From Leptotrichia sp. oral taxon 223 (GTDB lineage Bacteria > Fusobacteriota > Fusobacteriia > Fusobacteriales > Leptotrichiaceae): 64,000 bases of DNA. Shown here in pieces: positions 1-64,000 of the stretch. Numbering within the stretch: position 1 is the stretch's first letter; each line of letters begins with the position of its first letter. Under the pieces are notes generated by a model. That model did no database searches, had not been told where the DNA came from, and worked only from the letters and a program-made list of their open reading frames with translations. Position numbers and translations under genes: made by a program. The stretch spans positions 62,001-126,000 of the forward strand of contig NZ_JABXYU010000004.1 of the NCBI RefSeq assembly GCF_013394795.1, read 5' to 3'.

Positions 1-1000
1 AAATTTCTATCAGCAAGTTTCCAACGATAATATCGCCTACTTTGTCAATAAATCCGCCTAAAATATTTACTTCCACATCATATTTACGAATAATTTTTGT
101 AATATAGGACTCATTTACCTGTTCCTCGTTATATTTCAGTCTTAATCGCAATTTCCCAGTGTTTTCTTCACGATTTTTTATTTCTTCTTCCGTCCTAAAT
201 TCTTCATGTGAAATATTTTGTACAAATTCTTTTGCCAATTCTGTCTTAGGATTTAAGAAAATTTCCTTTGTTTCCCCTTTTTCAATAATTTCCCCGTCTG
301 ACATGATTGCCGCTTTATTACAAATTTTCTTTATAACTTCCATCTGGTGCGTAATTAAAATTATTGTTATTCCAAATTTTTTATTTATATCCTTCAAAAG
401 TTCCAGAATAGAATTGGTTGTTCTAGGATCAAGTGCCGATGTTGCCTCATCTGACAGCAGCAACTGCGGATTATTTGCCAATGCCCGTGCAATTGCCACA
501 CGCTGCTTCTGTCCGCCTGAAAGCTGTTCAGGATAGCTCAGCTTCTTGTCTGAAAGCCCCACAATTTCAAGCAGTTCGTCCACCCTTCTATTAATGTCCT
601 TCTTATTCCATCTGGCAATTTTCAATGGAAAAGCTACATTATCAGCTACATTTCTAGAATTTAACAAGTTAAAGTGCTGAAAAATCATCCCTGTCTTTTT
701 TCTGTATTCACGTAACAATCTTATATTAAAATCTAAAATATTTTTATCTTCATACCCAAGACTTTTTTTCCCTTTTTTATCAATGACTTCGTGCTTTACA
801 AAAATTTCTCCAGAAGTAGGCTCTTCCAGTCTATTAAGAAGCCGTATAAGCGTAGACTTCCCAGCTCCGCTCAGTCCCATAATTCCATAAATATCCCCTT
901 GCACAATATCAAGATTCACGTTATTTACAGCCAGCAGTTCCTGCCCGTTATTAAGTCTATATTTTTTTACCAGATTTCTTATCTTAATTAAACTGTCCAT
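1..1000 (-). CDS. metN: Methionine ABC transporter ATPase MetN (partial, C-terminus beyond left edge)
   Basis: The reverse-strand reading frame is open from an ATG at 1000 to the window edge (333 codons, no stop), so the 3' end is missing. It has a Walker A motif GLSGAGKST near residue 40, the ABC signature LSGGQKQR and a Walker B LLLSDEATSALDP. The C-terminal part (about residue 265 onward) resembles the regulatory NIL domain that binds methionine in MetN and distinguishes it from other amino-acid ATPases. It powers import of methionine at the inner membrane. The permease and binding protein should lie just left of the window. An AGAGGTG ribosome site precedes the ATG. No SAM riboswitch is visible in front of it. 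Confidence 0.9.
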   Translation of the reverse strand, partial: MDSLIKIRNLVKKYRLNNGQELLAVNNVNLDIVQGDIYGIMGLSGAGKSTLIRLLNRLEEPTSGEIFVKHEVIDKKGKKSLGYEDKNILDFNIRLLREYRKKTGMIFQHFNLLNSRNVADNVAFPLKIARWNKKDINRRVDELLEIVGLSDKKLSYPEQLSGGQKQRVAIARALANNPQLLLSDEATSALDPRTTNSILELLKDINKKFGITIILITHQMEVIKKICNKAAIMSDGEIIEKGETKEIFLNPKTELAKEFVQNISHEEFRTEEEIKNREENTGKLRLRLKYNEEQVNESYITKIIRKYDVEVNILGGFIDKVGDIIVGNLLIEI

Positions 1001-1054
1001 ATTTCACCTCTTTTTCATGTATTTTGCTTTATCTTTACTTTTGTAGTCAAAAAG

Positions 1055-1083
1055 ATTATATTATTTCTTACTTTAAAAGTCAA
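1055..1083 (-). promoter_or_regulatory. Sigma-70-type promoter for metN
   Basis: Read on the minus strand, TTGACT (1083-1078) and TATAAT (1060-1055) are separated by exactly 17 bases. Transcription would start near 1048 and give a leader of about 50 bases before the metN ATG, too short for a riboswitch. Confidence 0.7.
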
Positions 1084-1165
1084 CTGTTTTTAAAATACTT
1101 TTTGATATTATATCATTTTTATATTGTATATACAAGTTTTATTTTTCAATAATAAAAAAAATTTT

Positions 1166-1193
1166 AAAAGAAAAGGGTATTATCATGATACCC
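1166..1193 (-). terminator. Rho-independent terminator after the amino-acid ABC operon
   Basis: On the minus strand the stem GGGTAT (1193-1188) pairs with ATACCC (1180-1175) and is followed by a T-rich run (TTTTCTTTT). It lies 15 bases after the stop of the ATPase gene and separates that operon from metN. Confidence 0.75.
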
Positions 1194-1207
1194 TCAAAAT
1201 TAGCTAT

Positions 1208-1954
1208 TTAATTATTTGTATTCAAAAATTCCTTTACTCTTTGAGAAGAGGGATTTTCAAATATGTGCTGTGAAGTACCCGTTTCCAGTATTTCGCCTCT
1301 TTCCATAACGATTACTCTGTCTGAAATTTCACGGACAAAGTTCATTTCATGGCTTACAATTAGCATCGTAATTTTTTGTTTTTTCAGTTTTCTTATTATA
1401 TCCAACACTTCCTTTACCAGCTCAGGATCTAATGCTGATGTTGGTTCATCGAAAAGCATAATATCCGGCTGCAATGCCAATGCCCTTGCTATTGCCACAC
1501 GCTGCTTCTGCCCACCTGAAAGTTCATTTGGAAAACTGTCAATTTTATCTGAAAGTCCAACTAAATCTAGCATTTTATTGGCAATATTTTCAGCTTCCAT
1601 TGTTGCCATTTTCTTTACAAGTTTCAGTGTCTTGACTATATTATTTCTAACCGACATATGAGGAAACAAATTAAATGTCTGAAAAACCATTCCAGTCTTT
1701 AGCAGCATTTCCTTTTTTATTTTTTTATCAACATTCTTATCTGTCAAATTATTCCCCTCAATCAGCACTTCTCCCGATGTTATGCTTTCTAAATCAACTA
1801 TACAGCGTAAAATTGTTGACTTTCCGCTTCCAGAAGGCCCTATTAATGAAACAACTTCACCTTTATCAATATATAAATTAATATTTTTCAAAATTACATT
1901 ATCGCCATACTGTTTTTTTAAATTTTTTAATTCTATTATTTTTTCACTTTCCAC
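1208..1954 (-). CDS. Polar amino-acid ABC transporter ATP-binding protein (GlnQ/HisP type)
   Basis: A 248-residue ABC ATPase of the usual length for the polar amino-acid uptake family. Visible motifs are Walker A GPSGSGKST (about residue 39), signature LSGGQKQR, Walker B IMLFDEPTSALDP and the switch histidine in IVSHE. It hydrolyses ATP at the cytoplasmic face to drive the permease encoded immediately upstream. It is the last gene of a three-gene operon (binding protein, permease, ATPase) with a terminator just after it. The substrate cannot be read from the sequence. The flanking metN and metK genes make a sulphur amino acid possible, but that is only context. Confidence 0.9.
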   Translation of the reverse strand: MESEKIIELKNLKKQYGDNVILKNINLYIDKGEVVSLIGPSGSGKSTILRCIVDLESITSGEVLIEGNNLTDKNVDKKIKKEMLLKTGMVFQTFNLFPHMSVRNNIVKTLKLVKKMATMEAENIANKMLDLVGLSDKIDSFPNELSGGQKQRVAIARALALQPDIMLFDEPTSALDPELVKEVLDIIRKLKKQKITMLIVSHEMNFVREISDRVIVMERGEILETGTSQHIFENPSSQRVKEFLNTNN

Positions 1955-2008
1955 AATTTATCTCCCAGTTTCTTATATTTTAATAAAACTATTTGTAAAT
2001 CATAAATT

Positions 2009-2686
2009 TTAAATCCTAATTTTATTTCTTTTTTCAATATTCTTAAATAGCCTGTCAACAGCAAAGCTTAATACTAGATAAATAATAATTGCACAAATAT
2101 ATGGAGTGACATTGTAATAAATATTTGCCAGCTCCTTTGTCCGTTTCATTACTTCTGTTACAGCTAGAACATACACAAGGGAAGTGTCCTTTATAAGCGT
2201 AATTGCCTCATTTCCCAATGTTGGCAGGACTCTTCTTATTGCCTGCGGTAAAATAACGTATGCTATTTTTTGCCAATAGCTGTAACCTAGCACTTTTGCC
2301 ACTTCATGCTGTCCTTTATCAATGCTTTCTATTCCGCTTCTCATAATTTCCACGAGATATGCGGCATAATTTATGATAAATGTAATTGTGGCTGCCGTGT
2401 ATGGCGCTAGAACTATTTTATAGCCACCAAAGTTCATCAACGGTATTCCATAGTAGACAACCATTAATTGCAGCATTAAGGGAGTTCCCCGGAAAATCCA
2501 GGTATAAACTGAAATAATAAATTTTACTACCTTATTTTTCCCTGTATACGCCAACGCTCCTAAAATTCCTAACGGGACGGAAAACAAAACCGTGAGTATA
2601 TACAGTATCACCACGTTTGGTAAAGTTTTTACCAGTTCTATAAATATCGGCAGTGAAATTTTTATCAGTTCTATAAACTGGCTCAT
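2009..2686 (-). CDS. Polar amino-acid ABC transporter permease (HisM/GlnP family)
   Basis: A 225-residue inner-membrane permease with about five hydrophobic segments. It carries the family EAA loop in the form GQHEVAKVLGYSYWQKIAYV followed by LPQAIRR, the contact site for the ATPase. The start ATG shares one base with the stop codon of the binding-protein gene, so the two are translationally coupled. The ATPase gene follows 54 bases downstream. A single permease gene implies a homodimeric channel. Confidence 0.9.
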   Translation of the reverse strand: MSQFIELIKISLPIFIELVKTLPNVVILYILTVLFSVPLGILGALAYTGKNKVVKFIISVYTWIFRGTPLMLQLMVVYYGIPLMNFGGYKIVLAPYTAATITFIINYAAYLVEIMRSGIESIDKGQHEVAKVLGYSYWQKIAYVILPQAIRRVLPTLGNEAITLIKDTSLVYVLAVTEVMKRTKELANIYYNVTPYICAIIIYLVLSFAVDRLFKNIEKRNKIRI

Positions 2687-3474
2687 TAATCTTTAAACCA
2701 TTTCGAGTAAATTTTTTGATATGTCCCGTCTGCCTTCAATTCCTCAACAGCTTTATTTATAGCCTCGACTAATTTTGTATTTCCTTTTTTGGCTGCAATT
2801 CCATATTCTTCTTCGCCATAATTGTCATTTAGAATTTTGTACAATTCTTTTTTAGCCTGATTTTCTTTTGTTTTCTTAGTATATTTTGCCAATACTTCAT
2901 CAGCTATAATTGCGTCAACTCTCCCTGCGTCAAGATCCATAAATGCCTGATCATATTGCGCATATGTTTTAAATTCCTTAAATTTCTTGTCATCTCCTGA
3001 TTTTTTCACAGCCTCCTCTCCGCTGCTTTCAGTCTGGCTTCCAACATTTTTCCCTGCCAAATCAGCCTTTGAGTTAATATTTGAACCTGCCTTAACTACT
3101 ATAAGCTGATGACTTGTAAAATATGGTTTTGTCATTTCAGTTTCTTTTTTTCTTTCCTCTGTTATAGTAAGCCCGTTCCAGATTAAATCAATATTTCCAC
3201 CATTCAGATCCAATATCTTAGAATCCCAGTTTATAGGCTTAAATTCAACTTCACTTCCTAATTTTTGAGCAACTGCCCTGGCCAAATCAATATCAAACCC
3301 TACAATCTCACCTTTTTCATTCTTAAATCCCATCGGAACAAATGAATCATCAAGTCCAACTACAATTTTCTTAGGAATTCCATCAGCATTCTTCCCTTCC
3401 TTTTTTTCCTCCTTCTGAACACTGCACATAAATACACTTAGCGCTAAAATTATTAGTAACAATATTTTTTTCAT
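2686..3474 (-). CDS. Amino-acid ABC transporter substrate-binding lipoprotein (family 3)
   Basis: A 262-residue type II periplasmic binding protein. The N-terminus is a lipoprotein signal with a candidate lipid-modified Cys17; the -1 residue is Met (VFMC), which is unusual for a lipobox. The mature part shows the family 3 features GFDIDLARAVA, a WD...ILDLNGGNIDLIWNG stretch and TEERK. It captures an amino acid at the outer face of the inner membrane and hands it to the permease encoded next. First gene of the operon. The family is sure; the ligand (polar amino acid, cystine or similar) is not determined. Confidence 0.9.
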   Translation of the reverse strand: MKKILLLIILALSVFMCSVQKEEKKEGKNADGIPKKIVVGLDDSFVPMGFKNEKGEIVGFDIDLARAVAQKLGSEVEFKPINWDSKILDLNGGNIDLIWNGLTITEERKKETEMTKPYFTSHQLIVVKAGSNINSKADLAGKNVGSQTESSGEEAVKKSGDDKKFKEFKTYAQYDQAFMDLDAGRVDAIIADEVLAKYTKKTKENQAKKELYKILNDNYGEEEYGIAAKKGNTKLVEAINKAVEELKADGTYQKIYSKWFKD

Positions 3475-3538
3475 TTCTACGGCCTCCTGCTTTTATTTAT
3501 ATACTAAAATTTACAAATTAATTTCTAAATATATTATA

Positions 3539-3568
3539 ATAATAACATTTTTTAAAACATTTTGTCAA
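3539..3568 (-). promoter_or_regulatory. Probable promoter of the amino-acid ABC operon
   Basis: On the minus strand TTGACA (3568-3563) is followed after 18 bases by TATTAT (3544-3539). It lies 65 bases before the binding-protein start. The wide spacing makes it a good but not perfect match. Confidence 0.5.
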
Positions 3569-3631
3569 TAATTATAATATATAACTTTTATATAGTTCAA
3601 TATATTTTATTTATGATTAAATATTAAAAAA

Positions 3632-3666
3632 TAATAAGGGAGTTGACTAGTTGACTATTCACTCCC
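3632..3666 (-). terminator. Rho-independent terminator of metK
   Basis: Just after the metK stop codon the minus strand reads GGGAGT, then an 17-base loop containing a repeated GTCAACTA-like stretch, then ACTCCC and a T-rich tail (TTATTATTTTTT). The stem arms are 3666-3661 and 3643-3638. Confidence 0.75.
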
Positions 3667-3676
3667 CATTTTTATG

Positions 3677-4831
3677 CTATTTTTCCAATTCCTCTTTCAA
3701 ACCTTCAACTTTATCCAGTTTTTCCCAAGGCAAATCAATGTCAGTCCGTCCGATGTGTCCAAATGCTGCTAAATCCTGATATCTAAATGATGGCTTTCTC
3801 AAGTTTAGTGATTTTTGAATTCCATTTGGTGTTAAGTCAAATAATTTTGCAACAGCTTCTTCAATTCTTGTTTCTTCAACTGTTCCAGTTCCAAAAGTTT
3901 CTACACGGATTGATACCGGCTCTGCAACACCGATTGCGTACGATAACTGAACTTCACATTTTGTAGCAAATCCTGCCGCAACAATATTTTTGGCAATCCA
4001 TCTTGCTGCATAAGCTGCCGATCTGTCAACTTTTGATGGATCTTTTCCAGAAAATGCTCCTCCGCCGTGTCTAAAATACCCGCCATAAGTGTCAATTATA
4101 ATTTTTCTTCCAGTAAGTCCAGAATCTCCGTGAGGCCCTCCTATTACAAATCTTCCAGTTGGATTAATATGAAATTTCCTTACATTTTCAATATTCAAGT
4201 CATATTTTTCCAATACAGGCTTTATTACAAGCTCTTTTAAGTCCTTTTCAATTTGTTCATTTGTAACATCTTCATTATGCTGAACAGAAAGAACAACTGT
4301 GTCGACATTCAACAATTTTCCGTTTTCATCATAAGCCAGTGTAACTTGTGCTTTTGCGTCTGGTCTTGCCCAGGTTAGTGTTCCATTTCTCGTGATTTCA
4401 GTCAGCTTTTGAATAATTCCACGTGACAATACAAGTGCCAGAGGCATCAATTCTTCAGTTTCATTAACTGCCCCTCCAAACATGATACCCTGATCTCCAG
4501 CTCCGCCTGTATCTACTCCCATTGAAATATCAGGCGACTGAGAATGAATAGTGTTTAACACGCCACAGTCCGAGTCAAATCCCATTCCTGGACGGTATCC
4601 AATTTCATGAATTTTATCTCTGACAATTTTCTGTACATCCACATAAGTCCTAGTTGTAATTTCACCTCCAACAACCACAAGTCCAGTAGTTGCAAATGTT
4701 TCACACGCCACTCTTGAATTTTCATCGTCTGCAAGGCAGGCATCTAATATTGAATCTGAAATTTGATCACAGATTTTATCTGGATGTCCTGGTGATACAA
4801 ATTCTGATGTGAAGTAAATTTTTTTAGCCAT
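3677..4831 (-). CDS. metK: S-adenosylmethionine synthetase
   Basis: A 384-residue protein, full length for MetK. It makes S-adenosylmethionine from methionine and ATP in the cytoplasm. Diagnostic features are GHPDK near residue 15 (ATP binding), [10 protein letters not shown] in the middle, and [16 protein letters not shown], the phosphate-binding segment. The ATG is preceded by an AGGAGG site. It is transcribed alone from a promoter near 5.1 kb through a SAM-I riboswitch and an attenuator, so its own product represses it. A terminator follows the gene. Assignment is unambiguous. Confidence 0.98.
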
Positions 4832-4934
4832 TTTATTTCCTCCTAATTTTTATTCCTAAATTTTGTTAAGTAATATCATCTTAAAAATATACTTTACTCT
4901 AAAAAATTTAAATTCAAGCTTTATTTAAAAATAT

Positions 4935-4959
4935 AAAAAACTCTTCCTGCAAGGAAGAG
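4935..4959 (-). terminator. Attenuator terminator of the SAM riboswitch
   Basis: On the minus strand CTCTTCC (4959-4953) pairs with GGAAGAG (4947-4941) and is followed by TTTTTT. It starts about 11 bases after the aptamer closes and lies about 100 bases before the metK start. It is the expression platform: with SAM bound, transcription should stop here. Confidence 0.85.
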
Positions 4960-4969
4960 AATTAAAATT

Positions 4970-5062
4970 CTTATCTTTGCACTCAATGCCGGATTTAGCA
5001 CCTTGTTTTTACAGGTTGCTGGATACTCAAACGGGCCGTTCCCTAGTATCTCTCTTGATAAG
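4970..5062 (-). ncRNA. SAM-I (S-box) riboswitch aptamer controlling metK
   Basis: Read on the minus strand from 5062, the sequence shows the S-box order. The P1 5' strand CTTATC is followed by the conserved AAGAGAG, then CGGCCCG, a CAGCAACC stretch, AAGGTGCTAAATCC, and finally GCAAAGATAAG closing P1 at 4970. These match the SAM-I class core. The aptamer is followed directly by a strong terminator hairpin, so control is by transcription termination when SAM is plentiful. The target is metK. Confidence 0.93.
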
Positions 5063-5122
5063 TTTTATTAAATTGTAGTATAATTTTTAAATTTGATTTT
5101 CAAATAACTTTATTGTAAAACA

Positions 5123-5151
5123 AGTATATACTATTTTTTTAAAAATGTCAA
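5123..5151 (-). promoter_or_regulatory. Promoter of the metK riboswitch transcript
   Basis: On the minus strand TTGACA (5151-5146) and TATACT (5128-5123) are 17 bases apart. A second, weaker candidate nearer the aptamer is TTTGAAA (-35 at 5103-5098) with TATACT (5082-5077), but its spacing is only 15 bases. Confidence 0.65.
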
Positions 5152-5181
5152 TATTTAAAAATTTTTATTTTTCATATTTTT

Positions 5182-6384
5182 TTACTTATTGTATTCTGCC
5201 GCTTTTTTCTTCATAATTTCATCGATATTTACATCTGAAGATTTTTCAGCAGGTTTTACTGTTTGTGCAGGCTGCTGCTGTTTAGCTGCACTTGGTTTTT
5301 CAGCCTTAATTTCAACCTTTGAAGCTTCTTCTGCTTTGCTTTTGCTTTTTACATCATTAAGTGTGCTTTCTGTTAGGCTTTGAGAAGAATTTCCGTTTCC
5401 CAGGAAAGTTTTTACTTGCTTATCAGTTTTCTTCTCTTCAACCACTCCGCCTTTTTCAATTCTTTCTATAGCGGCGGCAGCGTTCTTATCTCCGTTCTTG
5501 GCAGCTATTTTATACCATTTCAGAGCCTCTGTCATATTATTTTGCTGCTGATACGACATTGCAATTGGCATAGCAAGCCCTTTATTTCCAGCACTGTATG
5601 CCTTTAAAAGATATGGACGTGATTCAGTCTGCTTTCCGCCATCATATAAAATTGCTCCAATTTCATAGTTGGCTTCCTTTACTCCACGGTTTGCAGCCTT
5701 CTGGAACCATTTCATCGCTTCTGATTCATTTTTAAGTTCTTTATTCAAAAGTGCCACACGTATGTCCGCTTCCTTTATTCCAGCATTGTATGCTTTTTCA
5801 AATTCTGCTTTAGCCTCTTTATATCTTTTTGCTTTTATTAAGTCAACACCTCTATTGTATGCTTCTGCGCCAGGACGCATTTTTATTTGCCGCATTTGCT
5901 GTCTGCCAGCAGTCGTTGTAGCGCCTTTTGGAAGTCTTGCAATCAATTTATTTGCTTCTGCTGTATTTCCTTCTTGTTTTAAAATTACAGCCAAGTTATA
6001 AATTGCTTCAGGATAATTTCTGTCTACACCATATTGTAAAATCTGCTTCACTTTATCCATATTTTTTAAGTTGTAATAAAGCTGTGCAAGTGACATAATT
6101 GATTCCTTATCTCCGTTTTGGGCTTTTGTCAACGCTTCTGAAACTTTTGCCGGATCAATTTGGTTGTCAATTAAATTTTGCTGCTCCTCAGGAGTCAAAT
6201 TTTGTATATTAGGATTTCCTTGCGCCTGTCCTCCAAGGTTAAAAATATCAGTGTTAATGTCCTTATTTTGCTGCTGCTGTGTCTGCTGGTTATTTTTCTT
6301 GTTATCCTTTTTCTTTTTAAAGCAAGAAACCGACATCATTCCAATAGCCAAAATTACTATTGCAAACATTATTTTTCTTTTCAT
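5182..6384 (-). CDS. TPR/Sel1-repeat lipoprotein
   Basis: A 400-residue protein with a lipoprotein signal ending in MSVSC (Cys21), followed by a Lys- and Gln-rich linker. Residues of roughly 80-320 are helical repeats of the TPR/Sel1 kind; units such as A.KWFQKAA.RG.KEA and ALKWYKIAAKNGDKNAA recur. The C-terminal 90 residues are low-complexity, rich in Lys, Glu, Ser and Gln, ending in a charged helix. Such proteins act as periplasmic or outer-membrane scaffolds; no enzymatic motif is present. It is monocistronic in appearance, between metK and the phospholipase-like gene. The exact role is unknown. Confidence 0.75.
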   Translation of the reverse strand: MKRKIMFAIVILAIGMMSVSCFKKKKDNKKNNQQTQQQQNKDINTDIFNLGGQAQGNPNIQNLTPEEQQNLIDNQIDPAKVSEALTKAQNGDKESIMSLAQLYYNLKNMDKVKQILQYGVDRNYPEAIYNLAVILKQEGNTAEANKLIARLPKGATTTAGRQQMRQIKMRPGAEAYNRGVDLIKAKRYKEAKAEFEKAYNAGIKEADIRVALLNKELKNESEAMKWFQKAANRGVKEANYEIGAILYDGGKQTESRPYLLKAYSAGNKGLAMPIAMSYQQQNNMTEALKWYKIAAKNGDKNAAAAIERIEKGGVVEEKKTDKQVKTFLGNGNSSQSLTESTLNDVKSKSKAEEASKVEIKAEKPSAAKQQQPAQTVKPAEKSSDVNIDEIMKKKAAEYNK

Positions 6385-6461
6385 TTACTGTTCATTCCTC
6401 TCTTTCAAATTCTTTTTATTTTATAATTTTTTTAATAAAATTTTCTGTTCAATTTTTACAT

Positions 6462-8129
6462 CTAAAACGATCCTAATTGTGTTGCGTCCAATATTTTATA
6501 CATAAAATCTGTACTTGCCTTCGTAGTTGGTTCGTCGTCGAAATTTACTGTAAACAAGCCATCCTTATTTTCCCATAATCTGTCAAAATATGTATAAATA
6601 TCCTTTGTCAGCTTGGAATTCTTATTTGTCAGAATCCTAAAATTAGCATCCATTATGTAACCACGTATATTTTTTTTGATTAAATTAGCCGAACCTGTGT
6701 GTATTATAACATTGCCGTCTGTTTTTTTGATTAGTGTTATCTTTGTGTGATATTGCTCATTATTCGTAAAATACCACTTCACTTCTATTTTGTTTTTAGT
6801 TTTTTTCTTAAGCTTCTTCGAAACAGGCTTATTAGGCAACCCATTTGTACTCATTCCAAAAGCATCTCTGCTTCTATCAAAAATAATCCGAATTTTTACA
6901 CCACGGTTTGCAGCCTTTATCAGCCTGTCAATGACACCCTTGTCAGCCAGAAAATACATTCCCATAAGTATCTCATCCCCAGCTCTCGCACTGTCAATAT
7001 CCATATCCAGATGCTCCCCAATTTTTGCCTCTGTCACAAACTGCAGCTGATATTTATTATTTTCATCATCAAATCTAGTAATTGTATCCCCATTTTTCTG
7101 ATTTTCATTTTCAGAATTTTGACTTTTTTCAGGAAGTTCTCCAGTTTGTGCAAACCTTCTTGTTTCCTCCTCCACAAATTCATCCTTCTTTTTCTCAATT
7201 TCTTTAACTTGCTTTTCAGTCTCACTTTCAGAAAAACTATTTATCCGGCTTGTCCTATCTTCTGTTAAATTCCCAATTTGACTGCTATTTATTCTATTCT
7301 CCTGCTTTCTGGTTACATCAATCTTCCCATCTGAAAATTCAGCCACAAGCTGCAATCCATGCAAAATATCCTTTGTAATTTCTCCATTAGCTGATATTGC
7401 CACATTTTCATGATAATAACTCGGATCGTGAATATTCGCACTCGAAACTACAACATTGTCCTCATTCAAAAATATTTTCCTATGATCCGCCTTCACATTC
7501 AGCGCCCTTAACAAATTCCTCAAAGTCAGTTTAGGCCACATAGGTCCATAAAAGTTTCCAATCCATCCTTTCCCCTGCGGATTTCCGTGAGGCTCTATCA
7601 AAGTTCTCCAAATTGGCGAATACCAGGGAAACGTATCCTTCAACTTAAAAATATCCACCACTATAACATCAATCCCAGCATTTTTCATCTCTGTAATAAA
7701 CGGATGCTCAAATGCTCCATATAAATTATTATTCTCATCTGAAAGCACATACACCTTCAAATCAGGATTTTCCATCTTCTTCTTAACAAGCCGTCTCGTA
7801 TATTCCTTAGCAAACTCTGGAAAATGCTCCTTATCCTTATTATAAATATCATTAAACAAAAACATCTCCACAATCAGATAATCCTTAGCTTCATCCACAA
7901 CCTTATAAGTCGCCTCCCAAATCTTCCTGTCATACCGAATATTCCCATCCTTGTCCAGATAAGTCAAATCATAATGAAACTCAACATTATCACTATTCCG
8001 CAACGGACTTTCATAATCCACTCCAAGCGGAGGCGTCTTTATTGTGGAACATGAAATTGTAAAGGCTGTTAAAATACCAATTAGTAAATGCTTTTTTCTC
8101 CTTATTAAAATCATTTTATCTATTTGCAT
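6462..8129 (-). CDS. Phospholipase D-like lipoprotein with two degenerate HKD motifs
   Basis: About 555 residues. A lipoprotein signal ends in FTISC (Cys27 from the chosen start). Two PLD-superfamily halves are visible. The first has HRKIFLNED...SSAN and the second has HTKITLIKKTDG...GSAN, and both keep His, Lys and the Ser/Asn pair. The Asp expected eight positions from the His is replaced by Glu or Lys, or is shifted. An acidic, low-complexity linker rich in Glu and Lys separates the halves. Family members make or cleave phosphodiester bonds in lipids such as cardiolipin. The open frame extends to a TTG at 8171, but I prefer the ATG at 8129; an ATG at 8114 is also possible. No clear ribosome site fixes the start. 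Confidence 0.75.
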   Translation of the reverse strand: MQIDKMILIRRKKHLLIGILTAFTISCSTIKTPPLGVDYESPLRNSDNVEFHYDLTYLDKDGNIRYDRKIWEATYKVVDEAKDYLIVEMFLFNDIYNKDKEHFPEFAKEYTRRLVKKKMENPDLKVYVLSDENNNLYGAFEHPFITEMKNAGIDVIVVDIFKLKDTFPWYSPIWRTLIEPHGNPQGKGWIGNFYGPMWPKLTLRNLLRALNVKADHRKIFLNEDNVVVSSANIHDPSYYHENVAISANGEITKDILHGLQLVAEFSDGKIDVTRKQENRINSSQIGNLTEDRTSRINSFSESETEKQVKEIEKKKDEFVEEETRRFAQTGELPEKSQNSENENQKNGDTITRFDDENNKYQLQFVTEAKIGEHLDMDIDSARAGDEILMGMYFLADKGVIDRLIKAANRGVKIRIIFDRSRDAFGMSTNGLPNKPVSKKLKKKTKNKIEVKWYFTNNEQYHTKITLIKKTDGNVIIHTGSANLIKKNIRGYIMDANFRILTNKNSKLTKDIYTYFDRLWENKDGLFTVNFDDEPTTKASTDFMYKILDATQLGSF

Positions 8130-8195
8130 TATAATAAATATATAATACTTCTCCTTTCTATTATGCTTCAATTATTTAATCATATAAATATATAG

Positions 8196-8218
8196 ATAAA
8201 GAATTAACAATTCTTTAT
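8196..8218. repeat. Perfect 10-bp inverted repeat upstream of the PLD gene
   Basis: ATAAAGAATT (8196-8205) and AATTCTTTAT (8209-8218) are perfect complements around a 3-base loop. It lies between the MATE gene end and the PLD gene start. It could be a weak terminator for the MATE transcript or an operator; the following minus-strand bases are only moderately T-rich. Confidence 0.5.
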
Positions 8219-8368
8219 AATAAATTTGATATTGCATCACGGATATCTTTATCTAACACATATATTACTGAAAATACATCTGTTTTTGTCTTTTTTTATT
8301 TACAATTTAATTATACTCTTTTATTTTTAGTTACTTCCCCTTTTAAATATTTCATTTTTATAAAATTT

Positions 8369-9736
8369 CTAATTAACTAGATTATTTATCCACTTTTTAC
8401 TCTTTAATCTCCATATACATGGAAATATTTTTATAACTTCATCACTGCACGAAAGTAGATATACAATTACAACTGGAAATCCTAAATGTAATCCAGAAAA
8501 ATATGTTATTGGAATTGCAATGAGCCAAAGCGGAATCAAGTCCACAAACATTGTCCAGAGCGTATCCCCTCCCGAACGTAAAATTCCAACTAACAGCTGC
8601 AAGCTAATTGCCTTTATAAAAATTACAAATACTTCTGCCTTTACAATCTCTTTTGCTAATGGATAACTTTTTTCGTTTACATGAACTAAAATTAATGGAC
8701 TAAAAATAAATACAATTACTCCAATGATAATCCCCAAGATAACAGCCACTTTTAATAAAATTATCGAATAATCATAAGCGTTTTCTTCCCTTCCAGCACC
8801 AATTTCATTACCTATTATAGCAGAAGTTGCACTAGAAAGTCCAAATAATAATGTCAATATCAAACTACTAATTGATTTTACAACCTGAACTGCAGCTGCA
8901 AAATTTGTTCCCATTCTTCCAAAAATCATTACATACGTACTTGCTCCAACTACCCATAATATTTCATGAATAAACACAGGGAGCGATATTTTCATAACTT
9001 TTATAAAAAATTCCATTGACAAATCAAATAATTCATTTATTTTCCCTGCAATTGGCAATTTTAATTTATAAATTATATAAATAATATAAAAAGTGCTTAT
9101 AATTCTTGCAATAACTGTTGCAACCGCAGCACCACGTACTCCCATCGCAGGAAATCCAAAATGTCCAAAAATCAACATATAATTTATGGCTACATTTATT
9201 AAAAGCCCAATTACACTTGAATAAAACGAATATTTAGTTTTCCCTATTGCACGAAGCTGCATATTAAAGGCAAAGCCAACCCCCACAAGTGGATAAGTCC
9301 ACGCTGCTATCCGTAAATATGAAGCCCCTATTTCTATAACTTTTTTATCATTTGTAAATACTGAAATTACAAGTTTTGGGGTAAATAACCCTGCAAAAAG
9401 AAATAACAATGAAAACAAAAATCCAACGATTATCGTTATTCCAAGACATTTCTTCAAATTCTTGTAATCCTTATTCCCAAAATACTGTGCCGCCAAAATT
9501 CCACCGCCACTATTCATCCCAAAAATCGATGTCATAAAAATCATAAATATCTGATTTGCAAATCCCAATCCTGCAACAGCAGCTGTTCCCAGTCCAAGTG
9601 CCACAATCTCTTTCCCCACCATAAACACATCCACAAAGTTCATAAGTGAGTAAACCATATTTTCAATTGCCACAGGCAGCCCAACATTAATCACCTTTTT
9701 ATAAACCAACTTCCTATTTAATACTTTTTCTTTCAT
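8369..9736 (-). CDS. MATE family multidrug/toxin efflux transporter
   Basis: A 455-residue integral membrane protein with about twelve hydrophobic segments in two similar halves, the MATE arrangement. Family-typical stretches include GLPVAIENMVYSLMNFVDVF near the N-terminus and NEIGAGREENAYDYS after the central hinge. It exports cationic drugs or metabolites in exchange for Na+ or H+. An AAAGGGA site precedes the ATG. It follows the endonuclease-like gene by 57 bases and may be co-transcribed with it. Substrate not predictable. Confidence 0.88.
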   Translation of the reverse strand: MKEKVLNRKLVYKKVINVGLPVAIENMVYSLMNFVDVFMVGKEIVALGLGTAAVAGLGFANQIFMIFMTSIFGMNSGGGILAAQYFGNKDYKNLKKCLGITIIVGFLFSLLFLFAGLFTPKLVISVFTNDKKVIEIGASYLRIAAWTYPLVGVGFAFNMQLRAIGKTKYSFYSSVIGLLINVAINYMLIFGHFGFPAMGVRGAAVATVIARIISTFYIIYIIYKLKLPIAGKINELFDLSMEFFIKVMKISLPVFIHEILWVVGASTYVMIFGRMGTNFAAAVQVVKSISSLILTLLFGLSSATSAIIGNEIGAGREENAYDYSIILLKVAVILGIIIGVIVFIFSPLILVHVNEKSYPLAKEIVKAEVFVIFIKAISLQLLVGILRSGGDTLWTMFVDLIPLWLIAIPITYFSGLHLGFPVVIVYLLSCSDEVIKIFPCIWRLKSKKWINNLVN

Positions 9737-9793
9737 TTATTCCCTTTCTTTTTTATTAAATCTATTCAATAAATTTATATTATATGCAAATAT

Positions 9794-10675
9794 TCAATCC
9801 AAATCTTCTGTTACTGAATATTCTGAAAAAATTAACAGATGATCTGATACATATTTTTTTATTATAGCATAATTATTGTTTTTTATGAAGTTATAAACTC
9901 CAAAATTTCCAGTAAATTCTTTTGTTTTTTCAAAATTTATAAAAAAATTGTCATAGGAGCTTACAAGCTTGCTATCTGAAAGTGTAGTTAAATTTTCTTC
10001 AGGATTTAAAATGTACTTGACATTATGTTTATCCGCTATGTTCTTAAAAGCCATATTGTCAGCAGGCATATTGAAATCTCCAGCAATAATTATATCATCT
10101 TCGTCTGTCAATTTAGAAAAATACTCATAGACGTTGACATAATTTGCCGCCTCAAGCAGCCTCTGCTTTTCTTTATCCCCAAAAACCGAATGTGCGATAA
10201 CATACACAAAATCAAAATTTCCAGCCTTAAAATAAACACCATATGGCTCTCTCATAAACTCAGTCTCATCCTTTTCCTTATAAAATCCAAGCCCTCTCGC
10301 TTCAGAAAATTTACTTCTTCTATAAATAAATGCGTAATATTCCCGATAATTCTCACTTCCTACAGAATTTTCCGAAATAATGTAATCCCACTTCTCCTTC
10401 GTCAACTTTTCCAAATACGCTTGCGTTTTTTTTACCCCCTTCTCGTTCATAACTTCTTCCAGTCCAATTAAGTCAAATTTTGCTAAAATTTGTGCAAACG
10501 TCCGATAATCTTTTTGCTTTTCTCCAAGCCGTAACGCATTGAATGATGCAACTAAAATTGTATTTTCATCCTTATTTATCCCAATTTCCTCATTTATTTC
10601 CCCTTTTTTTAAGCAAGAAAATATTCCAAGAATTAAAAATACAAAAATTAACCTTCTTATTGTTCTATTTTTCAT
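9794..10675 (-). CDS. Endonuclease/exonuclease/phosphatase-family lipoprotein
   Basis: About 293 residues with a lipoprotein signal ending in GIFSC (Cys21). The mature part follows the DNase I-like fold: ASFNALRLG, then DLIGLEEV (metal-binding Glu), AHSVF, GDFNMPADN (catalytic Asp and Asn) and SDHLLIF (catalytic Asp-His). The set of metal and catalytic residues looks complete, so an active phosphodiesterase or nuclease outside the cytoplasm is likely. The ATG at 10675 is preceded by AGGGG nine bases away; the open frame continues three codons to a TTG. Whether it cuts DNA or a phospho-lipid cannot be told. Confidence 0.82.
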   Translation of the reverse strand: MKNRTIRRLIFVFLILGIFSCLKKGEINEEIGINKDENTILVASFNALRLGEKQKDYRTFAQILAKFDLIGLEEVMNEKGVKKTQAYLEKLTKEKWDYIISENSVGSENYREYYAFIYRRSKFSEARGLGFYKEKDETEFMREPYGVYFKAGNFDFVYVIAHSVFGDKEKQRLLEAANYVNVYEYFSKLTDEDDIIIAGDFNMPADNMAFKNIADKHNVKYILNPEENLTTLSDSKLVSSYDNFFINFEKTKEFTGNFGVYNFIKNNNYAIIKKYVSDHLLIFSEYSVTEDLD

Positions 10676-10696
10676 CTCAATCAACCCCTTGATTTT

Positions 10697-11734
10697 TTAT
10701 TTTTCTATCCTAAATTCAATATTATTCATAACGCACCATTTTGGTATTTCCTCCAAAATCTCCAAAAACTTCTCCCGTTCCCTCTTAACCAATTCATAAT
10801 CCACTAATTTTGTAAAAGCTATACTAAAATTACAACGTATTTCTGCTCTTTTTTTAAATATTCTAAATTCTAAATTATATTTGCTTACTTCATATACAGC
10901 CATGCTCGTAATTTCCTCAACTTTTATCCTATTAATATCACTCCCTGTATTTATAACTATTTTATCCTGATAAAAAGTTATACTGTAAATCATTACTTCC
11001 AGCTTTTTTCTCAAATTATTTTTGTTAATAAAAAATTTTATAATTATTATAAAAAAAATCAACATTACTATAACTGGATTTAAAAATTTTATAAATGCAA
11101 GAACTGCTAATGTCAAAGCATAGTAAAACACTTCCGTAAAAGATATATTCAAAAAATTTAAAACTCTGGAATTCTTTTTAAAATCATCTAAAAGCTCATC
11201 TTTTCTAATTTTAAAAACCTTTTTTTCATAATTTGATAAAAATTCTCCTCGTGCTTCACTGTCTTCTATCCGCTCATCATATTTCTCCTGAAGTTTTTCT
11301 CTGCTCATTTTTCTTGAATCATAATTCCAAATCCACTCATTTACCAATTCATCCTTCATATGAAACTTCTGCTCATCTAAAATCAGTCTTTTTGTTTTCA
11401 AACTTTCGATATAATCCGCCAGCTTTTTGAATTCATAATTATCCAGTTCACTTACATCTATTTCTTTTCCATCTAAAAATTTCAATTTTTTATATTTTAT
11501 TAACTCTTTATACTTATTTTTATCTCTAATTTTATAATTTGGTTCTGGTGTGATAATTTCCAAAAAAAGACTAAGTCCTTCTTTATTTACATACTCTGTT
11601 TCAATAACTCTTTTATCAAATTTTTCAACATAAATAGCTTCTTTCAAATCATCATCTTCAAAATAATAAATTATTTCATTTTTTATTACAATTTTCTTTT
11701 CAAAAAATGACTTTTCATAAACTTCTGTGTTCAT
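10697..11734 (-). CDS. Uncharacterised membrane-anchored protein
   Basis: A 345-residue protein I do not recognise. The first 190 residues are charged and soluble-looking. Residues about 200-240 form two closely spaced hydrophobic segments (one reads NPVIVMLIFFIIIIKFFI). The last 100 residues are beta-rich, with NTGSDINRIKVEEI, and may form a small PH-like domain behind the membrane hairpin. The gene sits 13 bases from the endonuclease-like gene and 19 bases from the next upstream gene, which also has a two-part membrane-plus-beta layout. The two probably work together. Confidence 0.55.
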   Translation of the reverse strand: MNTEVYEKSFFEKKIVIKNEIIYYFEDDDLKEAIYVEKFDKRVIETEYVNKEGLSLFLEIITPEPNYKIRDKNKYKELIKYKKLKFLDGKEIDVSELDNYEFKKLADYIESLKTKRLILDEQKFHMKDELVNEWIWNYDSRKMSREKLQEKYDERIEDSEARGEFLSNYEKKVFKIRKDELLDDFKKNSRVLNFLNISFTEVFYYALTLAVLAFIKFLNPVIVMLIFFIIIIKFFINKNNLRKKLEVMIYSITFYQDKIVINTGSDINRIKVEEITSMAVYEVSKYNLEFRIFKKRAEIRCNFSIAFTKLVDYELVKREREKFLEILEEIPKWCVMNNIEFRIEK

Positions 11735-11753
11735 TTTGCCTATCTTTCACAAT

Positions 11754-12386
11754 CTAAAATTTAAATTCCAAAACAATACTCTCACTAAGTATTTCCCTCA
11801 ATTTTTCCTTGTCCTCAAAACTCAACCAATCCGTACTTTCCTGTAAAACCATTCGCCTTCCAAAATATTTTACTTTTTTAAAAGCTCTTAAAACTTCAAC
11901 TATAACAGTTCTTCTAGGATGCCTCCCTGCAAATCTTTCATATGAAACTTCCTCCAAAACGACTTCCTTTTCCATAAAGTTCAAATTAGCTTTCCTTATC
12001 CCAAATTCATAAAATTTTACATTTTTATCCTCAACAACTATTTTTATCATATAATAATAAGAAATGTATAAAACTAAATAACTAAATATAAAAATAATTA
12101 TCTGAATCTTGTTAAAAAAAACACCATAATTAAACATTGCCGCCATCGCAAAAATATTACTTTCTATTATTTGAGCCTTTCTCTTTAGAACTTCAAAAAG
12201 CAATATAAATATTGCACTTAAAATTGGAAAAATAATAATTTTTAAGTGAATCGAACTTTCATTTACTGGGAAATTTTGAATATTTGGAACAAACATCCAT
12301 AAACATAAAATCACTATAAAAATAAATACTTTTATGAGTTTTCTTTTCAAAATTTTAAAATCTGTCTTAAATACAATTTTTTCCAT
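11754..12386 (-). CDS. Uncharacterised membrane protein
   Basis: A 210-residue protein with about four hydrophobic segments in the first 125 residues, followed by a soluble C-terminal domain containing FAGRHPRRTVIVEVLRAFK and WLSFEDKEKLREIL. The layout resembles small YcxB-like membrane proteins, but I cannot confirm the family. An AAAGGAAAAATGTG sequence gives a good ribosome site. It is the first of a tight pair with the 345-residue protein downstream. Confidence 0.5.
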   Translation of the reverse strand: MEKIVFKTDFKILKRKLIKVFIFIVILCLWMFVPNIQNFPVNESSIHLKIIIFPILSAIFILLFEVLKRKAQIIESNIFAMAAMFNYGVFFNKIQIIIFIFSYLVLYISYYYMIKIVVEDKNVKFYEFGIRKANLNFMEKEVVLEEVSYERFAGRHPRRTVIVEVLRAFKKVKYFGRRMVLQESTDWLSFEDKEKLREILSESIVLEFKF

Positions 12387-12449
12387 TCACATTTTTCCTT
12401 TCTAAACATTTCAATATTTATTTACTTTTATTTTTATTCTATATTTTAA

Positions 12450-12758
12450 CTATCTTCTCAACATCTTCGCCGCAATTTCCACCATTCTAATTGCCAACTC
12501 ATGATTTTCCCCAAATAAATCATAAGCCCCGTCTTCACTTAAAACTCCACATTTCAAGTCTTGTGGCAAAACACCATTATTAAAGTCTTCTACATCTAAA
12601 AACCAGTTTTCGCTGCTGTAATATTCATCCAACTTTTTATAATCCGCCAAATTTTCTTCCAGCTTATCTAGCACTGCATCCAGTTCCTTAAAAATATCTG
12701 CTGATTTATCCATAATTCTTTCCATTTCTTCAACTCTTTTTATTTTATCATTTTTCAT
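12450..12758 (-). CDS. DUF4298-like small acidic protein
   Basis: A 102-residue acidic protein. Its sequence order (helical EEMERIMDKSADIFKELDAVLDKL, then YYSSENWFLDVEDFNNG, then LPQDLKCGVLSEDGAYDL and a final ELAIRMVEIA) matches my recollection of the DUF4298 family, whose function is unknown. I place the start at the ATG at 12758, which has GAGGAAAATTTT before it. The open frame continues to 12815, but that part lies inside the terminator of the upstream efp gene. Confidence 0.7.
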   Translation of the reverse strand: MKNDKIKRVEEMERIMDKSADIFKELDAVLDKLEENLADYKKLDEYYSSENWFLDVEDFNNGVLPQDLKCGVLSEDGAYDLFGENHELAIRMVEIAAKMLRR

Positions 12759-12813
12759 AAAATTTTCCTCTTTTCCATAGTTTAATTTACATTTAATTTT
12801 ATCGTATTTTTTC

Positions 12814-12840
12814 AAAAAAAGCTACCGTTTTCCGATAGCT
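12814..12840 (-). terminator. Rho-independent terminator of efp
   Basis: On the minus strand AGCTATCG (12840-12833) pairs with CGGTAGCT (12827-12820) with one G-T wobble. It has a 5-base loop and a run of seven T. It lies 38 bases after the efp stop. Confidence 0.85.
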
Positions 12841-12878
12841 GTATTTTTTATTATTATAATCCTGATTTTAAATCATTA

Positions 12879-13451
12879 TTAATTTGCTCTTTCGATGTAC
12901 TCACCAGTTCTTGTGTCAATTTTGATTTTATCTCCAATTGCTATGAACAGAGGCACTTGCAATTCATACCCTGTTGATACAGTTGCTGGTTTTGTTGCAC
13001 GTCCAATTGTATCTCCTTTTAGTCCCGGCTCTGTATAAGTTACTTCTCTAACTACAGTATTTGGCAATTCTACACCAACTGGAGTACCTTCATACATCAA
13101 TACCTGAATAATCATTTCTTCTTCCAGGAAATTTATCGCATCTCCTAAATCTTCAGCTGATAAACTAATTTGCTCAAAAGATTCCTGATCCATGAAATTG
13201 TATTCACCATCAATTTCATATAAAAACTGCATTTGATTTCTGTCAAGAATAATATCATCCATAAGTTCAGTTGCCAAAACTGTAATTTCCTGAATTTTCC
13301 CTGAGATTAACTCTTTTGTCTTAAATTTTACTTCTGCCGCTCTTTGTCTTTTTCCTGATGTTGATTGATGTCTTTCAGCTTTTAGTATTAAATATGGGAT
13401 GTTGTCCTTTCTGTATGTACTTCCTTGTCTTAATTCTGCTGCTGGTTTCAT
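12879..13451 (-). CDS. efp: Translation elongation factor P
   Basis: A 190-residue EF-P with the standard three beta domains. It helps ribosomes through polyproline stretches. Position 34, modified in other bacteria, is Lys in the loop TSGKRQ. The loop differs from the common PGKGGA type and has Arg directly after the Lys. The middle and C-terminal domains (EEEMIIQVLMYEGTPVGVEL, then LKGDTIGRATKPATVSTG) are typical. A strong TAGGAGG site precedes the ATG. Monocistronic, with its own terminator. No EF-P modification gene is seen nearby. Confidence 0.96.
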   Translation of the reverse strand: MKPAAELRQGSTYRKDNIPYLILKAERHQSTSGKRQRAAEVKFKTKELISGKIQEITVLATELMDDIILDRNQMQFLYEIDGEYNFMDQESFEQISLSAEDLGDAINFLEEEMIIQVLMYEGTPVGVELPNTVVREVTYTEPGLKGDTIGRATKPATVSTGYELQVPLFIAIGDKIKIDTRTGEYIERAN

Positions 13452-13543
13452 TAATTTTTTCCTCCTAAATTTTTACTTTCTATTTATTTTTTATATGGCT
13501 TACAAGTTTAGCTTTAAAGCCATTTTACTATAAAACAATTTTT

Positions 13544-14305
13544 TTAATATTTTATCAAATAAGTTGCTGTTACAACTAATCTCAACTTTTTATAAATTTG
13601 ATTGTTTTCGTTTTCATTTATTCTTTTCACATCTTCCATATCTTCCAATATTTCAAATTGTCCTTGACTCATATTTTTTAGCCCGCCAATTTCATTGTTA
13701 TTTACTTTTAGCATTTCAATCGCTCTTATTTCAGCATTTCTTGAAGCATCGACAATCAAATCTCTTTTGTATCTTTCGATATTTGTTATAAAATATTCAG
13801 GCATATTTATTTCTATATTATTATTTTTCAATTTCAGTTCCGATAATTTTTCATAAAATTCTTCTGCCTTGTCAATATTTTTTGTAACAATCGAAATAGT
13901 TTCAATTCCGTCATAGTCTGAAATTTTTACAATTGGCGCAGCTGTTGCGGAATTTTCAGCCGGCTGTCTTGCACTTAACGAATTTTCCAAATAGTTTGGT
14001 TGAATACGTAAATTTCCAACGCTGTATTCATTCCCATCAATTTTCAGATTTTTAATTAAATCAATTACCAATTTTTCCCTTTCTGAAACTTCTTTCTTTA
14101 ATTCATCAAGATTATTAGATTTTTGGGAAATAACTATATTTATAAGTGCCTTGTCCGCTTTAATTCTACGCTCAGCAACTCCCTTTACCGTAATTCTGTT
14201 TTCATCCTTATTGGCTCTATTCATCGCATTTGAAATCAGTGCCGAAGATATGATTAATCCAAAGGACAATATTATAGGAATTATTATAAATTGTATCTTT
14301 TTCAA
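13544..14305 (-). CDS. SIMPL domain (DUF541) envelope protein
   Basis: A 253-residue protein with an N-terminal hydrophobic signal or anchor (residues 5-26), then a SIMPL domain beginning ITVKGVAERRIKADKA. It also has VGNLRIQPNY and a central EISIVTKNIDKAEEFYE-like region. The family is periplasmic or membrane-anchored and poorly understood. It starts with TTG at 14305, strongly supported by AAAGGAG seven bases upstream. Transcribed alone; downstream is efp. Confidence 0.85.
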   Translation of the reverse strand: MKKIQFIIIPIILSFGLIISSALISNAMNRANKDENRITVKGVAERRIKADKALINIVISQKSNNLDELKKEVSEREKLVIDLIKNLKIDGNEYSVGNLRIQPNYLENSLSARQPAENSATAAPIVKISDYDGIETISIVTKNIDKAEEFYEKLSELKLKNNNIEINMPEYFITNIERYKRDLIVDASRNAEIRAIEMLKVNNNEIGGLKNMSQGQFEILEDMEDVKRINENENNQIYKKLRLVVTATYLIKY

Positions 14306-14462
14306 TTTTTACTCCTTTACTGAACTTTTTATAACCAGTTATAGTATTCAAGTATTTACAATTATGATTTATCTACACAAAAGTCCTATCAAATTATAGA
14401 TTATTTTAATAAAAAAGTCAATTAGTATCCTAAATTTTTTTACTTTTTCTTGTTAAAATTTA

Positions 14463-14502
14463 CAAAAAAATAAAACAGGGGTAATAAATTTACTACTCCT
14501 GT
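14463..14502 (-). terminator. Rho-independent terminator after the coiled-coil membrane protein gene
   Basis: On the minus strand ACAGGAGTAGTAAA (14502-14489) pairs with TTTATTACCCCTGT (14488-14475) with few mismatches, and is followed by TTTATTTTTTT. It begins 10 bases after the stop. Confidence 0.8.
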
Positions 14503-14511
14503 GTCAAATAA

Positions 14512-15345
14512 TTAGTTGCTTTTTTTATACATCAGCCAGCCGTTAAAATATAAAAACATGCTGTCCCGTCCATTTATTCTTGTAAGTTGTCCATTTTCCA
14601 GATACCATTTATCTCTATTCATCACTGAGTCGTAGTTTTTTTCTTCTGCTAAGCTAACTGTTACTGTTACAGGCCCAGTATGCTTTACCGAACTTCCGCT
14701 GTTAATTACGCAGTCTTGAAACGAAATATCAGCCATATACCCATGCTCTGCATATGAATCTTCAACTGTATCAGTATCAAATGCTGATTCAGCAGGATTT
14801 GGATTTACACAATAACTTCCTTTTTTTACTGTTACTGGACTTTGCACAATTAATTTCCCGCCTGATTTCTGAGCTTCACTGTTTACATCCGTTTTTGGTT
14901 CTGTTACTGGTGACTTAACAGCTGTCTCTGAAGGCTTCTGTTCTGCTGTCTGAGTGCTTTGAGGGGTTACAGCAGGAATATTCTGGTTTTGTGACACCGC
15001 TGCCATTTCTTTTTTCAAATTTTCCTTTTTCTTCTTATTTTGATTCTTCAAATAAAAGATTCCAGATCCAATAACAACAATTACTATTGCAACTGCCGCC
15101 GCCAAAATTGTAGTCATTCTGTTTGAAATATATTTTTCTTCTGTTATTTCTTCTTCAGAATCTTCTTCTGGCTGTTCAGATATTTTTTCCTGTTTTTCAG
15201 GTTGTCCTCCCAAACCTCCAAATACTGTCCTTTCGAGCTCTTCCTTCTGTCTTTGCAAATCTCTAATTTCCTTTTGGCGTTTTAATTCTTCTATTTCTCT
15301 TTCTAACTGCTCTTTTGCATTTTCATCAAATTGGTTATCACCCAT
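14512..15345 (-). CDS. Single-pass membrane protein with coiled-coil N-terminus (paralogue of the upstream gene)
   Basis: A 277-residue protein. Residues 1-42 form a charged coiled coil (EQLEREIEELKRQKEIRDLQ), 43-75 are acidic linker, and about 78-102 are one membrane span ending VVIGSGIFYLKNQ. The outside part begins with a Gln/Thr/Pro-rich linker and ends in a compact domain with CVNPNP and two further Cys-containing stretches. The first 100 residues closely match the protein encoded 70 bases upstream, while the exported domains differ. No enzyme motif. Likely a paired envelope sensor or anchor of unknown role. Confidence 0.65.
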   Translation of the reverse strand: MGDNQFDENAKEQLEREIEELKRQKEIRDLQRQKEELERTVFGGLGGQPEKQEKISEQPEEDSEEEITEEKYISNRMTTILAAAVAIVIVVIGSGIFYLKNQNKKKKENLKKEMAAVSQNQNIPAVTPQSTQTAEQKPSETAVKSPVTEPKTDVNSEAQKSGGKLIVQSPVTVKKGSYCVNPNPAESAFDTDTVEDSYAEHGYMADISFQDCVINSGSSVKHTGPVTVTVSLAEEKNYDSVMNRDKWYLENGQLTRINGRDSMFLYFNGWLMYKKSN

Positions 15346-15414
15346 AATGCCCTCCTAAAAATCAGCAATATTATTTAACAGTAAAAATTATACCGTGAAA
15401 ATGATATTATATAA

Positions 15415-16299
15415 CTATTTTTCTAAATTAAATTTCATTATTTTTTGAAGTTGCAAACTTCCTTCATCAGACAATGTCCATTCTCCATTTACTTTTGTAT
15501 ACACCATATCAAATGTTTCCTCCAAATATTTTAAATCCGGACTACTCACTTTATGGTCAATTAATTCCTTCATCCATTTCTCAATTGTCTGCTCAACTAT
15601 TTCATCTGATTTTCCTTTTAATTGCTCTGCATTATTAGAAACTTTTTCATTCAGAAGTTCTTGAATATCTGATAAATCTGGATACTTCATAGTTACATTT
15701 AAAGTAACTTTATCCTGAATTTCAGTTGTATTGTTTATTTTATAAGTAACTTTTTTAATTGCTCCAGTAAATAACTCCAACGTTTTAACGTCTTTTGCAT
15801 TAGAGTTCATTGATGAATAATCCCCGCCTTGTAGATAGTTCATTGCTTCCTTAAATATAGTTTCAGACGCTTCCTTGCCGCTCATTTCGTCTGTTTTCAC
15901 TTGCGGAGTTGTCACGCTTGTCATATTCTGTCCATTGAATATTTCTGACACTGAATTTTTCCCAAAGTTATCTTTTTTCCTTTCCTTTTGTGCATTCAGA
16001 TAGAAAATCCCTGAACCTATAACAACAATAAACAATGCTGCTGCAGCTGACAAAATTGCAGTTTTCCTATTTGAAAAAAAGTTTGTTCCCTTTTTTGAAT
16101 TTTCCTCATTTTTTTCAAATCTCTCTTTTTCTTTTTCCTCTTTTTTCTCCGCCGTACTTCCTCCTACACTGCTAGACATAGTTTTTTCCAGCTCTTCCTT
16201 CTGTCTTTGTAAATCTCTAATTTCCTTCTGGCGTTTTAATTCCTGTATTTCTTTTTCCAATTGCTCCTTTGACTCTTCATTAAATTTATTATTATCCAT
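15415..16299 (-). CDS. Single-pass membrane protein with coiled-coil N-terminus and DUF4878/5105-like exported domain
   Basis: A 294-residue protein with the same opening module as its neighbour: coiled coil (EQLEKEIQELKRQKEIRDLQ), acidic linker, then a membrane span about residues 84-106 ending VVIGSGIFYLNAQ. The exported part (residues 145-294) has ASETIFKEAMNYLQGGDYSS followed by a VTYKINNTTEIQDKVTLNV strand set and a final VNGEWTLSDE. This is the layout of small lipoprotein-like DUF4878/DUF5105 domains. A strong AGGAGGGA site precedes the ATG. First gene of the pair. Confidence 0.65.
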   Translation of the reverse strand: MDNNKFNEESKEQLEKEIQELKRQKEIRDLQRQKEELEKTMSSSVGGSTAEKKEEKEKERFEKNEENSKKGTNFFSNRKTAILSAAAALFIVVIGSGIFYLNAQKERKKDNFGKNSVSEIFNGQNMTSVTTPQVKTDEMSGKEASETIFKEAMNYLQGGDYSSMNSNAKDVKTLELFTGAIKKVTYKINNTTEIQDKVTLNVTMKYPDLSDIQELLNEKVSNNAEQLKGKSDEIVEQTIEKWMKELIDHKVSSPDLKYLEETFDMVYTKVNGEWTLSDEGSLQLQKIMKFNLEK

Positions 16300-16466
16300 A
16301 ATATATCCCTCCTAAAAAAATAACACTTATCTTTTACAGTAAATATTATACCATAATAAATTTGAAAAATCAACAAATTTTAACAGAATTTTTTTTACTG
16401 TGATTTTTTTTAGTTATGATAATTTAAACAATAATATTTTACATCCTTTGCATATGTAATAATGAC

Positions 16467-17135
16467 TTAGTCATATTTGTAGTTATCAAACAGACTTAAT
16501 TTATTATCTTTCCCCCATTTTTCGGGATTTTTACTCCATTCCAAAGCTATTTGCGCTTCATTTTGTGTCAAATAATTTGTCTGAGCCAATAATTTTATTA
16601 AAACATCAAAATTTGAAAGTGAACTGAATTTGCAATTATATTTTTCATAATTTTCCCTTGCGCTGTCAAATCCGTAAGAAAAGATTGATTTTACTTCCAG
16701 CTCCTTCACTTCTTCCTTTTGAAGCACATCAACTGCAATAAGGCTGCTTTTCCCTGTTGTTATCAAATCTTCAATTACAACGACTTTCTTCCCTTTGACT
16801 TCCGCACCTTCAATCTGCTTTCCTGCACCATGATCTTTTGGCTTGTTTCTCACATATGCAAGAGGTTTTTTCATTCTGTCGGCAATAAATGCAGCCCAAG
16901 GAATTCCCGCTGTTGCCACTCCCACAATCACATCCGCATCCTTGTCAATTCTTTCAACAAATGCCTCCACAATCGTATCCCTCTCATCTGAAAATCCTAA
17001 CACATAACGATTATCACAGTAAATAGGACTTTTTATTCCAGACGCAAATGTAAAAGGCTCTCCTACACTGATTTTCACTGCCTTCACATCAAACAATGCC
17101 TTTGCCACTTTTTCTTCCAATGTTAAATTCGACAT
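16467..17135 (-). CDS. pyrE: Orotate phosphoribosyltransferase
   Basis: About 222 residues. It transfers phosphoribosyl from PRPP to orotate, giving orotidine 5'-phosphate. It shows the PRPP-binding loop VVVIEDLITTGKSS, the flexible-loop segment RNKPKDHGAGKQIEG and an N-terminal FTFASGIKSPIYCDNR. The start is the ATG at 17135 with GAAAGGA before it; five extra codons upstream are open. Last pyr gene in the cluster, 61 bases after pyrC. Confidence 0.96.
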   Translation of the reverse strand: MSNLTLEEKVAKALFDVKAVKISVGEPFTFASGIKSPIYCDNRYVLGFSDERDTIVEAFVERIDKDADVIVGVATAGIPWAAFIADRMKKPLAYVRNKPKDHGAGKQIEGAEVKGKKVVVIEDLITTGKSSLIAVDVLQKEEVKELEVKSIFSYGFDSARENYEKYNCKFSSLSNFDVLIKLLAQTNYLTQNEAQIALEWSKNPEKWGKDNKLSLFDNYKYD

Positions 17136-17196
17136 TTTATTTCCTTTCATCCTTCAAATTTTGATTTTTACTTTTTACAATGTAATTTTTTTAAAC

Positions 17197-18471
17197 TTAA
17201 TCACAAAATTCAACTTCTTTTCCGCTTTTCACATTTTCATTAATTTTTCCATTTTCATAAACAATCTCACCATTTACAATTGTCATCGCGTTTTTCCCCC
17301 TTAATTTCCAATTTTCATAAGGAGTCCAGCCACATTTTGACTCAATCGTGTCATCTATACCGACAATCCATTCTTTTTGCGTATCAATAGCAATTATATC
17401 GGCAAAATATCCTTCCTGAATTTTTCCTCTTTTTTCAATTTTCATTATTTTTGCAGGATTTTCACACATTAATTTCTGAATCATTTCAAGTGATATTTTC
17501 CCTTCATTAAAGGCATTTATCATAAGTGCAAGCGAAGTTTCAACTCCAGGCATTCCAAACGTAATTTTTTCCAGCTTTTCACTTATCAGATGCGGGGCGT
17601 GATCTGTTCCAATTGTATCAATTTCCCCACGATTTATTGCCTCCCACAAAAATTCATTGTCAGATTTTTCTCTTAATTCAGGCTTCATTCTCAAAAGCAT
17701 TCTGTTTCTTTCTGTACTTTCACGGATTTCAGTATTTAAAAATAAATGATGTGGGGTAACTTCGGCATAAACTGGATGTTCTTTTGTATTCAATTTATTA
17801 TTTTTCTTGGCATTTATAACTTTTTTCAATTCATCTGCTGATGGGATATGGCAGACATAAAGCCCTTTTCCATAATTTTTATTTAATTCTATCGCCTTGT
17901 CAATCATTTCATGTTCAGCGTGAACCAGCACCAGCTTAGCGTTCTCAAATACATTTTTCAAAATTTCATCATCTTCAATAAGCATTTCTCCAGTTGTTAC
18001 ATTCATAAAAATTTTTACTGTATTCGATTCACCACTAGTTAGAACTCTTTCTATTTCTTCAACATTATCATTTTTACTTCCACCAAAATGGAATCCAAAA
18101 TTTACAATTGACTTTTCTCTTGCCAATTTTTTCTTTTCCAGCAAATTTTCCAGTGTTGTAGTTGCAGGAATCGTATTTGGCATATCATAAAAAGTCGTAA
18201 CGCCAGCTTTGGCACACGCACGTGAACCTGTCGCAAAATCTTCTTTGTATGTAATTCCCGGCTCCCTCATATGTGTATGCACGTCAATAACTCCTGGCAT
18301 TACTAATTTCCCTTCAATATCAACAATTCTTGCATTTTCATTATTTTCAAATCTGCTTTCATCAATATTTTCAGAAACTTTTTCAATAATTTCGCCATTT
18401 ATCAAAATTTCAATTTTATTTCCAAAGACATCCATTCCATTTTTTAGAACAATAATTTTATTTCTTGCCAT
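17197..18471 (-). CDS. pyrC: Dihydroorotase
   Basis: About 424 residues, the class I (longer) dihydroorotase length. It closes carbamoyl-aspartate to dihydroorotate. Metal ligands appear in order: DVHTHMREPG (His65, His67), a HAEHE stretch, VTPHHLF and GTDHAPH (catalytic Asp). It starts at the ATG at 18471, which follows AGGGG; the frame remains open seven codons further. It sits in the pyr cluster downstream of a small secreted-protein gene. Confidence 0.96.
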   Translation of the reverse strand: MARNKIIVLKNGMDVFGNKIEILINGEIIEKVSENIDESRFENNENARIVDIEGKLVMPGVIDVHTHMREPGITYKEDFATGSRACAKAGVTTFYDMPNTIPATTTLENLLEKKKLAREKSIVNFGFHFGGSKNDNVEEIERVLTSGESNTVKIFMNVTTGEMLIEDDEILKNVFENAKLVLVHAEHEMIDKAIELNKNYGKGLYVCHIPSADELKKVINAKKNNKLNTKEHPVYAEVTPHHLFLNTEIRESTERNRMLLRMKPELREKSDNEFLWEAINRGEIDTIGTDHAPHLISEKLEKITFGMPGVETSLALMINAFNEGKISLEMIQKLMCENPAKIMKIEKRGKIQEGYFADIIAIDTQKEWIVGIDDTIESKCGWTPYENWKLRGKNAMTIVNGEIVYENGKINENVKSGKEVEFCD

Positions 18472-18504
18472 TTTTACCCCTAAATTCATCAATTAATTTA
18501 ATTT

Positions 18505-18891
18505 TTATCTACCTTCCAAACTTTTTAACAGTCTTTCCATTTTTAAAATTTGCAAATCCAACTTTTCATCTAGCGACATATTTTTTTCTTTATTTCTTTT
18601 CGCTTTTGCTTCTAATCTTCTTTCCTGTACCGGCGTAAGTTTTTTAGCTTTTGGCGCTTCTTTCTGAACTGGCGCTGCTATTGTCTGAGGTTCTTCTTCT
18701 GTTTCCGCTGTTTGAGCTGGTTCTGCCTCCGTTTTTTCTGTTTCTTCTGAATTTACCTGATTTTGTTTCACTTCTGCATCCTGAGTTGACTCAACCTCTG
18801 TATTTGTCTTCTTTGTATCCACATTTTCACTATACCCAAGCTGATATGCTCCTAAAATTCCCAATACTAACAGTAATACTCTTTTTTTCAT
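18505..18891 (-). CDS. Small secreted protein of low complexity
   Basis: A 128-residue protein with a clear signal peptide (about residues 1-21, ending near YSEN), then 60 residues very rich in Glu, Thr, Gln and Ala. A basic helical C-terminus follows, KKLTPVQERRLEAKAKRNKE and DLQILKMERLLKSLE. Not recognised. An AGGAG site supports translation. It lies between pyrF and pyrC, in the same direction, so it is probably carried on the same transcript. Predicted location: periplasm. Confidence 0.55.
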   Translation of the reverse strand: MKKRVLLLVLGILGAYQLGYSENVDTKKTNTEVESTQDAEVKQNQVNSEETEKTEAEPAQTAETEEEPQTIAAPVQKEAPKAKKLTPVQERRLEAKAKRNKEKNMSLDEKLDLQILKMERLLKSLEGR

Positions 18892-19021
18892 AATTTTCTC
18901 CTTCTATTTTTATAAATTTAATACTCTTTATTTTAATACATCTTTCTTTGAATTTTATTAGTTCTGTTACAGAATTTAGATTTTTTTTATTTTTTTTTTC
19001 ATTCCACAACAATTCCAGATT

Positions 19022-19762
19022 TTACAATACTTCTGAAATTTCTTCCAAAATCAATCTCGCACTTTCCACAGGATTTTCAGCCTTCGTTATTGGACGGCCA
19101 ACTACAAGAAAATCCACTCCCTGTTTTATCGCATCTGCCGGTGTCATAATCCGGGTCTGATCATCGTTACTTTTTCCATCAGCATTTAACGTAAATTTAG
19201 GACGCACTCCTGGACAAACTGTCATAAAATCCTTCCCCAGTTTCTCCTTCACATCTTTTGCCTCCTGCGGCGAACATACAATCCCGTGCATTCCGCTATT
19301 TCTGGAAAGTGTAGCAAGATTTAGTACAATTTCCTCCAATTTCAGCTCACTTTTGAACATTTCAAAAATGTCATTTTCTCCTAAGTTTGTCAAAATTGTT
19401 ACTCCGATCAGAAGGCTTTCTGATTTGCTTTCTTTTACCAATTCAGCAACTTCCTTCATAGTTTTACTTCCATTTGAACAATGAATATTAAACATAAATA
19501 CATTTTTTTTAATAGCATTCGCACAAGCCATTTTTACAGTATTTGTAATATCGTGAAACTTTAAGTCCAGAAATACTTTCTTCCCTTTTTCATGCAAGTA
19601 ATCAACTAATTTCCCATCTGTATTAAGATAGCTTTCCAGCCCGACTTTGTACATCGAGATATTGTCTCCCAGCTCTTCAACCAGCTTTTTTGCAGATTCC
19701 ATGTTATCGTAATCCAATGCAACAAATATTCTCTCTTTTGCTCTCTCATCAATTTTACTCAT
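19022..19762 (-). CDS. pyrF: Orotidine 5'-phosphate decarboxylase
   Basis: A 246-residue type 1 OMP decarboxylase, making UMP, the last de novo step. Motifs: FVALDYDN near the N-terminus, the catalytic DLKFHDI (Asp66, Lys68, Asp71) and the C-terminal phosphate-binding VVGRPITKAENP. It starts immediately after the stop of the small membrane-protein gene (coupled, TAATGAATAAATG). Confidence 0.97.
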   Translation of the reverse strand: MSKIDERAKERIFVALDYDNMESAKKLVEELGDNISMYKVGLESYLNTDGKLVDYLHEKGKKVFLDLKFHDITNTVKMACANAIKKNVFMFNIHCSNGSKTMKEVAELVKESKSESLLIGVTILTNLGENDIFEMFKSELKLEEIVLNLATLSRNSGMHGIVCSPQEAKDVKEKLGKDFMTVCPGVRPKFTLNADGKSNDDQTRIMTPADAIKQGVDFLVVGRPITKAENPVESARLILEEISEVL

Positions 19763-20167
19763 TTATTCATTATCCTTTCTTTTAACTTCTTTTATTTCAA
19801 GCATTCCCGTAAAAATTAAAATTAAAATTTCTAAAATGAACATTGGAATTGCAATAAAAACTCCTGTTTGCTTTAGATTTATCATTAATGCCGCCATCAA
19901 AACTTGCAAGATAAATATAACTCCCCACGCTTTAAAATTAAGTGTTATCTTATAATTTTGATTATCTGAATCCACATTTATAATTTTTTTCGGAGTTTTC
20001 ATTAAAAAATTATTATATATTTGAAGTGTTTGTTCTCCATAATCTACATCAACCTCTGTTTTCCCATTATATTTTACTTCTTCAATTTTCTCATCATTTA
20101 CTTTTAACTTAAACCTATCTCCTCTACCATTAGAAGATATTTTTGATTCTATAATTATTTTAGGCAT
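19763..20167 (-). CDS. Uncharacterised small membrane protein in the pyr cluster
   Basis: A 134-residue protein. Residues 1-75 are beta-rich and soluble (KIIIESKISSNGRGDRFKLK, YGEQTLQIYNN); residues 76-125 form two membrane spans with a short turn (FILQVLMAALMINLK, then FIAIPMFILEILILIF). Not recognised. It is packed between pyrI and pyrF with no gap on the pyrF side, so it is co-expressed with them. Confidence 0.55.
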   Translation of the reverse strand: MPKIIIESKISSNGRGDRFKLKVNDEKIEEVKYNGKTEVDVDYGEQTLQIYNNFLMKTPKKIINVDSDNQNYKITLNFKAWGVIFILQVLMAALMINLKQTGVFIAIPMFILEILILIFTGMLEIKEVKRKDNE

Positions 20168-20201
20168 TGACCTTTCCTTTCTTTAATGAACTATTCTTAA
20201 A

Positions 20202-20693
20202 TTATTGAATTTGTATTTCATCTTCCAAAATTACTTTTTCACAATAAAAGCATTTATATTTTTCTTTTTCTTCCAAATTATTCTCATTTAAATTTTCAGA
20301 GTTTTCTTTTATACGAATAAATTTTGTTTCAATATTTTCGTGATTTGAAATGCATTTTGGATTATCACATTTCATAAGTCCGATAACTTTATCCAATTTT
20401 TCTAATTTTGACTTTTCTACAACTTCATAATTATCAATTATGTTTATTGTAACATTTGGAGCTAGCAGTGAAATATTGTTTAATTCCTTTTCTTCCAATA
20501 TTTTTTCCTCAATCTTTATAATCCCTTTTCTTCCAAGTGAACTGCTTGGCATATTTGTTGCGACTGTGATTCTTTCGCTATATTCCTTTAATTTTAAAAT
20601 TTCCACAATTGCAAAAACTTTTTCTGACGGGATGTGATCTATTACAATTCCATTTTTTATTGCCCGTATCAGTAATTCTCTTCCTTCAGACAT
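20202..20693 (-). CDS. pyrI: Aspartate carbamoyltransferase regulatory chain
   Basis: A 163-residue PyrI. The N-terminal allosteric domain contains NGIVIDHIP and SSSLGRKGIIKIE. The C-terminal zinc domain has CDNPKC and CFYC, the four Cys ligands that bind the catalytic chain. It lets CTP and ATP adjust the activity of PyrB. The stretch between the two Cys pairs carries an Asn/Glu-rich insert. Directly downstream of pyrB. Confidence 0.95.
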   Translation of the reverse strand: MSEGRELLIRAIKNGIVIDHIPSEKVFAIVEILKLKEYSERITVATNMPSSSLGRKGIIKIEEKILEEKELNNISLLAPNVTINIIDNYEVVEKSKLEKLDKVIGLMKCDNPKCISNHENIETKFIRIKENSENLNENNLEEKEKYKCFYCEKVILEDEIQIQ

Positions 20694-20741
20694 AATCTTT
20701 TCCTTTCCTGAACATAAATTTTCTATTTCAAAATAATAAAT

Positions 20742-21674
20742 TTACAAAAAAAACTCCTTATCTTTTTTCAAAACAGTCATCATCATTGCCTGTCTTACAG
20801 GGATACCATTTTTAGCTTGCTTAAAGTATAAAGCATATTTTGTATTGTCTAAATTCGTATCAATTTCATCTACTCTTGGCAAAGGGTGCAAAATTATCAT
20901 GTCATCTTTACATTTCCCTTCGATATTTTCACGATTTATAACATAAATTCCCCTTACTTTCTCATAATCTTCAATATCTGGAAATCTCTCCTTCTGAATC
21001 CGAGTCATATAAAAAACGTCAATTTTATCAAGGCAATCCCTAAAATCTTCCAAAACTTCATATTTTATCCCTTTTTTTCTCAAATCTTCCAGTGAATAAC
21101 CAGGCATTTGTAAAATTTGCGGTGCTACAAAATAAATCGTTGGTTTAAAATGCATAAGCGCTTTTACTAGCGAATGAACCGTTCTTCCGTATTTCAAATC
21201 TCCAACAAACGCAATTTGTAAATTCTCAAGGGTACCCTTTTCCTCCAGAATTGTGTACAAATCCAGCAAAGTCTGGCTAGGGTGCTGATTAGAGCCATCT
21301 CCTGCATTAATTACAGGTTTTCGTGATGTTTCTGAAGCAAGCCTCGCTGCTCCGTCAAACAGGTGTCTTACAACTATCACGTCTGAATATGCTTCCACCA
21401 TTTTTATTGTATCTCTAAAGGATTCCCCTTTTTTTAAAGACGACTGCTCCACAGGCGGTAACGATAAAACATTTGCTCCAAGCCGCATTGCAGCCGATTC
21501 AAACGACATTCTAGTACGTGTGCTCGGCTCAAAAAATAAAGTCGAAATAATTTTCCCGTGCAAAAACTTAAACTTTTCCTCTTCCGAACAACCCTCAATC
21601 TTCCTTGCCAGCTCTAAAATATCAAGAATTTCCTTTTTCCCCATATCATTCATAGAAATAATATTTTCCACCAC
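20742..21674 (-). CDS. pyrB: Aspartate carbamoyltransferase catalytic chain
   Basis: About 310 residues. It joins carbamoyl phosphate and aspartate. Motifs: FFEPSTRTRMSFESA (carbamoyl-phosphate binding), HPSQTLLDLYTI, and HPLPRVDEID. The open frame runs to a TTG at 21695, but GTG codons at 21674 and 21671 follow a GGGAGA site at proper distance, so I start there. First pyr gene; carAB and pyrD are not in the window. Confidence 0.96.
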   Translation of the reverse strand: MVENIISMNDMGKKEILDILELARKIEGCSEEEKFKFLHGKIISTLFFEPSTRTRMSFESAAMRLGANVLSLPPVEQSSLKKGESFRDTIKMVEAYSDVIVVRHLFDGAARLASETSRKPVINAGDGSNQHPSQTLLDLYTILEEKGTLENLQIAFVGDLKYGRTVHSLVKALMHFKPTIYFVAPQILQMPGYSLEDLRKKGIKYEVLEDFRDCLDKIDVFYMTRIQKERFPDIEDYEKVRGIYVINRENIEGKCKDDMIILHPLPRVDEIDTNLDNTKYALYFKQAKNGIPVRQAMMMTVLKKDKEFFL

Positions 21675-21789
21675 TATCTCTCCCTTGAATTTCAATATTT
21701 ATAGTCAATCCACATAAAAATAAGAGTAAAAATATATAAACAATAGATTCCTCATTTTAAACTAGAATTACTATATTTTTTTCAAATTT

Positions 21790-21818
21790 ATGATAACAAA
21801 TTTTAATGCCATTTGCAA
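21790..21818 (-). promoter_or_regulatory. Candidate pyrB promoter
   Basis: On the minus strand TTGCAA (21818-21813) and TATCAT (21795-21790) are 17 bases apart, about 115 bases before the pyrB start. No PyrR-binding loop or attenuator was recognised between. Confidence 0.4.
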
Positions 21819-21885
21819 ACTTTTCTTTAATAGTAAATTTTTTCATATGCTTAGATAAAATTAAATAGTCATAACTACTATATTT

Positions 21886-21920
21886 AATACTAAACCCCTT
21901 TTGAAAATAGAAATAAATTT
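21886..21920. repeat. Isolated element-end-like repeat
   Basis: AATACTAAACCCC followed by TTTTGAAAATA resembles the inverted right end of the element at 22160-22278 (which reads TATACTAGACCC, TATTTAAATAAC on the other strand). It may mark the left end of a longer, decayed element reaching 22278. Confidence 0.4.
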
Positions 21921-22032
21921 TTATAATAGAGTTGTTTGATAATTAATTCATAATCATTCAACTAAATTATTTTTTATTATTTTTTGGACATTTTATTTTT
22001 TCATATTACTATGTTTTTTCTTTTTTATTTTC

Positions 22033-22143
22033 GTAGGATTGCTCATTGCCGCAAATCCTACAACCTATGGCTAGTCTACGACATTTTTCTGCACTGACAA
22101 AAAACTCGCTATGCTCAAACAGTTTTGCCAGCACAGAAAAATG
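22033..22143 (-). repeat. GC-richer double hairpin (REP-like)
   Basis: Two hairpins. The small one pairs GTAGGATT (22033-22040) with AATCCTAC (22054-22061). The large one has 21-base arms at 22082-22102 and 22123-22143. In the DNA plus strand three pairs are C/A mismatches, but in minus-strand RNA all three become G-U, so every position pairs. It lies after the Gfo/Idh gene in its transcription direction, and ahead of pyrB. Confidence 0.65.
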
Positions 22144-22159
22144 CTCCGACGGATTAATT

Positions 22160-22278
22160 TATACTAGAATCTGTTTAAAAAGTGAAGATTATACTTTAAT
22201 CATTTGAAAATATTAAGTTTTATCCTTATAATTAGAAAAATTTGTAATAAATTCGTTATTTAAATAGGGTCTAGTATA
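22160..22278. mobile_element. MITE-like inverted-repeat element, copy A
   Basis: The ends TATACTAGA (22160-22168) and TCTAGTATA (22270-22278) are perfect inverted repeats. The similarity continues inward (CTGTTTAAAAAG against the complement CCTATTTAAATAAC) for about 30 bases. No coding capacity. A diverged copy in the same orientation lies at 24947-25069. Confidence 0.6.
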
Positions 22279-22350
22279 ACTTTAAAAACTTTGATACAAA
22301 TAAAAATAGAGGGAAAATTTTTAACTCCCTCTTTATTTGCTATAAAAAAA

Positions 22351-23391
22351 CTATTTCAAATCCTTACTTCCCTCTTCCAGAATTTTTATCTGGCAAAGTA
22401 TTTGCTCATCTTTAACAGTTTTCTCTTTCCCATTTTTTATTGCTTCATACAAATCATCGTAGACTCTACCATAATCACCTTTTTCAGAAATTACTTTTTC
22501 TTCGTGATAATTTCCATTGTCATCATAATAAATTAACGTCCCATAATGTTTTGGCAAATCTATCCCAAAATCTGCATTATCTGGCATATAAAATAACTTC
22601 AAATGTTCTTCCTGCCTGTCTTCTGTTTCTTTTATAAAGCACCCTTTCGTTCCATAGACAATAAATGAAGCTCTTGGTTTTATCCTAAAATAACTTCCTT
22701 TTACACTGACTTTTAAACTTTTCCCATTTTCTCTATCATAAAATAAATCTATATCATAATAGTCATTCATCCGATTTATCCCAAGAAGCTGTCTTACATC
22801 ATAATGCACTTTATCAGGGTTACCATATTGCGAAATTATCTGATCCAAGACATGTGTTCCATGCCCATATAAAAATGTATTTGCCGCTTTCCCATCATAT
22901 TCCTTTACATTTTCAGGTACTTCTGCCCTGTAATAATCATAATTAGACTCAATTTCCAAAATCTCTCCTAATTTCCCACTTTCAATTACTTTCATTGTAG
23001 TCAGAAAATCGCTGTCAAATCTTCTATTGTGATAAGGCTGCACAATTAGCCCTTTTTCCTTAGCTAATCTAAATAACTTCTGGGCTTCTTCCAATGTTTC
23101 AACAAAAGGCTTTTCCACAAGGCAGTTCTTACCATGTTCCAGTACTTCTTTGGCATATTTATAATGCAAATCAGGTCTTAGGCAGATAACAACCAAATCA
23201 ATTTCAGGATCATTATACAATTCTTCAATTTTATCAGTATAATTAATCTCGTCTATTCGCTCCCAAGTTCTATTTTCCAAGTTATTCGTAACAATCGTCT
23301 TCACTTTTATTTTATCTTTTCTTTGCAGTAAAAATGGAAGATGGTATCTGTTTGCACTTTTCCCGTTTCCTATAATTCCTATTTTCATCAT
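22351..23391 (-). CDS. Gfo/Idh/MocA family oxidoreductase
   Basis: About 346 residues. The N-terminal Rossmann fold is seen in KIGIIGNGKSANRYHLPF, with the family EKPF motif (CLVEKPFVETLEEA, dinucleotide and substrate contact) and a YHNRRFDSDF stretch typical of the GFO domain. It probably oxidises or isomerises a sugar derivative with NAD(P). It begins 13 bases after the 6-phospho-beta-glucosidase gene, so a role in handling a beta-glucoside product is likely. I start at ATG 23391 (a second ATG is at 23388), after AAAGGGTG. Substrate unknown. Confidence 0.88.
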   Translation of the reverse strand: MMKIGIIGNGKSANRYHLPFLLQRKDKIKVKTIVTNNLENRTWERIDEINYTDKIEELYNDPEIDLVVICLRPDLHYKYAKEVLEHGKNCLVEKPFVETLEEAQKLFRLAKEKGLIVQPYHNRRFDSDFLTTMKVIESGKLGEILEIESNYDYYRAEVPENVKEYDGKAANTFLYGHGTHVLDQIISQYGNPDKVHYDVRQLLGINRMNDYYDIDLFYDRENGKSLKVSVKGSYFRIKPRASFIVYGTKGCFIKETEDRQEEHLKLFYMPDNADFGIDLPKHYGTLIYYDDNGNYHEEKVISEKGDYGRVYDDLYEAIKNGKEKTVKDEQILCQIKILEEGSKDLK

Positions 23392-23404
23392 AATAATCAC
23401 CCTT

Positions 23405-24886
<1,482 letters not shown>

Positions 24887-24946
24887 TTAAAAAAATTTCA
24901 TTAATACATCATTTTTCAATTTTTACAGCCTTATTATCTACTTCTG

Positions 24947-25069
24947 TTTAATACTATTCCCTATTTAAAAAGCGGAAACTATATTTTAATATTTGGGAAT
25001 ATCAAGTTTCTATTCTTTGTTAAAAAAGTTTTTAATAACTTCGTTATTCAAATGAGGTTTAATGTAAAT
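24947..25069. mobile_element. MITE-like inverted-repeat element, copy B
   Basis: This stretch aligns with copy A along its length with a few single-base gaps (shared blocks include TTTAAAAAG, TTAAT, AATAT, AAGTTT and TTCGTTATT), roughly 70% by eye. The ends are partly inverted (TTTAATACTA and TTTAATGTAAA). It sits in the 311-base gap between the IIA gene and the 6-phospho-beta-glucosidase gene. Confidence 0.5.
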
Positions 25070-25152
25070 TTCTTTACTATGAATACAGGACATTCACACA
25101 TAAAATAACATTTTTTATACGCAATTGCCCTGTTTTAGATATTTTAAAAAAA

Positions 25153-25479
25153 TTATTTTTGTTCCAGTCTCTTGTACACCTCAATAAATTCCTTTGCCAG
25201 TTCCTTAAATAAAATCGCTGTCATCAAGTGATCTTGTGAATGCACCATAATCAAACCAACATCAATTTTTTCCCCTCCTGCTTCTCTCACAATCAGATCT
25301 GTCTGTAATTCATGAGCCTTCAGCATTTCCTCAGTTGACTGCTTCATAAATTCTTCCGCTTCATCAAACTTCCCTTCCTTCGCCGCATTCATAGCCTGAT
25401 AAGCCAAGCTTTTAGTTTCTCCCGCATGTCCAATTAATGTCATTGCAATCATTTCAATATCCAATACTTCTTCAGCCAT
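25153..25479 (-). CDS. PTS lactose/cellobiose-type IIA component
   Basis: A 108-residue helical protein of the Lac family. The phosphorylated His is expected in MVHSQDHLM (His80). It passes phosphate from HPr to the IIB component. A GGAGG site precedes the ATG. It is transcribed leftward, toward the glucosidase, while its likely partners IIB and IIC are 1.8 kb away on the opposite strand. The glucosidase neighbour points to cellobiose or another beta-glucoside rather than lactose. Confidence 0.93.
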   Translation of the reverse strand: MAEEVLDIEMIAMTLIGHAGETKSLAYQAMNAAKEGKFDEAEEFMKQSTEEMLKAHELQTDLIVREAGGEKIDVGLIMVHSQDHLMTAILFKELAKEFIEVYKRLEQK

Positions 25480-25679
25480 AGTAATTCCTCCTAAAATTAT
25501 TTTTAATTTTTATTTTTTCTAGTCATCAAATATTTTTACTAAAATTTCTTCTTAATTTTGTTATAACACACGTTTCCAAGTATGTCAATTTTTCATATTT
25601 TTAATTCAATTTTCGTCTATTTTTATTAATTTTATTATTAATTAAAGCATTATTTCAATATTCTATGAAAATAAGCGAT

Positions 25680-25708
25680 TTACAATTATATGTTTTTTCG
25701 TGTATAAT
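25680..25708 (+). promoter_or_regulatory. Promoter of the Rep-like gene
   Basis: TTACAA (25680-25685) and TATAAT (25703-25708) with 17 bases between, 80 bases before the chosen start. The remaining 25480-25680 region is AT-rich and shows no iterons or other repeats. Confidence 0.55.
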
Positions 25709-25788
25709 ATATATTGAAAATTTTAAAAAATTATAAATTTATAATAAAATATTTTACAAAATTTTTATCAAAGGAGAAAAATCACATT

Positions 25789-26988
25789 ATGGATATTTAT
25801 GCACCAATTAACAAACATTTTTTAGAAAATAAAAAAATAAAAATTTCATTTTCAAAAGCGTTGAATAAGAAAGAAAAACACTTTTTAAAATTTCTTTTTA
25901 CAGAATATAATTTACTGGAAAAATTTAAGAAAACGTCAATTTTACAAGATATTGAATTGGACGAAATATTGGATGTGCTTAAATTTAGCAAATTTGAACA
26001 GTTAAAAAAGTTTTTGGATAATTTACAGGCAAAAAAACTGGAATTTTCAATTTTTAGTAATGATAAAGCTGTGCTTTATGGGCGGTTTCCTATTTTGATA
26101 TCTTATAATATTGTTTATTCAAAAATTGAGTTTCAGTTTGCAAGGGAGATTCAGAGCGCTAGAAAAAACAATACTCTATTTTCACTTCTTAGATTTGATT
26201 TTCTAGTTTTTATGGGAGATGAGGCTACTTATAATTTTTATACTTATCTAATTTCTGATAAAAATTATAATAATGATACTGTAATTACATTAGAAAGACT
26301 AAAAGAAATGTTTGATACCGGGGATAAATACGAGCGTTTTTTTGATTTTGAGAAGCAGGTTTTGAAAAAAGCGATTGAAACTATAAATCTTTTTTCAGAT
26401 ATTAAGGTGACTTATGAAAAAATTAAGGTTGGAGAACATATAAATAATAAAGTGGAAAAAATTCGTTTTAAAATAATTGACAATAGTAAAACTTCTGAAG
26501 AAAAAAACAGGGAACTTGTCCAAAATATAAATAGTGTTATGGATTTAATAAAAAATGATGTGAAAGATTTTCATTCCACTTATGAACTGATAAAAACGTA
26601 TATTTTGAAAAGAAATTATGATTATGTATATAAAAATGTCAGCTTTGCAAAAAAACAGTTTAAAAATAATGTGGAAAAACAGTTAAAGAAAGTTCTACTG
26701 CTTGACTTGGCACAATTTTCAAAAACTAATTTTAGAGAAGAGTTAGAAATTATCAATATTAAAAGAAAATACTCTACATCTTTTTTTCTTCAGTTGGATG
26801 TAGCAAATCTTATGAGGCAAAATCATTTGGAAAATGAACTAAGAATAATAGTTGATGATGGTTATTTCAATGAAATTCTTACTTTAAAAAACGAACAAAT
26901 TTTGAAAAAAAACTTTTATGATTTTAAAATTTATATTCAATATTTTCAAAATGCAAAAAGTATCATAAAATTCACTAAATATTTCTAA
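25789..26988 (+). CDS. Rep_3-like replication initiator protein
   Basis: A 399-residue basic protein. Residues about 150-230 look like the second winged helix of plasmid Rep_3/RepB initiators: NNDTVITLERLKEMF, then KYERFFDFEKQVLKKAIETI and SDIKVTYEKIKVG. The N-terminal region could be the first winged helix, and the last 140 residues are an uncharacterised Lys/Asn-rich extension. Such proteins normally open plasmid origins at iterons, but no iterons are visible here. The ATG at 25789 follows AAAGGAG; an earlier TTG at 25714 is unlikely. It lies between the two arms of the PTS locus and has its own promoter. Confidence 0.65.
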   Translation: MDIYAPINKHFLENKKIKISFSKALNKKEKHFLKFLFTEYNLLEKFKKTSILQDIELDEILDVLKFSKFEQLKKFLDNLQAKKLEFSIFSNDKAVLYGRFPILISYNIVYSKIEFQFAREIQSARKNNTLFSLLRFDFLVFMGDEATYNFYTYLISDKNYNNDTVITLERLKEMFDTGDKYERFFDFEKQVLKKAIETINLFSDIKVTYEKIKVGEHINNKVEKIRFKIIDNSKTSEEKNRELVQNINSVMDLIKNDVKDFHSTYELIKTYILKRNYDYVYKNVSFAKKQFKNNVEKQLKKVLLLDLAQFSKTNFREELEIINIKRKYSTSFFLQLDVANLMRQNHLENELRIIVDDGYFNEILTLKNEQILKKNFYDFKIYIQYFQNAKSIIKFTKYF

Positions 26989-27163
26989 AAAACAGGTATA
27001 TTTTTTAAAAAAATTTTATTTTTTTTGAAATATTTGTGTAAAAAAGCGAACGAAAAAACTAATAAATTTTTTATCGTTTATTTTGTTTTTAGTTTTATAA
27101 AGCCTTATTTTAATTATATTTAACATAAATTATAGACGAAAAATGATGATTTTTTTATAAAAT

Positions 27164-27191
27164 TTGACTTCTTAAAATTTAATGGTATACT
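27164..27191 (+). promoter_or_regulatory. Promoter of the PTS IIB gene
   Basis: TTGACT (27164-27169) and TATACT (27186-27191), 16 bases apart, about 90 bases before the IIB start. The leader contains TCATTG and CAATGA, which could form a small hairpin. Confidence 0.6.
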
Positions 27192-27283
27192 ATAAATATG
27201 AAAGTTAAGCTCATTGATTTGATAAAACAATGAAATTACAGAACAATAAAAAATTTAAGAAAAAGAAGAAAGGATGATTGAAA

Positions 27284-27586
27284 ATGAAAAAAATCTTATT
27301 ATGTTGTGCAGCAGGAATGTCTACTAGCCTATTAGTAAACAAAATGAAAGCAGAAGCTGAAAAAAGAGGACTTGAAGTTCAAATCTGGGCTGAACCGCTT
27401 GACAAGGCAAAAGAGGAATTTGCTAAAGCTGACGTTGTTTTATTGGGGCCACAAGTAAAATATGCTTTACCAGAAGCTAAAAAAATCGCTGAAGAAAATA
27501 GCATTAGTATAGATGTAATTAATATGGTTGATTATGGAATGATGAATGGTGCCAAAGTATTAGATCAGGCATTAAATTTACTTTAA
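27284..27586 (+). CDS. PTS lactose/cellobiose-type IIB component
   Basis: A 100-residue protein of the cellobiose IIB type. The phosphorylated cysteine is Cys8 in CCAAGMSTSLL, which matches the family P-loop. It receives phosphate from IIA and gives it to the sugar carried by IIC. The ATG at 27284 follows AAGGATGATTG; a TTG six bases earlier is open but less likely. The next gene downstream is IIC, after an unusually long spacer. Confidence 0.94.
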   Translation: MKKILLCCAAGMSTSLLVNKMKAEAEKRGLEVQIWAEPLDKAKEEFAKADVVLLGPQVKYALPEAKKIAEENSISIDVINMVDYGMMNGAKVLDQALNLL

Positions 27587-27980
27587 TATCATTTATTTCT
27601 TTGATTGTATTCTAATTTAAAGTTTAAATACTAATATTTGTAACTTAAATTTGAACAATTATGAATATTAGTATTTAGCTTTAAGATAAATTGTATTTAA
27701 ATTCTTTAGAACATACAGAAAAGAATTCAAATATAATTTAAAATTTCATAATTATTCATATCATATTTATATTTTTATTAATTTAACAATTATTTATCTT
27801 ATAAATTGATTTGATAAATACTTTTAACATTAACATATTAATTACACTATCTATTCATTTTAATATATATTAAACGCTCTATTTATTGCTAAAAACAAAA
27901 TATTAACAAAATGAAAGATAATATATTTTTTACACAAGAACATTAAAATTTGAAATAAATATAATTTAGGAGGAATTAAA
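27587..27980 (+). other. IIB-IIC intergenic spacer with two hairpins
   Basis: This 394-base AT-rich spacer has no gene. Hairpin 1 has perfect 14-base arms TAAATACTAATATT (27625-27638) and its complement (27664-27677). Hairpin 2 pairs 27689-27707 with 27720-27738 at 17 of 19 positions, plus a G-U. Neither is followed by a T-run. They could stabilise the IIB message or set the ratio of IIB to IIC. A TAGGAGG site stands before IIC. Confidence 0.55.
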
Positions 27981-29273
27981 ATGGCAAATATTATGGACAA
28001 ATTTACACAATTTTTAGAAGAAAAATTAATGCCAGTTGCTGGAAAAGTGGCTAATCAAAGACATTTGGCAGCAATTAAAGATGGAATGGTTATTACATTA
28101 CCTTTTATTATCGCAGGATCTGTATTTTTAATTTTAGGAAACTTGCCAATACCAGCGCTAGCTAATTTTTATAAATATAATGCAGTTGGGCAGATTATCG
28201 CAAAATGGCTATCTTATCCTGTTGACGTAACATTTAATTTATTAGGATTTATTGCCTGTATCGGTATTTCATATAAATTAGCTCAGCATTATAAATTAGA
28301 TGAAATTTCCAGTACAATCTTAGGAGTTTTGGCATTTTTACTTGTAACTCCTTTTCATAATGGTATTCCACTGCCTAGTATGGGAAGTGGAGGATTATTC
28401 GTAGCTATAATAATGTCACTTTTGGCAATAGAAATTGTAAACTTTATTGTTAAAAAGAATATTGTTATTAAAATGCCTGATTCTGTACCTCCTGCAGTAT
28501 CAAAATCATTTGCGGCATTAATTCCAGGTTTTTTTGTTATTATGATTGCATTGATGATAAGAATTTTATTTGAAGTTTCTCCATTTGGTAATATTCATAA
28601 AGTTGTTGAAATGGTCTTAACTAAACCTCTTACAGCATTAGGAGGATCTTTCTTTGGAATGATGGGACTTTCTTTTATAACTAATTTATTATGGTCTGCT
28701 GGAATACACGGTTCAAATCTAGTAACGGGAGGTATAGCAAAACCTGTATTAGATACGTTAATGGATCAGAACAGAATTGCGCTTAGTGCTGGAAAACCTC
28801 TTCCAAATATAGTTACAACTCAGTTTTTTGATATATTTCACAATATGGGAGGTTCTGGAACAACTTTCTCTCTTGCTATTATGCTGCTTTTCCTTTCTAA
28901 GAGTAAACAGCTTAAAGAAATTGGTAAATTAGCAATTGGTCCCGCTTTTTTCAATATTAATGAACCTATTTTATTTGGACTTCCAATAGTTATGAACCCT
29001 ATTTTAATCATTCCGTTTATATTGGCTCCTTTAGTTACAGTAATGGTTACTTATCTAGCAATGTATTCAGGATTAGTTGCAAAAGTAACTGGAGTCGCTT
29101 TGCCTTGGACAACACCGCCTTTCATATCCGGCTTCCTTGCGACGAGCCATTGGACAGGGGCAGCAATACAGGTAGTAAACTTCTTCATAACAGCGGCTAT
29201 TTACTATCCATTCTTTAAATTGTGGGATGATAAAAAACTGCAGGAAGAAAATGAAACGGAAAATACAAATTAA
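27981..29273 (+). CDS. PTS cellobiose-type IIC permease
   Basis: A 430-residue integral membrane protein of the Lac/cellobiose IIC family, with about ten hydrophobic segments. Typical stretches are RHLAAIKDGMVITLPFIIAG at the N-terminus and FNINEPILFGLPIVMNP in the conserved substrate loop, with Glu in the NEP motif. It carries the beta-glucoside across the inner membrane while IIB phosphorylates it. It shares its operon with IIB. The last 15 residues are acidic and cytoplasmic. Confidence 0.94.
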   Translation: MANIMDKFTQFLEEKLMPVAGKVANQRHLAAIKDGMVITLPFIIAGSVFLILGNLPIPALANFYKYNAVGQIIAKWLSYPVDVTFNLLGFIACIGISYKLAQHYKLDEISSTILGVLAFLLVTPFHNGIPLPSMGSGGLFVAIIMSLLAIEIVNFIVKKNIVIKMPDSVPPAVSKSFAALIPGFFVIMIALMIRILFEVSPFGNIHKVVEMVLTKPLTALGGSFFGMMGLSFITNLLWSAGIHGSNLVTGGIAKPVLDTLMDQNRIALSAGKPLPNIVTTQFFDIFHNMGGSGTTFSLAIMLLFLSKSKQLKEIGKLAIGPAFFNINEPILFGLPIVMNPILIIPFILAPLVTVMVTYLAMYSGLVAKVTGVALPWTTPPFISGFLATSHWTGAAIQVVNFFITAAIYYPFFKLWDDKKLQEENETENTN

Positions 29274-29311
29274 TCATTAATAAAATTTATGGTTAAATTG
29301 ATAAAATATAT

Positions 29312-29340
29312 TTTACAAAATACATTTTTTGTGATATAGT
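29312..29340 (+). promoter_or_regulatory. trp operon promoter
   Basis: TTTACA (29312-29317) and TATAGT (29335-29340) are 17 bases apart. The start of transcription would be near 29347, 38 bases before the leader peptide ATG. No TrpR-type operator was recognised. Confidence 0.6.
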
Positions 29341-29375
29341 GTTTGTAAATTAATAATAAAATAAAATTTTAAGGA

Positions 29376-29470
29376 GTGATTACAATGATTAGACAAACTT
29401 GGACATGGTGGAAAAAATTAAATACAATTTAATATTTTTTGCCAGCTATGTTGAAATTTATTGTAATTAC
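29376..29470 (+). promoter_or_regulatory. Alternative pairings in the trp leader RNA
   Basis: The Trp-codon stretch ACATGGTGG can pair with CCAGCTATGT (29442-29451) with a one-base bulge, acting as strands 1 and 2. The region around the leader start (GTGATTACAAT, 29376-29386) is complementary to ATTGTAATTAC (29460-29470) with one G-U, forming an outer helix that would cover the leader start. CCA and ATG of strand 2 can also pair with CATTGG of the terminator arm, giving a plausible antiterminator. Confidence 0.5.
29385..29432 (+). CDS. trpL: trp leader peptide
   Basis: Fifteen codons: M-I-R-Q-T-W-T-W-W-K-K-L-N-T-I, with three Trp codons at positions 6, 8 and 9 and a TAA stop. AAGGAG lies nine bases before the ATG. 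A terminator hairpin begins 58 bases after the stop and trpE starts about 210 bases after it. This is the layout of ribosome-mediated attenuation. When charged tRNA-Trp is scarce the ribosome would stall on the Trp codons and favour readthrough. Confidence 0.9.
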   Translation: MIRQTWTWWKKLNTI

Positions 29471-29489
29471 TATTATTAAATATTGTGAG

Positions 29490-29526
29490 AAAAGCATTGG
29501 TGAAACAGAATCAATGCTTTTATTTT
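29490..29526 (+). terminator. trp attenuator terminator 1
   Basis: A 10-base stem, AAAAGCATTG (29490-29499) with CAATGCTTTT (29512-29521), a 12-base loop and a T-rich tail TATTTTAT. It precedes trpE, so it must be conditional. Confidence 0.8.
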
Positions 29527-29530
29527 ATAC

Positions 29531-29570
29531 AATTCTCTTAGTCGGTAAAACGATTTAAGGGAATTTTTTT
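29531..29570 (+). terminator. Second terminator hairpin in the trp leader
   Basis: AATTCTCTTA (29531-29540) pairs with TAAGGGAATT (29556-29565) with one G-U, followed by an unbroken T-run of seven. It lies between the first attenuator and trpE. Its tail is stronger than that of terminator 1. Confidence 0.75.
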
Positions 29571-29640
29571 ATAAATTTCAACTAAAAAAGAAAAAAATAC
29601 TAAAAAGAAAAATACAATAATATAGAAAGTGAGATATTTT

Positions 29641-30966
29641 ATGTTAACAAATAAACCTACTTATTACTACTCTATTATCAGAAAAAAATTTAGCAATTCC
29701 TATTTTGCTGAAGATGAAAGGCAAGTTATTATTGGGATTGACTGTGAATATTTTGATTCTAATGAATACAGTTATGACTCATTAAGAAAAATATACAATT
29801 CGTTTGTAAAACAGAAAAGACTTTCCACTTTTGCAGGACTTTTTGGGACATTTACTTATGAGTCGATACATTTTTTTGAAAAAATTGAAAAAATTGAAAA
29901 AGAGCAATTTAAATTTCCACAGTTTATTTTTGCTAATGCAAAGGCATATTTACACTATTCAAAGACTAGCAAAGAATTTTCTTTTTATGGAGATGAAGAA
30001 AAATATTTTAATTTTTTAAATGATGAAATTTCTGAAAAAATTAATGATTCTGATTTATTTTATGATACAAAAACAGATTTTGAAGAGGAAAAATTACATT
30101 ATTATGAAATTATTGAAAAAGCAAAGGAATATATTAAGTCTGGAGATATTTTTCAAGTTGTGCTAAGCGAGCAGTTAAAACTTACGTCAAATATGGATTC
30201 TCTTGATTTTTATGAAAAATTGTCAAAGGCAAATCCGAGTCCGTATATGTACCATTTTCCTACAAAATATGGGGACATTGTTGGATCAAGTCCTGAAATA
30301 CTAGTTGATATTTCGTCTGATAATATTTATATTGCTCCTATCGCTGGAACTCGTCCGAGAGGAAAAGATGCCAACGAAGACGCATTTTTAGCAAACGATT
30401 TATTAAATGATGAAAAGGAATGTGCTGAACATAGGATGCTTGTTGACTTGGCTAGAAATGATATTGGAAAATTTGCAGAAAATGGCTCAGTTGTTGTAAA
30501 AAATCTTATGCATATTAAGAATTATGAACATGTAATGCACATCGTAACTGATGTTTACGGGAAAAAGCGAAAAGATGTGTCGATATTTGAAGTTATTGCT
30601 CAGGCTCTTCCAGCAGGAACGCTTTCTGGGTCGCCAAAAATTCGTGCTATGCAAATCATTTCAGAACTGGAAAAATTTAAAAGAAATGTTTATGCTGGTG
30701 GAATTGGATTTTTGAGATTTAATGGAGATGTTCAGCTTGCGATTATTATTCGTACTGCATTTTTTGAAAATAAAAATTACGACTTAAATGAAGTTGATGA
30801 GATTCGGAATGTATTTATTCAGGCTGGAGCAGGAATTGTCTTTGATTCTGTGAAAGAAAAGGAATATGAGGAAATTTACCATAAGAGGGCTTCTGTGCTA
30901 AACATTTTTAAAAAATTCTGTAATGAAGAAAAAAATAAAAATGAAAATAGAAAGGATGTAAAATAA
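29641..30966 (+). CDS. trpE: Anthranilate synthase component I
   Basis: About 441 residues, a little shorter than many TrpE proteins. It makes anthranilate from chorismate with ammonia supplied by the TrpG domain. Chorismate-binding motifs: GDIFQVVLSEQL, NPSPYMYHF, GSSPE, PIAGTRPRG, DLLNDEKECAEHRMLVDLARN and SGSPKIRAM. A feedback-type N-terminal region is present. The ATG at 29641 is preceded by AAAGTGAG; a GTG twelve bases earlier is open. First structural gene of the operon, behind the attenuator. Confidence 0.96.
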   Translation: MLTNKPTYYYSIIRKKFSNSYFAEDERQVIIGIDCEYFDSNEYSYDSLRKIYNSFVKQKRLSTFAGLFGTFTYESIHFFEKIEKIEKEQFKFPQFIFANAKAYLHYSKTSKEFSFYGDEEKYFNFLNDEISEKINDSDLFYDTKTDFEEEKLHYYEIIEKAKEYIKSGDIFQVVLSEQLKLTSNMDSLDFYEKLSKANPSPYMYHFPTKYGDIVGSSPEILVDISSDNIYIAPIAGTRPRGKDANEDAFLANDLLNDEKECAEHRMLVDLARNDIGKFAENGSVVVKNLMHIKNYEHVMHIVTDVYGKKRKDVSIFEVIAQALPAGTLSGSPKIRAMQIISELEKFKRNVYAGGIGFLRFNGDVQLAIIIRTAFFENKNYDLNEVDEIRNVFIQAGAGIVFDSVKEKEYEEIYHKRASVLNIFKKFCNEEKNKNENRKDVK

Positions 30967-32613
30967 ATGATTTTGATGATTGACAATTATGATTCTTTTG
31001 TATTTAATGTTGAGCAGTATTTGAAGGAAATGACAGATGATGAAGTTATTACTGTTAGAAATGACGCAATAACAATTGATGATATAAAAAAAATAAATCC
31101 TAGTAAAATAATTTTTTCTCCAGGTCCAAAACATCCAAAGGACAGCGGAATTTGCCTAGAAATTTTAAATAATACTGATGAACTGGGGAATATTCCAATT
31201 TTAGGAATTTGTCTTGGACACCAGGCAATTGGAATGAATTTTGGTGGGGAAATAAAAAGGCTTGAAAACCCATTACATGGTAAAACTTCAGAAATTACAG
31301 TTTTATCCGAGAATTCTGTATTATTTAAAAACTTACCAAAAAAATTTAAAGTTATGAGGTATCATTCGCTTTATGTTGATGATATTCCAGAAGATCTTGA
31401 AGTTACGGCAAAGTCTGAGGATGGGATTGCAATGGCTGTGGAACACAAAAGTAAAAATATTTTTGGAATTCAGTTTCATCCAGAATCAATTTTTACTGAA
31501 TATGGAAAAAATACGATACGAAACTTCTTGAATATTGAAGTTTCAGAAACTTTGCAAAATAATGAAAATTCTAAAAATACTAAAGAGAAAGGAAATTTTA
31601 TAGATATGAATAAATATTTAAAAAAATTACAGGAAAATATCGCATTAACAGATACTGATTTTCGTGAAATCTGTAAAATTATTGATAGTAAAAATTATGA
31701 CATTGTACAACTTGGAGCCTTGCTTGTACTAATTTCGGAAAAAAGCCTTTATCCTGAATCGCTTACAGCATTTGTGAAAAATATTCTAGAATATAGCACA
31801 ACTTTTGAAGATGAAACTCCAATGATTGATGTTTGCGGAACTGGTGGAGATGGATTCAAGACGATAAATATTTCAACAGCTGTGGCATTTATTCTGGGAG
31901 CAATGGGAATAAATGTCGCAAAACACGGAAACCGTGCAATCTCAAGTAAAAGTGGAAGCAGTGATGTACTTGACAAACTAGAAGTACCTCTTGAAAATTC
32001 GCTTGCAAATCAAATTGAAAAACTGCACGTAAAAAATCTTGCTTTCTTTCATGCTCCATTTTTTCATAAATTAATTGGAGAAGTGCGAGAAGTTAGAAGC
32101 CGTCTTGGAATAAGAACTGTATTTAACATTTTAGGTCCACTGCTTCACCCAAACACAAAATTAAAATACCAATTGGTTGGACTTTACCACGAGCCTGTAC
32201 ACAGATTGTACGCTGAAACATTACAATTACTGGGAAGAAAGCATGCATTAGCTGTTCGAGGAAATGATGGGCTTGATGAAATCACGATTTGCGATGATAC
32301 AAGAATTATAGAAGTAAAAGGTGAACAAATTCTTGAATATACAATATCTCCTGAAAGTTTTGGCTTTAAACGGGCTTTTCATTCTGAAATTAAAGGCGAA
32401 ACTCCAGAGGAAAATGCTGAAATTTTGGTGAAAATCTTAAAAGGTGAAGAAAAATCAGCAAAATTTGATATTGTCGTATTGAATGCAATGTTTGCTCTTT
32501 ATACTGCGGATGTGGTGGATCATCCTGCGGAGGCGAAAGAAATGATTTTGGAAGCGATTAAGAGTGGGAAGGTTTATGAGTTTTATAAGGATTATGTGAA
32601 AATTACAAAATAA
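30967..32613 (+). CDS. trpGD: Fused anthranilate synthase component II and anthranilate phosphoribosyltransferase
   Basis: A 548-residue fusion. Residues 1-190 are a class I glutamine amidotransferase with the nucleophile Cys82 (ILGICLGHQA) and His171/Glu173 (FHPES). A polar Asn/Lys-rich linker spans about 191-212. Residues 214-548 are TrpD, with the PRPP-binding GTGGDGF (291-297) and KHGNRAISSKSGSSDVLDKL. It provides ammonia to TrpE and then adds phosphoribose to anthranilate. It begins one base after the trpE stop, in the same operon. The same fusion exists in enteric bacteria. Confidence 0.97.
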   Translation: MILMIDNYDSFVFNVEQYLKEMTDDEVITVRNDAITIDDIKKINPSKIIFSPGPKHPKDSGICLEILNNTDELGNIPILGICLGHQAIGMNFGGEIKRLENPLHGKTSEITVLSENSVLFKNLPKKFKVMRYHSLYVDDIPEDLEVTAKSEDGIAMAVEHKSKNIFGIQFHPESIFTEYGKNTIRNFLNIEVSETLQNNENSKNTKEKGNFIDMNKYLKKLQENIALTDTDFREICKIIDSKNYDIVQLGALLVLISEKSLYPESLTAFVKNILEYSTTFEDETPMIDVCGTGGDGFKTINISTAVAFILGAMGINVAKHGNRAISSKSGSSDVLDKLEVPLENSLANQIEKLHVKNLAFFHAPFFHKLIGEVREVRSRLGIRTVFNILGPLLHPNTKLKYQLVGLYHEPVHRLYAETLQLLGRKHALAVRGNDGLDEITICDDTRIIEVKGEQILEYTISPESFGFKRAFHSEIKGETPEENAEILVKILKGEEKSAKFDIVVLNAMFALYTADVVDHPAEAKEMILEAIKSGKVYEFYKDYVKITK

Positions 32614-32736
32614 TTTTTTAGATATAATTGATAAAATTACTAATTTATATTTTTTATAGATTATAACTGATAAAAATCAAAAAAATGTCTTTTTTATTAG
32701 TTGTAAATATGATAAAATATTTATAGAGGTGATTTT

Positions 32737-33948
32737 ATGATAGAAAGAAAAATTTATTTTGAAAAAATTAAGCCCTTTATAGATAAAGATATTATCAAAG
32801 TTTTGACAGGAATTAGGAGAAGCGGTAAATCTGTAATGTTAAAATTGATTATGAAAGAATTGAAAAAAAACGGTGTTGACGAAAATCAATTTATTTATAT
32901 CAATTTTGAAAATTTAAGAAATAGACATCTTTGCTATGCAGATACATTGAATGAATATATATTGGAAAAAGCAGAAAATACTCAAGAAAAATGCTATTTA
33001 TTTTTGGATGAAATTCAGGAAGTAAAAGAATGGGAAAAGTGTATAAATTCATTAAGAACAGAGGATAAGCAATTTGATATTTATATAACAGGTTCCAATG
33101 CTAAACTATTATCGGGAGAACTTGCAACTTACCTTGCAGGAAGATATATTGAAGTTGAAATTTATCCTTTTTCATTTAAAGAGTTTTGTTCAATATACCA
33201 AAATATAAATCAAAATATTTCAAAAGAAGAAATGTTTGAAAAGTATGTCAAACTAGGTGGAATGCCATTTTTACATAATTTAAATTATGAAGCGGAATCA
33301 AGCATGCAATATTTAAAAGATATATATTCATCAATAATATTAAAAGATATTACTCAAAGAAACAATATAAGAAATACTGAATTATTAGAGCAAATCATCA
33401 ATTACATTGTAATGAACATTGGGAATACATTTTCTGCAAATTCAATTTCAAAATATTTCAAAAGCGAAAATAGAAAAGTTGCAGTAGATACTGTGCTAAA
33501 TTACATAAAAGCCTGTGAAAACGCATTTCTGATTCACAAAGTCCCTCGTTATGAAATACAAGGTAAAGAAGTTCTAAATGTGAGTGAAAAATATTATATT
33601 GCAGACCATGGAATAAGAGAAGCAATTTTGGAAACAAACGAAAGAGATATAAATCAAATTTTTGAAAATATTGTATACATGGAATTATTGCGAAAAGGCT
33701 ATAACATAAAAATCGGAAAATTGAATAATTTAGAAATAGATTTTGTCTGTACAAAAACAAATAATGAAAAAATTTATATTCAGGTAGCATATTTACTTGC
33801 CTCTGAAGACACTATAAAAAGGGAATTTTTACCATTTGAAAAAATTAATGATAATTATCCCAAATATGTAATTTCTATGGACAGGTTTGATATGTCAAGA
33901 AACGGGATAAAACATTTGAATATTATTGATTTTTTATTGAAAGACTAA
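32737..33948 (+). CDS. AAA-type ATPase with DUF4143 domain
   Basis: A 403-residue protein. Walker A GIRRSGKS (25-32), Walker B YLFLDEIQE (about 84-92) and an ITGSNAKLLSGELATYLAGR sensor stretch define the AAA_14 type. The C-terminal half (about 195-400) fits DUF4143, a winged-helix and nuclease-like region with EIDFVCTKTNNEKIYIQVAY. Such proteins are scattered singly in bacterial genomes, with no known function. It has its own AGAGGTG site and a 123-base spacer upstream. It interrupts the trp genes between trpGD and trpC and has no known link to tryptophan. Confidence 0.85.
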   Translation: MIERKIYFEKIKPFIDKDIIKVLTGIRRSGKSVMLKLIMKELKKNGVDENQFIYINFENLRNRHLCYADTLNEYILEKAENTQEKCYLFLDEIQEVKEWEKCINSLRTEDKQFDIYITGSNAKLLSGELATYLAGRYIEVEIYPFSFKEFCSIYQNINQNISKEEMFEKYVKLGGMPFLHNLNYEAESSMQYLKDIYSSIILKDITQRNNIRNTELLEQIINYIVMNIGNTFSANSISKYFKSENRKVAVDTVLNYIKACENAFLIHKVPRYEIQGKEVLNVSEKYYIADHGIREAILETNERDINQIFENIVYMELLRKGYNIKIGKLNNLEIDFVCTKTNNEKIYIQVAYLLASEDTIKREFLPFEKINDNYPKYVISMDRFDMSRNGIKHLNIIDFLLKD

Positions 33949-34000
33949 AAAAAGCTGAAAATATTTATAAATTAAAATTTGGGGAAAGAATGGTGCGAAT

Positions 34001-34333
34001 ATGATAAAAACTTTATATAGGGAACATTGTTTAAGATATTTTATAGTACCTGACATAATATTGCTTTTATTAGTTACAATTTTTTTCTACCCTATGTTAG
34101 AATTTTTATATTTTTTTGTTATTGGAAATATTCCTTTAATTTATATTTTGTTTAAAATAATAGCAATGTATTTAAGTTCGATAAAATTAAACAAAATAAA
34201 TAAAGTTAAAGATGAAGAAAAAAGAAAAAAATCTAAAAATAAATTAAAATTAGTAATTTTTTTAGTAAATTTAATAATATTTAGTATCTATGTCAGTTTA
34301 GTAAAAAATGAAATTTTCATACCAAATATTTAA
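34001..34333 (+). CDS. Uncharacterised small membrane protein inside the trp operon
   Basis: A 110-residue protein with three hydrophobic segments (around residues 14-33, 35-55 and 83-103) and a Lys-rich loop (KDEEKRKKSKNKLK). Not recognised. The ribosome site is weak (GGGGAAAG, too far from the ATG). It ends 16 bases before the trpC start and accompanies the AAA/DUF4143 ATPase gene, so both may have arrived as one insert. Confidence 0.5.
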   Translation: MIKTLYREHCLRYFIVPDIILLLLVTIFFYPMLEFLYFFVIGNIPLIYILFKIIAMYLSSIKLNKINKVKDEEKRKKSKNKLKLVIFLVNLIIFSIYVSLVKNEIFIPNI

Positions 34334-34349
34334 AAACAAAAGGAGAAAT

Positions 34350-35075
34350 ATGGATATTTTAGAAAAAATAAAAATTAAAAGAGATATACAGCTTGTAGAC
34401 GAATTAAAGTCTTTTAAACAGCCATCTTTAAAAAAGGCACTTGATCAAAAGGGAATTCAGATTATTGGGGAAATTAAGAGGGCTTCTCCATCGAAGGGAA
34501 AAATTGCAAAAGATGATTTTGATTTGTTAAAACAGGCACAAAGTTATGTGGTTAAAGGAGTTTCAGCTTTTTCGATATTGACGGAAAAGGAATATTTTAA
34601 AGGGGAGAATGATTTTATAAAAATTGTAAGGGAAAAATTTCCAGAAATGCCGATTTTGAGAAAGGATTTTATTTATACTCCGTTTCAAGTGGCTCATGCT
34701 AAATTTTTGGGGGCTTCGGCAATTTTGCTGATTGTGAGAATGCTAGACGATAAGACGCTTTTGGAACTTCATGAGCTGGCACAGGATTTAGAAATGGATG
34801 TTCTGGTGGAAACTCATGATGAAGAGGAAATAAGAAGGGCTTTGAAGATTCCGAATTTGGAGATTTTGGGGATAAATAACCGAAATTTGAATACTTTTGA
34901 AGTTGATATTAGAACTACGGAAAAACTGATAAATGAAATTCCAAATGATGTTTTGAAAAATTTGACTATTGTAAGTGAAAGTGGATTTTTGTCAAAAGAG
35001 GATGTGGAGTATGCAGAAAAATTGAATGTGGATGGACTGCTAATCGGAGAGGCACTTATGAAAGGGCTTCTTTAG
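34350..35075 (+). CDS. trpC: Indole-3-glycerol phosphate synthase
   Basis: About 241 residues, a typical single-domain TrpC (TIM barrel). It cyclises carboxyphenylamino-deoxyribulose phosphate. Motifs: EIKRASPSKG (Lys43), LTEKEYFKG, LRKDFI (Lys105), GINNRNLNTF and VSESGF. The ATG at 34350 has AAAGGAG just before it; the open frame continues upstream but overlaps the small membrane-protein gene. Confidence 0.97.
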   Translation: MDILEKIKIKRDIQLVDELKSFKQPSLKKALDQKGIQIIGEIKRASPSKGKIAKDDFDLLKQAQSYVVKGVSAFSILTEKEYFKGENDFIKIVREKFPEMPILRKDFIYTPFQVAHAKFLGASAILLIVRMLDDKTLLELHELAQDLEMDVLVETHDEEEIRRALKIPNLEILGINNRNLNTFEVDIRTTEKLINEIPNDVLKNLTIVSESGFLSKEDVEYAEKLNVDGLLIGEALMKGLL

Positions 35076-35091
35076 AAAGAAAAATAAATTT

Positions 35092-35817
35092 ATGGAAGGA
35101 AAAAAATTGGAGAAAAAAGAAAATAATATGGCAATTGATGATTTCACAGAAAATACTACTAAACTAAAGGTTTGTGGAATTAGGAGCATTACTGAAATTA
35201 ATGAATTGAAAACTTTGGATATTGACTATTTCGGATGTATTTTTGCAGAAAGTCAAAGGCAGGTGAATAGTGAACTAGCGACTAAAATTACACGGATTGC
35301 ACACAGGCATGGGAAAAGAACGGTAGGAGTGTTTGTGAATGCGATGATTGAGAATATTATAAAAATTGTGGAAGAAACAGATATTGATATTGTGCAGCTA
35401 CATGGAGATGAGTTAGTGGAATATTGTATGGAACTTACTCAAAAATTAGAAAAATTGTACGAAAAAAATTGTTTTAGAAAACGTAAAAATTTCCCTGCTA
35501 AAACGAAGCTTTGGAAAGTTTTTGGCGTGACTGATCAACTTCCAAATATTACTGACTACAAGCCATATATCGAATATCCTCTATTTGATGCAAAAGGAGA
35601 AAATCGTGGTGGAAATGGAATTGTCTTTGATTGGGATATTTTGAAAAAATTAGAGGAATATTCGTTTGTGCTAGCTGGAGGGTTGTCGATTGAGAATATT
35701 CAAAAAGCGCTTGAGTACAAGCCTGCCATTTTAGATATAAACAGCAAAGTTGAAGTTAATAATAGAAAAAGTAAAGAATTAGTTGAAAATGTTGTAAATT
35801 TGGTAAAAAAGAAATAA
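35092..35817 (+). CDS. trpF: Phosphoribosylanthranilate isomerase
   Basis: Up to 241 residues. It isomerises phosphoribosyl-anthranilate for TrpC. Motifs: LKVCGIRS (catalytic Cys), DYFGCIFAESQRQV, VGVFVN, VQLHGDE, LFDAKGENRGGNG (catalytic Asp) and VLAGGLS. The start is uncertain. The ATG at 35092 lacks a good ribosome site. A TTG at 35107 has GGAAGGA seven bases before it and would give MEKKENN. A 12-residue polar insert (KLEKLYEKNCFRKRKN) is longer than usual. Confidence 0.95.
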   Translation: MEGKKLEKKENNMAIDDFTENTTKLKVCGIRSITEINELKTLDIDYFGCIFAESQRQVNSELATKITRIAHRHGKRTVGVFVNAMIENIIKIVEETDIDIVQLHGDELVEYCMELTQKLEKLYEKNCFRKRKNFPAKTKLWKVFGVTDQLPNITDYKPYIEYPLFDAKGENRGGNGIVFDWDILKKLEEYSFVLAGGLSIENIQKALEYKPAILDINSKVEVNNRKSKELVENVVNLVKKK

Positions 35818-35854
35818 TAATAATTTAAAAAGATTGATATGAAAGGAAAAAAAT

Positions 35855-37102
35855 ATGGAAAATAAACATTTTAATGAAAAGGCATATTTTGGGCAATTTG
35901 GTGGACAATTTGTACCTGAAACTGCGATGTTTGCTCTATCGGAACTGGAATCCGAATATGAAAAGCTAAAAAATGACAAGGAATTTTTTGAAGAATTTGA
36001 TAATTTGCTAAAAAATTATGTTGGGCGTGAAACTCCACTCTATTATGCAAAAAATTTGAGCGAATATTACAACCACGATATTTACTTGAAAAGGGAAGAC
36101 TTGAATCATACTGGTGCTCATAAAATTAATAATGCGCTTGGGCAAGTTTTACTTGCTAAAAAAATGGGAAAGAAAAAAGTTATTGCTGAAACTGGGGCTG
36201 GACAGCATGGCGTTGCTACTGCTACTGCCGCCGCTCTATTAGGTTTGGAGTGTGACGTTTATATGGGAGCTGTTGATATTGAACGACAAAAATTAAATGT
36301 TTTTAGAATGGAGCTTTTGGGAGCAAGAGTTATTTCTATTGAAGATGGGCTTAAAACCTTGAAGGAAGCGACAACTGCGGCTATTCAGTCTTGGGTTGCA
36401 GAGATAGAAACTGTGTTTTATGTAATCGGATCTGTTGTAGGGCCTCATCCATATCCGACTATCGTGCGTGATTTTCAGTCAATTATTGGTTACGAAGCAA
36501 AAGCACAGCTGGAGGAACTGGGAAAACATGCTGATCACGTGATTGCCTGTGTTGGTGGCGGAAGTAATGCTATTGGCATTTTTAGTGCATTTTTGGAAGA
36601 TAACTCAACAAAACTTTATGGAGTCGAAGCTGGAGGATACGGAATTGACACAGATATGCACGCTGCCACATTAACACTTGGAAAATCTGGAATTATTCAT
36701 GGGATGAAAACTTATGTTCTTCAAAACAAATATGGACAAATAAGCCCAGTTCACTCAATTTCAGCTGGACTTGACTATCCGGGAGTAGGTCCTGAACATT
36801 CACATTTATTTGATACAAAAAGAGCAACTTACGCACCAATTACTGATGATGAGGCAATGAAAGCGTTAATGCTTGTTACAAGAAAAGAAGGTATTATTCC
36901 AGCAATTGAGAGTTCTCATGCGTTAGCCTATCTTGAAAAATTATGTCCTGCACTTTCTAAAGACAAAAGAGAAACTATCGTCGTAAACGTTTCTGGACGT
37001 GGAGATAAAGATATGCACACTGTTTTTTCTGTGTTAAAAGATAAGGAAACTGGCGGAAAAAATGGAATTTATGAGTTAAATGGAGGTTTGGAAAATGAGT
37101 GA
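35855..37102 (+). CDS. trpB: Tryptophan synthase beta chain
   Basis: A 415-residue PLP enzyme that joins indole to serine. The PLP lysine is Lys90 in [13 protein letters not shown]. It also has [15 protein letters not shown] (active-site Glu) and GGGSNAIG (phosphate cup). The length and N-terminus [12 protein letters not shown] are those of the TrpB1 type. GAAAGGA precedes the ATG. It overlaps trpA by eight bases, so the two chains are translationally coupled. Confidence 0.98.
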
Positions 37103-37868
37103 AAAAAGATTAGATAAGAAAATTATTGATATTTTTAGAGAAAAAGAAAAAGTAAACATTGGTTATATTGTCGCAGGATACCCAAGCGTTGATTTTACAA
37201 AACAATTTTTACAAAATTTAGATAATACGGCTCTTGATATGCTAGAAGTCGGTATTCCCTACTCTGATCCCATAGCTGACGGAAAATTGATTTCACATGC
37301 TTCATTTCTCGCTTCAGAAGCTGGAGTTACTACCGATACTATATTTGATTTACTAACAGAAATAAAAAACGATATTTCAAAACCTTTAATTTTTTTAATT
37401 TATTACAACTTAATATTTGCTTATGGAATTGACGAATTTATCCAAAAATGCTGTGAAACTAATATTAAAGGAATAATCATTCCAGACTTGCCTTACGAAG
37501 AAGCCTTTGAAATGTCAGAAAAATTAAAGGAAAACAATATCGCTCTTATCCCTCTTGTAAGCGTTACTTCTGGAAGCAGAATTAAAAAAATTATTTCTCA
37601 AGGCAATGGCTTTATTTACGCAATCGGATCTCTTGGGGTAACAGGTTCAAAACAAGTTGATTTACCACGTTTAGAATCTTTTATTAATGAAATAAGAGAA
37701 GTTTCAGACTTGCCAGTTTCATTAGGTTTTGGAATAAAAAATAACGATAACGTGAATACGATGAGAAAATATGCGGATGGAGTAATTGTTGGAACGAGTA
37801 TTGTTGAATTTTTAGAGAAAAATGATGTAAATTATTTGATTCAGAAAATTAATGAACTTTTCAAATAA
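37095..37868 (+). CDS. trpA: Tryptophan synthase alpha chain
   Basis: About 257 residues. It splits indole-3-glycerol phosphate and channels indole to TrpB. Catalytic residues are Glu51 (EVGIPYSDP) and Asp62 (ADGKLI). [16 protein letters not shown] and GFGIKN are the phosphate-binding and loop-6 regions. The start ATG at 37095 is eight bases after GGAGG within the trpB end; a further in-frame ATG at 37080 is less likely. Last gene of the operon; a terminator follows. Confidence 0.97.
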
Positions 37869-37879
37869 GTATTTAGTGA

Positions 37880-37907
37880 AGATGGTCAGAAATGACTATC
37901 TTTTTTT
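37880..37907 (+). terminator. trp operon terminator
   Basis: AGATGGTCA (37880-37888) pairs with TGACTATCT (37893-37901) through one G-U, with a GAAA tetraloop and a run of seven T. It lies 12 bases after trpA. Confidence 0.9.
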
Positions 37908-37927
37908 AAAATATTAATTAAAATTAA

Positions 37928-38026
37928 ATAAAATTACTTTTTGAAGAAAATGAACAAAATACTGATTATTTAATACCTCTGGATGAAAATAACAGTGTAA
38001 AATTAGTGAAAATGCAGGAAAAATAA
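37928..38026 (+). pseudogene. C-terminal remnant of a lost gene
   Basis: An open frame of 32 codons ending in TAA (38024-38026) has coding-like composition (EENEQNTDYLIPLDENN, SVKLVKMQEK). There is no start codon, and a stop lies just upstream (37925-37927). It stands between the trp terminator and another terminator, as the tail of a deleted gene would. The original family was not recognised. Confidence 0.35.
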
Positions 38027-38034
38027 AGTTTTGT

Positions 38035-38078
38035 AAATACCCCTAAATAATATCAAATATCTAGGGGTATTTTTTATT
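38035..38078. terminator. Bidirectional terminator between the trp region and nspC
   Basis: AAATACCCCTA (38035-38045) is perfectly complementary to TAGGGGTATTT (38062-38072), with a T-run on the plus side. It can serve the gene remnant on the plus strand and nspC on the minus strand, where the tail is less T-rich. Confidence 0.75.
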
Positions 38079-38083
38079 TCAAA

Positions 38084-39271
38084 TTATGACAATCTATTTC
38101 TAAAGTCCTCGTATCCAAATTTTCTAATAACCTCAACTCCACCTTTTTCTGTATAAACTGCAATCACAGGCAAATTTATCCCATTGAAAGTATTCGTCTT
38201 TACCATGCTGTAATGTGCCATATCAGTAAAAATCAGTTTATCTCCTACTTTTACAGGTTCATCAAAGGAATAATCTCCGATTACATCTCCAGCAAGGCAA
38301 GTAGGCCCTCCCAATCTATAAGTATATTTCTTCTCATTTGGCATTCCTGAGCCGAAAATAAATGGACGGTATGGCATTTCGATTACATCAGGCATATGAC
38401 ACGAAGCTGAAGTATCCATTAACAAAATATCCATCTCATTTTTTGTAATATCTAAAACTTCTGAAACTAAAAATCCTGTATTCAAGGCAACTGCTTCTCC
38501 TGGCTCCAAATACACTTCCACATCATATTTTTCTTTTATGTAATTTATGCATTTTACAAGTTTTTCAATATCATAATCTTCTCTTGTAATGTGATGTCCC
38601 CCGCCAAAATTAAGCCATTTCATATTATGCAAATATTTTCCAAATTTTTCTTCAAAAATTTTTAATACATTTTCAAGGGCATCTGAATTTTGCTCACAAA
38701 GTGCGTGAAAATGAAATCCATCCAAACCTTCAAGTTCATCTTCCTTAAAATTTTCAAGTGTTACTCCAAATCTCGAAAATCTTCCCGCTGGATTATAAAT
38801 CTCTGTTTCAACTTCTGAAAATTCTGGATTTAATCTAAGTCCACAGCTAATTTTCTTATCATTTTTTTCTTCAAATTCTTTTACTTTACTTTTAAATTTT
38901 TTCCATTGATTGAAAGAATTAAAAACAATATGATTTGTTATTTCCATTATTTCATCAAACTCATCTTCCCTATAAGATGGATTAAAAATATGAGTTTCCA
39001 ATTTTTTGTTGGGATTTTTCAATTCCATTTCCTCATACCCCAGTCTTGCTTCAAATAGCGAGCTTGCAGTCGTTCCATTTAAGTATTCACTAATTAACGG
39101 ATAAAAATAAAACATCGAAAATCCCTTTTGTGCAAGTAATATTTTACATCCTGTTCTATCAATTACACTTTTTAATATTTCAAGATTTCTTTTTAGCAGC
39201 CTTTCATCAACTATAAAAGCTGGTGTTGGCAAGTTTGTTATATCCATATCAAGATATTTGTTTTTTGACAC
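38084..39271 (-). CDS. nspC: Carboxynorspermidine/carboxyspermidine decarboxylase
   Basis: A 395-residue PLP enzyme of the alanine-racemase-like fold. The PLP Lys is Lys49 in LLAQKGFSMF. GGGHHITREDYD, LEPGEAVALNTGF, and LMDTSASCHMPDV match the NspC family. It makes spermidine or norspermidine by decarboxylation, in the alternative polyamine route. It starts at GTG (39271), with AGGAG ten bases before. It is alone here; the dehydrogenase partner is not adjacent. Confidence 0.93.
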   Translation of the reverse strand: MSKNKYLDMDITNLPTPAFIVDERLLKRNLEILKSVIDRTGCKILLAQKGFSMFYFYPLISEYLNGTTASSLFEARLGYEEMELKNPNKKLETHIFNPSYREDEFDEIMEITNHIVFNSFNQWKKFKSKVKEFEEKNDKKISCGLRLNPEFSEVETEIYNPAGRFSRFGVTLENFKEDELEGLDGFHFHALCEQNSDALENVLKIFEEKFGKYLHNMKWLNFGGGHHITREDYDIEKLVKCINYIKEKYDVEVYLEPGEAVALNTGFLVSEVLDITKNEMDILLMDTSASCHMPDVIEMPYRPFIFGSGMPNEKKYTYRLGGPTCLAGDVIGDYSFDEPVKVGDKLIFTDMAHYSMVKTNTFNGINLPVIAVYTEKGGVEVIRKFGYEDFRNRLS

Positions 39272-39373
39272 TTTTTATCATCTCCTTTTATACTCTACAT
39301 TTCTTATCAATATCATAATTCAAATATATTTAAAATTTATTCTTTATTATAACATATTTTTTTCAAAATCTAT

Positions 39374-39412
39374 AAAAAAAGATTATCCTAAATTTAATTT
39401 TTTAAGATAATC
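39374..39412 (-). terminator. Terminator of the MacAB-TolC-like operon
   Basis: Read leftward, GATTATCTTAAA (39412-39401) pairs with TTTAGGATAATC (39392-39381) through one G-U, followed by seven T. It lies 28 bases after the permease stop. Confidence 0.8.
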
Positions 39413-39439
39413 AATTTTTATTTTTATTTAAACATAATT

Positions 39440-40651
39440 CTAATCTGTTCTCAGTGCTTCCATTGGCTCCAATGCTGCAGCTTTCTTCGCTGGATAAACT
39501 CCAAAAACTAATCCTATCATTGTAGAAACAAATATACACACAAACACTATAACTGGACTTAATATTGGTGATGTCTGTATAAACATACCAACCAGAAGTG
39601 CTAATGAATATCCAATTACAACTCCAATTATACCTCCAAAAAATGTTAAAATAACTGCTTCTATAAGGAACTGGATAAGAATATGCCCTGTTTTTGCTCC
39701 AATGGCCTTTCTAAGTCCAACCTCTCTTATTCTCTCAGTAACACTTACAAGCATTATATTCATAACTCCTATTCCACCTACAAATAGTGAAATAGCAGCA
39801 ACTCCACTTATGAAAAGTGAAAGCATATTAAGAATGTTATTAAATTGATCCAGCCCTTGACTTGTTGAATATACATTGTAAATATTAGGTTCACTTCCTC
39901 TTGTTTTCAATAAATTTTTTACCACTTCCATTACTCTGTTCATTTCATTTGCATCTCTTGCCTTTGCTTGTAATGCCATAAACTTATCCTGTTCGTTTCC
40001 TTCCAGATAATTCAAGTAATTATTAGGAAAAAGTGCTAAAGCAGACATTCCATCTCCACCGCCTAAACTGGCATACGGATTTTTAAATACTCCAACAATT
40101 GTTACAGTTTGACTATTTTTTTTAAAGTTTAAAATCATTTTTTTCCCTATAGGATTTTGTCCAGGATATAATTGATCCACCGTTGTGCTGTCAATCATTA
40201 TATATTTTCCATCTTTTCTGTATTCACTTGGCAAAAATTTTCTTCCCTTTATTACTGTATAGTTTGACATTTTAAAATAATCTTCTGTCACTCCTGTTCC
40301 TGAAAGCATCATGTCCGAGCCATTGCTCATTGATATTCTGGCAAATGAGCTTGTAGTTGGAGTAACTGCTTCAATACCATCTATATTTTTTATTCTTTCA
40401 ATATCCTTTTTTGTCAATAAATCATATGATTTATAAGTCTGTCCTGGAGAAGTGTCAATTGATATTTGAAAATTTGATACTCCCAGTTTGTTCAAATCTC
40501 CAGTGATGTTCTCCTTAACTCCTGCTCCCAGTGAAGACATCATTATAACTGAGGATATTCCGATTATTATTCCAAGCATTGTCAAAAAGGAACGTACCTT
40601 ATAGCTAAATAAATTTGATACTGACAATTTTAGTAATTCCATAAAATCCAT
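39440..40651 (-). CDS. MacB-type ABC transporter permease
   Basis: A 403-residue protein with the MacB/FtsX layout. One span is near residues 20-42, a large periplasmic domain covers about 45-270, and three spans follow at the C-terminus, where SVTERIREVGLRKAIGAKTG and VFGVYPAKKAAALEPMEALR are the characteristic FtsX loops. It works as a mechanical lever that drives substrate through the adaptor and outer-membrane channel. Five bases downstream of the ATPase gene. In enteric MacB the two are fused; here they are separate. Confidence 0.93.
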   Translation of the reverse strand: MDFMELLKLSVSNLFSYKVRSFLTMLGIIIGISSVIMMSSLGAGVKENITGDLNKLGVSNFQISIDTSPGQTYKSYDLLTKKDIERIKNIDGIEAVTPTTSSFARISMSNGSDMMLSGTGVTEDYFKMSNYTVIKGRKFLPSEYRKDGKYIMIDSTTVDQLYPGQNPIGKKMILNFKKNSQTVTIVGVFKNPYASLGGGDGMSALALFPNNYLNYLEGNEQDKFMALQAKARDANEMNRVMEVVKNLLKTRGSEPNIYNVYSTSQGLDQFNNILNMLSLFISGVAAISLFVGGIGVMNIMLVSVTERIREVGLRKAIGAKTGHILIQFLIEAVILTFFGGIIGVVIGYSLALLVGMFIQTSPILSPVIVFVCIFVSTMIGLVFGVYPAKKAAALEPMEALRTD

Positions 40652-40656
40652 TTACA

Positions 40657-41349
40657 CTACACTCCTCTCCGATGCTGAACAATTTCATCCTTTTCTATTA
40701 CACCGTCTTTTAATCTGATAATTCTTTTACAATGCTCTGCCACATCTTCCTCATGCGTAACCATTACTATCGTTGTCCCGTTATCGTTCAGTTTTTTAAA
40801 AATTTCTAAAACCTCTTCTCCAGATTTTGAATCTAGATTTCCTGTTGGCTCATCTGCAAGAAGTATTTTAGGATTGTTTATTATCGCTCTTGCTATTGCC
40901 ACTCTCTGTCTTTGTCCCCCTGACATCTCATTCGGCTTATGATGAATTCTTTCACCAAGTCCCACACTTTCCAATGCTTCAGTTGCCCTTTTTAGCCTTT
41001 CAGCTTTCTTTACTCCTGCATACAAAGCTGGAAGAGCCACATTTTCAACTGCCGTCATCTTTGGAAGTAAGTTAAACGTTTGGAATACAAACCCTATTTT
41101 TTTGTTTCTTACTTCAGCAAGTGCATCTCCTTTTATAGTTGAAACATCTTGATTATCCAAAATGTAAGTTCCAGAAGTAAGACTGTCAAGACAGCCTAAA
41201 ATATTCATAAGAGTTGATTTCCCACTTCCTGAAGGTCCCATAAAAGCCACATATTCTCCTTCACTCACAGAAAGATTAAGCCCTTTCAAAACCTTTAATT
41301 CCATACTTCCATTTTTATATATTTTTACTATATCGCTCACTTTTATCAT
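40657..41349 (-). CDS. MacB/LolD-type ABC transporter ATPase
   Basis: A 230-residue ATPase. Walker A GPSGSGKST (about 38-46), the LolD/MacB-type signature MSGGQRQR, Walker B ILLADEPTGNLDS and His in MVTHE. It powers the permease encoded next. AGAGGTAAA precedes the ATG. The DEPTGNLDS form is the mark of the mechanotransmission group rather than of importers. Confidence 0.94.
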   Translation of the reverse strand: MIKVSDIVKIYKNGSMELKVLKGLNLSVSEGEYVAFMGPSGSGKSTLMNILGCLDSLTSGTYILDNQDVSTIKGDALAEVRNKKIGFVFQTFNLLPKMTAVENVALPALYAGVKKAERLKRATEALESVGLGERIHHKPNEMSGGQRQRVAIARAIINNPKILLADEPTGNLDSKSGEEVLEIFKKLNDNGTTIVMVTHEEDVAEHCKRIIRLKDGVIEKDEIVQHRRGV

Positions 41350-41376
41350 AAAAATTTACCTCTAAAGTTTATTTTT

Positions 41377-42732
41377 CTATCTTGGTGGTGGCCCATCAGG
41401 TCCCCCAGCATTTCCTGCTGGTTTTTCTTCCTTAAATATTACACCATTAGGAACCGCTTTCTGTTTTGAAGGATCTGCAATTTTTATTTTTTGTCCATCC
41501 TTTAGTCTCTCATCCACAGTAGTAATTACTCTTTCTCCTACTGACACTCCCGACTCTACAGCATAAAAAGAATCATCATTTATTCCAACTTTAATTTCCC
41601 TTTTTGAAACTTTGTTATCTTTTCCTACAACAAAGGCATAATATTTACCATTTTCATTAATAACTGAACTATACGGCAGCTTTGTCACATTTTTACTTTC
41701 CTTGTAAAAAATTGTCGCTGTTATCGTAGCGCCAGGCTTTAATCCCTTAGTTTCATTTATTTGAATTTTTACAGTAGTGTTACTTTCGTCAAGAGATGAG
41801 CTTTTTTCAGCCACTCCAGAAATTTGTGAAACAGTACCTTCAATTTTTTCTCCATCTGGCAATGAATCCGAAGTAATTTCAACTCTTTGCCCAACTTGAA
41901 TATTTTTTACCTCATTGTCTGAAAGACTTACCTCTACCCTCATGTTTGTTGAATCTGATACTTTAAACAAAGTCGTTTCAGTATTTACACGGTAATTTTC
42001 ATCTGCAGTCATTTCTGTAATAACACCATCAACTGGACTCGTTATTTCATCTTTTATAAGTGACAGATCTTCCTGCAATGTCGCCAATTCTAATTTTGCA
42101 GTTTTTAATGCTGTTCTCGAATCTGCTATGCTGGCCTTCTGCTCACTGTCAACTGTATCCAAATCCAGCCTTGAATTTCTTAGAGCCTTTCTTGCATCGT
42201 CTACATTAACCCTTGTTTCTCCACCAACTTTATACAATTCTTCCGCATTATACAAATCTCTTGATTTTTGCTGAATTTCCAAACTTTTAGACTCTTTTTT
42301 TCTTCTAAGCGAACCTTGAGCATCAGCCAAATTTCTCTCATATTTTTGAATTTCCAAAGTTTTCATTTGTATTTTTCTCAAAGTCTCATTTTTATCAGCT
42401 GGATAAAATGTCAAGACTACATCGCCTTTTTTCACATTATCCCCTTTTTTAAAGAACACTTTGTTTACTCTTTGGCTTGAAGTCGTAAATACTGAAACCG
42501 CATTATCTGATACAACTTGTCCATTCTTTGAAACTGATAGCGAAATATCCCCCCTATCAACAGTTGTCACTTCATATTCAGGCTCAGTTTCTTTTTTTCC
42601 ACATGAAACTGCAGCAAACAATATTACAGCAAATATTGTCATAAATTTATAAAAATAATTTTTATTTTTTGACTCTTTCCTCTTTGATTCAATAGTTTTA
42701 GATATTTCAGAAAATTCTGTATTTATTTCCAC
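41377..42732 (-). CDS. MacA-like periplasmic adaptor lipoprotein
   Basis: A 451-residue adaptor. The N-terminus is long and basic before a lipobox AAVSC (Cys44). Then follow a lipoyl half-domain (VNKVFFKKGDNVKKGDVVLTF), a long coiled-coil hairpin (about residues 115-225), the second lipoyl half (SPVDGVITEM), and the beta-barrel and membrane-proximal domains. It bridges the MacB permease to the TolC-like channel. It begins with GTG. The last 30 residues are Gly/Pro-rich, ending in GGPDGPPPR, unlike typical MacA. Confidence 0.93.
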   Translation of the reverse strand: MEINTEFSEISKTIESKRKESKNKNYFYKFMTIFAVILFAAVSCGKKETEPEYEVTTVDRGDISLSVSKNGQVVSDNAVSVFTTSSQRVNKVFFKKGDNVKKGDVVLTFYPADKNETLRKIQMKTLEIQKYERNLADAQGSLRRKKESKSLEIQQKSRDLYNAEELYKVGGETRVNVDDARKALRNSRLDLDTVDSEQKASIADSRTALKTAKLELATLQEDLSLIKDEITSPVDGVITEMTADENYRVNTETTLFKVSDSTNMRVEVSLSDNEVKNIQVGQRVEITSDSLPDGEKIEGTVSQISGVAEKSSSLDESNTTVKIQINETKGLKPGATITATIFYKESKNVTKLPYSSVINENGKYYAFVVGKDNKVSKREIKVGINDDSFYAVESGVSVGERVITTVDERLKDGQKIKIADPSKQKAVPNGVIFKEEKPAGNAGGPDGPPPR

Positions 42733-42782
42733 AAAATCACCGCTTTCTTAATTTTCGTTTTTATTTTTCATATTAATAATCT

Positions 42783-44060
42783 CTATTTATAATATTTTAT
42801 TTTTTTAGTAAATGCTGCAAGTTCATTTTTGGCTGTTTCGTAATCTATTACAGCTTTCTTATAGTTATTCCGTTTTTCCACATAGTTGGAATACGTGTCA
42901 ACTCCCAGCTCATACTTCTTAGCATAAATTTCATATTCTTTTTTCTTAATATTCATTGTATTTTCTGCTGTTAATTCATTTGTCTGATAGGTTGTGTAAG
43001 TTATCATCTGCTGTCCAGCATTTGACACTAGCTCATTTTTTTTCTGTTCATACTGCAGTTTTAATTTATCTGCTTCATTCTTCAAATCTTCAATAGTGTC
43101 ATTGTATCTTTTGAAAGTTTTTGATACAGATAAGCCAACAACAACAGAATGGTCTTTCAATGAATATCCGACATCTCCTGATAATTTAGGATACTTGTAA
43201 TCAATATTTTCCTTTCTTAGCTGTTCACTGTTAAGCTGCGAATTTAATTCTATTGTTTCAGCTTCCGATAGTCTAAGGGCATAAAAATCATCCTTTTTCA
43301 GCTCAACTTTTTTCAAGTCATCAAGCTTCTCTTTTTCAGGTAAAGTTACATTGTAAACTGTAAATCGTTCCCCTAAAATTTGCAGCTCCCGCCCAAGATT
43401 TTCATATTTTAGCTGAGAATTTTCATATTCTGTTTTTGCTAGTTCATAATCATACTGTGATGCCGTCCCCAGCTCATATTTTTTAGCCTGAATAGCATAA
43501 TCTTTTTTAGTATCTTCTAAGGTAAGTGCTTCCTGCTCAATCTCCTTCTGCTTATTCTTATAACTTTTATACAAATCAATCAAATCACGTATTTCTGAAT
43601 TTTTCGCAGTTTCATTACTGATTTTCTGTATATTTCGTGAAATTTGATTAGTTTTTTTATTATAATTAACATCACTATAACCAAAATAATCATTTAAAGT
43701 CTTGGAAATACCAATTTTGTTTTCTGTAAGTTCCCTGCTTCTAAAATTATATCCATTTCTATAATAGAAAATCCCATATTTTACGTTATTTTCCATAGTC
43801 AGCCCATTTGACTGTCCATGCAACGTATAATTCTCGTTAGAAGTTACATTAACCTCATTCCACTCCCCATTTTTTAAAGCCTTATCCTTTATATCAAATT
43901 TTTTCATATTTTTTTCATTAATTTTCGTTGTATACGAATTTTTTTCATACTGAGAAATCAAGTCATCCACATTAGCTGCAAATCCTGCTAAACTAAACGT
44001 AAATAATACTGATAAAACCTGTATTTTCCTATTTTTAAAATTCAAAAATATCCTAACCAT
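42783..44060 (-). CDS. TolC-like outer-membrane efflux channel
   Basis: About 425 residues with a signal peptide (cleavage near GFAAN). Two long helical repeats (YAIQAKKYELGTASQYDYEL and EYEIYAKKYELGVDTYSNYV) are the paired TolC coiled-coil signatures. It forms the trimeric exit duct for the MacAB pump. The ATG at 44060 is five bases after AAGGAG. First gene of the operon. Its order (channel, adaptor, ATPase, permease) gives a complete tripartite exporter. Confidence 0.9.
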   Translation of the reverse strand: MVRIFLNFKNRKIQVLSVLFTFSLAGFAANVDDLISQYEKNSYTTKINEKNMKKFDIKDKALKNGEWNEVNVTSNENYTLHGQSNGLTMENNVKYGIFYYRNGYNFRSRELTENKIGISKTLNDYFGYSDVNYNKKTNQISRNIQKISNETAKNSEIRDLIDLYKSYKNKQKEIEQEALTLEDTKKDYAIQAKKYELGTASQYDYELAKTEYENSQLKYENLGRELQILGERFTVYNVTLPEKEKLDDLKKVELKKDDFYALRLSEAETIELNSQLNSEQLRKENIDYKYPKLSGDVGYSLKDHSVVVGLSVSKTFKRYNDTIEDLKNEADKLKLQYEQKKNELVSNAGQQMITYTTYQTNELTAENTMNIKKKEYEIYAKKYELGVDTYSNYVEKRNNYKKAVIDYETAKNELAAFTKKIKYYK

Positions 44061-44109
44061 GTAATCTCCTTCCATCCAGAATAAACAACTTATTTTTTAA
44101 CCAAGGTTC

Positions 44110-44118
44110 ATTATAACA
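44110..44118 (-). promoter_or_regulatory. Extended -10 promoter of the exporter operon
   Basis: Minus strand TGTTATAAT (44118-44110), an extended -10 with a weak -35 (ATGATA). Upstream, TGACA and TGTCA (44146-44150 and 44157-44161) form an inverted repeat that might be an operator. The 378-base divergent gap to the sugar kinase otherwise holds nothing evident. Confidence 0.5.
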
Positions 44119-44331
44119 TCTATTTCATAGAATATCATTTTTTTTTGACAAAATTATGTCATTTTTTTAAAATTTTTTATTTAATTTAACTTTAACATGA
44201 GTTGATTAATTTTTTTGTATTTTTATTTATTAAATTTGCCTAACAATATAATTTATCAAATTCTATAATCTTTAAGTATTTAAATTAGTAATTTTGAAAT
44301 AAAATTATTGAACAAACTTAATTTTAAAAAT

Positions 44332-44360
44332 ATTGAAATAAAATAAATAAAATGCTATAC
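44332..44360 (+). promoter_or_regulatory. Promoter of the sugar kinase-amylase operon
   Basis: TTGAAA (44332-44337) and TATACT (44355-44360) are exactly 17 bases apart, about 90 bases before the kinase start. Confidence 0.65.
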
Positions 44361-44453
44361 TTTTATAAGATAAAGAAAATTTTTGATAATATTTATAATA
44401 TTTTTTCAATAATTTATTTTATGATAATTAAATATATTTTAGGAGGAACTCAA

Positions 44454-45350
44454 ATGAATAAGATACTTGTAATCGGAACTACTTCTTGGGATACAATAAT
44501 TAATGTTAATGAATTTCCTTCAAAACCAACAACAATATTCGCAAGTGATTATAAGCAAGTATTGGGAGGAACTGCTGCAGGAAAAGCTATAAACCTTAGT
44601 AAATTAGGGTTTGATGTTACATTGGCAACAAAATTTGGAAATGATGAGGCTGGAAAAAATATAAAAAATGTTTTAAATTCAGAAAAAATCAAATTTTTTT
44701 ATATTGAAGATAAAGAAAGCACTGAGATGCATACTAATTTAATGGATTCACATGGGAAACGGATAAGTATCTACACTCATGTTGGAATGGTTAATCAAGA
44801 TATTGACTTAAAACCGTTTAAAAAGGCTATTGACGATGCTGATATAATATTACTTGATATTTGTGAGTTTGTTAAACATCTCTTTCCTTTGTTAAAAGAT
44901 TATAAAAATAAGATTTGGCTAGATATTCATGATTATGATGGTAAAAACCCTTGGCATAAAGAATTTATCCCCTATGCTGATGCAATATTTATGAGTTCCG
45001 ATTCTATCCATTCTAAGACAGAATTGAAATCTTTAACGAAAGAACTTATTAAAGATAAAAAATTTGTTGTCTGCACACACGGAAAATTAGGTTCAGAAAT
45101 ATTGATGAATACTGGTGAAATCTACTCTGAAGGCATTTTAAGGCAATACAGACTTGTAGATTCCAATGGAGCCGGTGATTCTTTTGTAAGCGGTTTTTTA
45201 TATGGTTTTTCAAAACAAAAACCAATTACTGACTGTTTAAAATATGCAACATTAGTTTCAAGCCTAACAATTACATCACCATATCTTTATTCTTCTAAAC
45301 TTAACTCCGACTGGCTGGAACAAGAATTTGAAAATAACTTTAATATCTGA
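44454..45350 (+). CDS. PfkB-family sugar kinase
   Basis: About 298 residues of the ribokinase fold. The N-terminal GGTAAGKAINLSKLG (sugar binding) and the C-terminal DSNGAGDSFVSGFLYG with its catalytic Asp are clear. It phosphorylates a sugar or nucleoside with ATP. The ATG at 44454 follows TAGGAGG; an open stretch of 34 codons upstream is not coding-like. The next gene is a cytoplasmic maltodextrin hydrolase, but the substrate is not readable. Confidence 0.88.
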   Translation: MNKILVIGTTSWDTIINVNEFPSKPTTIFASDYKQVLGGTAAGKAINLSKLGFDVTLATKFGNDEAGKNIKNVLNSEKIKFFYIEDKESTEMHTNLMDSHGKRISIYTHVGMVNQDIDLKPFKKAIDDADIILLDICEFVKHLFPLLKDYKNKIWLDIHDYDGKNPWHKEFIPYADAIFMSSDSIHSKTELKSLTKELIKDKKFVVCTHGKLGSEILMNTGEIYSEGILRQYRLVDSNGAGDSFVSGFLYGFSKQKPITDCLKYATLVSSLTITSPYLYSSKLNSDWLEQEFENNFNI

Positions 45351-45462
45351 GTAAAACATATTTGCTTAAACTGTTTAATTTTATAAAAAATGAATATATA
45401 TTTAGAATTCTTTAAAAACAAATTTGTAAAATAAAAAATAATATAAATTGGAGGGTAATTTA

Positions 45463-47226
45463 ATGGAAAAATCGGCATTTTATCATAGGACTGAATCAGA
45501 ATATGCCTATCTTTATACAAAAGACGAAATTCACATTAGATTAAGGACAAAAAAGAACGATGTCGCTCAAGTGATACTGCATTATGGCGATACAGCCCTG
45601 TTTGACTTTACGCAGGACTATCAGTACCATATTCCAATGTCAATAATTACAAGTGATCTTTGTCATGACTACTGGCAAGCCAGTGTAAAAGTTGATTATC
45701 ATCGAATTTCATATTTATTTGAAATAACAGGGACAGATGGAGAAAACGTATTTTTTGGCGATATGGGAATTGCTGAAAATCAGCCGCATCAGTACAAAGA
45801 TGCTTCAAACAGCTTTAGAATTCCCTATTTACATGACTCTGACAGGGTAAAAGTACCTGAATGGGTGCGAGATACCGTTTGGTATCAAATATTTCCAGAG
45901 CGTTTTGCCAATGGAAAGCCTGAAATTTCTCCAATAAACAGTTTGGTCTGGGATACGGATATTTCGCCTAAACATGATGATTTTTTTGGTGGTGATTTGT
46001 ATGGGATACTCCAAAAGCTTGACTATTTAAAAGATTTAGGTATTACAGGACTTTATTTTTGCCCTGTATTTGAGGCTCCGAGCAATCATAAATACGACAC
46101 AATCAATTATTTTGAAATTGATAAGCATTTTGGAGATAAAAAAACTTTTAGAAAATTAGTTGAAGAAGCTCATAAACGAAAAATGAAAATTATGTTGGAC
46201 GCTGTTTTTAACCATATTGGCAACAATTCAAGTCAATGGCAGGATATAATAAAAAATGGGAAAAATTCCATTTACTGTGACTGGTTTCATATTCATAACT
46301 TTCCAGTCTATGCAAAAACAGAAAAATTCCCAAATATTCATCATTATTTAAACTACGACACGTTTAAATTCAGTCCTAAACTACCCAAGCTCAACACGTC
46401 CAATCCCGAAGTTCAACAATATCTACTTGATATTGCAACTTACTGGATAAGGGAATTTGATATTGATGCTTGGAGGTTAGACGTGGCAAATGAAATCGAT
46501 CATCAGTTCTGGAAAAAATTTCATAAAGCTGTAACGGCTATCAATCCAGACATTTATATATTAGGCGAAGTTTGGCATAATGCACATCCTTGGCTAAATG
46601 GTGATGAATTTCACGCTGTAACAAACTATCCGCTTGCAGCCAGTATTAAAAGCTATTTTTTAACAAAAACAATTTCAACAGAAGATTTTAAAAACCAGAT
46701 TAACAGCCAACTTATGTACTATCGTCAGCAAACTAATGAAGTTATGCTTAATATGCTTGATTCCCACGACACCGAGCGTATCCTTACCACAGCTAGAAAT
46801 AATCAAAATGCTGTAAAATCCGCACTAACATTTATGTACTTTCATTTAGGAACACCTTGTATCTATTACGGAACAGAAGTCGGCATGAAAGGTGGATCAG
46901 ATCCTGATTGCCGCCGAGTTATGCCTTGGGATGAAAATAAACAGGATTTAGAAATGAAAGATTTTATAAAAAAACTGATTGCTTTGAGAAAAAAATACAT
47001 AGACTGGATTATTTACGGAAAACAAAGTATTCAAATTCTTGAAAATAATATTTTACAAGTTACGATTTGTTACAATAATTCTAAAATTATTATAAATTAC
47101 AACAATACAGAAAATATAATTGAATTGCCAAAAACAGGAAAAATTCTTTTGACTAATGCTAAACAATTTTTAGATGACAATACTGTTTTTCTTGAACCTG
47201 ATACATTCATAGTAACATTACTTTAA
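45463..47226 (+). CDS. GH13 neopullulanase/maltogenic amylase-like hydrolase
   Basis: About 587 residues and no signal peptide. Residues 1-125 resemble the CBM34 N-domain of neopullulanases. The GH13 barrel then shows LDAVFNHIG, WRLDVANEID (nucleophile Asp), LGEVWHN (acid Glu) and MLDSHDTERIL (third Asp). It cleaves maltodextrins or cyclodextrins in the cytoplasm. The ATG at 45463 follows GGAGGG. It shares a transcript with the PfkB kinase and complements the maltodextrin importer encoded next door on the other strand. Confidence 0.93.
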   Translation: MEKSAFYHRTESEYAYLYTKDEIHIRLRTKKNDVAQVILHYGDTALFDFTQDYQYHIPMSIITSDLCHDYWQASVKVDYHRISYLFEITGTDGENVFFGDMGIAENQPHQYKDASNSFRIPYLHDSDRVKVPEWVRDTVWYQIFPERFANGKPEISPINSLVWDTDISPKHDDFFGGDLYGILQKLDYLKDLGITGLYFCPVFEAPSNHKYDTINYFEIDKHFGDKKTFRKLVEEAHKRKMKIMLDAVFNHIGNNSSQWQDIIKNGKNSIYCDWFHIHNFPVYAKTEKFPNIHHYLNYDTFKFSPKLPKLNTSNPEVQQYLLDIATYWIREFDIDAWRLDVANEIDHQFWKKFHKAVTAINPDIYILGEVWHNAHPWLNGDEFHAVTNYPLAASIKSYFLTKTISTEDFKNQINSQLMYYRQQTNEVMLNMLDSHDTERILTTARNNQNAVKSALTFMYFHLGTPCIYYGTEVGMKGGSDPDCRRVMPWDENKQDLEMKDFIKKLIALRKKYIDWIIYGKQSIQILENNILQVTICYNNSKIIINYNNTENIIELPKTGKILLTNAKQFLDDNTVFLEPDTFIVTLL

Positions 47227-47328
47227 ACCAAACTTAAAAGTTATGATTATGATTATTTAAATTCTAAATTTATCTCTGTCAGCTCAATATCAAAGAAATC
47301 CAAATATATACTTTAAATTTCAAAAATT

Positions 47329-47353
47329 TCCTCTTAGACTAGAGGATTTTTTT
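47329..47353 (+). terminator. Terminator of the kinase-amylase operon
   Basis: TCCTCT (47329-47334) pairs with AGAGGA (47341-47346), followed by seven T, about 100 bases after the GH13 stop. Confidence 0.85.
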
Positions 47354-47373
47354 ATTTACAAAAATTCAAATAC

Positions 47374-47420
47374 AAAAAAATAAAGACAGAATAAAAAAAC
47401 TGTTCTACTCCATCTTTATT
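47374..47420 (-). terminator. Terminator of the maltodextrin operon
   Basis: On the minus strand a 15-base stem (arms 47420-47406 and 47393-47379) pairs completely if three G-U pairs are counted, with a T-rich tail. A separate perfect 10-base inverted repeat (AAGCTCATAA 47461-47470, complement 47498-47507) lies directly after the stop of the last gene. Confidence 0.75.
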
Positions 47421-47510
47421 ATTATAATTTGTTTAATTTAGTTAATTAAAATATATGCTCAAGCTCATAAACCAGATTTAAATAAAATTGTTAAAACTTA
47501 TGAGCTTAAT

Positions 47511-49019
47511 TTAAATTGTACTTACTAAAACACTCGTCAATCCAGAAATTTTTATGTTTTTTCCATCTACATTTACATTTTTTTCTGTATTGGATAAATT
47601 ATGTAAAACAATTACCGATTTATTTTTATAAGTCCGTTTATATGCTAATATTTGGCTATCATTAACATTTACTATTTGTAAATCACCGTATTTCAAAGCT
47701 TCATTTCCATTTCTTAGAGCTATCCATTTTTTGTAATAATTATATAGTGAATCAGGATTTTTCTTTTGAACTTCCAAAGTAGGGGTATCTATATTGTTTT
47801 TTATTTCCTCCCATTTTGTCTGTCCATTTTCATTTCCCCACAAATAAGGTTCCCTTATCTCTTCATCAGGCTTGCTTCCCTTCATTCCCAATTCTTCTCC
47901 ATAATATATAAATGGATTTCCAGATAATGTCAATAATATTGAAGCCGCTAATTTTTGCTGCCTCAAATCAAGCAGGGTGTTAGCAATTCTATTTTGATCA
48001 TGATTTGTTAAAAATGGTGCATCAATGTAATTGGAAGCAACTTTTCCATAAGTTTCATATATTTTTGTTAATTTGTCAGAAAAAGTTGTAGCATCTTGAG
48101 AAATTATCGCTTCGGATATACCATTTTCCGATATTTCAAAATCAAAATTTGAATCAAAGGCTGCGTAATAAGGAGCAATCTTATTTGTATCATTCCAAAC
48201 TTCACCTACAATATAAATATTTGGATGCTCCTTTTCAAGACTGCTTCTAAATTCCTTCCACCAGTTTACGCTTTCCTTTTCCAAATCAACATTTTTAGGA
48301 TATTCTCCATCACCATATATATGATACGCTCCATCAATTCTATAGCCATCTATGTTAGTCTCATTAACCCAATAGTTTGCAATCTTTTTCACTTCTTCCC
48401 TGACTTGTCTATTGCTGTAATTCAAATCAGGCATTCCTTCCCAGAATATAGCATAATACATTTCCTCATTATTTAACTTATTCCAAGTTTTGTGATTCAT
48501 TGCATAAGAATTCAGGTTCAAAGACTGGTCATTGTTTTTTGTCACTCTGTAATATGACTTGTATTTGCTGTTTTTATTCTGGAGCACATCTTTAAACCAT
48601 GGATGTTCCTTGCTTGTATGGTTTACAGGCAAATCTAAAATTACTTTTATTCCTTTGCTATGTGCCTTTGAAACCAGATTTTTCAAATCTTCCTTTGTTC
48701 CGTATTCTGAATCGACAGTATAGTAGTCAGTTACGTCATATTTATGATAACTAGGCGACTTAAAGATAGGAGTAAGCCATATTCCCTGTATTCCTAATTC
48801 CTTTAATTCATCCAGTTTATCAGTTATTCCGTTAATATCTCCTATTTTGTCATTATTGCTGTCTGCATAAGATCTTACAAATATTTCATAATAAACTCCT
48901 GATTTTTCAATTTTACTTTTTTCAGTATTATTAAAGTCTTTTATATTTTTATTTTGACACGAAAAAAGGCTTAAAAATAATGCTGTTATTAATAAAATCC
49001 ATCCATTTACTTTTTTCAT
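47511..49019 (-). CDS. Lipoprotein GH13 alpha-glycosidase
   Basis: A 502-residue protein with a lipoprotein signal ending LFSC (Cys21), so it should act outside the inner membrane. The GH13 core has ILDLPVNHTS, DGYRIDGAYH (nucleophile Asp), IVGEVWND (acid Glu) and FLTNHDQNR (third Asp). This set fits alpha-amylase or oligo-alpha-glucosidase activity on maltodextrins. It ends the malEFG operon and probably trims incoming dextrins. Confidence 0.92.
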   Translation of the reverse strand: MKKVNGWILLITALFLSLFSCQNKNIKDFNNTEKSKIEKSGVYYEIFVRSYADSNNDKIGDINGITDKLDELKELGIQGIWLTPIFKSPSYHKYDVTDYYTVDSEYGTKEDLKNLVSKAHSKGIKVILDLPVNHTSKEHPWFKDVLQNKNSKYKSYYRVTKNNDQSLNLNSYAMNHKTWNKLNNEEMYYAIFWEGMPDLNYSNRQVREEVKKIANYWVNETNIDGYRIDGAYHIYGDGEYPKNVDLEKESVNWWKEFRSSLEKEHPNIYIVGEVWNDTNKIAPYYAAFDSNFDFEISENGISEAIISQDATTFSDKLTKIYETYGKVASNYIDAPFLTNHDQNRIANTLLDLRQQKLAASILLTLSGNPFIYYGEELGMKGSKPDEEIREPYLWGNENGQTKWEEIKNNIDTPTLEVQKKNPDSLYNYYKKWIALRNGNEALKYGDLQIVNVNDSQILAYKRTYKNKSVIVLHNLSNTEKNVNVDGKNIKISGLTSVLVSTI

Positions 49020-49053
49020 AGATTTAACTTCCTTTCATTCTGAAAGATCGAGA

Positions 49054-49893
49054 TTATCCTTTTGAAGCTCCAGCTGACAGTCCTGCCACTATATTTTTCT
49101 GAAGCAGTACAAATAGCAAAGTTATTGGTATCGCAACCAATATTGCTCCTGCCGCAAACAACGTATAATTACTGTTATTCACTCCTGAAATCCACTCAAA
49201 CAGTCCAACTGCCAATGTCTTCTTATGCGGACTTAAAAGTACCATTTTGGGAAATATAAAGTCAAACCAAGGTGCAGTAAAATTAATTAATGCAATAAAA
49301 ACTAATATCGGTTTTGCTACTGGCATAATTATTTGGAAAAATGTTCTTAAAGGCCCTGCTCCATCGACTCTTGCCGCTTCATCCAGACTCGCAGGTATTC
49401 CATCAAAATATCCTTTTGCAAGCCAAGAATTATAAGGAATTTGCCCTGCTATGTATATCACAAGAAGTCCCAGATAAGTATCAACTAGATTAAGTCTTTT
49501 TAAGAACGCATATATTGCAGTCATTGCTAAAAATGATGGAAACATTTGCAATATAAGGACTGTTACCATTGTCTGCTTTTTCCCTTTAAATTTATATCTC
49601 GAAAAGATATAAGCCGTTAACGTTGTTATAAATAGTGAAATTACCATATTTACTACTGCTATGAAAAGCGTATTTAGATACCATCTTGGATAATCTGTCT
49701 TAAACAGCTCTGCATAATGAGCAAATGTTATCTGTTTTGGAAAAATATCAGTTCCAAATATTGAAGTACCAGGTCTTAGCGACGCTCCTACAATCCATAT
49801 TACAGGAAATATTACAATAAGTGATATTATAACAAGCAATATATATATAAATACGGTCAGTATATCAAATTTTATTTTTTTTTCTTCTGCCAT
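49054..49893 (-). CDS. malG: Maltodextrin ABC transporter permease (MalG)
   Basis: A 279-residue permease with six spans and an EAA loop SLDEAARVDGAGPLRTFFQI-like stretch that docks on the ATPase. It forms the inner-membrane channel with MalF. The start is one base from the malF stop. The final residues ASKG resemble the MalG C-terminus that contacts the ATPase. Confidence 0.93.
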   Translation of the reverse strand: MAEEKKIKFDILTVFIYILLVIISLIVIFPVIWIVGASLRPGTSIFGTDIFPKQITFAHYAELFKTDYPRWYLNTLFIAVVNMVISLFITTLTAYIFSRYKFKGKKQTMVTVLILQMFPSFLAMTAIYAFLKRLNLVDTYLGLLVIYIAGQIPYNSWLAKGYFDGIPASLDEAARVDGAGPLRTFFQIIMPVAKPILVFIALINFTAPWFDFIFPKMVLLSPHKKTLAVGLFEWISGVNNSNYTLFAAGAILVAIPITLLFVLLQKNIVAGLSAGASKG

Positions 49894-49894
49894 T

Positions 49895-51178
49895 TTACAA
49901 CACCGCCTCCTGATTGAAAGTTTTAGATCTAGCCAATGTCAATAAAGATATACTTGCTACAAACAGGAATATGAATATAGTTACTGTTGCCGCTAAGCTG
50001 AACAAGTTATTATCCATTGTAAGTTTGTATATCCAAGACACCAATATATCAGTATGTCCTGCATATCTCAGGCTGGAATCTGCTGGAAGTCCATTTGTTA
50101 ACAGATAAATCGCTCCAAAATTGTTAAAGTTAAATGCAAAAGTTAATATCATTGTAGAACCTAATTGAAGCCATAACATCGGAAATGTTATATTTTTAAA
50201 TTTTTGCCATTCAGTAGCCCCGTCTATATCTGCCGCTTCATACAGTGAACTCGAAATATTAGTCAGTGCTCCTGATATTAATACCATGAAATATGGCGCT
50301 CCCAGCCAAGTATTTACCAGTATTGCAATTATTTTGGCCCCTGTCGGATCAGTTAAAAATGGAATATTTGTATGCAGCAAAGCATTTATAGGCCCTAATC
50401 CATTAAACATCAGTCTAAATACTAACAATGACACAAAAGCGGGCACTGCATAAGGAAGTATAAAAATTGCTCTCCAGAACCCTTTAAATTTTATTCTTCT
50501 GCTGTTAGTTATAAGTGCCAAAAGCAATCCTGCCGCAAAATTAAATATAGTAGTTAAAATGGCCCAGACTAGAGTCCATCCTGCAACTACAAAAAATGTT
50601 TTAGACAATTCCTTGTATCTTATAAGCCTTACAAAATTCTCAAATCCTATCCAGTCAAATAAATTTTTAGGCGGAAGATGATCCGGCCCCGAATAGTTTG
50701 TAAATGCTATTAGAACTGTCAAAAGCATTGGAAAGAATACAATGAAAATTGTTCCCAAAGCTCCAGGTGTCAAGAATGCCGGCATAAAAAATTCATCCAT
50801 TACATAATCTCTATATTTTTCACCTTTTGGCAAGCTGTTTCCTGCATCAATGAATTTCCCAAGTTTTTTTGCATCTTTTAAATTATATACATAAAAAATT
50901 ATAAATAAAATTAATATTATAAAAAACAAAGCACCATTTACCAAATAATCAAGCGAATTATCTCCAGCTGTAGTCTTAAATATAGTCCTTACTTCAGGTT
51001 TATCCCCCAGACTTATAAATTTATAAATTACATTGCTAAATAAGCCCGACAGAAGTATTACTCCCATTAATAAATGCATTACAATAAAAAGAATTCCCTT
51101 AACTATATGTCCAGCCAGAAGTTGTCCGGCTCCCGGTAAAAGTGCCGAAGCTATTAAAAATTTTTTTTCTTTATTCAT
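49895..51178 (-). CDS. malF: Maltodextrin ABC transporter permease (MalF)
   Basis: A 427-residue permease with an N-terminal extension containing two extra hydrophobic regions (GAGQLLAGHIVKGILFIV and a later span), then the standard transport domain with its EAA loop YEAADIDGATEWQKFKNI. It has a much smaller periplasmic P2 region than enteric MalF, as in Gram-positive-like homologues. It pairs with MalG. The 172-base gap after malE contains a strong hairpin. Confidence 0.92.
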   Translation of the reverse strand: MNKEKKFLIASALLPGAGQLLAGHIVKGILFIVMHLLMGVILLSGLFSNVIYKFISLGDKPEVRTIFKTTAGDNSLDYLVNGALFFIILILFIIFYVYNLKDAKKLGKFIDAGNSLPKGEKYRDYVMDEFFMPAFLTPGALGTIFIVFFPMLLTVLIAFTNYSGPDHLPPKNLFDWIGFENFVRLIRYKELSKTFFVVAGWTLVWAILTTIFNFAAGLLLALITNSRRIKFKGFWRAIFILPYAVPAFVSLLVFRLMFNGLGPINALLHTNIPFLTDPTGAKIIAILVNTWLGAPYFMVLISGALTNISSSLYEAADIDGATEWQKFKNITFPMLWLQLGSTMILTFAFNFNNFGAIYLLTNGLPADSSLRYAGHTDILVSWIYKLTMDNNLFSLAATVTIFIFLFVASISLLTLARSKTFNQEAVL

Positions 51179-51257
51179 CTCACTTCCACACTTTCCATAT
51201 TTATTTTATGTCTAAATATCTTAAAATCAGATAAAAAATTAAATAATAAATTATTTT

Positions 51258-51302
51258 AGCCAAACTACTTCTTATCTTAAAGTTCAAAAAAGCAGTTTGA
51301 CT
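51258..51302 (-). ncRNA. malE-malF intercistronic hairpin
   Basis: In minus-strand RNA the 16-base arms (51302-51287 and 51273-51258) pair at every position, including three G-U pairs, around a 13-base loop. In the opposite strand the same sites are C/A mismatches, so selection appears to act on the transcript. No T-run follows. It lies between malE and malF, where the E. coli operon carries its REP elements that protect the malE message. Confidence 0.7.
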
Positions 51303-51350
51303 ATGTATTGTTTATTAAATCTCTAACTAAAAAGTTCTTAATTAACTACT

Positions 51351-52607
51351 TTATTTTTTTGTTGCGGCAATTTGATCTTTAATTGCTTTTACAGCATTAT
51401 CAAGTGCAGCTTTTGGTTGCGCTTTTCCTGCCCAGGCATCTCCTAATGCAGCTCCCATAGGATCCCATACTGCTCCCATTTGAGGTACTGACGGCATTGG
51501 CTCAGCAACTGAAATTTGTGCTAAAAATGCTTTTGAAATATCATCTGTTGGTTCAAAAGATTTTAATGGCGGAATTTGCCCTGTCATTTCAAATCTTTTT
51601 TGAAGCATTTCCTTTGAAGATGCGAACTGCAGGAATAACACTGCCGCTTGCGGATACTTAGTAGTAGAATTGATTCCTAATATTCTTACACCTGAGAATG
51701 ATTTAGGTTTTTTCCCATTAATTGTAGGTAACGGAACTACACCATATTTCACTTTAGAATCTTTTAAATCACTTAAGAACCAAGGCCCATTTATTACCGC
51801 TGCAACTTTTCCTTCAGTAAACAATGCTTTTATAACATTTGCATTTACATCTTGAGCTTTATCAGCAGAAACTTCTTTTAATTTTAACATTGCTTCAAGT
51901 CCTTTTACAGCACCATCGTTATTAAGTCCCATATCATTGACATCTGTTCCATTTTTGAATACATAACCTCCATCAGCCGAAAGGAATGCATAAGAAAAAT
52001 AGAAATTAGCAGGTTCAAATAAAATTCCAAATTTTTGTGCACCTTTATTAGTTAATGGTTTTGTAGCTTCAACTAATTTTTCAAATGAATCAGGCGCTGT
52101 TGGCAATAAATCCTTATTATAGAACAGAGCATAAGTTTCCATTGCCAAAGGTATACCGTAATGTTTATTGTCCATTGCCTTAGATCCGCTTATAGCTCCT
52201 GGATAGAAATCCTGTTCCAATTTATTTACTAATTCTGGCACATCATCCAATGTAAATAACAGCCCTGCACTTGCAGCTGTTCCTATGTTATCATGCGGGA
52301 AAACTACTAAATCTGCCGCTCCGGAATCTGTTTTTCCTTCAGTTTGTAATTTTTTCACTACATCTGGCGCTTCTACATTTTCATAAGTTACTTTCACGTT
52401 ATATTTTTTCTCAAATTCCTGTGCCACATATTTTATCCAGTCCGCTTCTTTTCCTTTAGATTCCCAAACTTTTAAAGTAGCTCCGCTTTCCGGCTTTAAT
52501 TCTGACATTGCAGAACCTTGTCCACCTCCGTCTGTTTTTTCAGCTTCCTTTTTTCCGCAAGAGAATAGAATCATCATAGCGGAAATAATTAAAAATATCT
52601 TTTTCAT
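51351..52607 (-). CDS. malE: Maltodextrin-binding lipoprotein (MalE type)
   Basis: About 418 residues. Lipoprotein signal ending ILFSC (Cys17), a Gly-rich linker, then a type I sugar-binding protein with LKVWESKGKEADWI and VTYENVEAPDVVKKLQ near the front, and LVVFPHDNIG and AAVINGPWFLSDLK in the core. It captures maltodextrin for MalFG. The ATG at 52607 is well placed after GGAGGATAT; the open frame extends into lamB. Confidence 0.93.
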   Translation of the reverse strand: MKKIFLIISAMMILFSCGKKEAEKTDGGGQGSAMSELKPESGATLKVWESKGKEADWIKYVAQEFEKKYNVKVTYENVEAPDVVKKLQTEGKTDSGAADLVVFPHDNIGTAASAGLLFTLDDVPELVNKLEQDFYPGAISGSKAMDNKHYGIPLAMETYALFYNKDLLPTAPDSFEKLVEATKPLTNKGAQKFGILFEPANFYFSYAFLSADGGYVFKNGTDVNDMGLNNDGAVKGLEAMLKLKEVSADKAQDVNANVIKALFTEGKVAAVINGPWFLSDLKDSKVKYGVVPLPTINGKKPKSFSGVRILGINSTTKYPQAAVLFLQFASSKEMLQKRFEMTGQIPPLKSFEPTDDISKAFLAQISVAEPMPSVPQMGAVWDPMGAALGDAWAGKAQPKAALDNAVKAIKDQIAATKK

Positions 52608-52648
52608 TTTTATATCCTCCAATTTTATCTTCAAATTATGAAAGTTTG

Positions 52649-54025
52649 CTAGAACCAAACTTCTGTCTGAATTCCAAATAATACTCCTTTATTATGTTCC
52701 TTTCCATCTAAGTCTTTTCTTATCATCTTTTTATCCCCAAAACCGTGTCCGTAAGTTACAAATGCTCTGATTTCAGGACGTCCCCAGAAGTTTTCCGTAT
52801 CAAGTTTCAAAGTAGGCGCCACTGTTAATTTAAATAATCCACTGTCGTAGTCTGTATCTCCCTTACGAACTTTTACATAGTCTACTCCTGTTTCATATTG
52901 CATAGCAAAATGGCTTGTTATAGGGTTGCTGACTCTTACTCCTGCTGTTAGCCATTGCTGTCTTTGATCTTTAGTTCCCCAGAAGTTCTTGTCATATCTG
53001 TATCCTAATTCAGGCATAACTTGCCATCTGTCTGAAAGATTAGCTTGTCCATATGTGATTAAGTTTACAGATACGGCATCTTTTCGGCTATCTCCCCATG
53101 AAGTAGCAGTTCCCAGTCCGCTTGCAGAACCAAGTCCTACCCCACCTTGCAATACAATTTTAGAAAATCCATTATCTTTAAATCCATAGAATCCTGGCAA
53201 GCTATAACTAATTGCACCTTGTGTTCCCCATTCGGCTATGTCTTTGTCAGTAGAATCCGATCTCATTGTGTGTCCTGCCAGTTCAAATGCCCAAGGACCT
53301 ACTGAATATTTAGTATGAAGCGTGTATTCAGGGTGTTTTCCAGGATCTGTCGCTATTACAGCAACATCCGCTGTTCCTGAACCAAGTTTTATGTTTTGAA
53401 TCCCTGCTCCTGTTCCTGAGAAGTCTTTAATATAATAGTCATTTATATGAATGTCTTCTCTGTTATAGTATCTTTTTCCAGCCCAATATGTAACTCCACC
53501 ATTTGGTGTTATGTCAACATAAAATTGTCTAGTTTTAAATGAGTCATTTTCAGAACCTGGATCATTTGGATTTCCTGCAGTCCATGTTTTATAGTCATTT
53601 CCTGAACCTGATTTTGTTGAGAACATGTAGTGAACTGAACCTTGTGCCCCATTTATATCAAATTTTTTCACTAATTCCATTTCTGCGTATGTATCATCTT
53701 CATTACCAAGTCTATATTTTTTAGCAAATCCCTCATCCTGTACTTTAAATGTGCTTCCTTTTTCTCCTTGCTGATCTATAAGAAGTCCTGCTCTTCCATA
53801 ACCATGAAATTCAAATCCATCAGTTATGCTTGCCATGCTGAATGCTGGCGCAGGGGCTGGCGCTGGTGCAGGTGTTTGTTTTTCAGCTATTTGCTTTGTC
53901 AATTCTTCTTTAGTTTCTCTTAACTCTCTTTCAAGCCTTTCAACTCTTTCTTCAAGCGTTTCCGCATTCATAAAAGAACATGCCAGTAAGAATGCTGTCA
54001 ATGCTAAAAGTAATTTTTTTCTCAT
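52649..54025 (-). CDS. lamB: LamB/ScrY-type maltodextrin porin with N-terminal coiled coil
   Basis: About 458 residues. Signal peptide (cleavage near FMNA), then a coiled coil of about 25 residues (LEERVERLERELRETKEEL), an Ala/Pro linker (five AP repeats), then an 18-strand maltoporin-type barrel beginning FEFHGYGRAGLLI and ending in the outer-membrane signature VWF. It lets maltodextrins through the outer membrane. Two-thirds resembles LamB, but the coiled-coil and linker are more like ScrY. The ATG at 54025 follows GGAGGA. It lies just upstream of malE. Confidence 0.88.
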   Translation of the reverse strand: MRKKLLLALTAFLLACSFMNAETLEERVERLERELRETKEELTKQIAEKQTPAPAPAPAPAFSMASITDGFEFHGYGRAGLLIDQQGEKGSTFKVQDEGFAKKYRLGNEDDTYAEMELVKKFDINGAQGSVHYMFSTKSGSGNDYKTWTAGNPNDPGSENDSFKTRQFYVDITPNGGVTYWAGKRYYNREDIHINDYYIKDFSGTGAGIQNIKLGSGTADVAVIATDPGKHPEYTLHTKYSVGPWAFELAGHTMRSDSTDKDIAEWGTQGAISYSLPGFYGFKDNGFSKIVLQGGVGLGSASGLGTATSWGDSRKDAVSVNLITYGQANLSDRWQVMPELGYRYDKNFWGTKDQRQQWLTAGVRVSNPITSHFAMQYETGVDYVKVRKGDTDYDSGLFKLTVAPTLKLDTENFWGRPEIRAFVTYGHGFGDKKMIRKDLDGKEHNKGVLFGIQTEVWF

Positions 54026-54040
54026 AATAAAGTCCTCCAA

Positions 54041-54337
54041 ATATTTTTAATTTTTATCTATTAATTTTAAAGCTAATTTACAAAATAGATTATAGACTGC
54101 TGTGAGTTGTTAATTTTATAATTTATATTTGCCTATTTGTTAAAATTACTTATCGAAGTATAGTAACGTTTACCTTGCTTAAGATATTAAAATCCTGTTT
54201 CTTTTAGTAAATTAACTTTTTATTAACCATTTTTCTATTTTACTGCCTACTTAACTTCTTCAGAAATTCAATTATTTAAAGACTGAATGAAGCGACTACA
54301 ATCCCTAATTCGTTTAAATAATTATGTAGGCTGTATT
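54041..54337. other. Structured gap between msmX and lamB
   Basis: About 297 bases. Two nested complementary pairs are seen: TGCCTAC (54244-54250) with GTAGGC (54326-54331), and AATTATTTAAA (54270-54280) with TTTAAATAATT (54313-54323), perfect over 11 bases. There is a possible -10 (TATAAT, minus strand, 54094-54089). GTAACGTTTAC (54163-54173) is one base short of a LacI-family operator. No gene. Confidence 0.5.
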
Positions 54338-55438
54338 TTATAAGCTTATATTTTCTTCCGTCTGTGCATCAAATATATGTGCTTTTGAAGTATCGAACCT
54401 AAATATTTTTTTCGTTTTGCTGCTCTTAATTTGTGTGAAATTTGAATTTAATCTGCAAGTAAATTGGTGATCATTAAGTGAAAAATAAATATACTCTTCA
54501 TTTCCCATCTGTTCTACTACATTTATTTCCCCCTCTTTTGAAAAACTGTCTTCTGATTCAGAAACTGTTATATTTTCAGGCCGTATTCCGAATACAACTT
54601 TTTTTCCAACATGATTTTTCAATTTTTCAGCCTTTTCACTTGCAATTTCAATTTGCGTTCCACTCAGATCTATGTATATTTTTCCTTCTTTTTCCACTAG
54701 TTCACCATCTATAAGGTTCATAGTGGGAGAACCAATAAATCCAGCCACGAACTTATTGGCAGGATAGTGATACAGATTTAACGGCGTATCAACCTGCATT
54801 ATTCGCCCTGATTTTAATACTGTTATTCTGTCTCCCATGGTCATTGCTTCAACTTGATCGTGAGTAACATATATCATTGTTGTTTTCAGTTCCTTGTGAA
54901 GCTGTGCAATTCTTACACGCATCGAAACTCTCAACTTGGCATCAAGGTTTGATAAAGGCTCATCAAACAAGAATACTTCCGGCTCTCTTACAAGCGCCCT
55001 TCCAAGTGCAACTCTTTGTCTTTGCCCTCCTGACATTTCTTTAGGCTTTCTATCCAAAAGTTCTGTTATCTCAAGCTTTTCTGCTGCTTCTCGTACTCTT
55101 CTGTCAATTTCATCTTTTGGAGTTTTTTTCAATTTTAACCCAAATGCCATATTTTCATAAACTGTCATATGCGGATACAAGGCATAATTTTGGAACACCA
55201 TGGCTATTCCTCTGTCCTTTGGCGGAATGTCATTTACTAGCCTGTCACCTATGTATATTTCTCCGCCACTTATTTCTTCAAGCCCTGCCACCATTCTCAA
55301 CGTTGTTGATTTTGCACAGCCTGAGGGTCCTACAAATACCATAAATTCACCATCTTTTATGTCCAAGTCTATGCCGTGAACTGCTTTAAAGCCGTTTGGA
55401 TATTGTTTTTCAACTTTTTTTAATACCACTCTTGACAT
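54338..55438 (-). CDS. msmX: Sugar ABC transporter ATPase (MsmX/MalK/UgpC type)
   Basis: A 366-residue ATPase. Walker [10 protein letters not shown] (about 38-46), the signature MSGGQRQR, Walker [15 protein letters not shown], and a C-terminal TOBE region ([14 protein letters not shown]). It powers MalFG and perhaps other importers. Walker A has Ala where most have Gly (GCAKST, also common in MsmX/UgpC). It has its own strong promoter and stands first in the maltodextrin set. Confidence 0.93.
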
Positions 55439-55488
55439 TAATACTCCTCCTATTATTAAATAATACTTTTTTTATCCTTTACGTTCTA

Positions 55489-55516
55489 AGTATACCTTAA
55501 TTTTTTCCATTGTCAA
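55489..55516 (-). promoter_or_regulatory. Promoter of msmX
   Basis: Minus strand TTGACA (55516-55511) and TATACT (55494-55489), 16 bases apart, about 50 bases before the gene. Confidence 0.65.
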
Positions 55517-55637
55517 TACCTATACGTAAATCTTTTTTAAAATTTTTTAATTGCTATTTTTAAATTCCTCATAAAACCTATTCTAAAATTTTCCTTTAAT
55601 TATCCAACTAAAGGATAAAATCTATTGAAAATATTGA

Positions 55638-55666
55638 TTTACAATTTTGCATATTTATTATATAAT
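55638..55666 (+). promoter_or_regulatory. Promoter of the AI-2E transporter gene
   Basis: TTTACA (55638-55643) and TATAAT (55661-55666) are 17 bases apart, 45 bases before the ATG. Confidence 0.7.
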
Positions 55667-55711
55667 AATGCTACAAACTAAATAATAAACCAAAAAAAGG
55701 AGCATTTCATT

Positions 55712-56878
55712 ATGGCAAGCTACAAAAACTTTGACTTTAAAAAATTATATTTTCTTGTGTATATTGCTTTAATTCTGCTAGTTGTATTTATTGCATTCAA
55801 GCTTGGAATATTTTTATTCCCATTTACAATAGCATTGTTTCTATCAATATTGACACGACCGTTTACACGGTTTTTACAGCGAAAGTTAAAATTATCAAAA
55901 AAACTTTCTACAATAATTTCAATTGTAACATTTTTAATTCTAATTTTTGGCGCAATTGGATGGGGATCATTAAAGTTAATAAGCGAAATTTACAAATTAT
56001 CACAGAACCTTAATAACTACAGTGAAATGGCACAAAAATTGTGGGTTGACAATATGGCAAAAATCTACACTTATTTGGGAAATTTCCCTTCAGGTTTTAC
56101 AAAGCAGGTAAATGATACGATAAACAGCTTTATTTCATCAGGTTCTGCAAGGCTTGGACTATTTATAAAGGGGCTAATAAATTTTATTACTTCCATTCCG
56201 ACATTAATTCTATATATCTGCATAACAATTTTAGCAACTTTCTTTATAAGCCTTGATAGAGATAAGATTGTATCATTCTTAGAACAGCAGCTGCCAAAAT
56301 CTTGGCTAGACAAGGTATTTAATATAAAAACGGATATGTTTACTGTTCTAGGTTCCTACATAAAAGCGCAAATTATATTGATGACAATTTGTTTTTTTGA
56401 ACTTTTAATCTGCCTGCACTTGCTGTCATTTTTAAAATTAAATGTACCATACCCTTTATTAATGTCAATTATAATCTGTGCAATTGACGCCTTGCCAATT
56501 TTGGGAGCCGGAACTATTTTAATCCCATGGGCAGTAATTTCCTTTGCACTAGCCGACATAAAACTGGGAATTGCATTAATAATAATTTATCTGTTTGTCC
56601 TTTCAGTTCGACAAATGCTGGAACCAAAACTAGTAAGCCAGAATTTAGGAGTTCATCCGTTAATCACATTAATTTCAATGTATTCAGGTTTCAAAATTTT
56701 CGGAGTAATCGGTTTTTTAATAGGCCCTGTTGTAATGATTATTTTGAAAAATGTATTTTCAAAGGAATTGGAAGCTGGATTTTTCCGGGATATTTTTGGA
56801 GAGCCTTCCGACACCGTCAAATCTAATAACGTCAAAATGGATAATGCTGAAATAAAAGCAAAAGAAGACATTAAATAA
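55712..56878 (+). CDS. AI-2E family transporter (PerM/YhhT type)
   Basis: A 388-residue membrane protein with about seven to eight hydrophobic segments. The family stretches are SLDRDKIVSFLEQQLP in the central loop, IDALPILGAGTILIPW, and EPKLVSQNLGVHPLITLISM near the end. Despite the name the substrates vary (autoinducer, Na+ or other ions). AAAAGGAG precedes the ATG. Single gene with its own promoter and terminator. The final 35 residues are a charged cytoplasmic tail. Confidence 0.88.
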   Translation: MASYKNFDFKKLYFLVYIALILLVVFIAFKLGIFLFPFTIALFLSILTRPFTRFLQRKLKLSKKLSTIISIVTFLILIFGAIGWGSLKLISEIYKLSQNLNNYSEMAQKLWVDNMAKIYTYLGNFPSGFTKQVNDTINSFISSGSARLGLFIKGLINFITSIPTLILYICITILATFFISLDRDKIVSFLEQQLPKSWLDKVFNIKTDMFTVLGSYIKAQIILMTICFFELLICLHLLSFLKLNVPYPLLMSIIICAIDALPILGAGTILIPWAVISFALADIKLGIALIIIYLFVLSVRQMLEPKLVSQNLGVHPLITLISMYSGFKIFGVIGFLIGPVVMIILKNVFSKELEAGFFRDIFGEPSDTVKSNNVKMDNAEIKAKEDIK

Positions 56879-56893
56879 CAGTCAAACATGAAA

Positions 56894-56923
56894 AGAGCCG
56901 CAATTAAGCGACTCTATTTTTTT
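56894..56923 (+). terminator. Terminator between the AI-2E transporter and V-ATPase genes
   Basis: AGAGCCGC (56894-56901) pairs with GCGACTCT (56908-56915) at seven of eight positions, followed by seven T. On the minus strand the same hairpin, with the mismatch turned into G-U, could end the V-ATPase operon. Confidence 0.8.
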
Positions 56924-56948
56924 ATTCTAGATAAAATTTCTAATTTAT

Positions 56949-57587
56949 TTATGCTTTTTCAGCCATCATATCCTTAACTTTCATAAGCCTTGTAATGCTT
57001 GATCTCTCATTTTCATCAAGCTTCATCTGGATATAACGGATTGTTTCTTCAAGCTGCGGAATTGTCATATATTCCAGTGCGTTTACACGCCGTCTTGTCT
57101 TTTCCACTTCATCTGCCATAAGCTGACATGCCTTTTCAATTTCTGCCAGTTCCAGCAAGTCTTTCATTACCCGGTTCAAACCGTCAACAGCATCATCCAA
57201 GTCAGCAGATGTTTGTGCATACCCATAAGGATAGGCTACTTCTGCACTTTCCAGATCCCTGTTAAAAGTCATTTTTGGTACAATTACGCTCATTACATTT
57301 TTAGTTTCTATATTTGCAAAAAGTTTATCTTCTGAATATGCAATGGCATTTTCCAGCATTTCATCAGACATTACCCCTCTTGCAAGCAGAAAATCCTTAA
57401 ACGAATCCTGCAATTTCCCTTCCACTTCTTCACGCAATTTTCTATTCTGCTTTATCAAAATTATAAATTGCCGCATAAGTTCATCCTGCTTGTCCTTCAA
57501 CAATTTGTGTCCGCTTTTGGCAGTTTTTAGACGTGTCTTTAAACGGCTTAACTCCATTCTTGTAGGATTTACATTTAATCTTGCCAT
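56949..57587 (-). CDS. atpD: V-type ATPase subunit D (central stalk)
   Basis: A 212-residue helical protein opening [19 protein letters not shown], the hallmark of subunit D. It forms the long coiled-coil rotor axle. The ATG lies three bases after the subunit B stop. Last gene of the operon. Confidence 0.96.
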
Positions 57588-57590
57588 AGC

Positions 57591-58970
57591 CTATTCATCT
57601 CCTGCAGGTAAATATTTTTCCAAATATTCATCTCTAATTCTTTTCAGCTCTGTTCTTGGTAGTATTTTTAGTAAATCCCATCCTAAATTTAAAGTGTCCT
57701 CAATAGTTCGGTTATTCTCAAAGCCTTGAGCCACGTACTGTTCCTCAAATGCAGTTGTAAATCTGACAAATGCCTTATCAGTTTCAGATAATGCCGATTC
57801 CCCCAATATCACAGCCAGTTCCTTCGCTTCCTTACCAGTCGCATAAGCCGCAAACAATTGGTTCATCGTATCCGCATGATCCTCTCTTGTCTTTCCTTTT
57901 CCAATCCCTTTATCCTTCAATCTTGAAAGTGAGGGTAAAACGTCAATTGGAGGCATCAAATTCTGTTTATACAGATCTCTTGACAAGATTATTTGCCCTT
58001 CTGTAATATATCCAGTCAAATCTGGAATTGGGTGAGTCTTATCATCTTCAGGCATTGTCAAAATCGGTATTTGCGTAATTGAACCTTCACGCCCTTTAAT
58101 TCTTCCCGCTCTTTCATAAATTGTTGATAAATCGGTATACAGGTATCCTGGATATCCTCTTCTTCCTGGAACTTCCTTTCTTGCTGCCGATACTTCACGT
58201 AACGCTTCACAATAGTTAGTCAAGTCAGTTAAAATTACAAGTACGTGCATTCCTTTTTCAAATGCCAGGTATTCTGCACAAGTAAGTGCCATTTTTGGTG
58301 TGGACAGACGCTCAATTGCAGGATCATTAGCCAAGTTCATAAACAATACTGCTCTGTCTATCGCTCCTGTTTTTATAAAGTCTTCCGTAAATGTCTGAGC
58401 TTCTTCAAATGTAATCCCAATCGCTCCAAATACCACCGCAAATTTTGAATCTGTCCCCAAAACTTTTGCCTGTCTTGCAATTTGCAGCGCCAATTCTGCA
58501 TGCGGAAGCCCTGAACCAGAGAATATCGGTAATTTTTGCCCCCTAACAAGAGTATTTAGCCCATCAATGGCAGAAACTCCTGTTTGGATAAATTCTGACG
58601 GATAATCACGTGCAACTGGATTTATAGCCGTTCCATTTATATCCAATGTCTTTTCAGGAATAATTTTCGGCCCGTTATCTTTTGGACGTCCCAATCCATC
58701 AAATACACGTCCTATCATATCTTCTGATACTCCAAGAGATAAAGGCCTACCCAAGAATCTTACTTTTGAATCTTTCAAGTTAATTCCGGCTGAATTTTCA
58801 AATAACTGCACTACAGCCTTATCTCCATTTACTTCAAGCACACGTCCACGACGAAGTTCTCCATTTTGAGTTTCAATTTCAACAAGCTCTTCATACTTGA
58901 TGCCTTCAACACCTTCAACCATCATCAATGGCCCTACAATTTCCTTAATAGTTTTGTATTCCTTAAGCAT
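57591..58970 (-). CDS. atpB: V-type ATPase subunit B
   Basis: About 459 residues, the non-catalytic nucleotide-binding subunit. It has a degenerate P-loop region ([14 protein letters not shown]), [19 protein letters not shown] and [19 protein letters not shown]. The ATG at 58970 follows AGGAGGTG within the end of the A gene (overlap of eight bases). Confidence 0.97.
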
Positions 58971-60738
58971 TTGCCACACCTCCTTTATTTACAAGCTCAT
59001 CTATTCCTGTTTCCAATTCTTTTGCAATTTCTTTAATTTTATCTAATTCCGCTTCAGGCAGATATTTTGCTCTCGCAATTCTTTCTCTTACGGGCATTGC
59101 GATAATTTCACTTAAATAAGCTCCATTTTCAAGTCCTCTTAACCCTTCATCATAGAATTTTAATACTAGTTCCAGCATTCTGTCCTGTTTTTCAAGCGAA
59201 GTATACGTATCCGATTCCATAAACGCATTTTGCTGCAAATAATCTTCCCTTATTGATTTTGCAATTTCCAGTTTAAGCTGATCCTTTTCTGACAAAGTAT
59301 CCTTACCAACCAACCTAACAATTTCCTGCAAACTGTTTTCTTCTTGTAACAGCGACATTGCACGGGCTCTGTTTCTAGAAAATTCAGGCCCTACATTCTG
59401 ATCCATCCACTTGTCTACTTTTGCTTGATATAGCGAATATGAATTTAACCAGTTAATCGCCGGGAAATGACGTCTATATGCCAAATTCGCATCTAGTCCC
59501 CAGAACACCTTAACAATACGAAGCGTTGCCTGTGATACTGGCTCTGAAATATCTCCACCTGGAGGTGAAACTGCTCCAATGACAGTCAAGGCCCCTTCTC
59601 TTTCATCTTGTCCAAGGCAGATTACTTTTCCTGCCCTTTCATAAAATTCTGCAGCTCTTGAACCTAGATAAGCTGGATACCCTTCATCTCCTGGCATTTC
59701 TTCCAGCCGTCCAGACATTTCCCTAAGAGCTTCTGCCCATCTTGAAGTAGAATCTGCCATTATTGCCACTGAATATCCCATATCCCTAAAATATTCAGCA
59801 ATTGTAATTCCTGTATAAATACTAGCCTCTCTGGCCGCAACCGGCATATTCGAAGTATTTGCTATAAGCACAGTTCTTTTCATTAATGATTGTCCTGTTT
59901 TTGGATCAATTATTTCTGGAAATTCCATAAGAACGTCTGTCATCTCATTTCCACGTTCTCCACATCCTACGTAAACTATAATTTCTGCATCTGCCCATTT
60001 AGCCATTTGGTGCTGTACAACTGTTTTTCCAGATCCGAAAGGCCCTGGTACACATGCAGTTCCTCCTTTAGTTACAGGGAAAAATGTATCAATTACCCTT
60101 TGTCCTGTAATTAACGGAGCTTCTGGATTTAATTTCTGCTTATATTTTCTTCCACGTCTTACTGGCCATTTTTGCATCATTTGAACTTCTACTAATTCAC
60201 CTTTTTCAGTTTCAATAATCGCAATTGTGTCAACTACTGTATAACTTCCACTTTTAATAGTTTTCAAAGTCCCTTTTATTCCAGCTGGTACCATAATTTT
60301 GTGGCTTACAACAGAAGTTTCCTGAACAGTTCCCAAAATATCCCCAGTTTCAACTGTTGCCCCAGCAGATAATACAGGCTCAAATTCCCATTTTTTCTCT
60401 CTGTTTAAAGGTTTTACCTCTACCCCTTTATCCAGAAAGTCCCCTGCTATTTCCTGATATTCCTTTAGCGGACGCTGAATCCCATCAAACATCGCTTCAA
60501 TAAGCCCAGGCCCCAGTTCAACACTCAAAGGCTCTCCAGTTGTAAAAACCTCTTCTCCTGGCCCAATTCCCGATGTTTCTTCATATACTTGAATGGAAGC
60601 CTGATCGCCTCTCATTTCAATAATTTCACCTATCAATTTTTTCTCTGAAACTCTTACCACGTCATATACATTGGCATTCTCCATACCCTCCGCAACAACA
60701 AGAGGCCCAGATACTTTTATTATTTTTCCTGTTTTCAA
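58963..60738 (-). CDS. atpA: V-type ATPase catalytic subunit A
   Basis: About 591 residues. Walker A GPFGSGKT (about 232-239), the ~90-residue non-homologous insert typical of A subunits (about 110-200), and [20 protein letters not shown]. It hydrolyses or makes ATP. I choose the TTG at 60738 ([12 protein letters not shown]), eight bases after AAAGGAG, because the sequence from there matches the usual A-subunit N-terminus. An ATG at 60756 overlapping the previous stop region is the alternative. Confidence 0.97.
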
Positions 60739-60756
60739 TGAATTTTCTCCTTTCAT

Positions 60757-61074
60757 CTAAAATATATTAGATCCTATTGCCTTCTCAACGTATTCGTCTA
60801 TCTTTTTAAGTCCAATTCCCAGACTTCCCTGATTATTCGGAATCAAAATAACAGCAGGAAGCACTTCACGGCTGTATCTTTCAACGGTACTTTCAACCAA
60901 TGTGGCAACTTGCTCTGTCACAAAGATAATACCATAGTTATTACTTGCCATCTCATCAATTGTGCTTCTTGCCTCTTCCTTTGTAATAACAGGGTACACG
61001 TCAATTCCTAGTGCCTTAAATGATAAAATAGAATCCTTATCTCCAACTACGCCTATTTTATGCATAAGTTTCAC
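60757..61074 (-). CDS. atpF: V-type ATPase subunit F
   Basis: About 105 residues. Opens HKIGVVGDKDSILSFKALG, then NYGIIFVTEQ and LPAVILIPNNQGSLG, typical of the small regulatory stalk subunit F (NtpG in Enterococcus). The start is either GTG at 61074, near AAAGG, or ATG at 61065. It overlaps the end of subunit C. Confidence 0.95.
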   Translation of the reverse strand: MKLMHKIGVVGDKDSILSFKALGIDVYPVITKEEARSTIDEMASNNYGIIFVTEQVATLVESTVERYSREVLPAVILIPNNQGSLGIGLKKIDEYVEKAIGSNIF

Positions 61075-62056
61075 GCAACCTTTCCCTTATTTTATCCGAT
61101 CCTATGTTGTTTATCTTGCTTACCATTATCATTCTGACTGCATTAATTTCACGCTCTTTTGCAACTAGATAGGTAAACAATGGCTCTGGCCCAAATACAA
61201 CATATTTTGATTCCTTATTTAATTCCATCAGGTAATTATCCGAAATTTTTTCAAGTTCCGATAATCTTTTTGTTTCATTAAATGTTTCCAATCCCTTTGC
61301 CAGATATATTCCCAGTTTTTCCTTCTTAAACTTGTTCAAAATAGTATCTATATTGTCATTTATTGACTCAACAATCTTATTTCTTGAAATTGTTCCACCG
61401 TCAAAAATAACAGTTTCCAAAAATTTTGCATCACGGTTCTGTTTTTGCACTCTAAGCAAAGTTATCATATTTTGAAAGTCAATCAGCCCTTCAACATAGT
61501 CAGTAATAACTTTTACATCAATTTCTTTTGCCAGTCTTGCTAAATTTTTAAAATAGTGCTTGTCTACAATTATGTCAATTCTTTGCGGATTATGATTTTC
61601 TTCAAAGTCCTTCTGCACTTCATTAATTGCATCCAGAATTTCCTGCGGCAAATCATGACTTTGCAGTTCAAACTTTGTCTTAAATTTTCCGGCATCAATC
61701 GTTCCAGCCTGCATAAGCAAATTTGAAAAATCTTTTCCTGTTATTTTACTTTTTAATAACACCTTTAAATTATGATAATCATATTTAAGAGATAAGATAT
61801 CAACAATTGCAGTATTTTTAACCATGCTTCTCACAATGGAAAAAACACGCTCCGTTTCTCTTTTCAGTATTGTTTCATAATCCTGACTGCCATGAATATC
61901 AGCCATGTCTTGAGAATATTCCGTTTCTCCCAATAATTTTAGCACTTCTTCGGGAGTCTGGGCTTCTATCATACGTTCCAGCCTGTTTCTAGTCAAGAGC
62001 CTCTTTTCCAGCACTCTAATAGTTACGACACTTTGTCCGTAATCCATTCTATTCAT
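61058..62056 (-). CDS. atpC: V-type ATPase subunit C
   Basis: A 332-residue helical protein of the V-type C (d-like) family. It has RVLEKRLLTRNRLERMIEA near the start, a central Asp/Lys-rich repeat and a final YLVAKEREINAVRMI, the conserved docking end. It links the central stalk to the K ring. AAAGGGAG precedes the ATG. A 223-base gap with a possible promoter separates it from subunit E. Confidence 0.94.
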   Translation of the reverse strand: MNRMDYGQSVVTIRVLEKRLLTRNRLERMIEAQTPEEVLKLLGETEYSQDMADIHGSQDYETILKRETERVFSIVRSMVKNTAIVDILSLKYDYHNLKVLLKSKITGKDFSNLLMQAGTIDAGKFKTKFELQSHDLPQEILDAINEVQKDFEENHNPQRIDIIVDKHYFKNLARLAKEIDVKVITDYVEGLIDFQNMITLLRVQKQNRDAKFLETVIFDGGTISRNKIVESINDNIDTILNKFKKEKLGIYLAKGLETFNETKRLSELEKISDNYLMELNKESKYVVFGPEPLFTYLVAKEREINAVRMIMVSKINNIGSDKIRERLRETYA

Positions 62057-62087
62057 TTTTTTCTCCCTTTACCGATTCTCTTTATCA

Positions 62088-62115
62088 ATTATAAAAGTTT
62101 CTTCTTTTTTCACAA
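62088..62115 (-). promoter_or_regulatory. Possible internal V-ATPase promoter before subunit C
   Basis: Minus strand TTGTGA (62115-62110) and TATAAT (62093-62088), 16 bases apart, about 35 bases before subunit C. Upstream in the same gap lies a perfect 20-base palindrome (62228-62247) that could be an operator or RNA hairpin. Confidence 0.45.
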
Positions 62116-62279
62116 AATTTTTTTATTTCTTGATAAAATTTATTTTAACTTTCACTCTTTCAATTAACTATTGATTTCATTTCTATTTTTTATATTAGAT
62201 ATGCTTAACAACTTGTTTATTCTTAATTAAAGTAAATATTTACTTTATTATACTTCCAATAGTTATCAAGTAACTCTAT

Positions 62280-62831
62280 TTATGAAAATAAAAGTTTTGA
62301 AATTTCAACTTCCAGCTCATCTCTCATAAAATCCAATTTCACTTCAAAAGTGTAATTTTCCTGGATTCCATTTTCTTCAATGATAAATCCTGAAGTTACA
62401 AACTCATTTTCCTTCACTTTTGCATTTGGAAATTTAGCTTTAACCTTGTCTAAAAATTCTTTTTTTACGATTAACTCTTTTCCTGCTATAGATTTTTTAT
62501 CAATATTCTGAGTCAGGTAATTAATGTACTCCTTTTCATCCATATTAACAAGTCTTGTTTTTAGTTTATCTATAACTTTATCAATTACTGTCTGCTTTGC
62601 CTTTAATTTTTCATTTCTAACTTTTAAGTTTGCGCTTGACTTAATTCTGTCTGAAAGCAGTTCACGCTCTCTTCTCGCATTTTCAAGCAATGTTTGCTTT
62701 TTAGCAGTAACCTTTTTTATTTCCAAATCGTATTTTTGCTTTGCTTTATCCTCAGCACTTTTTACAATTTTGTCTGCTTGTTCTTTAGCATCATTTAATA
62801 TTTTTGAGGTTAAATTATTTAAATTAGACAT
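62280..62831 (-). CDS. atpE: V-type ATPase subunit E (peripheral stalk)
   Basis: About 183 residues, helical and charged, with the pattern of subunit E (KEQADKIVKSAEDKAKQ, then LLENARRERELLSDRIKSSA) and a C-terminal globular part. It forms the stator with subunit G/H. The ATG at 62831 follows AAGGAG. Between it and subunit K is a strong hairpin. Confidence 0.92.
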   Translation of the reverse strand: MSNLNNLTSKILNDAKEQADKIVKSAEDKAKQKYDLEIKKVTAKKQTLLENARRERELLSDRIKSSANLKVRNEKLKAKQTVIDKVIDKLKTRLVNMDEKEYINYLTQNIDKKSIAGKELIVKKEFLDKVKAKFPNAKVKENEFVTSGFIIEENGIQENYTFEVKLDFMRDELEVEISKLLFS

Positions 62832-62851
62832 ATTCACTCCTTACCATATTT

Positions 62852-62871
62852 AAGGGGTATAACTACCCCTT
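62852..62871 (-). ncRNA. Hairpin between subunit K and subunit E genes
   Basis: AAGGGGTA and TACCCCTT are perfect 8-base arms around a 4-base loop, with no T-run. It sits just after the K gene. A hairpin here could protect the K message, which is needed in about ten copies per complex, or partly terminate. Confidence 0.6.
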
Positions 62872-62877
62872 TTAAAA

Positions 62878-63372
<495 letters not shown>

Positions 63373-63416
63373 CTATTTTATTTATTAAACATTTTTACTA
63401 AACTTAAATTACACAA

Positions 63417-64000
63417 TTAATCATCAAGATTTATATATTTATTTTCTGTTCTAAAATCTTTAAACGGCTTTCCTCCGCCTTCATAAAACTTACCAAAATA
63501 TTCTACATACATAAGTCTTGAAGTATGAACATAGGCTCCCAGGAAAGACAGGAACATATTAAATAAATGTCCTCCTACCAGTATTACTGGCACGATTATC
63601 ATTCCAAACCAGTTTCCGCTAATCATTCCAGCAATCATATTTATAGCTGACGCAATGAACCCGCCAGAAAGCCCTAAAGCCATAAGTCTTGAATATGATA
63701 CAAAATCTCCCACGTAGCTGGAAATTCCATAAAGGCTGTAAAGCCCTCCACCTAATTTTGCACCAATTCCTTTGGCTTCACGTCCACCAGTAAGCACAAT
63801 TCCAGCCATTCCAGCAATCATTATCCACATTGACACGTTTGCTACAACAGGCGACAAATTCATCAGTTTGAATACTAAATAGACTATTCCGCCCATAAGC
63901 GCCATATACCAGAACAGCACATCATAAATTGCTTCCAATGATTTGCCATCTCTAATTAACATATACGCTTTTATTGCCAATCCAACAAATATATGGACTA
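63417..64000 (-). CDS. atpI: V-type ATPase subunit I (C-terminal part, cut by right edge)
   Basis: The last 187 or more residues of the membrane subunit I (a-type), open to the window edge without a start. Spans with AYVHTSRLMYVEYFGKFYEG near the end, SYSRLMALGLSGGFIASAIN and a Gly-rich loop (GAKLGGGLYSLYGISS) fit the ion-channel half. The N-terminal stator part lies to the right. It completes the order I-K-E-C-F-A-B-D. Confidence 0.9.
   Translation of the reverse strand, partial: VHIFVGLAIKAYMLIRDGKSLEAIYDVLFWYMALMGGIVYLVFKLMNLSPVVANVSMWIMIAGMAGIVLTGGREAKGIGAKLGGGLYSLYGISSYVGDFVSYSRLMALGLSGGFIASAINMIAGMISGNWFGMIIVPVILVGGHLFNMFLSFLGAYVHTSRLMYVEYFGKFYEGGGKPFKDFRTENKYINLDD

Follow-up and report, generated by a model that had tools for sequence, protein, structure and literature searches.

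The region upstream of trpE in Leptotrichia sp. oral taxon 223 raises the question of how a leader with a Trp-rich peptide and two intrinsic terminators in succession might control the trp genes, and whether both terminators respond to tryptophan. The best-known cases of amino-acid operons attenuated through a leader peptide come from Proteobacteria and Actinobacteria. According to the available part of a 2010 survey (PMC2965389), no case had been shown outside those groups before the survey's own cases in Firmicutes; in the open-access literature searched, no leader-peptide attenuator described for Fusobacteriota was found. The window, to which all coordinates refer, is the whole stretch of DNA analysed (64,000 nucleotides). 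Its leader begins with the following elements, up to the first structural gene:

29312-29340, + strand: likely leader promoter, TTTACA - 17 nt - TATAGT with extended TG (10/12 in a consensus scan)
29371-29376, + strand: Shine-Dalgarno sequence (SD) AAGGAG of the leader peptide, read from the sequence (relatives have a GGAG-type SD at similar spacing)
29385-29432, + strand: leader peptide MIRQTWTWWKKLNTI, with ATG at 29385-29387, stop codon TAA at 29430-29432 and Trp at codons 6, 8 and 9
29641-30966, + strand: trpE (anthranilate synthase component I), with Pfam PF00425 and PF04715 and the N-terminus MLTNKP from the ATG at 29641, which relatives share

Sequence comparison located the TTTACA...TATA(G/C)T promoter arrangement at the same place in the leaders of relatives. 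The sequence bears out the 15-codon peptide described in an earlier note on this DNA, with Trp codons at 29400, 29406 and 29409; the start given there, 29376, lies at the SD and not at the ATG (29385). The trpE gene is the first of a trpE-GD-C-F-B-A cluster downstream of the leader, in which the first genes were named by Pfam and trpB and trpA from their own sequences. Between trpGD and trpC the cluster is interrupted by an AAA_14/DUF4143 ATPase gene (32737-33948) and by a small ORF with no Pfam match (34001-34333). Two stem-loops stand between the leader peptide and trpE:

29490-29521, + strand: terminator 1 (T1), a 12-bp stem-loop followed by ATTTTATA, from the sequence and terminator calls, its stem with compensatory changes
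29531-29565, + strand: terminator 2 (T2), a 14-bp stem with a bulge followed by TTTTTATA, from the sequence and the fold series described below

Both hairpins had been noticed previously, as had the stronger T-run of the second, and the U-tract of T2 is indeed the better one. Folding of 29347-29640, a check that the earlier note had proposed, gave -60.4 kcal/mol, far below the -36.8 kcal/mol of dinucleotide shuffles (z -6.15; 0/200 shuffles), and among the 38 terminator-like sites on both strands of the 64-kb window T1 and T2 form the only pair within 25 nt. AT-rich, low-complexity sequence folds easily, and the hairpins might on that account be chance products of such DNA with no regulatory role; against the z score, the compensatory changes across genera and the tie to trp genes, this explanation is hardly credible. 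T1 and T2 had also been supposed to exclude each other, through pairing of TTCTC in T2 with GAGAA just before T1. This pairing is present here, but of 17 leaders inspected only 4 keep GAGAA, and there are close relatives that retain TTCTC without it. The predicted fold of 29347-29640 holds both hairpins at once, so that they are not mutually exclusive; a switch of this kind is very improbable and was rejected.

Upstream of T1, the fold without a ribosome places two further helices, P0 and P1, one inside the other:

29375-29388, + strand: 5' arm of P0 (SD end and leader start codon), pairing with 29458-29471, from the fold and pair counts
29458-29471, + strand: 3' arm of P0, partner of the leader start region, from the fold and pair counts
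29407-29413, + strand: 5' arm of P1 (Trp codons, GGUGGAA), whose core pairs with 29437-29443, from the alignment fold and pair counts

In this structure P0 encloses P1, and part of the SD and the AUG are hidden. The complementarity of the leader start to 29460-29470, which had been suggested to mask the start codon, is real and extends over 29375-29388 with 29458-29471; the helix is kept in most lineages. Since P0 closes the start site once 29458-29471 has been made, leader translation would have to begin early. On the alignment, 81% of cells are paired over the 14 pairs of P0, two of which show two-sided changes, and 93% are paired in P1. For P0, P1 and T1 together the value is 87.6%, compared with 46.7-63.2% when the structure is slid along the alignment, and 20 cells carry two-sided changes versus 7.6 in shuffles (0/500 reach 20), a count that the inclusion of related sequences inflates. 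RNAalifold on the full alignment recovered P1 and T1 only, missing T2 and P0 because these two are hard to align in DNA so rich in AT; the P0 pairs were then counted separately, using the P0 columns. Of the lineages examined, only that of leader L014 is not predicted to form the P0/P1 double hairpin; P0 is absent there from the minimum-energy fold.

A covariance model built from 15 leaders and searched against 33 genomes of the family Leptotrichiaceae returned one strong match per genome in 20 (E 2e-19 to 1.5e-38), 19 of them before trpE and one immediately before trpB. Leader matches in the remaining 13 genomes, all without a trpE match, were weak (E of 0.05 or worse); TrpE itself was matched in 12 of the 13 genomes of the genus and in 19 of the 33 of the family. 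Conservation of the Trp codons and stems in relatives, on which the earlier note had made its proposal depend, is evident: W-x-W-W or WWW stands at codons 6-9, and T1 and T2 lie 7-14 nt apart, in all 20 leaders. No similarity to the leader was found in phages. The leader directly before trpB (L087) belongs to a genome of the same genus without a trpE match, which appears from its sequence to have lost the upstream trp genes and kept the leader. An ABC-transporter-binding-protein-like gene lies between leader and trpE in L023. In two species, one of them L. hongkongensis (L003 and L004/L021), about 1 kb of non-conserved DNA separates trpE from a leader with both terminators intact; a readthrough transcript, if any, would there carry a very long 5' region. 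In genome G008 (L012, L013) the TrpE match consists of two pieces with several stops, possibly a pseudogene, and the leader looks intact. In Fusobacteriaceae, trpE leaders of WW/WWW type but dissimilar sequence carry a terminator pair in four genera and a single terminator in two. Taken as sequence patterns, these distributions suggest that the whole family Leptotrichiaceae and several Fusobacteriaceae genera use leader-peptide attenuation for trp.

The strand that would connect the leader peptide to the terminators follows the stop codon:

29437-29455, + strand: segment 2, the putative shared antiterminator strand, UUUUGCCAGCUA..., modelled to pair with P1, with T1 at 29493-29505 and with T2 at 29533-29550

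In the models, segment 2 pairs with P1 when no ribosome is present, and with T1 and then T2 when a ribosome is taken to be stalled. Its first target would be the GGUGAAA loop and arm of T1, its second the UAGUCGGUAAAA arm and loop of T2. The strand reads GCCA in Leptotrichia and CACCA, CACCG or ACCAAA in other lineages, and is complementary to GGUGA, CGGUG or UUUGGU in T1, with a matched change (CACCG:CGGUG) in L016. When complete leaders with ribosome footprints were folded at equilibrium, both terminators had a probability of about 1 in almost all states. Equilibrium folding thus cannot discriminate between the states. It was replaced by a fold series over transcripts of intermediate length, with E. 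coli trpL as calibration, in which the RNA under the stalled ribosome was removed, the 3' end was lengthened stepwise and expected pairs were counted. With the ribosome on the Trp codons, 7-13 expected pairs formed between segment 2 and T1 in most lineages and lasted until the 3' arm of T1 had emerged by about 6-8 nt; values were low in the L017 and g9 lineages. With no ribosome, the pairs of segment 2 with T1 and with T2 were about zero in nearly every lineage. The same calculation for E. coli trpL gave 11.5 pairs of 2:3 in the stalled state versus 0.8 without a ribosome, and the terminator again won once complete. Because full-length terminators are thermodynamically favoured over the antiterminators, antitermination would have to be kinetic, as in the E. 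coli control. Shuffles of T1 alone were not significant (Fisher p 0.086), a modest support explained by the GGUGA motif being conserved rather than covarying.

By the features tested, the leader works like, and as read from its sequence and models belongs to, the ribosome-mediated trp attenuators. Upstream of the trp genes lies a short ORF with clustered Trp codons, as in relatives before trpE or trpB; intrinsic terminators stand between this ORF and the first gene, all leaders of the family having both T1 and T2; and P1 provides a 1:2 hairpin over the Trp codons, with segment 2:T1 as the predicted 2:3 antiterminator, for which the evidence is the conserved motif and the modelling, the shuffles being not significant. 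Rfam yielded no credible family match to the leader even at E up to 5, nor any to Trp_leader (RF00513) at that limit, and no Rfam T-box match in the window. A TRAP array (about 11 spaced (G/U)AG repeats) was not found either, 29347-29570 containing, by reading, only a few GAG/UAG triplets. On sequence and modelling, a trp attenuator of the leader-peptide type in Fusobacteriota is very likely.

Whether T2 takes part in this control was approached through its complementarity to segment 2. In the stalled state of the fold series, segment 2, together with the nucleotides just 3' of it, formed 12-17 expected pairs with the T2 loop and 5' arm in most lineages; in the present leader the predicted helix joins UUUUGCC-A-GCUA (29437-29448) to UAGU-C-GGUAAAA (29539-29550). 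The trpB leader described above behaved like the others. Shuffling the T2 arm gave p 1.8e-4, and shuffling segment 2 gave p 6e-6 for T2 pairing (Fisher, seven lineages in both cases). When T2 arms were swapped between seven lineages, the observed sum was reached in 0.08% of permutations (p 0.0008), in agreement with duplex energies (p 0.0012 for the swap); the complementarity is lineage-specific. The pairing peaked over the 20 nt starting at segment 2, exceeded shuffles in 8/8 lineages and amounted to 6.0 and 4.9 per 10 nt versus 2.1 and 1.5 when shuffled (2.8 and 3.4 times). It was weak in L017 and marginal in L009 and L016. The best duplex of the T2 left arm in several lineages was with the SD region of the leader; this candidate was mostly no better than shuffles and was rejected. 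With the ribosome at the stop codon, both pairings of segment 2 were cut about twofold in Leptotrichia and fell near zero in L014 and the Fusobacteriaceae leaders; the T2 pairing was left intact in clade L011/L013. In Fusobacteriaceae, leaders of the genera g19, g20 and g24 show this logic too, although their sequences are unrelated (T2 p 0.06-0.10 each), one example being a CAGGU strand that pairs with CCUG of T1 and with CCUG of T2; the same calculation did not find segment-2:T2 pairing in genus g25. Because the segment 2 window was set after exploration and the family comprises only about seven independent lineages, the conditionality of T2 is held as probable and not as proven, and two serial conditional terminators with one shared antiterminator strand are, on sequence and models, the probable arrangement.

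The most serious competitor is an ordinary single-step attenuator, in which T1 alone is conditional; T2 would act constitutively, as a fail-safe or as a partial terminator, or would be a 5' stem protecting the readthrough mRNA. It would account for T2 looking the stronger terminator, with the better U-tract, and forming at equilibrium in nearly all modelled states; some Fusobacteriaceae genera manage with one terminator, and T2 may have arisen as a copy of T1, its complementarity to segment 2 then being a remnant of that origin. A constitutive T2, however, would cut induced and repressed expression equally, yet it is kept in 20/20 leaders of the family; its arms are a better fit to segment 2 from the same lineage than to segment 2 from other lineages, and the 64-kb window contains no second tandem terminator pair. 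We consider this alternative unlikely, though not negligible. A leader reading two signals, with T1 sensing tryptophan and T2 something else, such as access to the leader start (the 3' arm of P0 being freed) or overall translation, would fit the T2 pairing of L014, L018 and L020, part of which falls in or near the 3' arm of P0, and the fact that this arm, in a largely conserved helix, is free only when the leader start is occupied. T2 pairing is nevertheless centred on segment 2, the T1 antiterminator, in 8/8 lineages, and two signals are improbable. The earlier proposal of a two-step tryptophan switch is thus retained as to ribosome mediation and two terminators that, in the models, are apparently both conditional. 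Its two steps would not be two signals: in place of TTCTC:GAGAA, relatives keep the complementarity of the 5' arms and loops of both terminators to 29437-29455, so that 'two-step' would mean one signal acting at two successive terminators. On sequence and modelling together, the likely reading is that ribosomes mediate trp attenuation here at two terminators in series, for which a single strand serves as antiterminator.

Under this shared-strand reading, the SD/start region (P0) and the Trp codons (P1) would pair with 29437-29471 in the absence of a ribosome, and T1 and T2 would fold. When tryptophan is plentiful, the ribosome would reach the stop codon and cover 29437-29455, or P0 and P1, able to re-form upon its release from the stop codon, would retake that strand; transcription would end at T1, or else at T2. 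A shortage of charged tRNA-Trp would stall the ribosome on codons 6-9, opening P1 and freeing 29437-29455, which would pair with the emerging loop and upper 5' arm of T1 and let the polymerase pass. T1, being more stable, would then refold behind the polymerase and release the strand, which would next pair with T2 on its 5' arm and loop (UUUUGCC-GCUA to UAGU-GGUAAAA), T1 being predicted in minimum-energy structures as a hairpin inside the loop enclosed by this pairing; the polymerase would pass T2 and reach trpE. Given the order of segment 2, T1 and T2 in the RNA, segment 2 cannot hold both terminators at once, and sequential pairing, T1 then T2, is the simplest reading of the models. We infer that termination really takes place at both sites, that events follow this order and that the leader responds to tryptophan. 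A wider claim is put forward tentatively, as quite possible: that across Fusobacteriota this is a new architecture in which a ribosome-gated strand would be handed from T1 to T2 within one round of transcription, released by the refolding of T1, giving a tryptophan response steeper or tighter than with one terminator.

The ermK leader has two terminators. Among known systems, E. coli trpL (Rfam RF00513) is similar in its Trp-codon ORF, 1:2 hairpin, 2:3 antiterminator, 3:4 terminator and modelled behaviour; it has one terminator, whereas the present leader has a second, a further partner for segment 2 in the models, and keeps its start codon within an outer helix. The actinobacterial trp attenuators (PMC1262725), a case outside Proteobacteria, likewise have a leader peptide with two or three Trp codons in a row and hairpins that form alternatively, but in the part of that source available they consist of a terminator and an antiterminator hairpin in GC-rich triples, and tandem terminators are not mentioned. 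Two translation-controlled attenuation events in one leader are described in the consulted portion of a report on Salmonella mgtCBR (PMC3641672); there they depend on two leader ORFs, whereas here one ORF and one strand would serve two adjacent terminators. Reading of the sequence showed a single Trp-rich leader ORF and no other leader ORF in the interval from T1 to T2, and an mgtCBR-type tandem attenuator was rejected on that count. The rimP-leader of some Gammaproteobacteria likewise has tandem terminators, the upstream one with a clear potential antiterminator, but its sequences and gene are unrelated and the accessible text mentions no leader peptide (PMC2965389). In ermK, mef/mel and bmrCD, too, a ribosome that stalls within the leader ORF tips the balance from an intrinsic terminator towards an antiterminator (PMC5418344, PMC4191407), but that stalling is antibiotic-induced and not due to Trp codons, and the available parts of these sources describe one terminator. 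The open-access literature searched yielded no leader-peptide attenuator with two adjacent terminators disarmed by a single strand. The leader thus poses a physical question, namely whether one nascent RNA strand can disarm two terminators in succession and thereby give a sharper switch; the 20 natural leader variants make it easy to design compensatory mutants for a laboratory host.

Two further regulatory elements were observed. A trpE-like gene of Fusobacteriaceae genome G067 is preceded by a leader (L070) that, from its sequence, is T-box-like (GGGTGGCA motif) and also has two terminator-like hairpins. Elsewhere in the window, a SAM riboswitch lies at 4968-5064 on the - strand (Rfam RF00162, 51.8 bits, above the gathering score).
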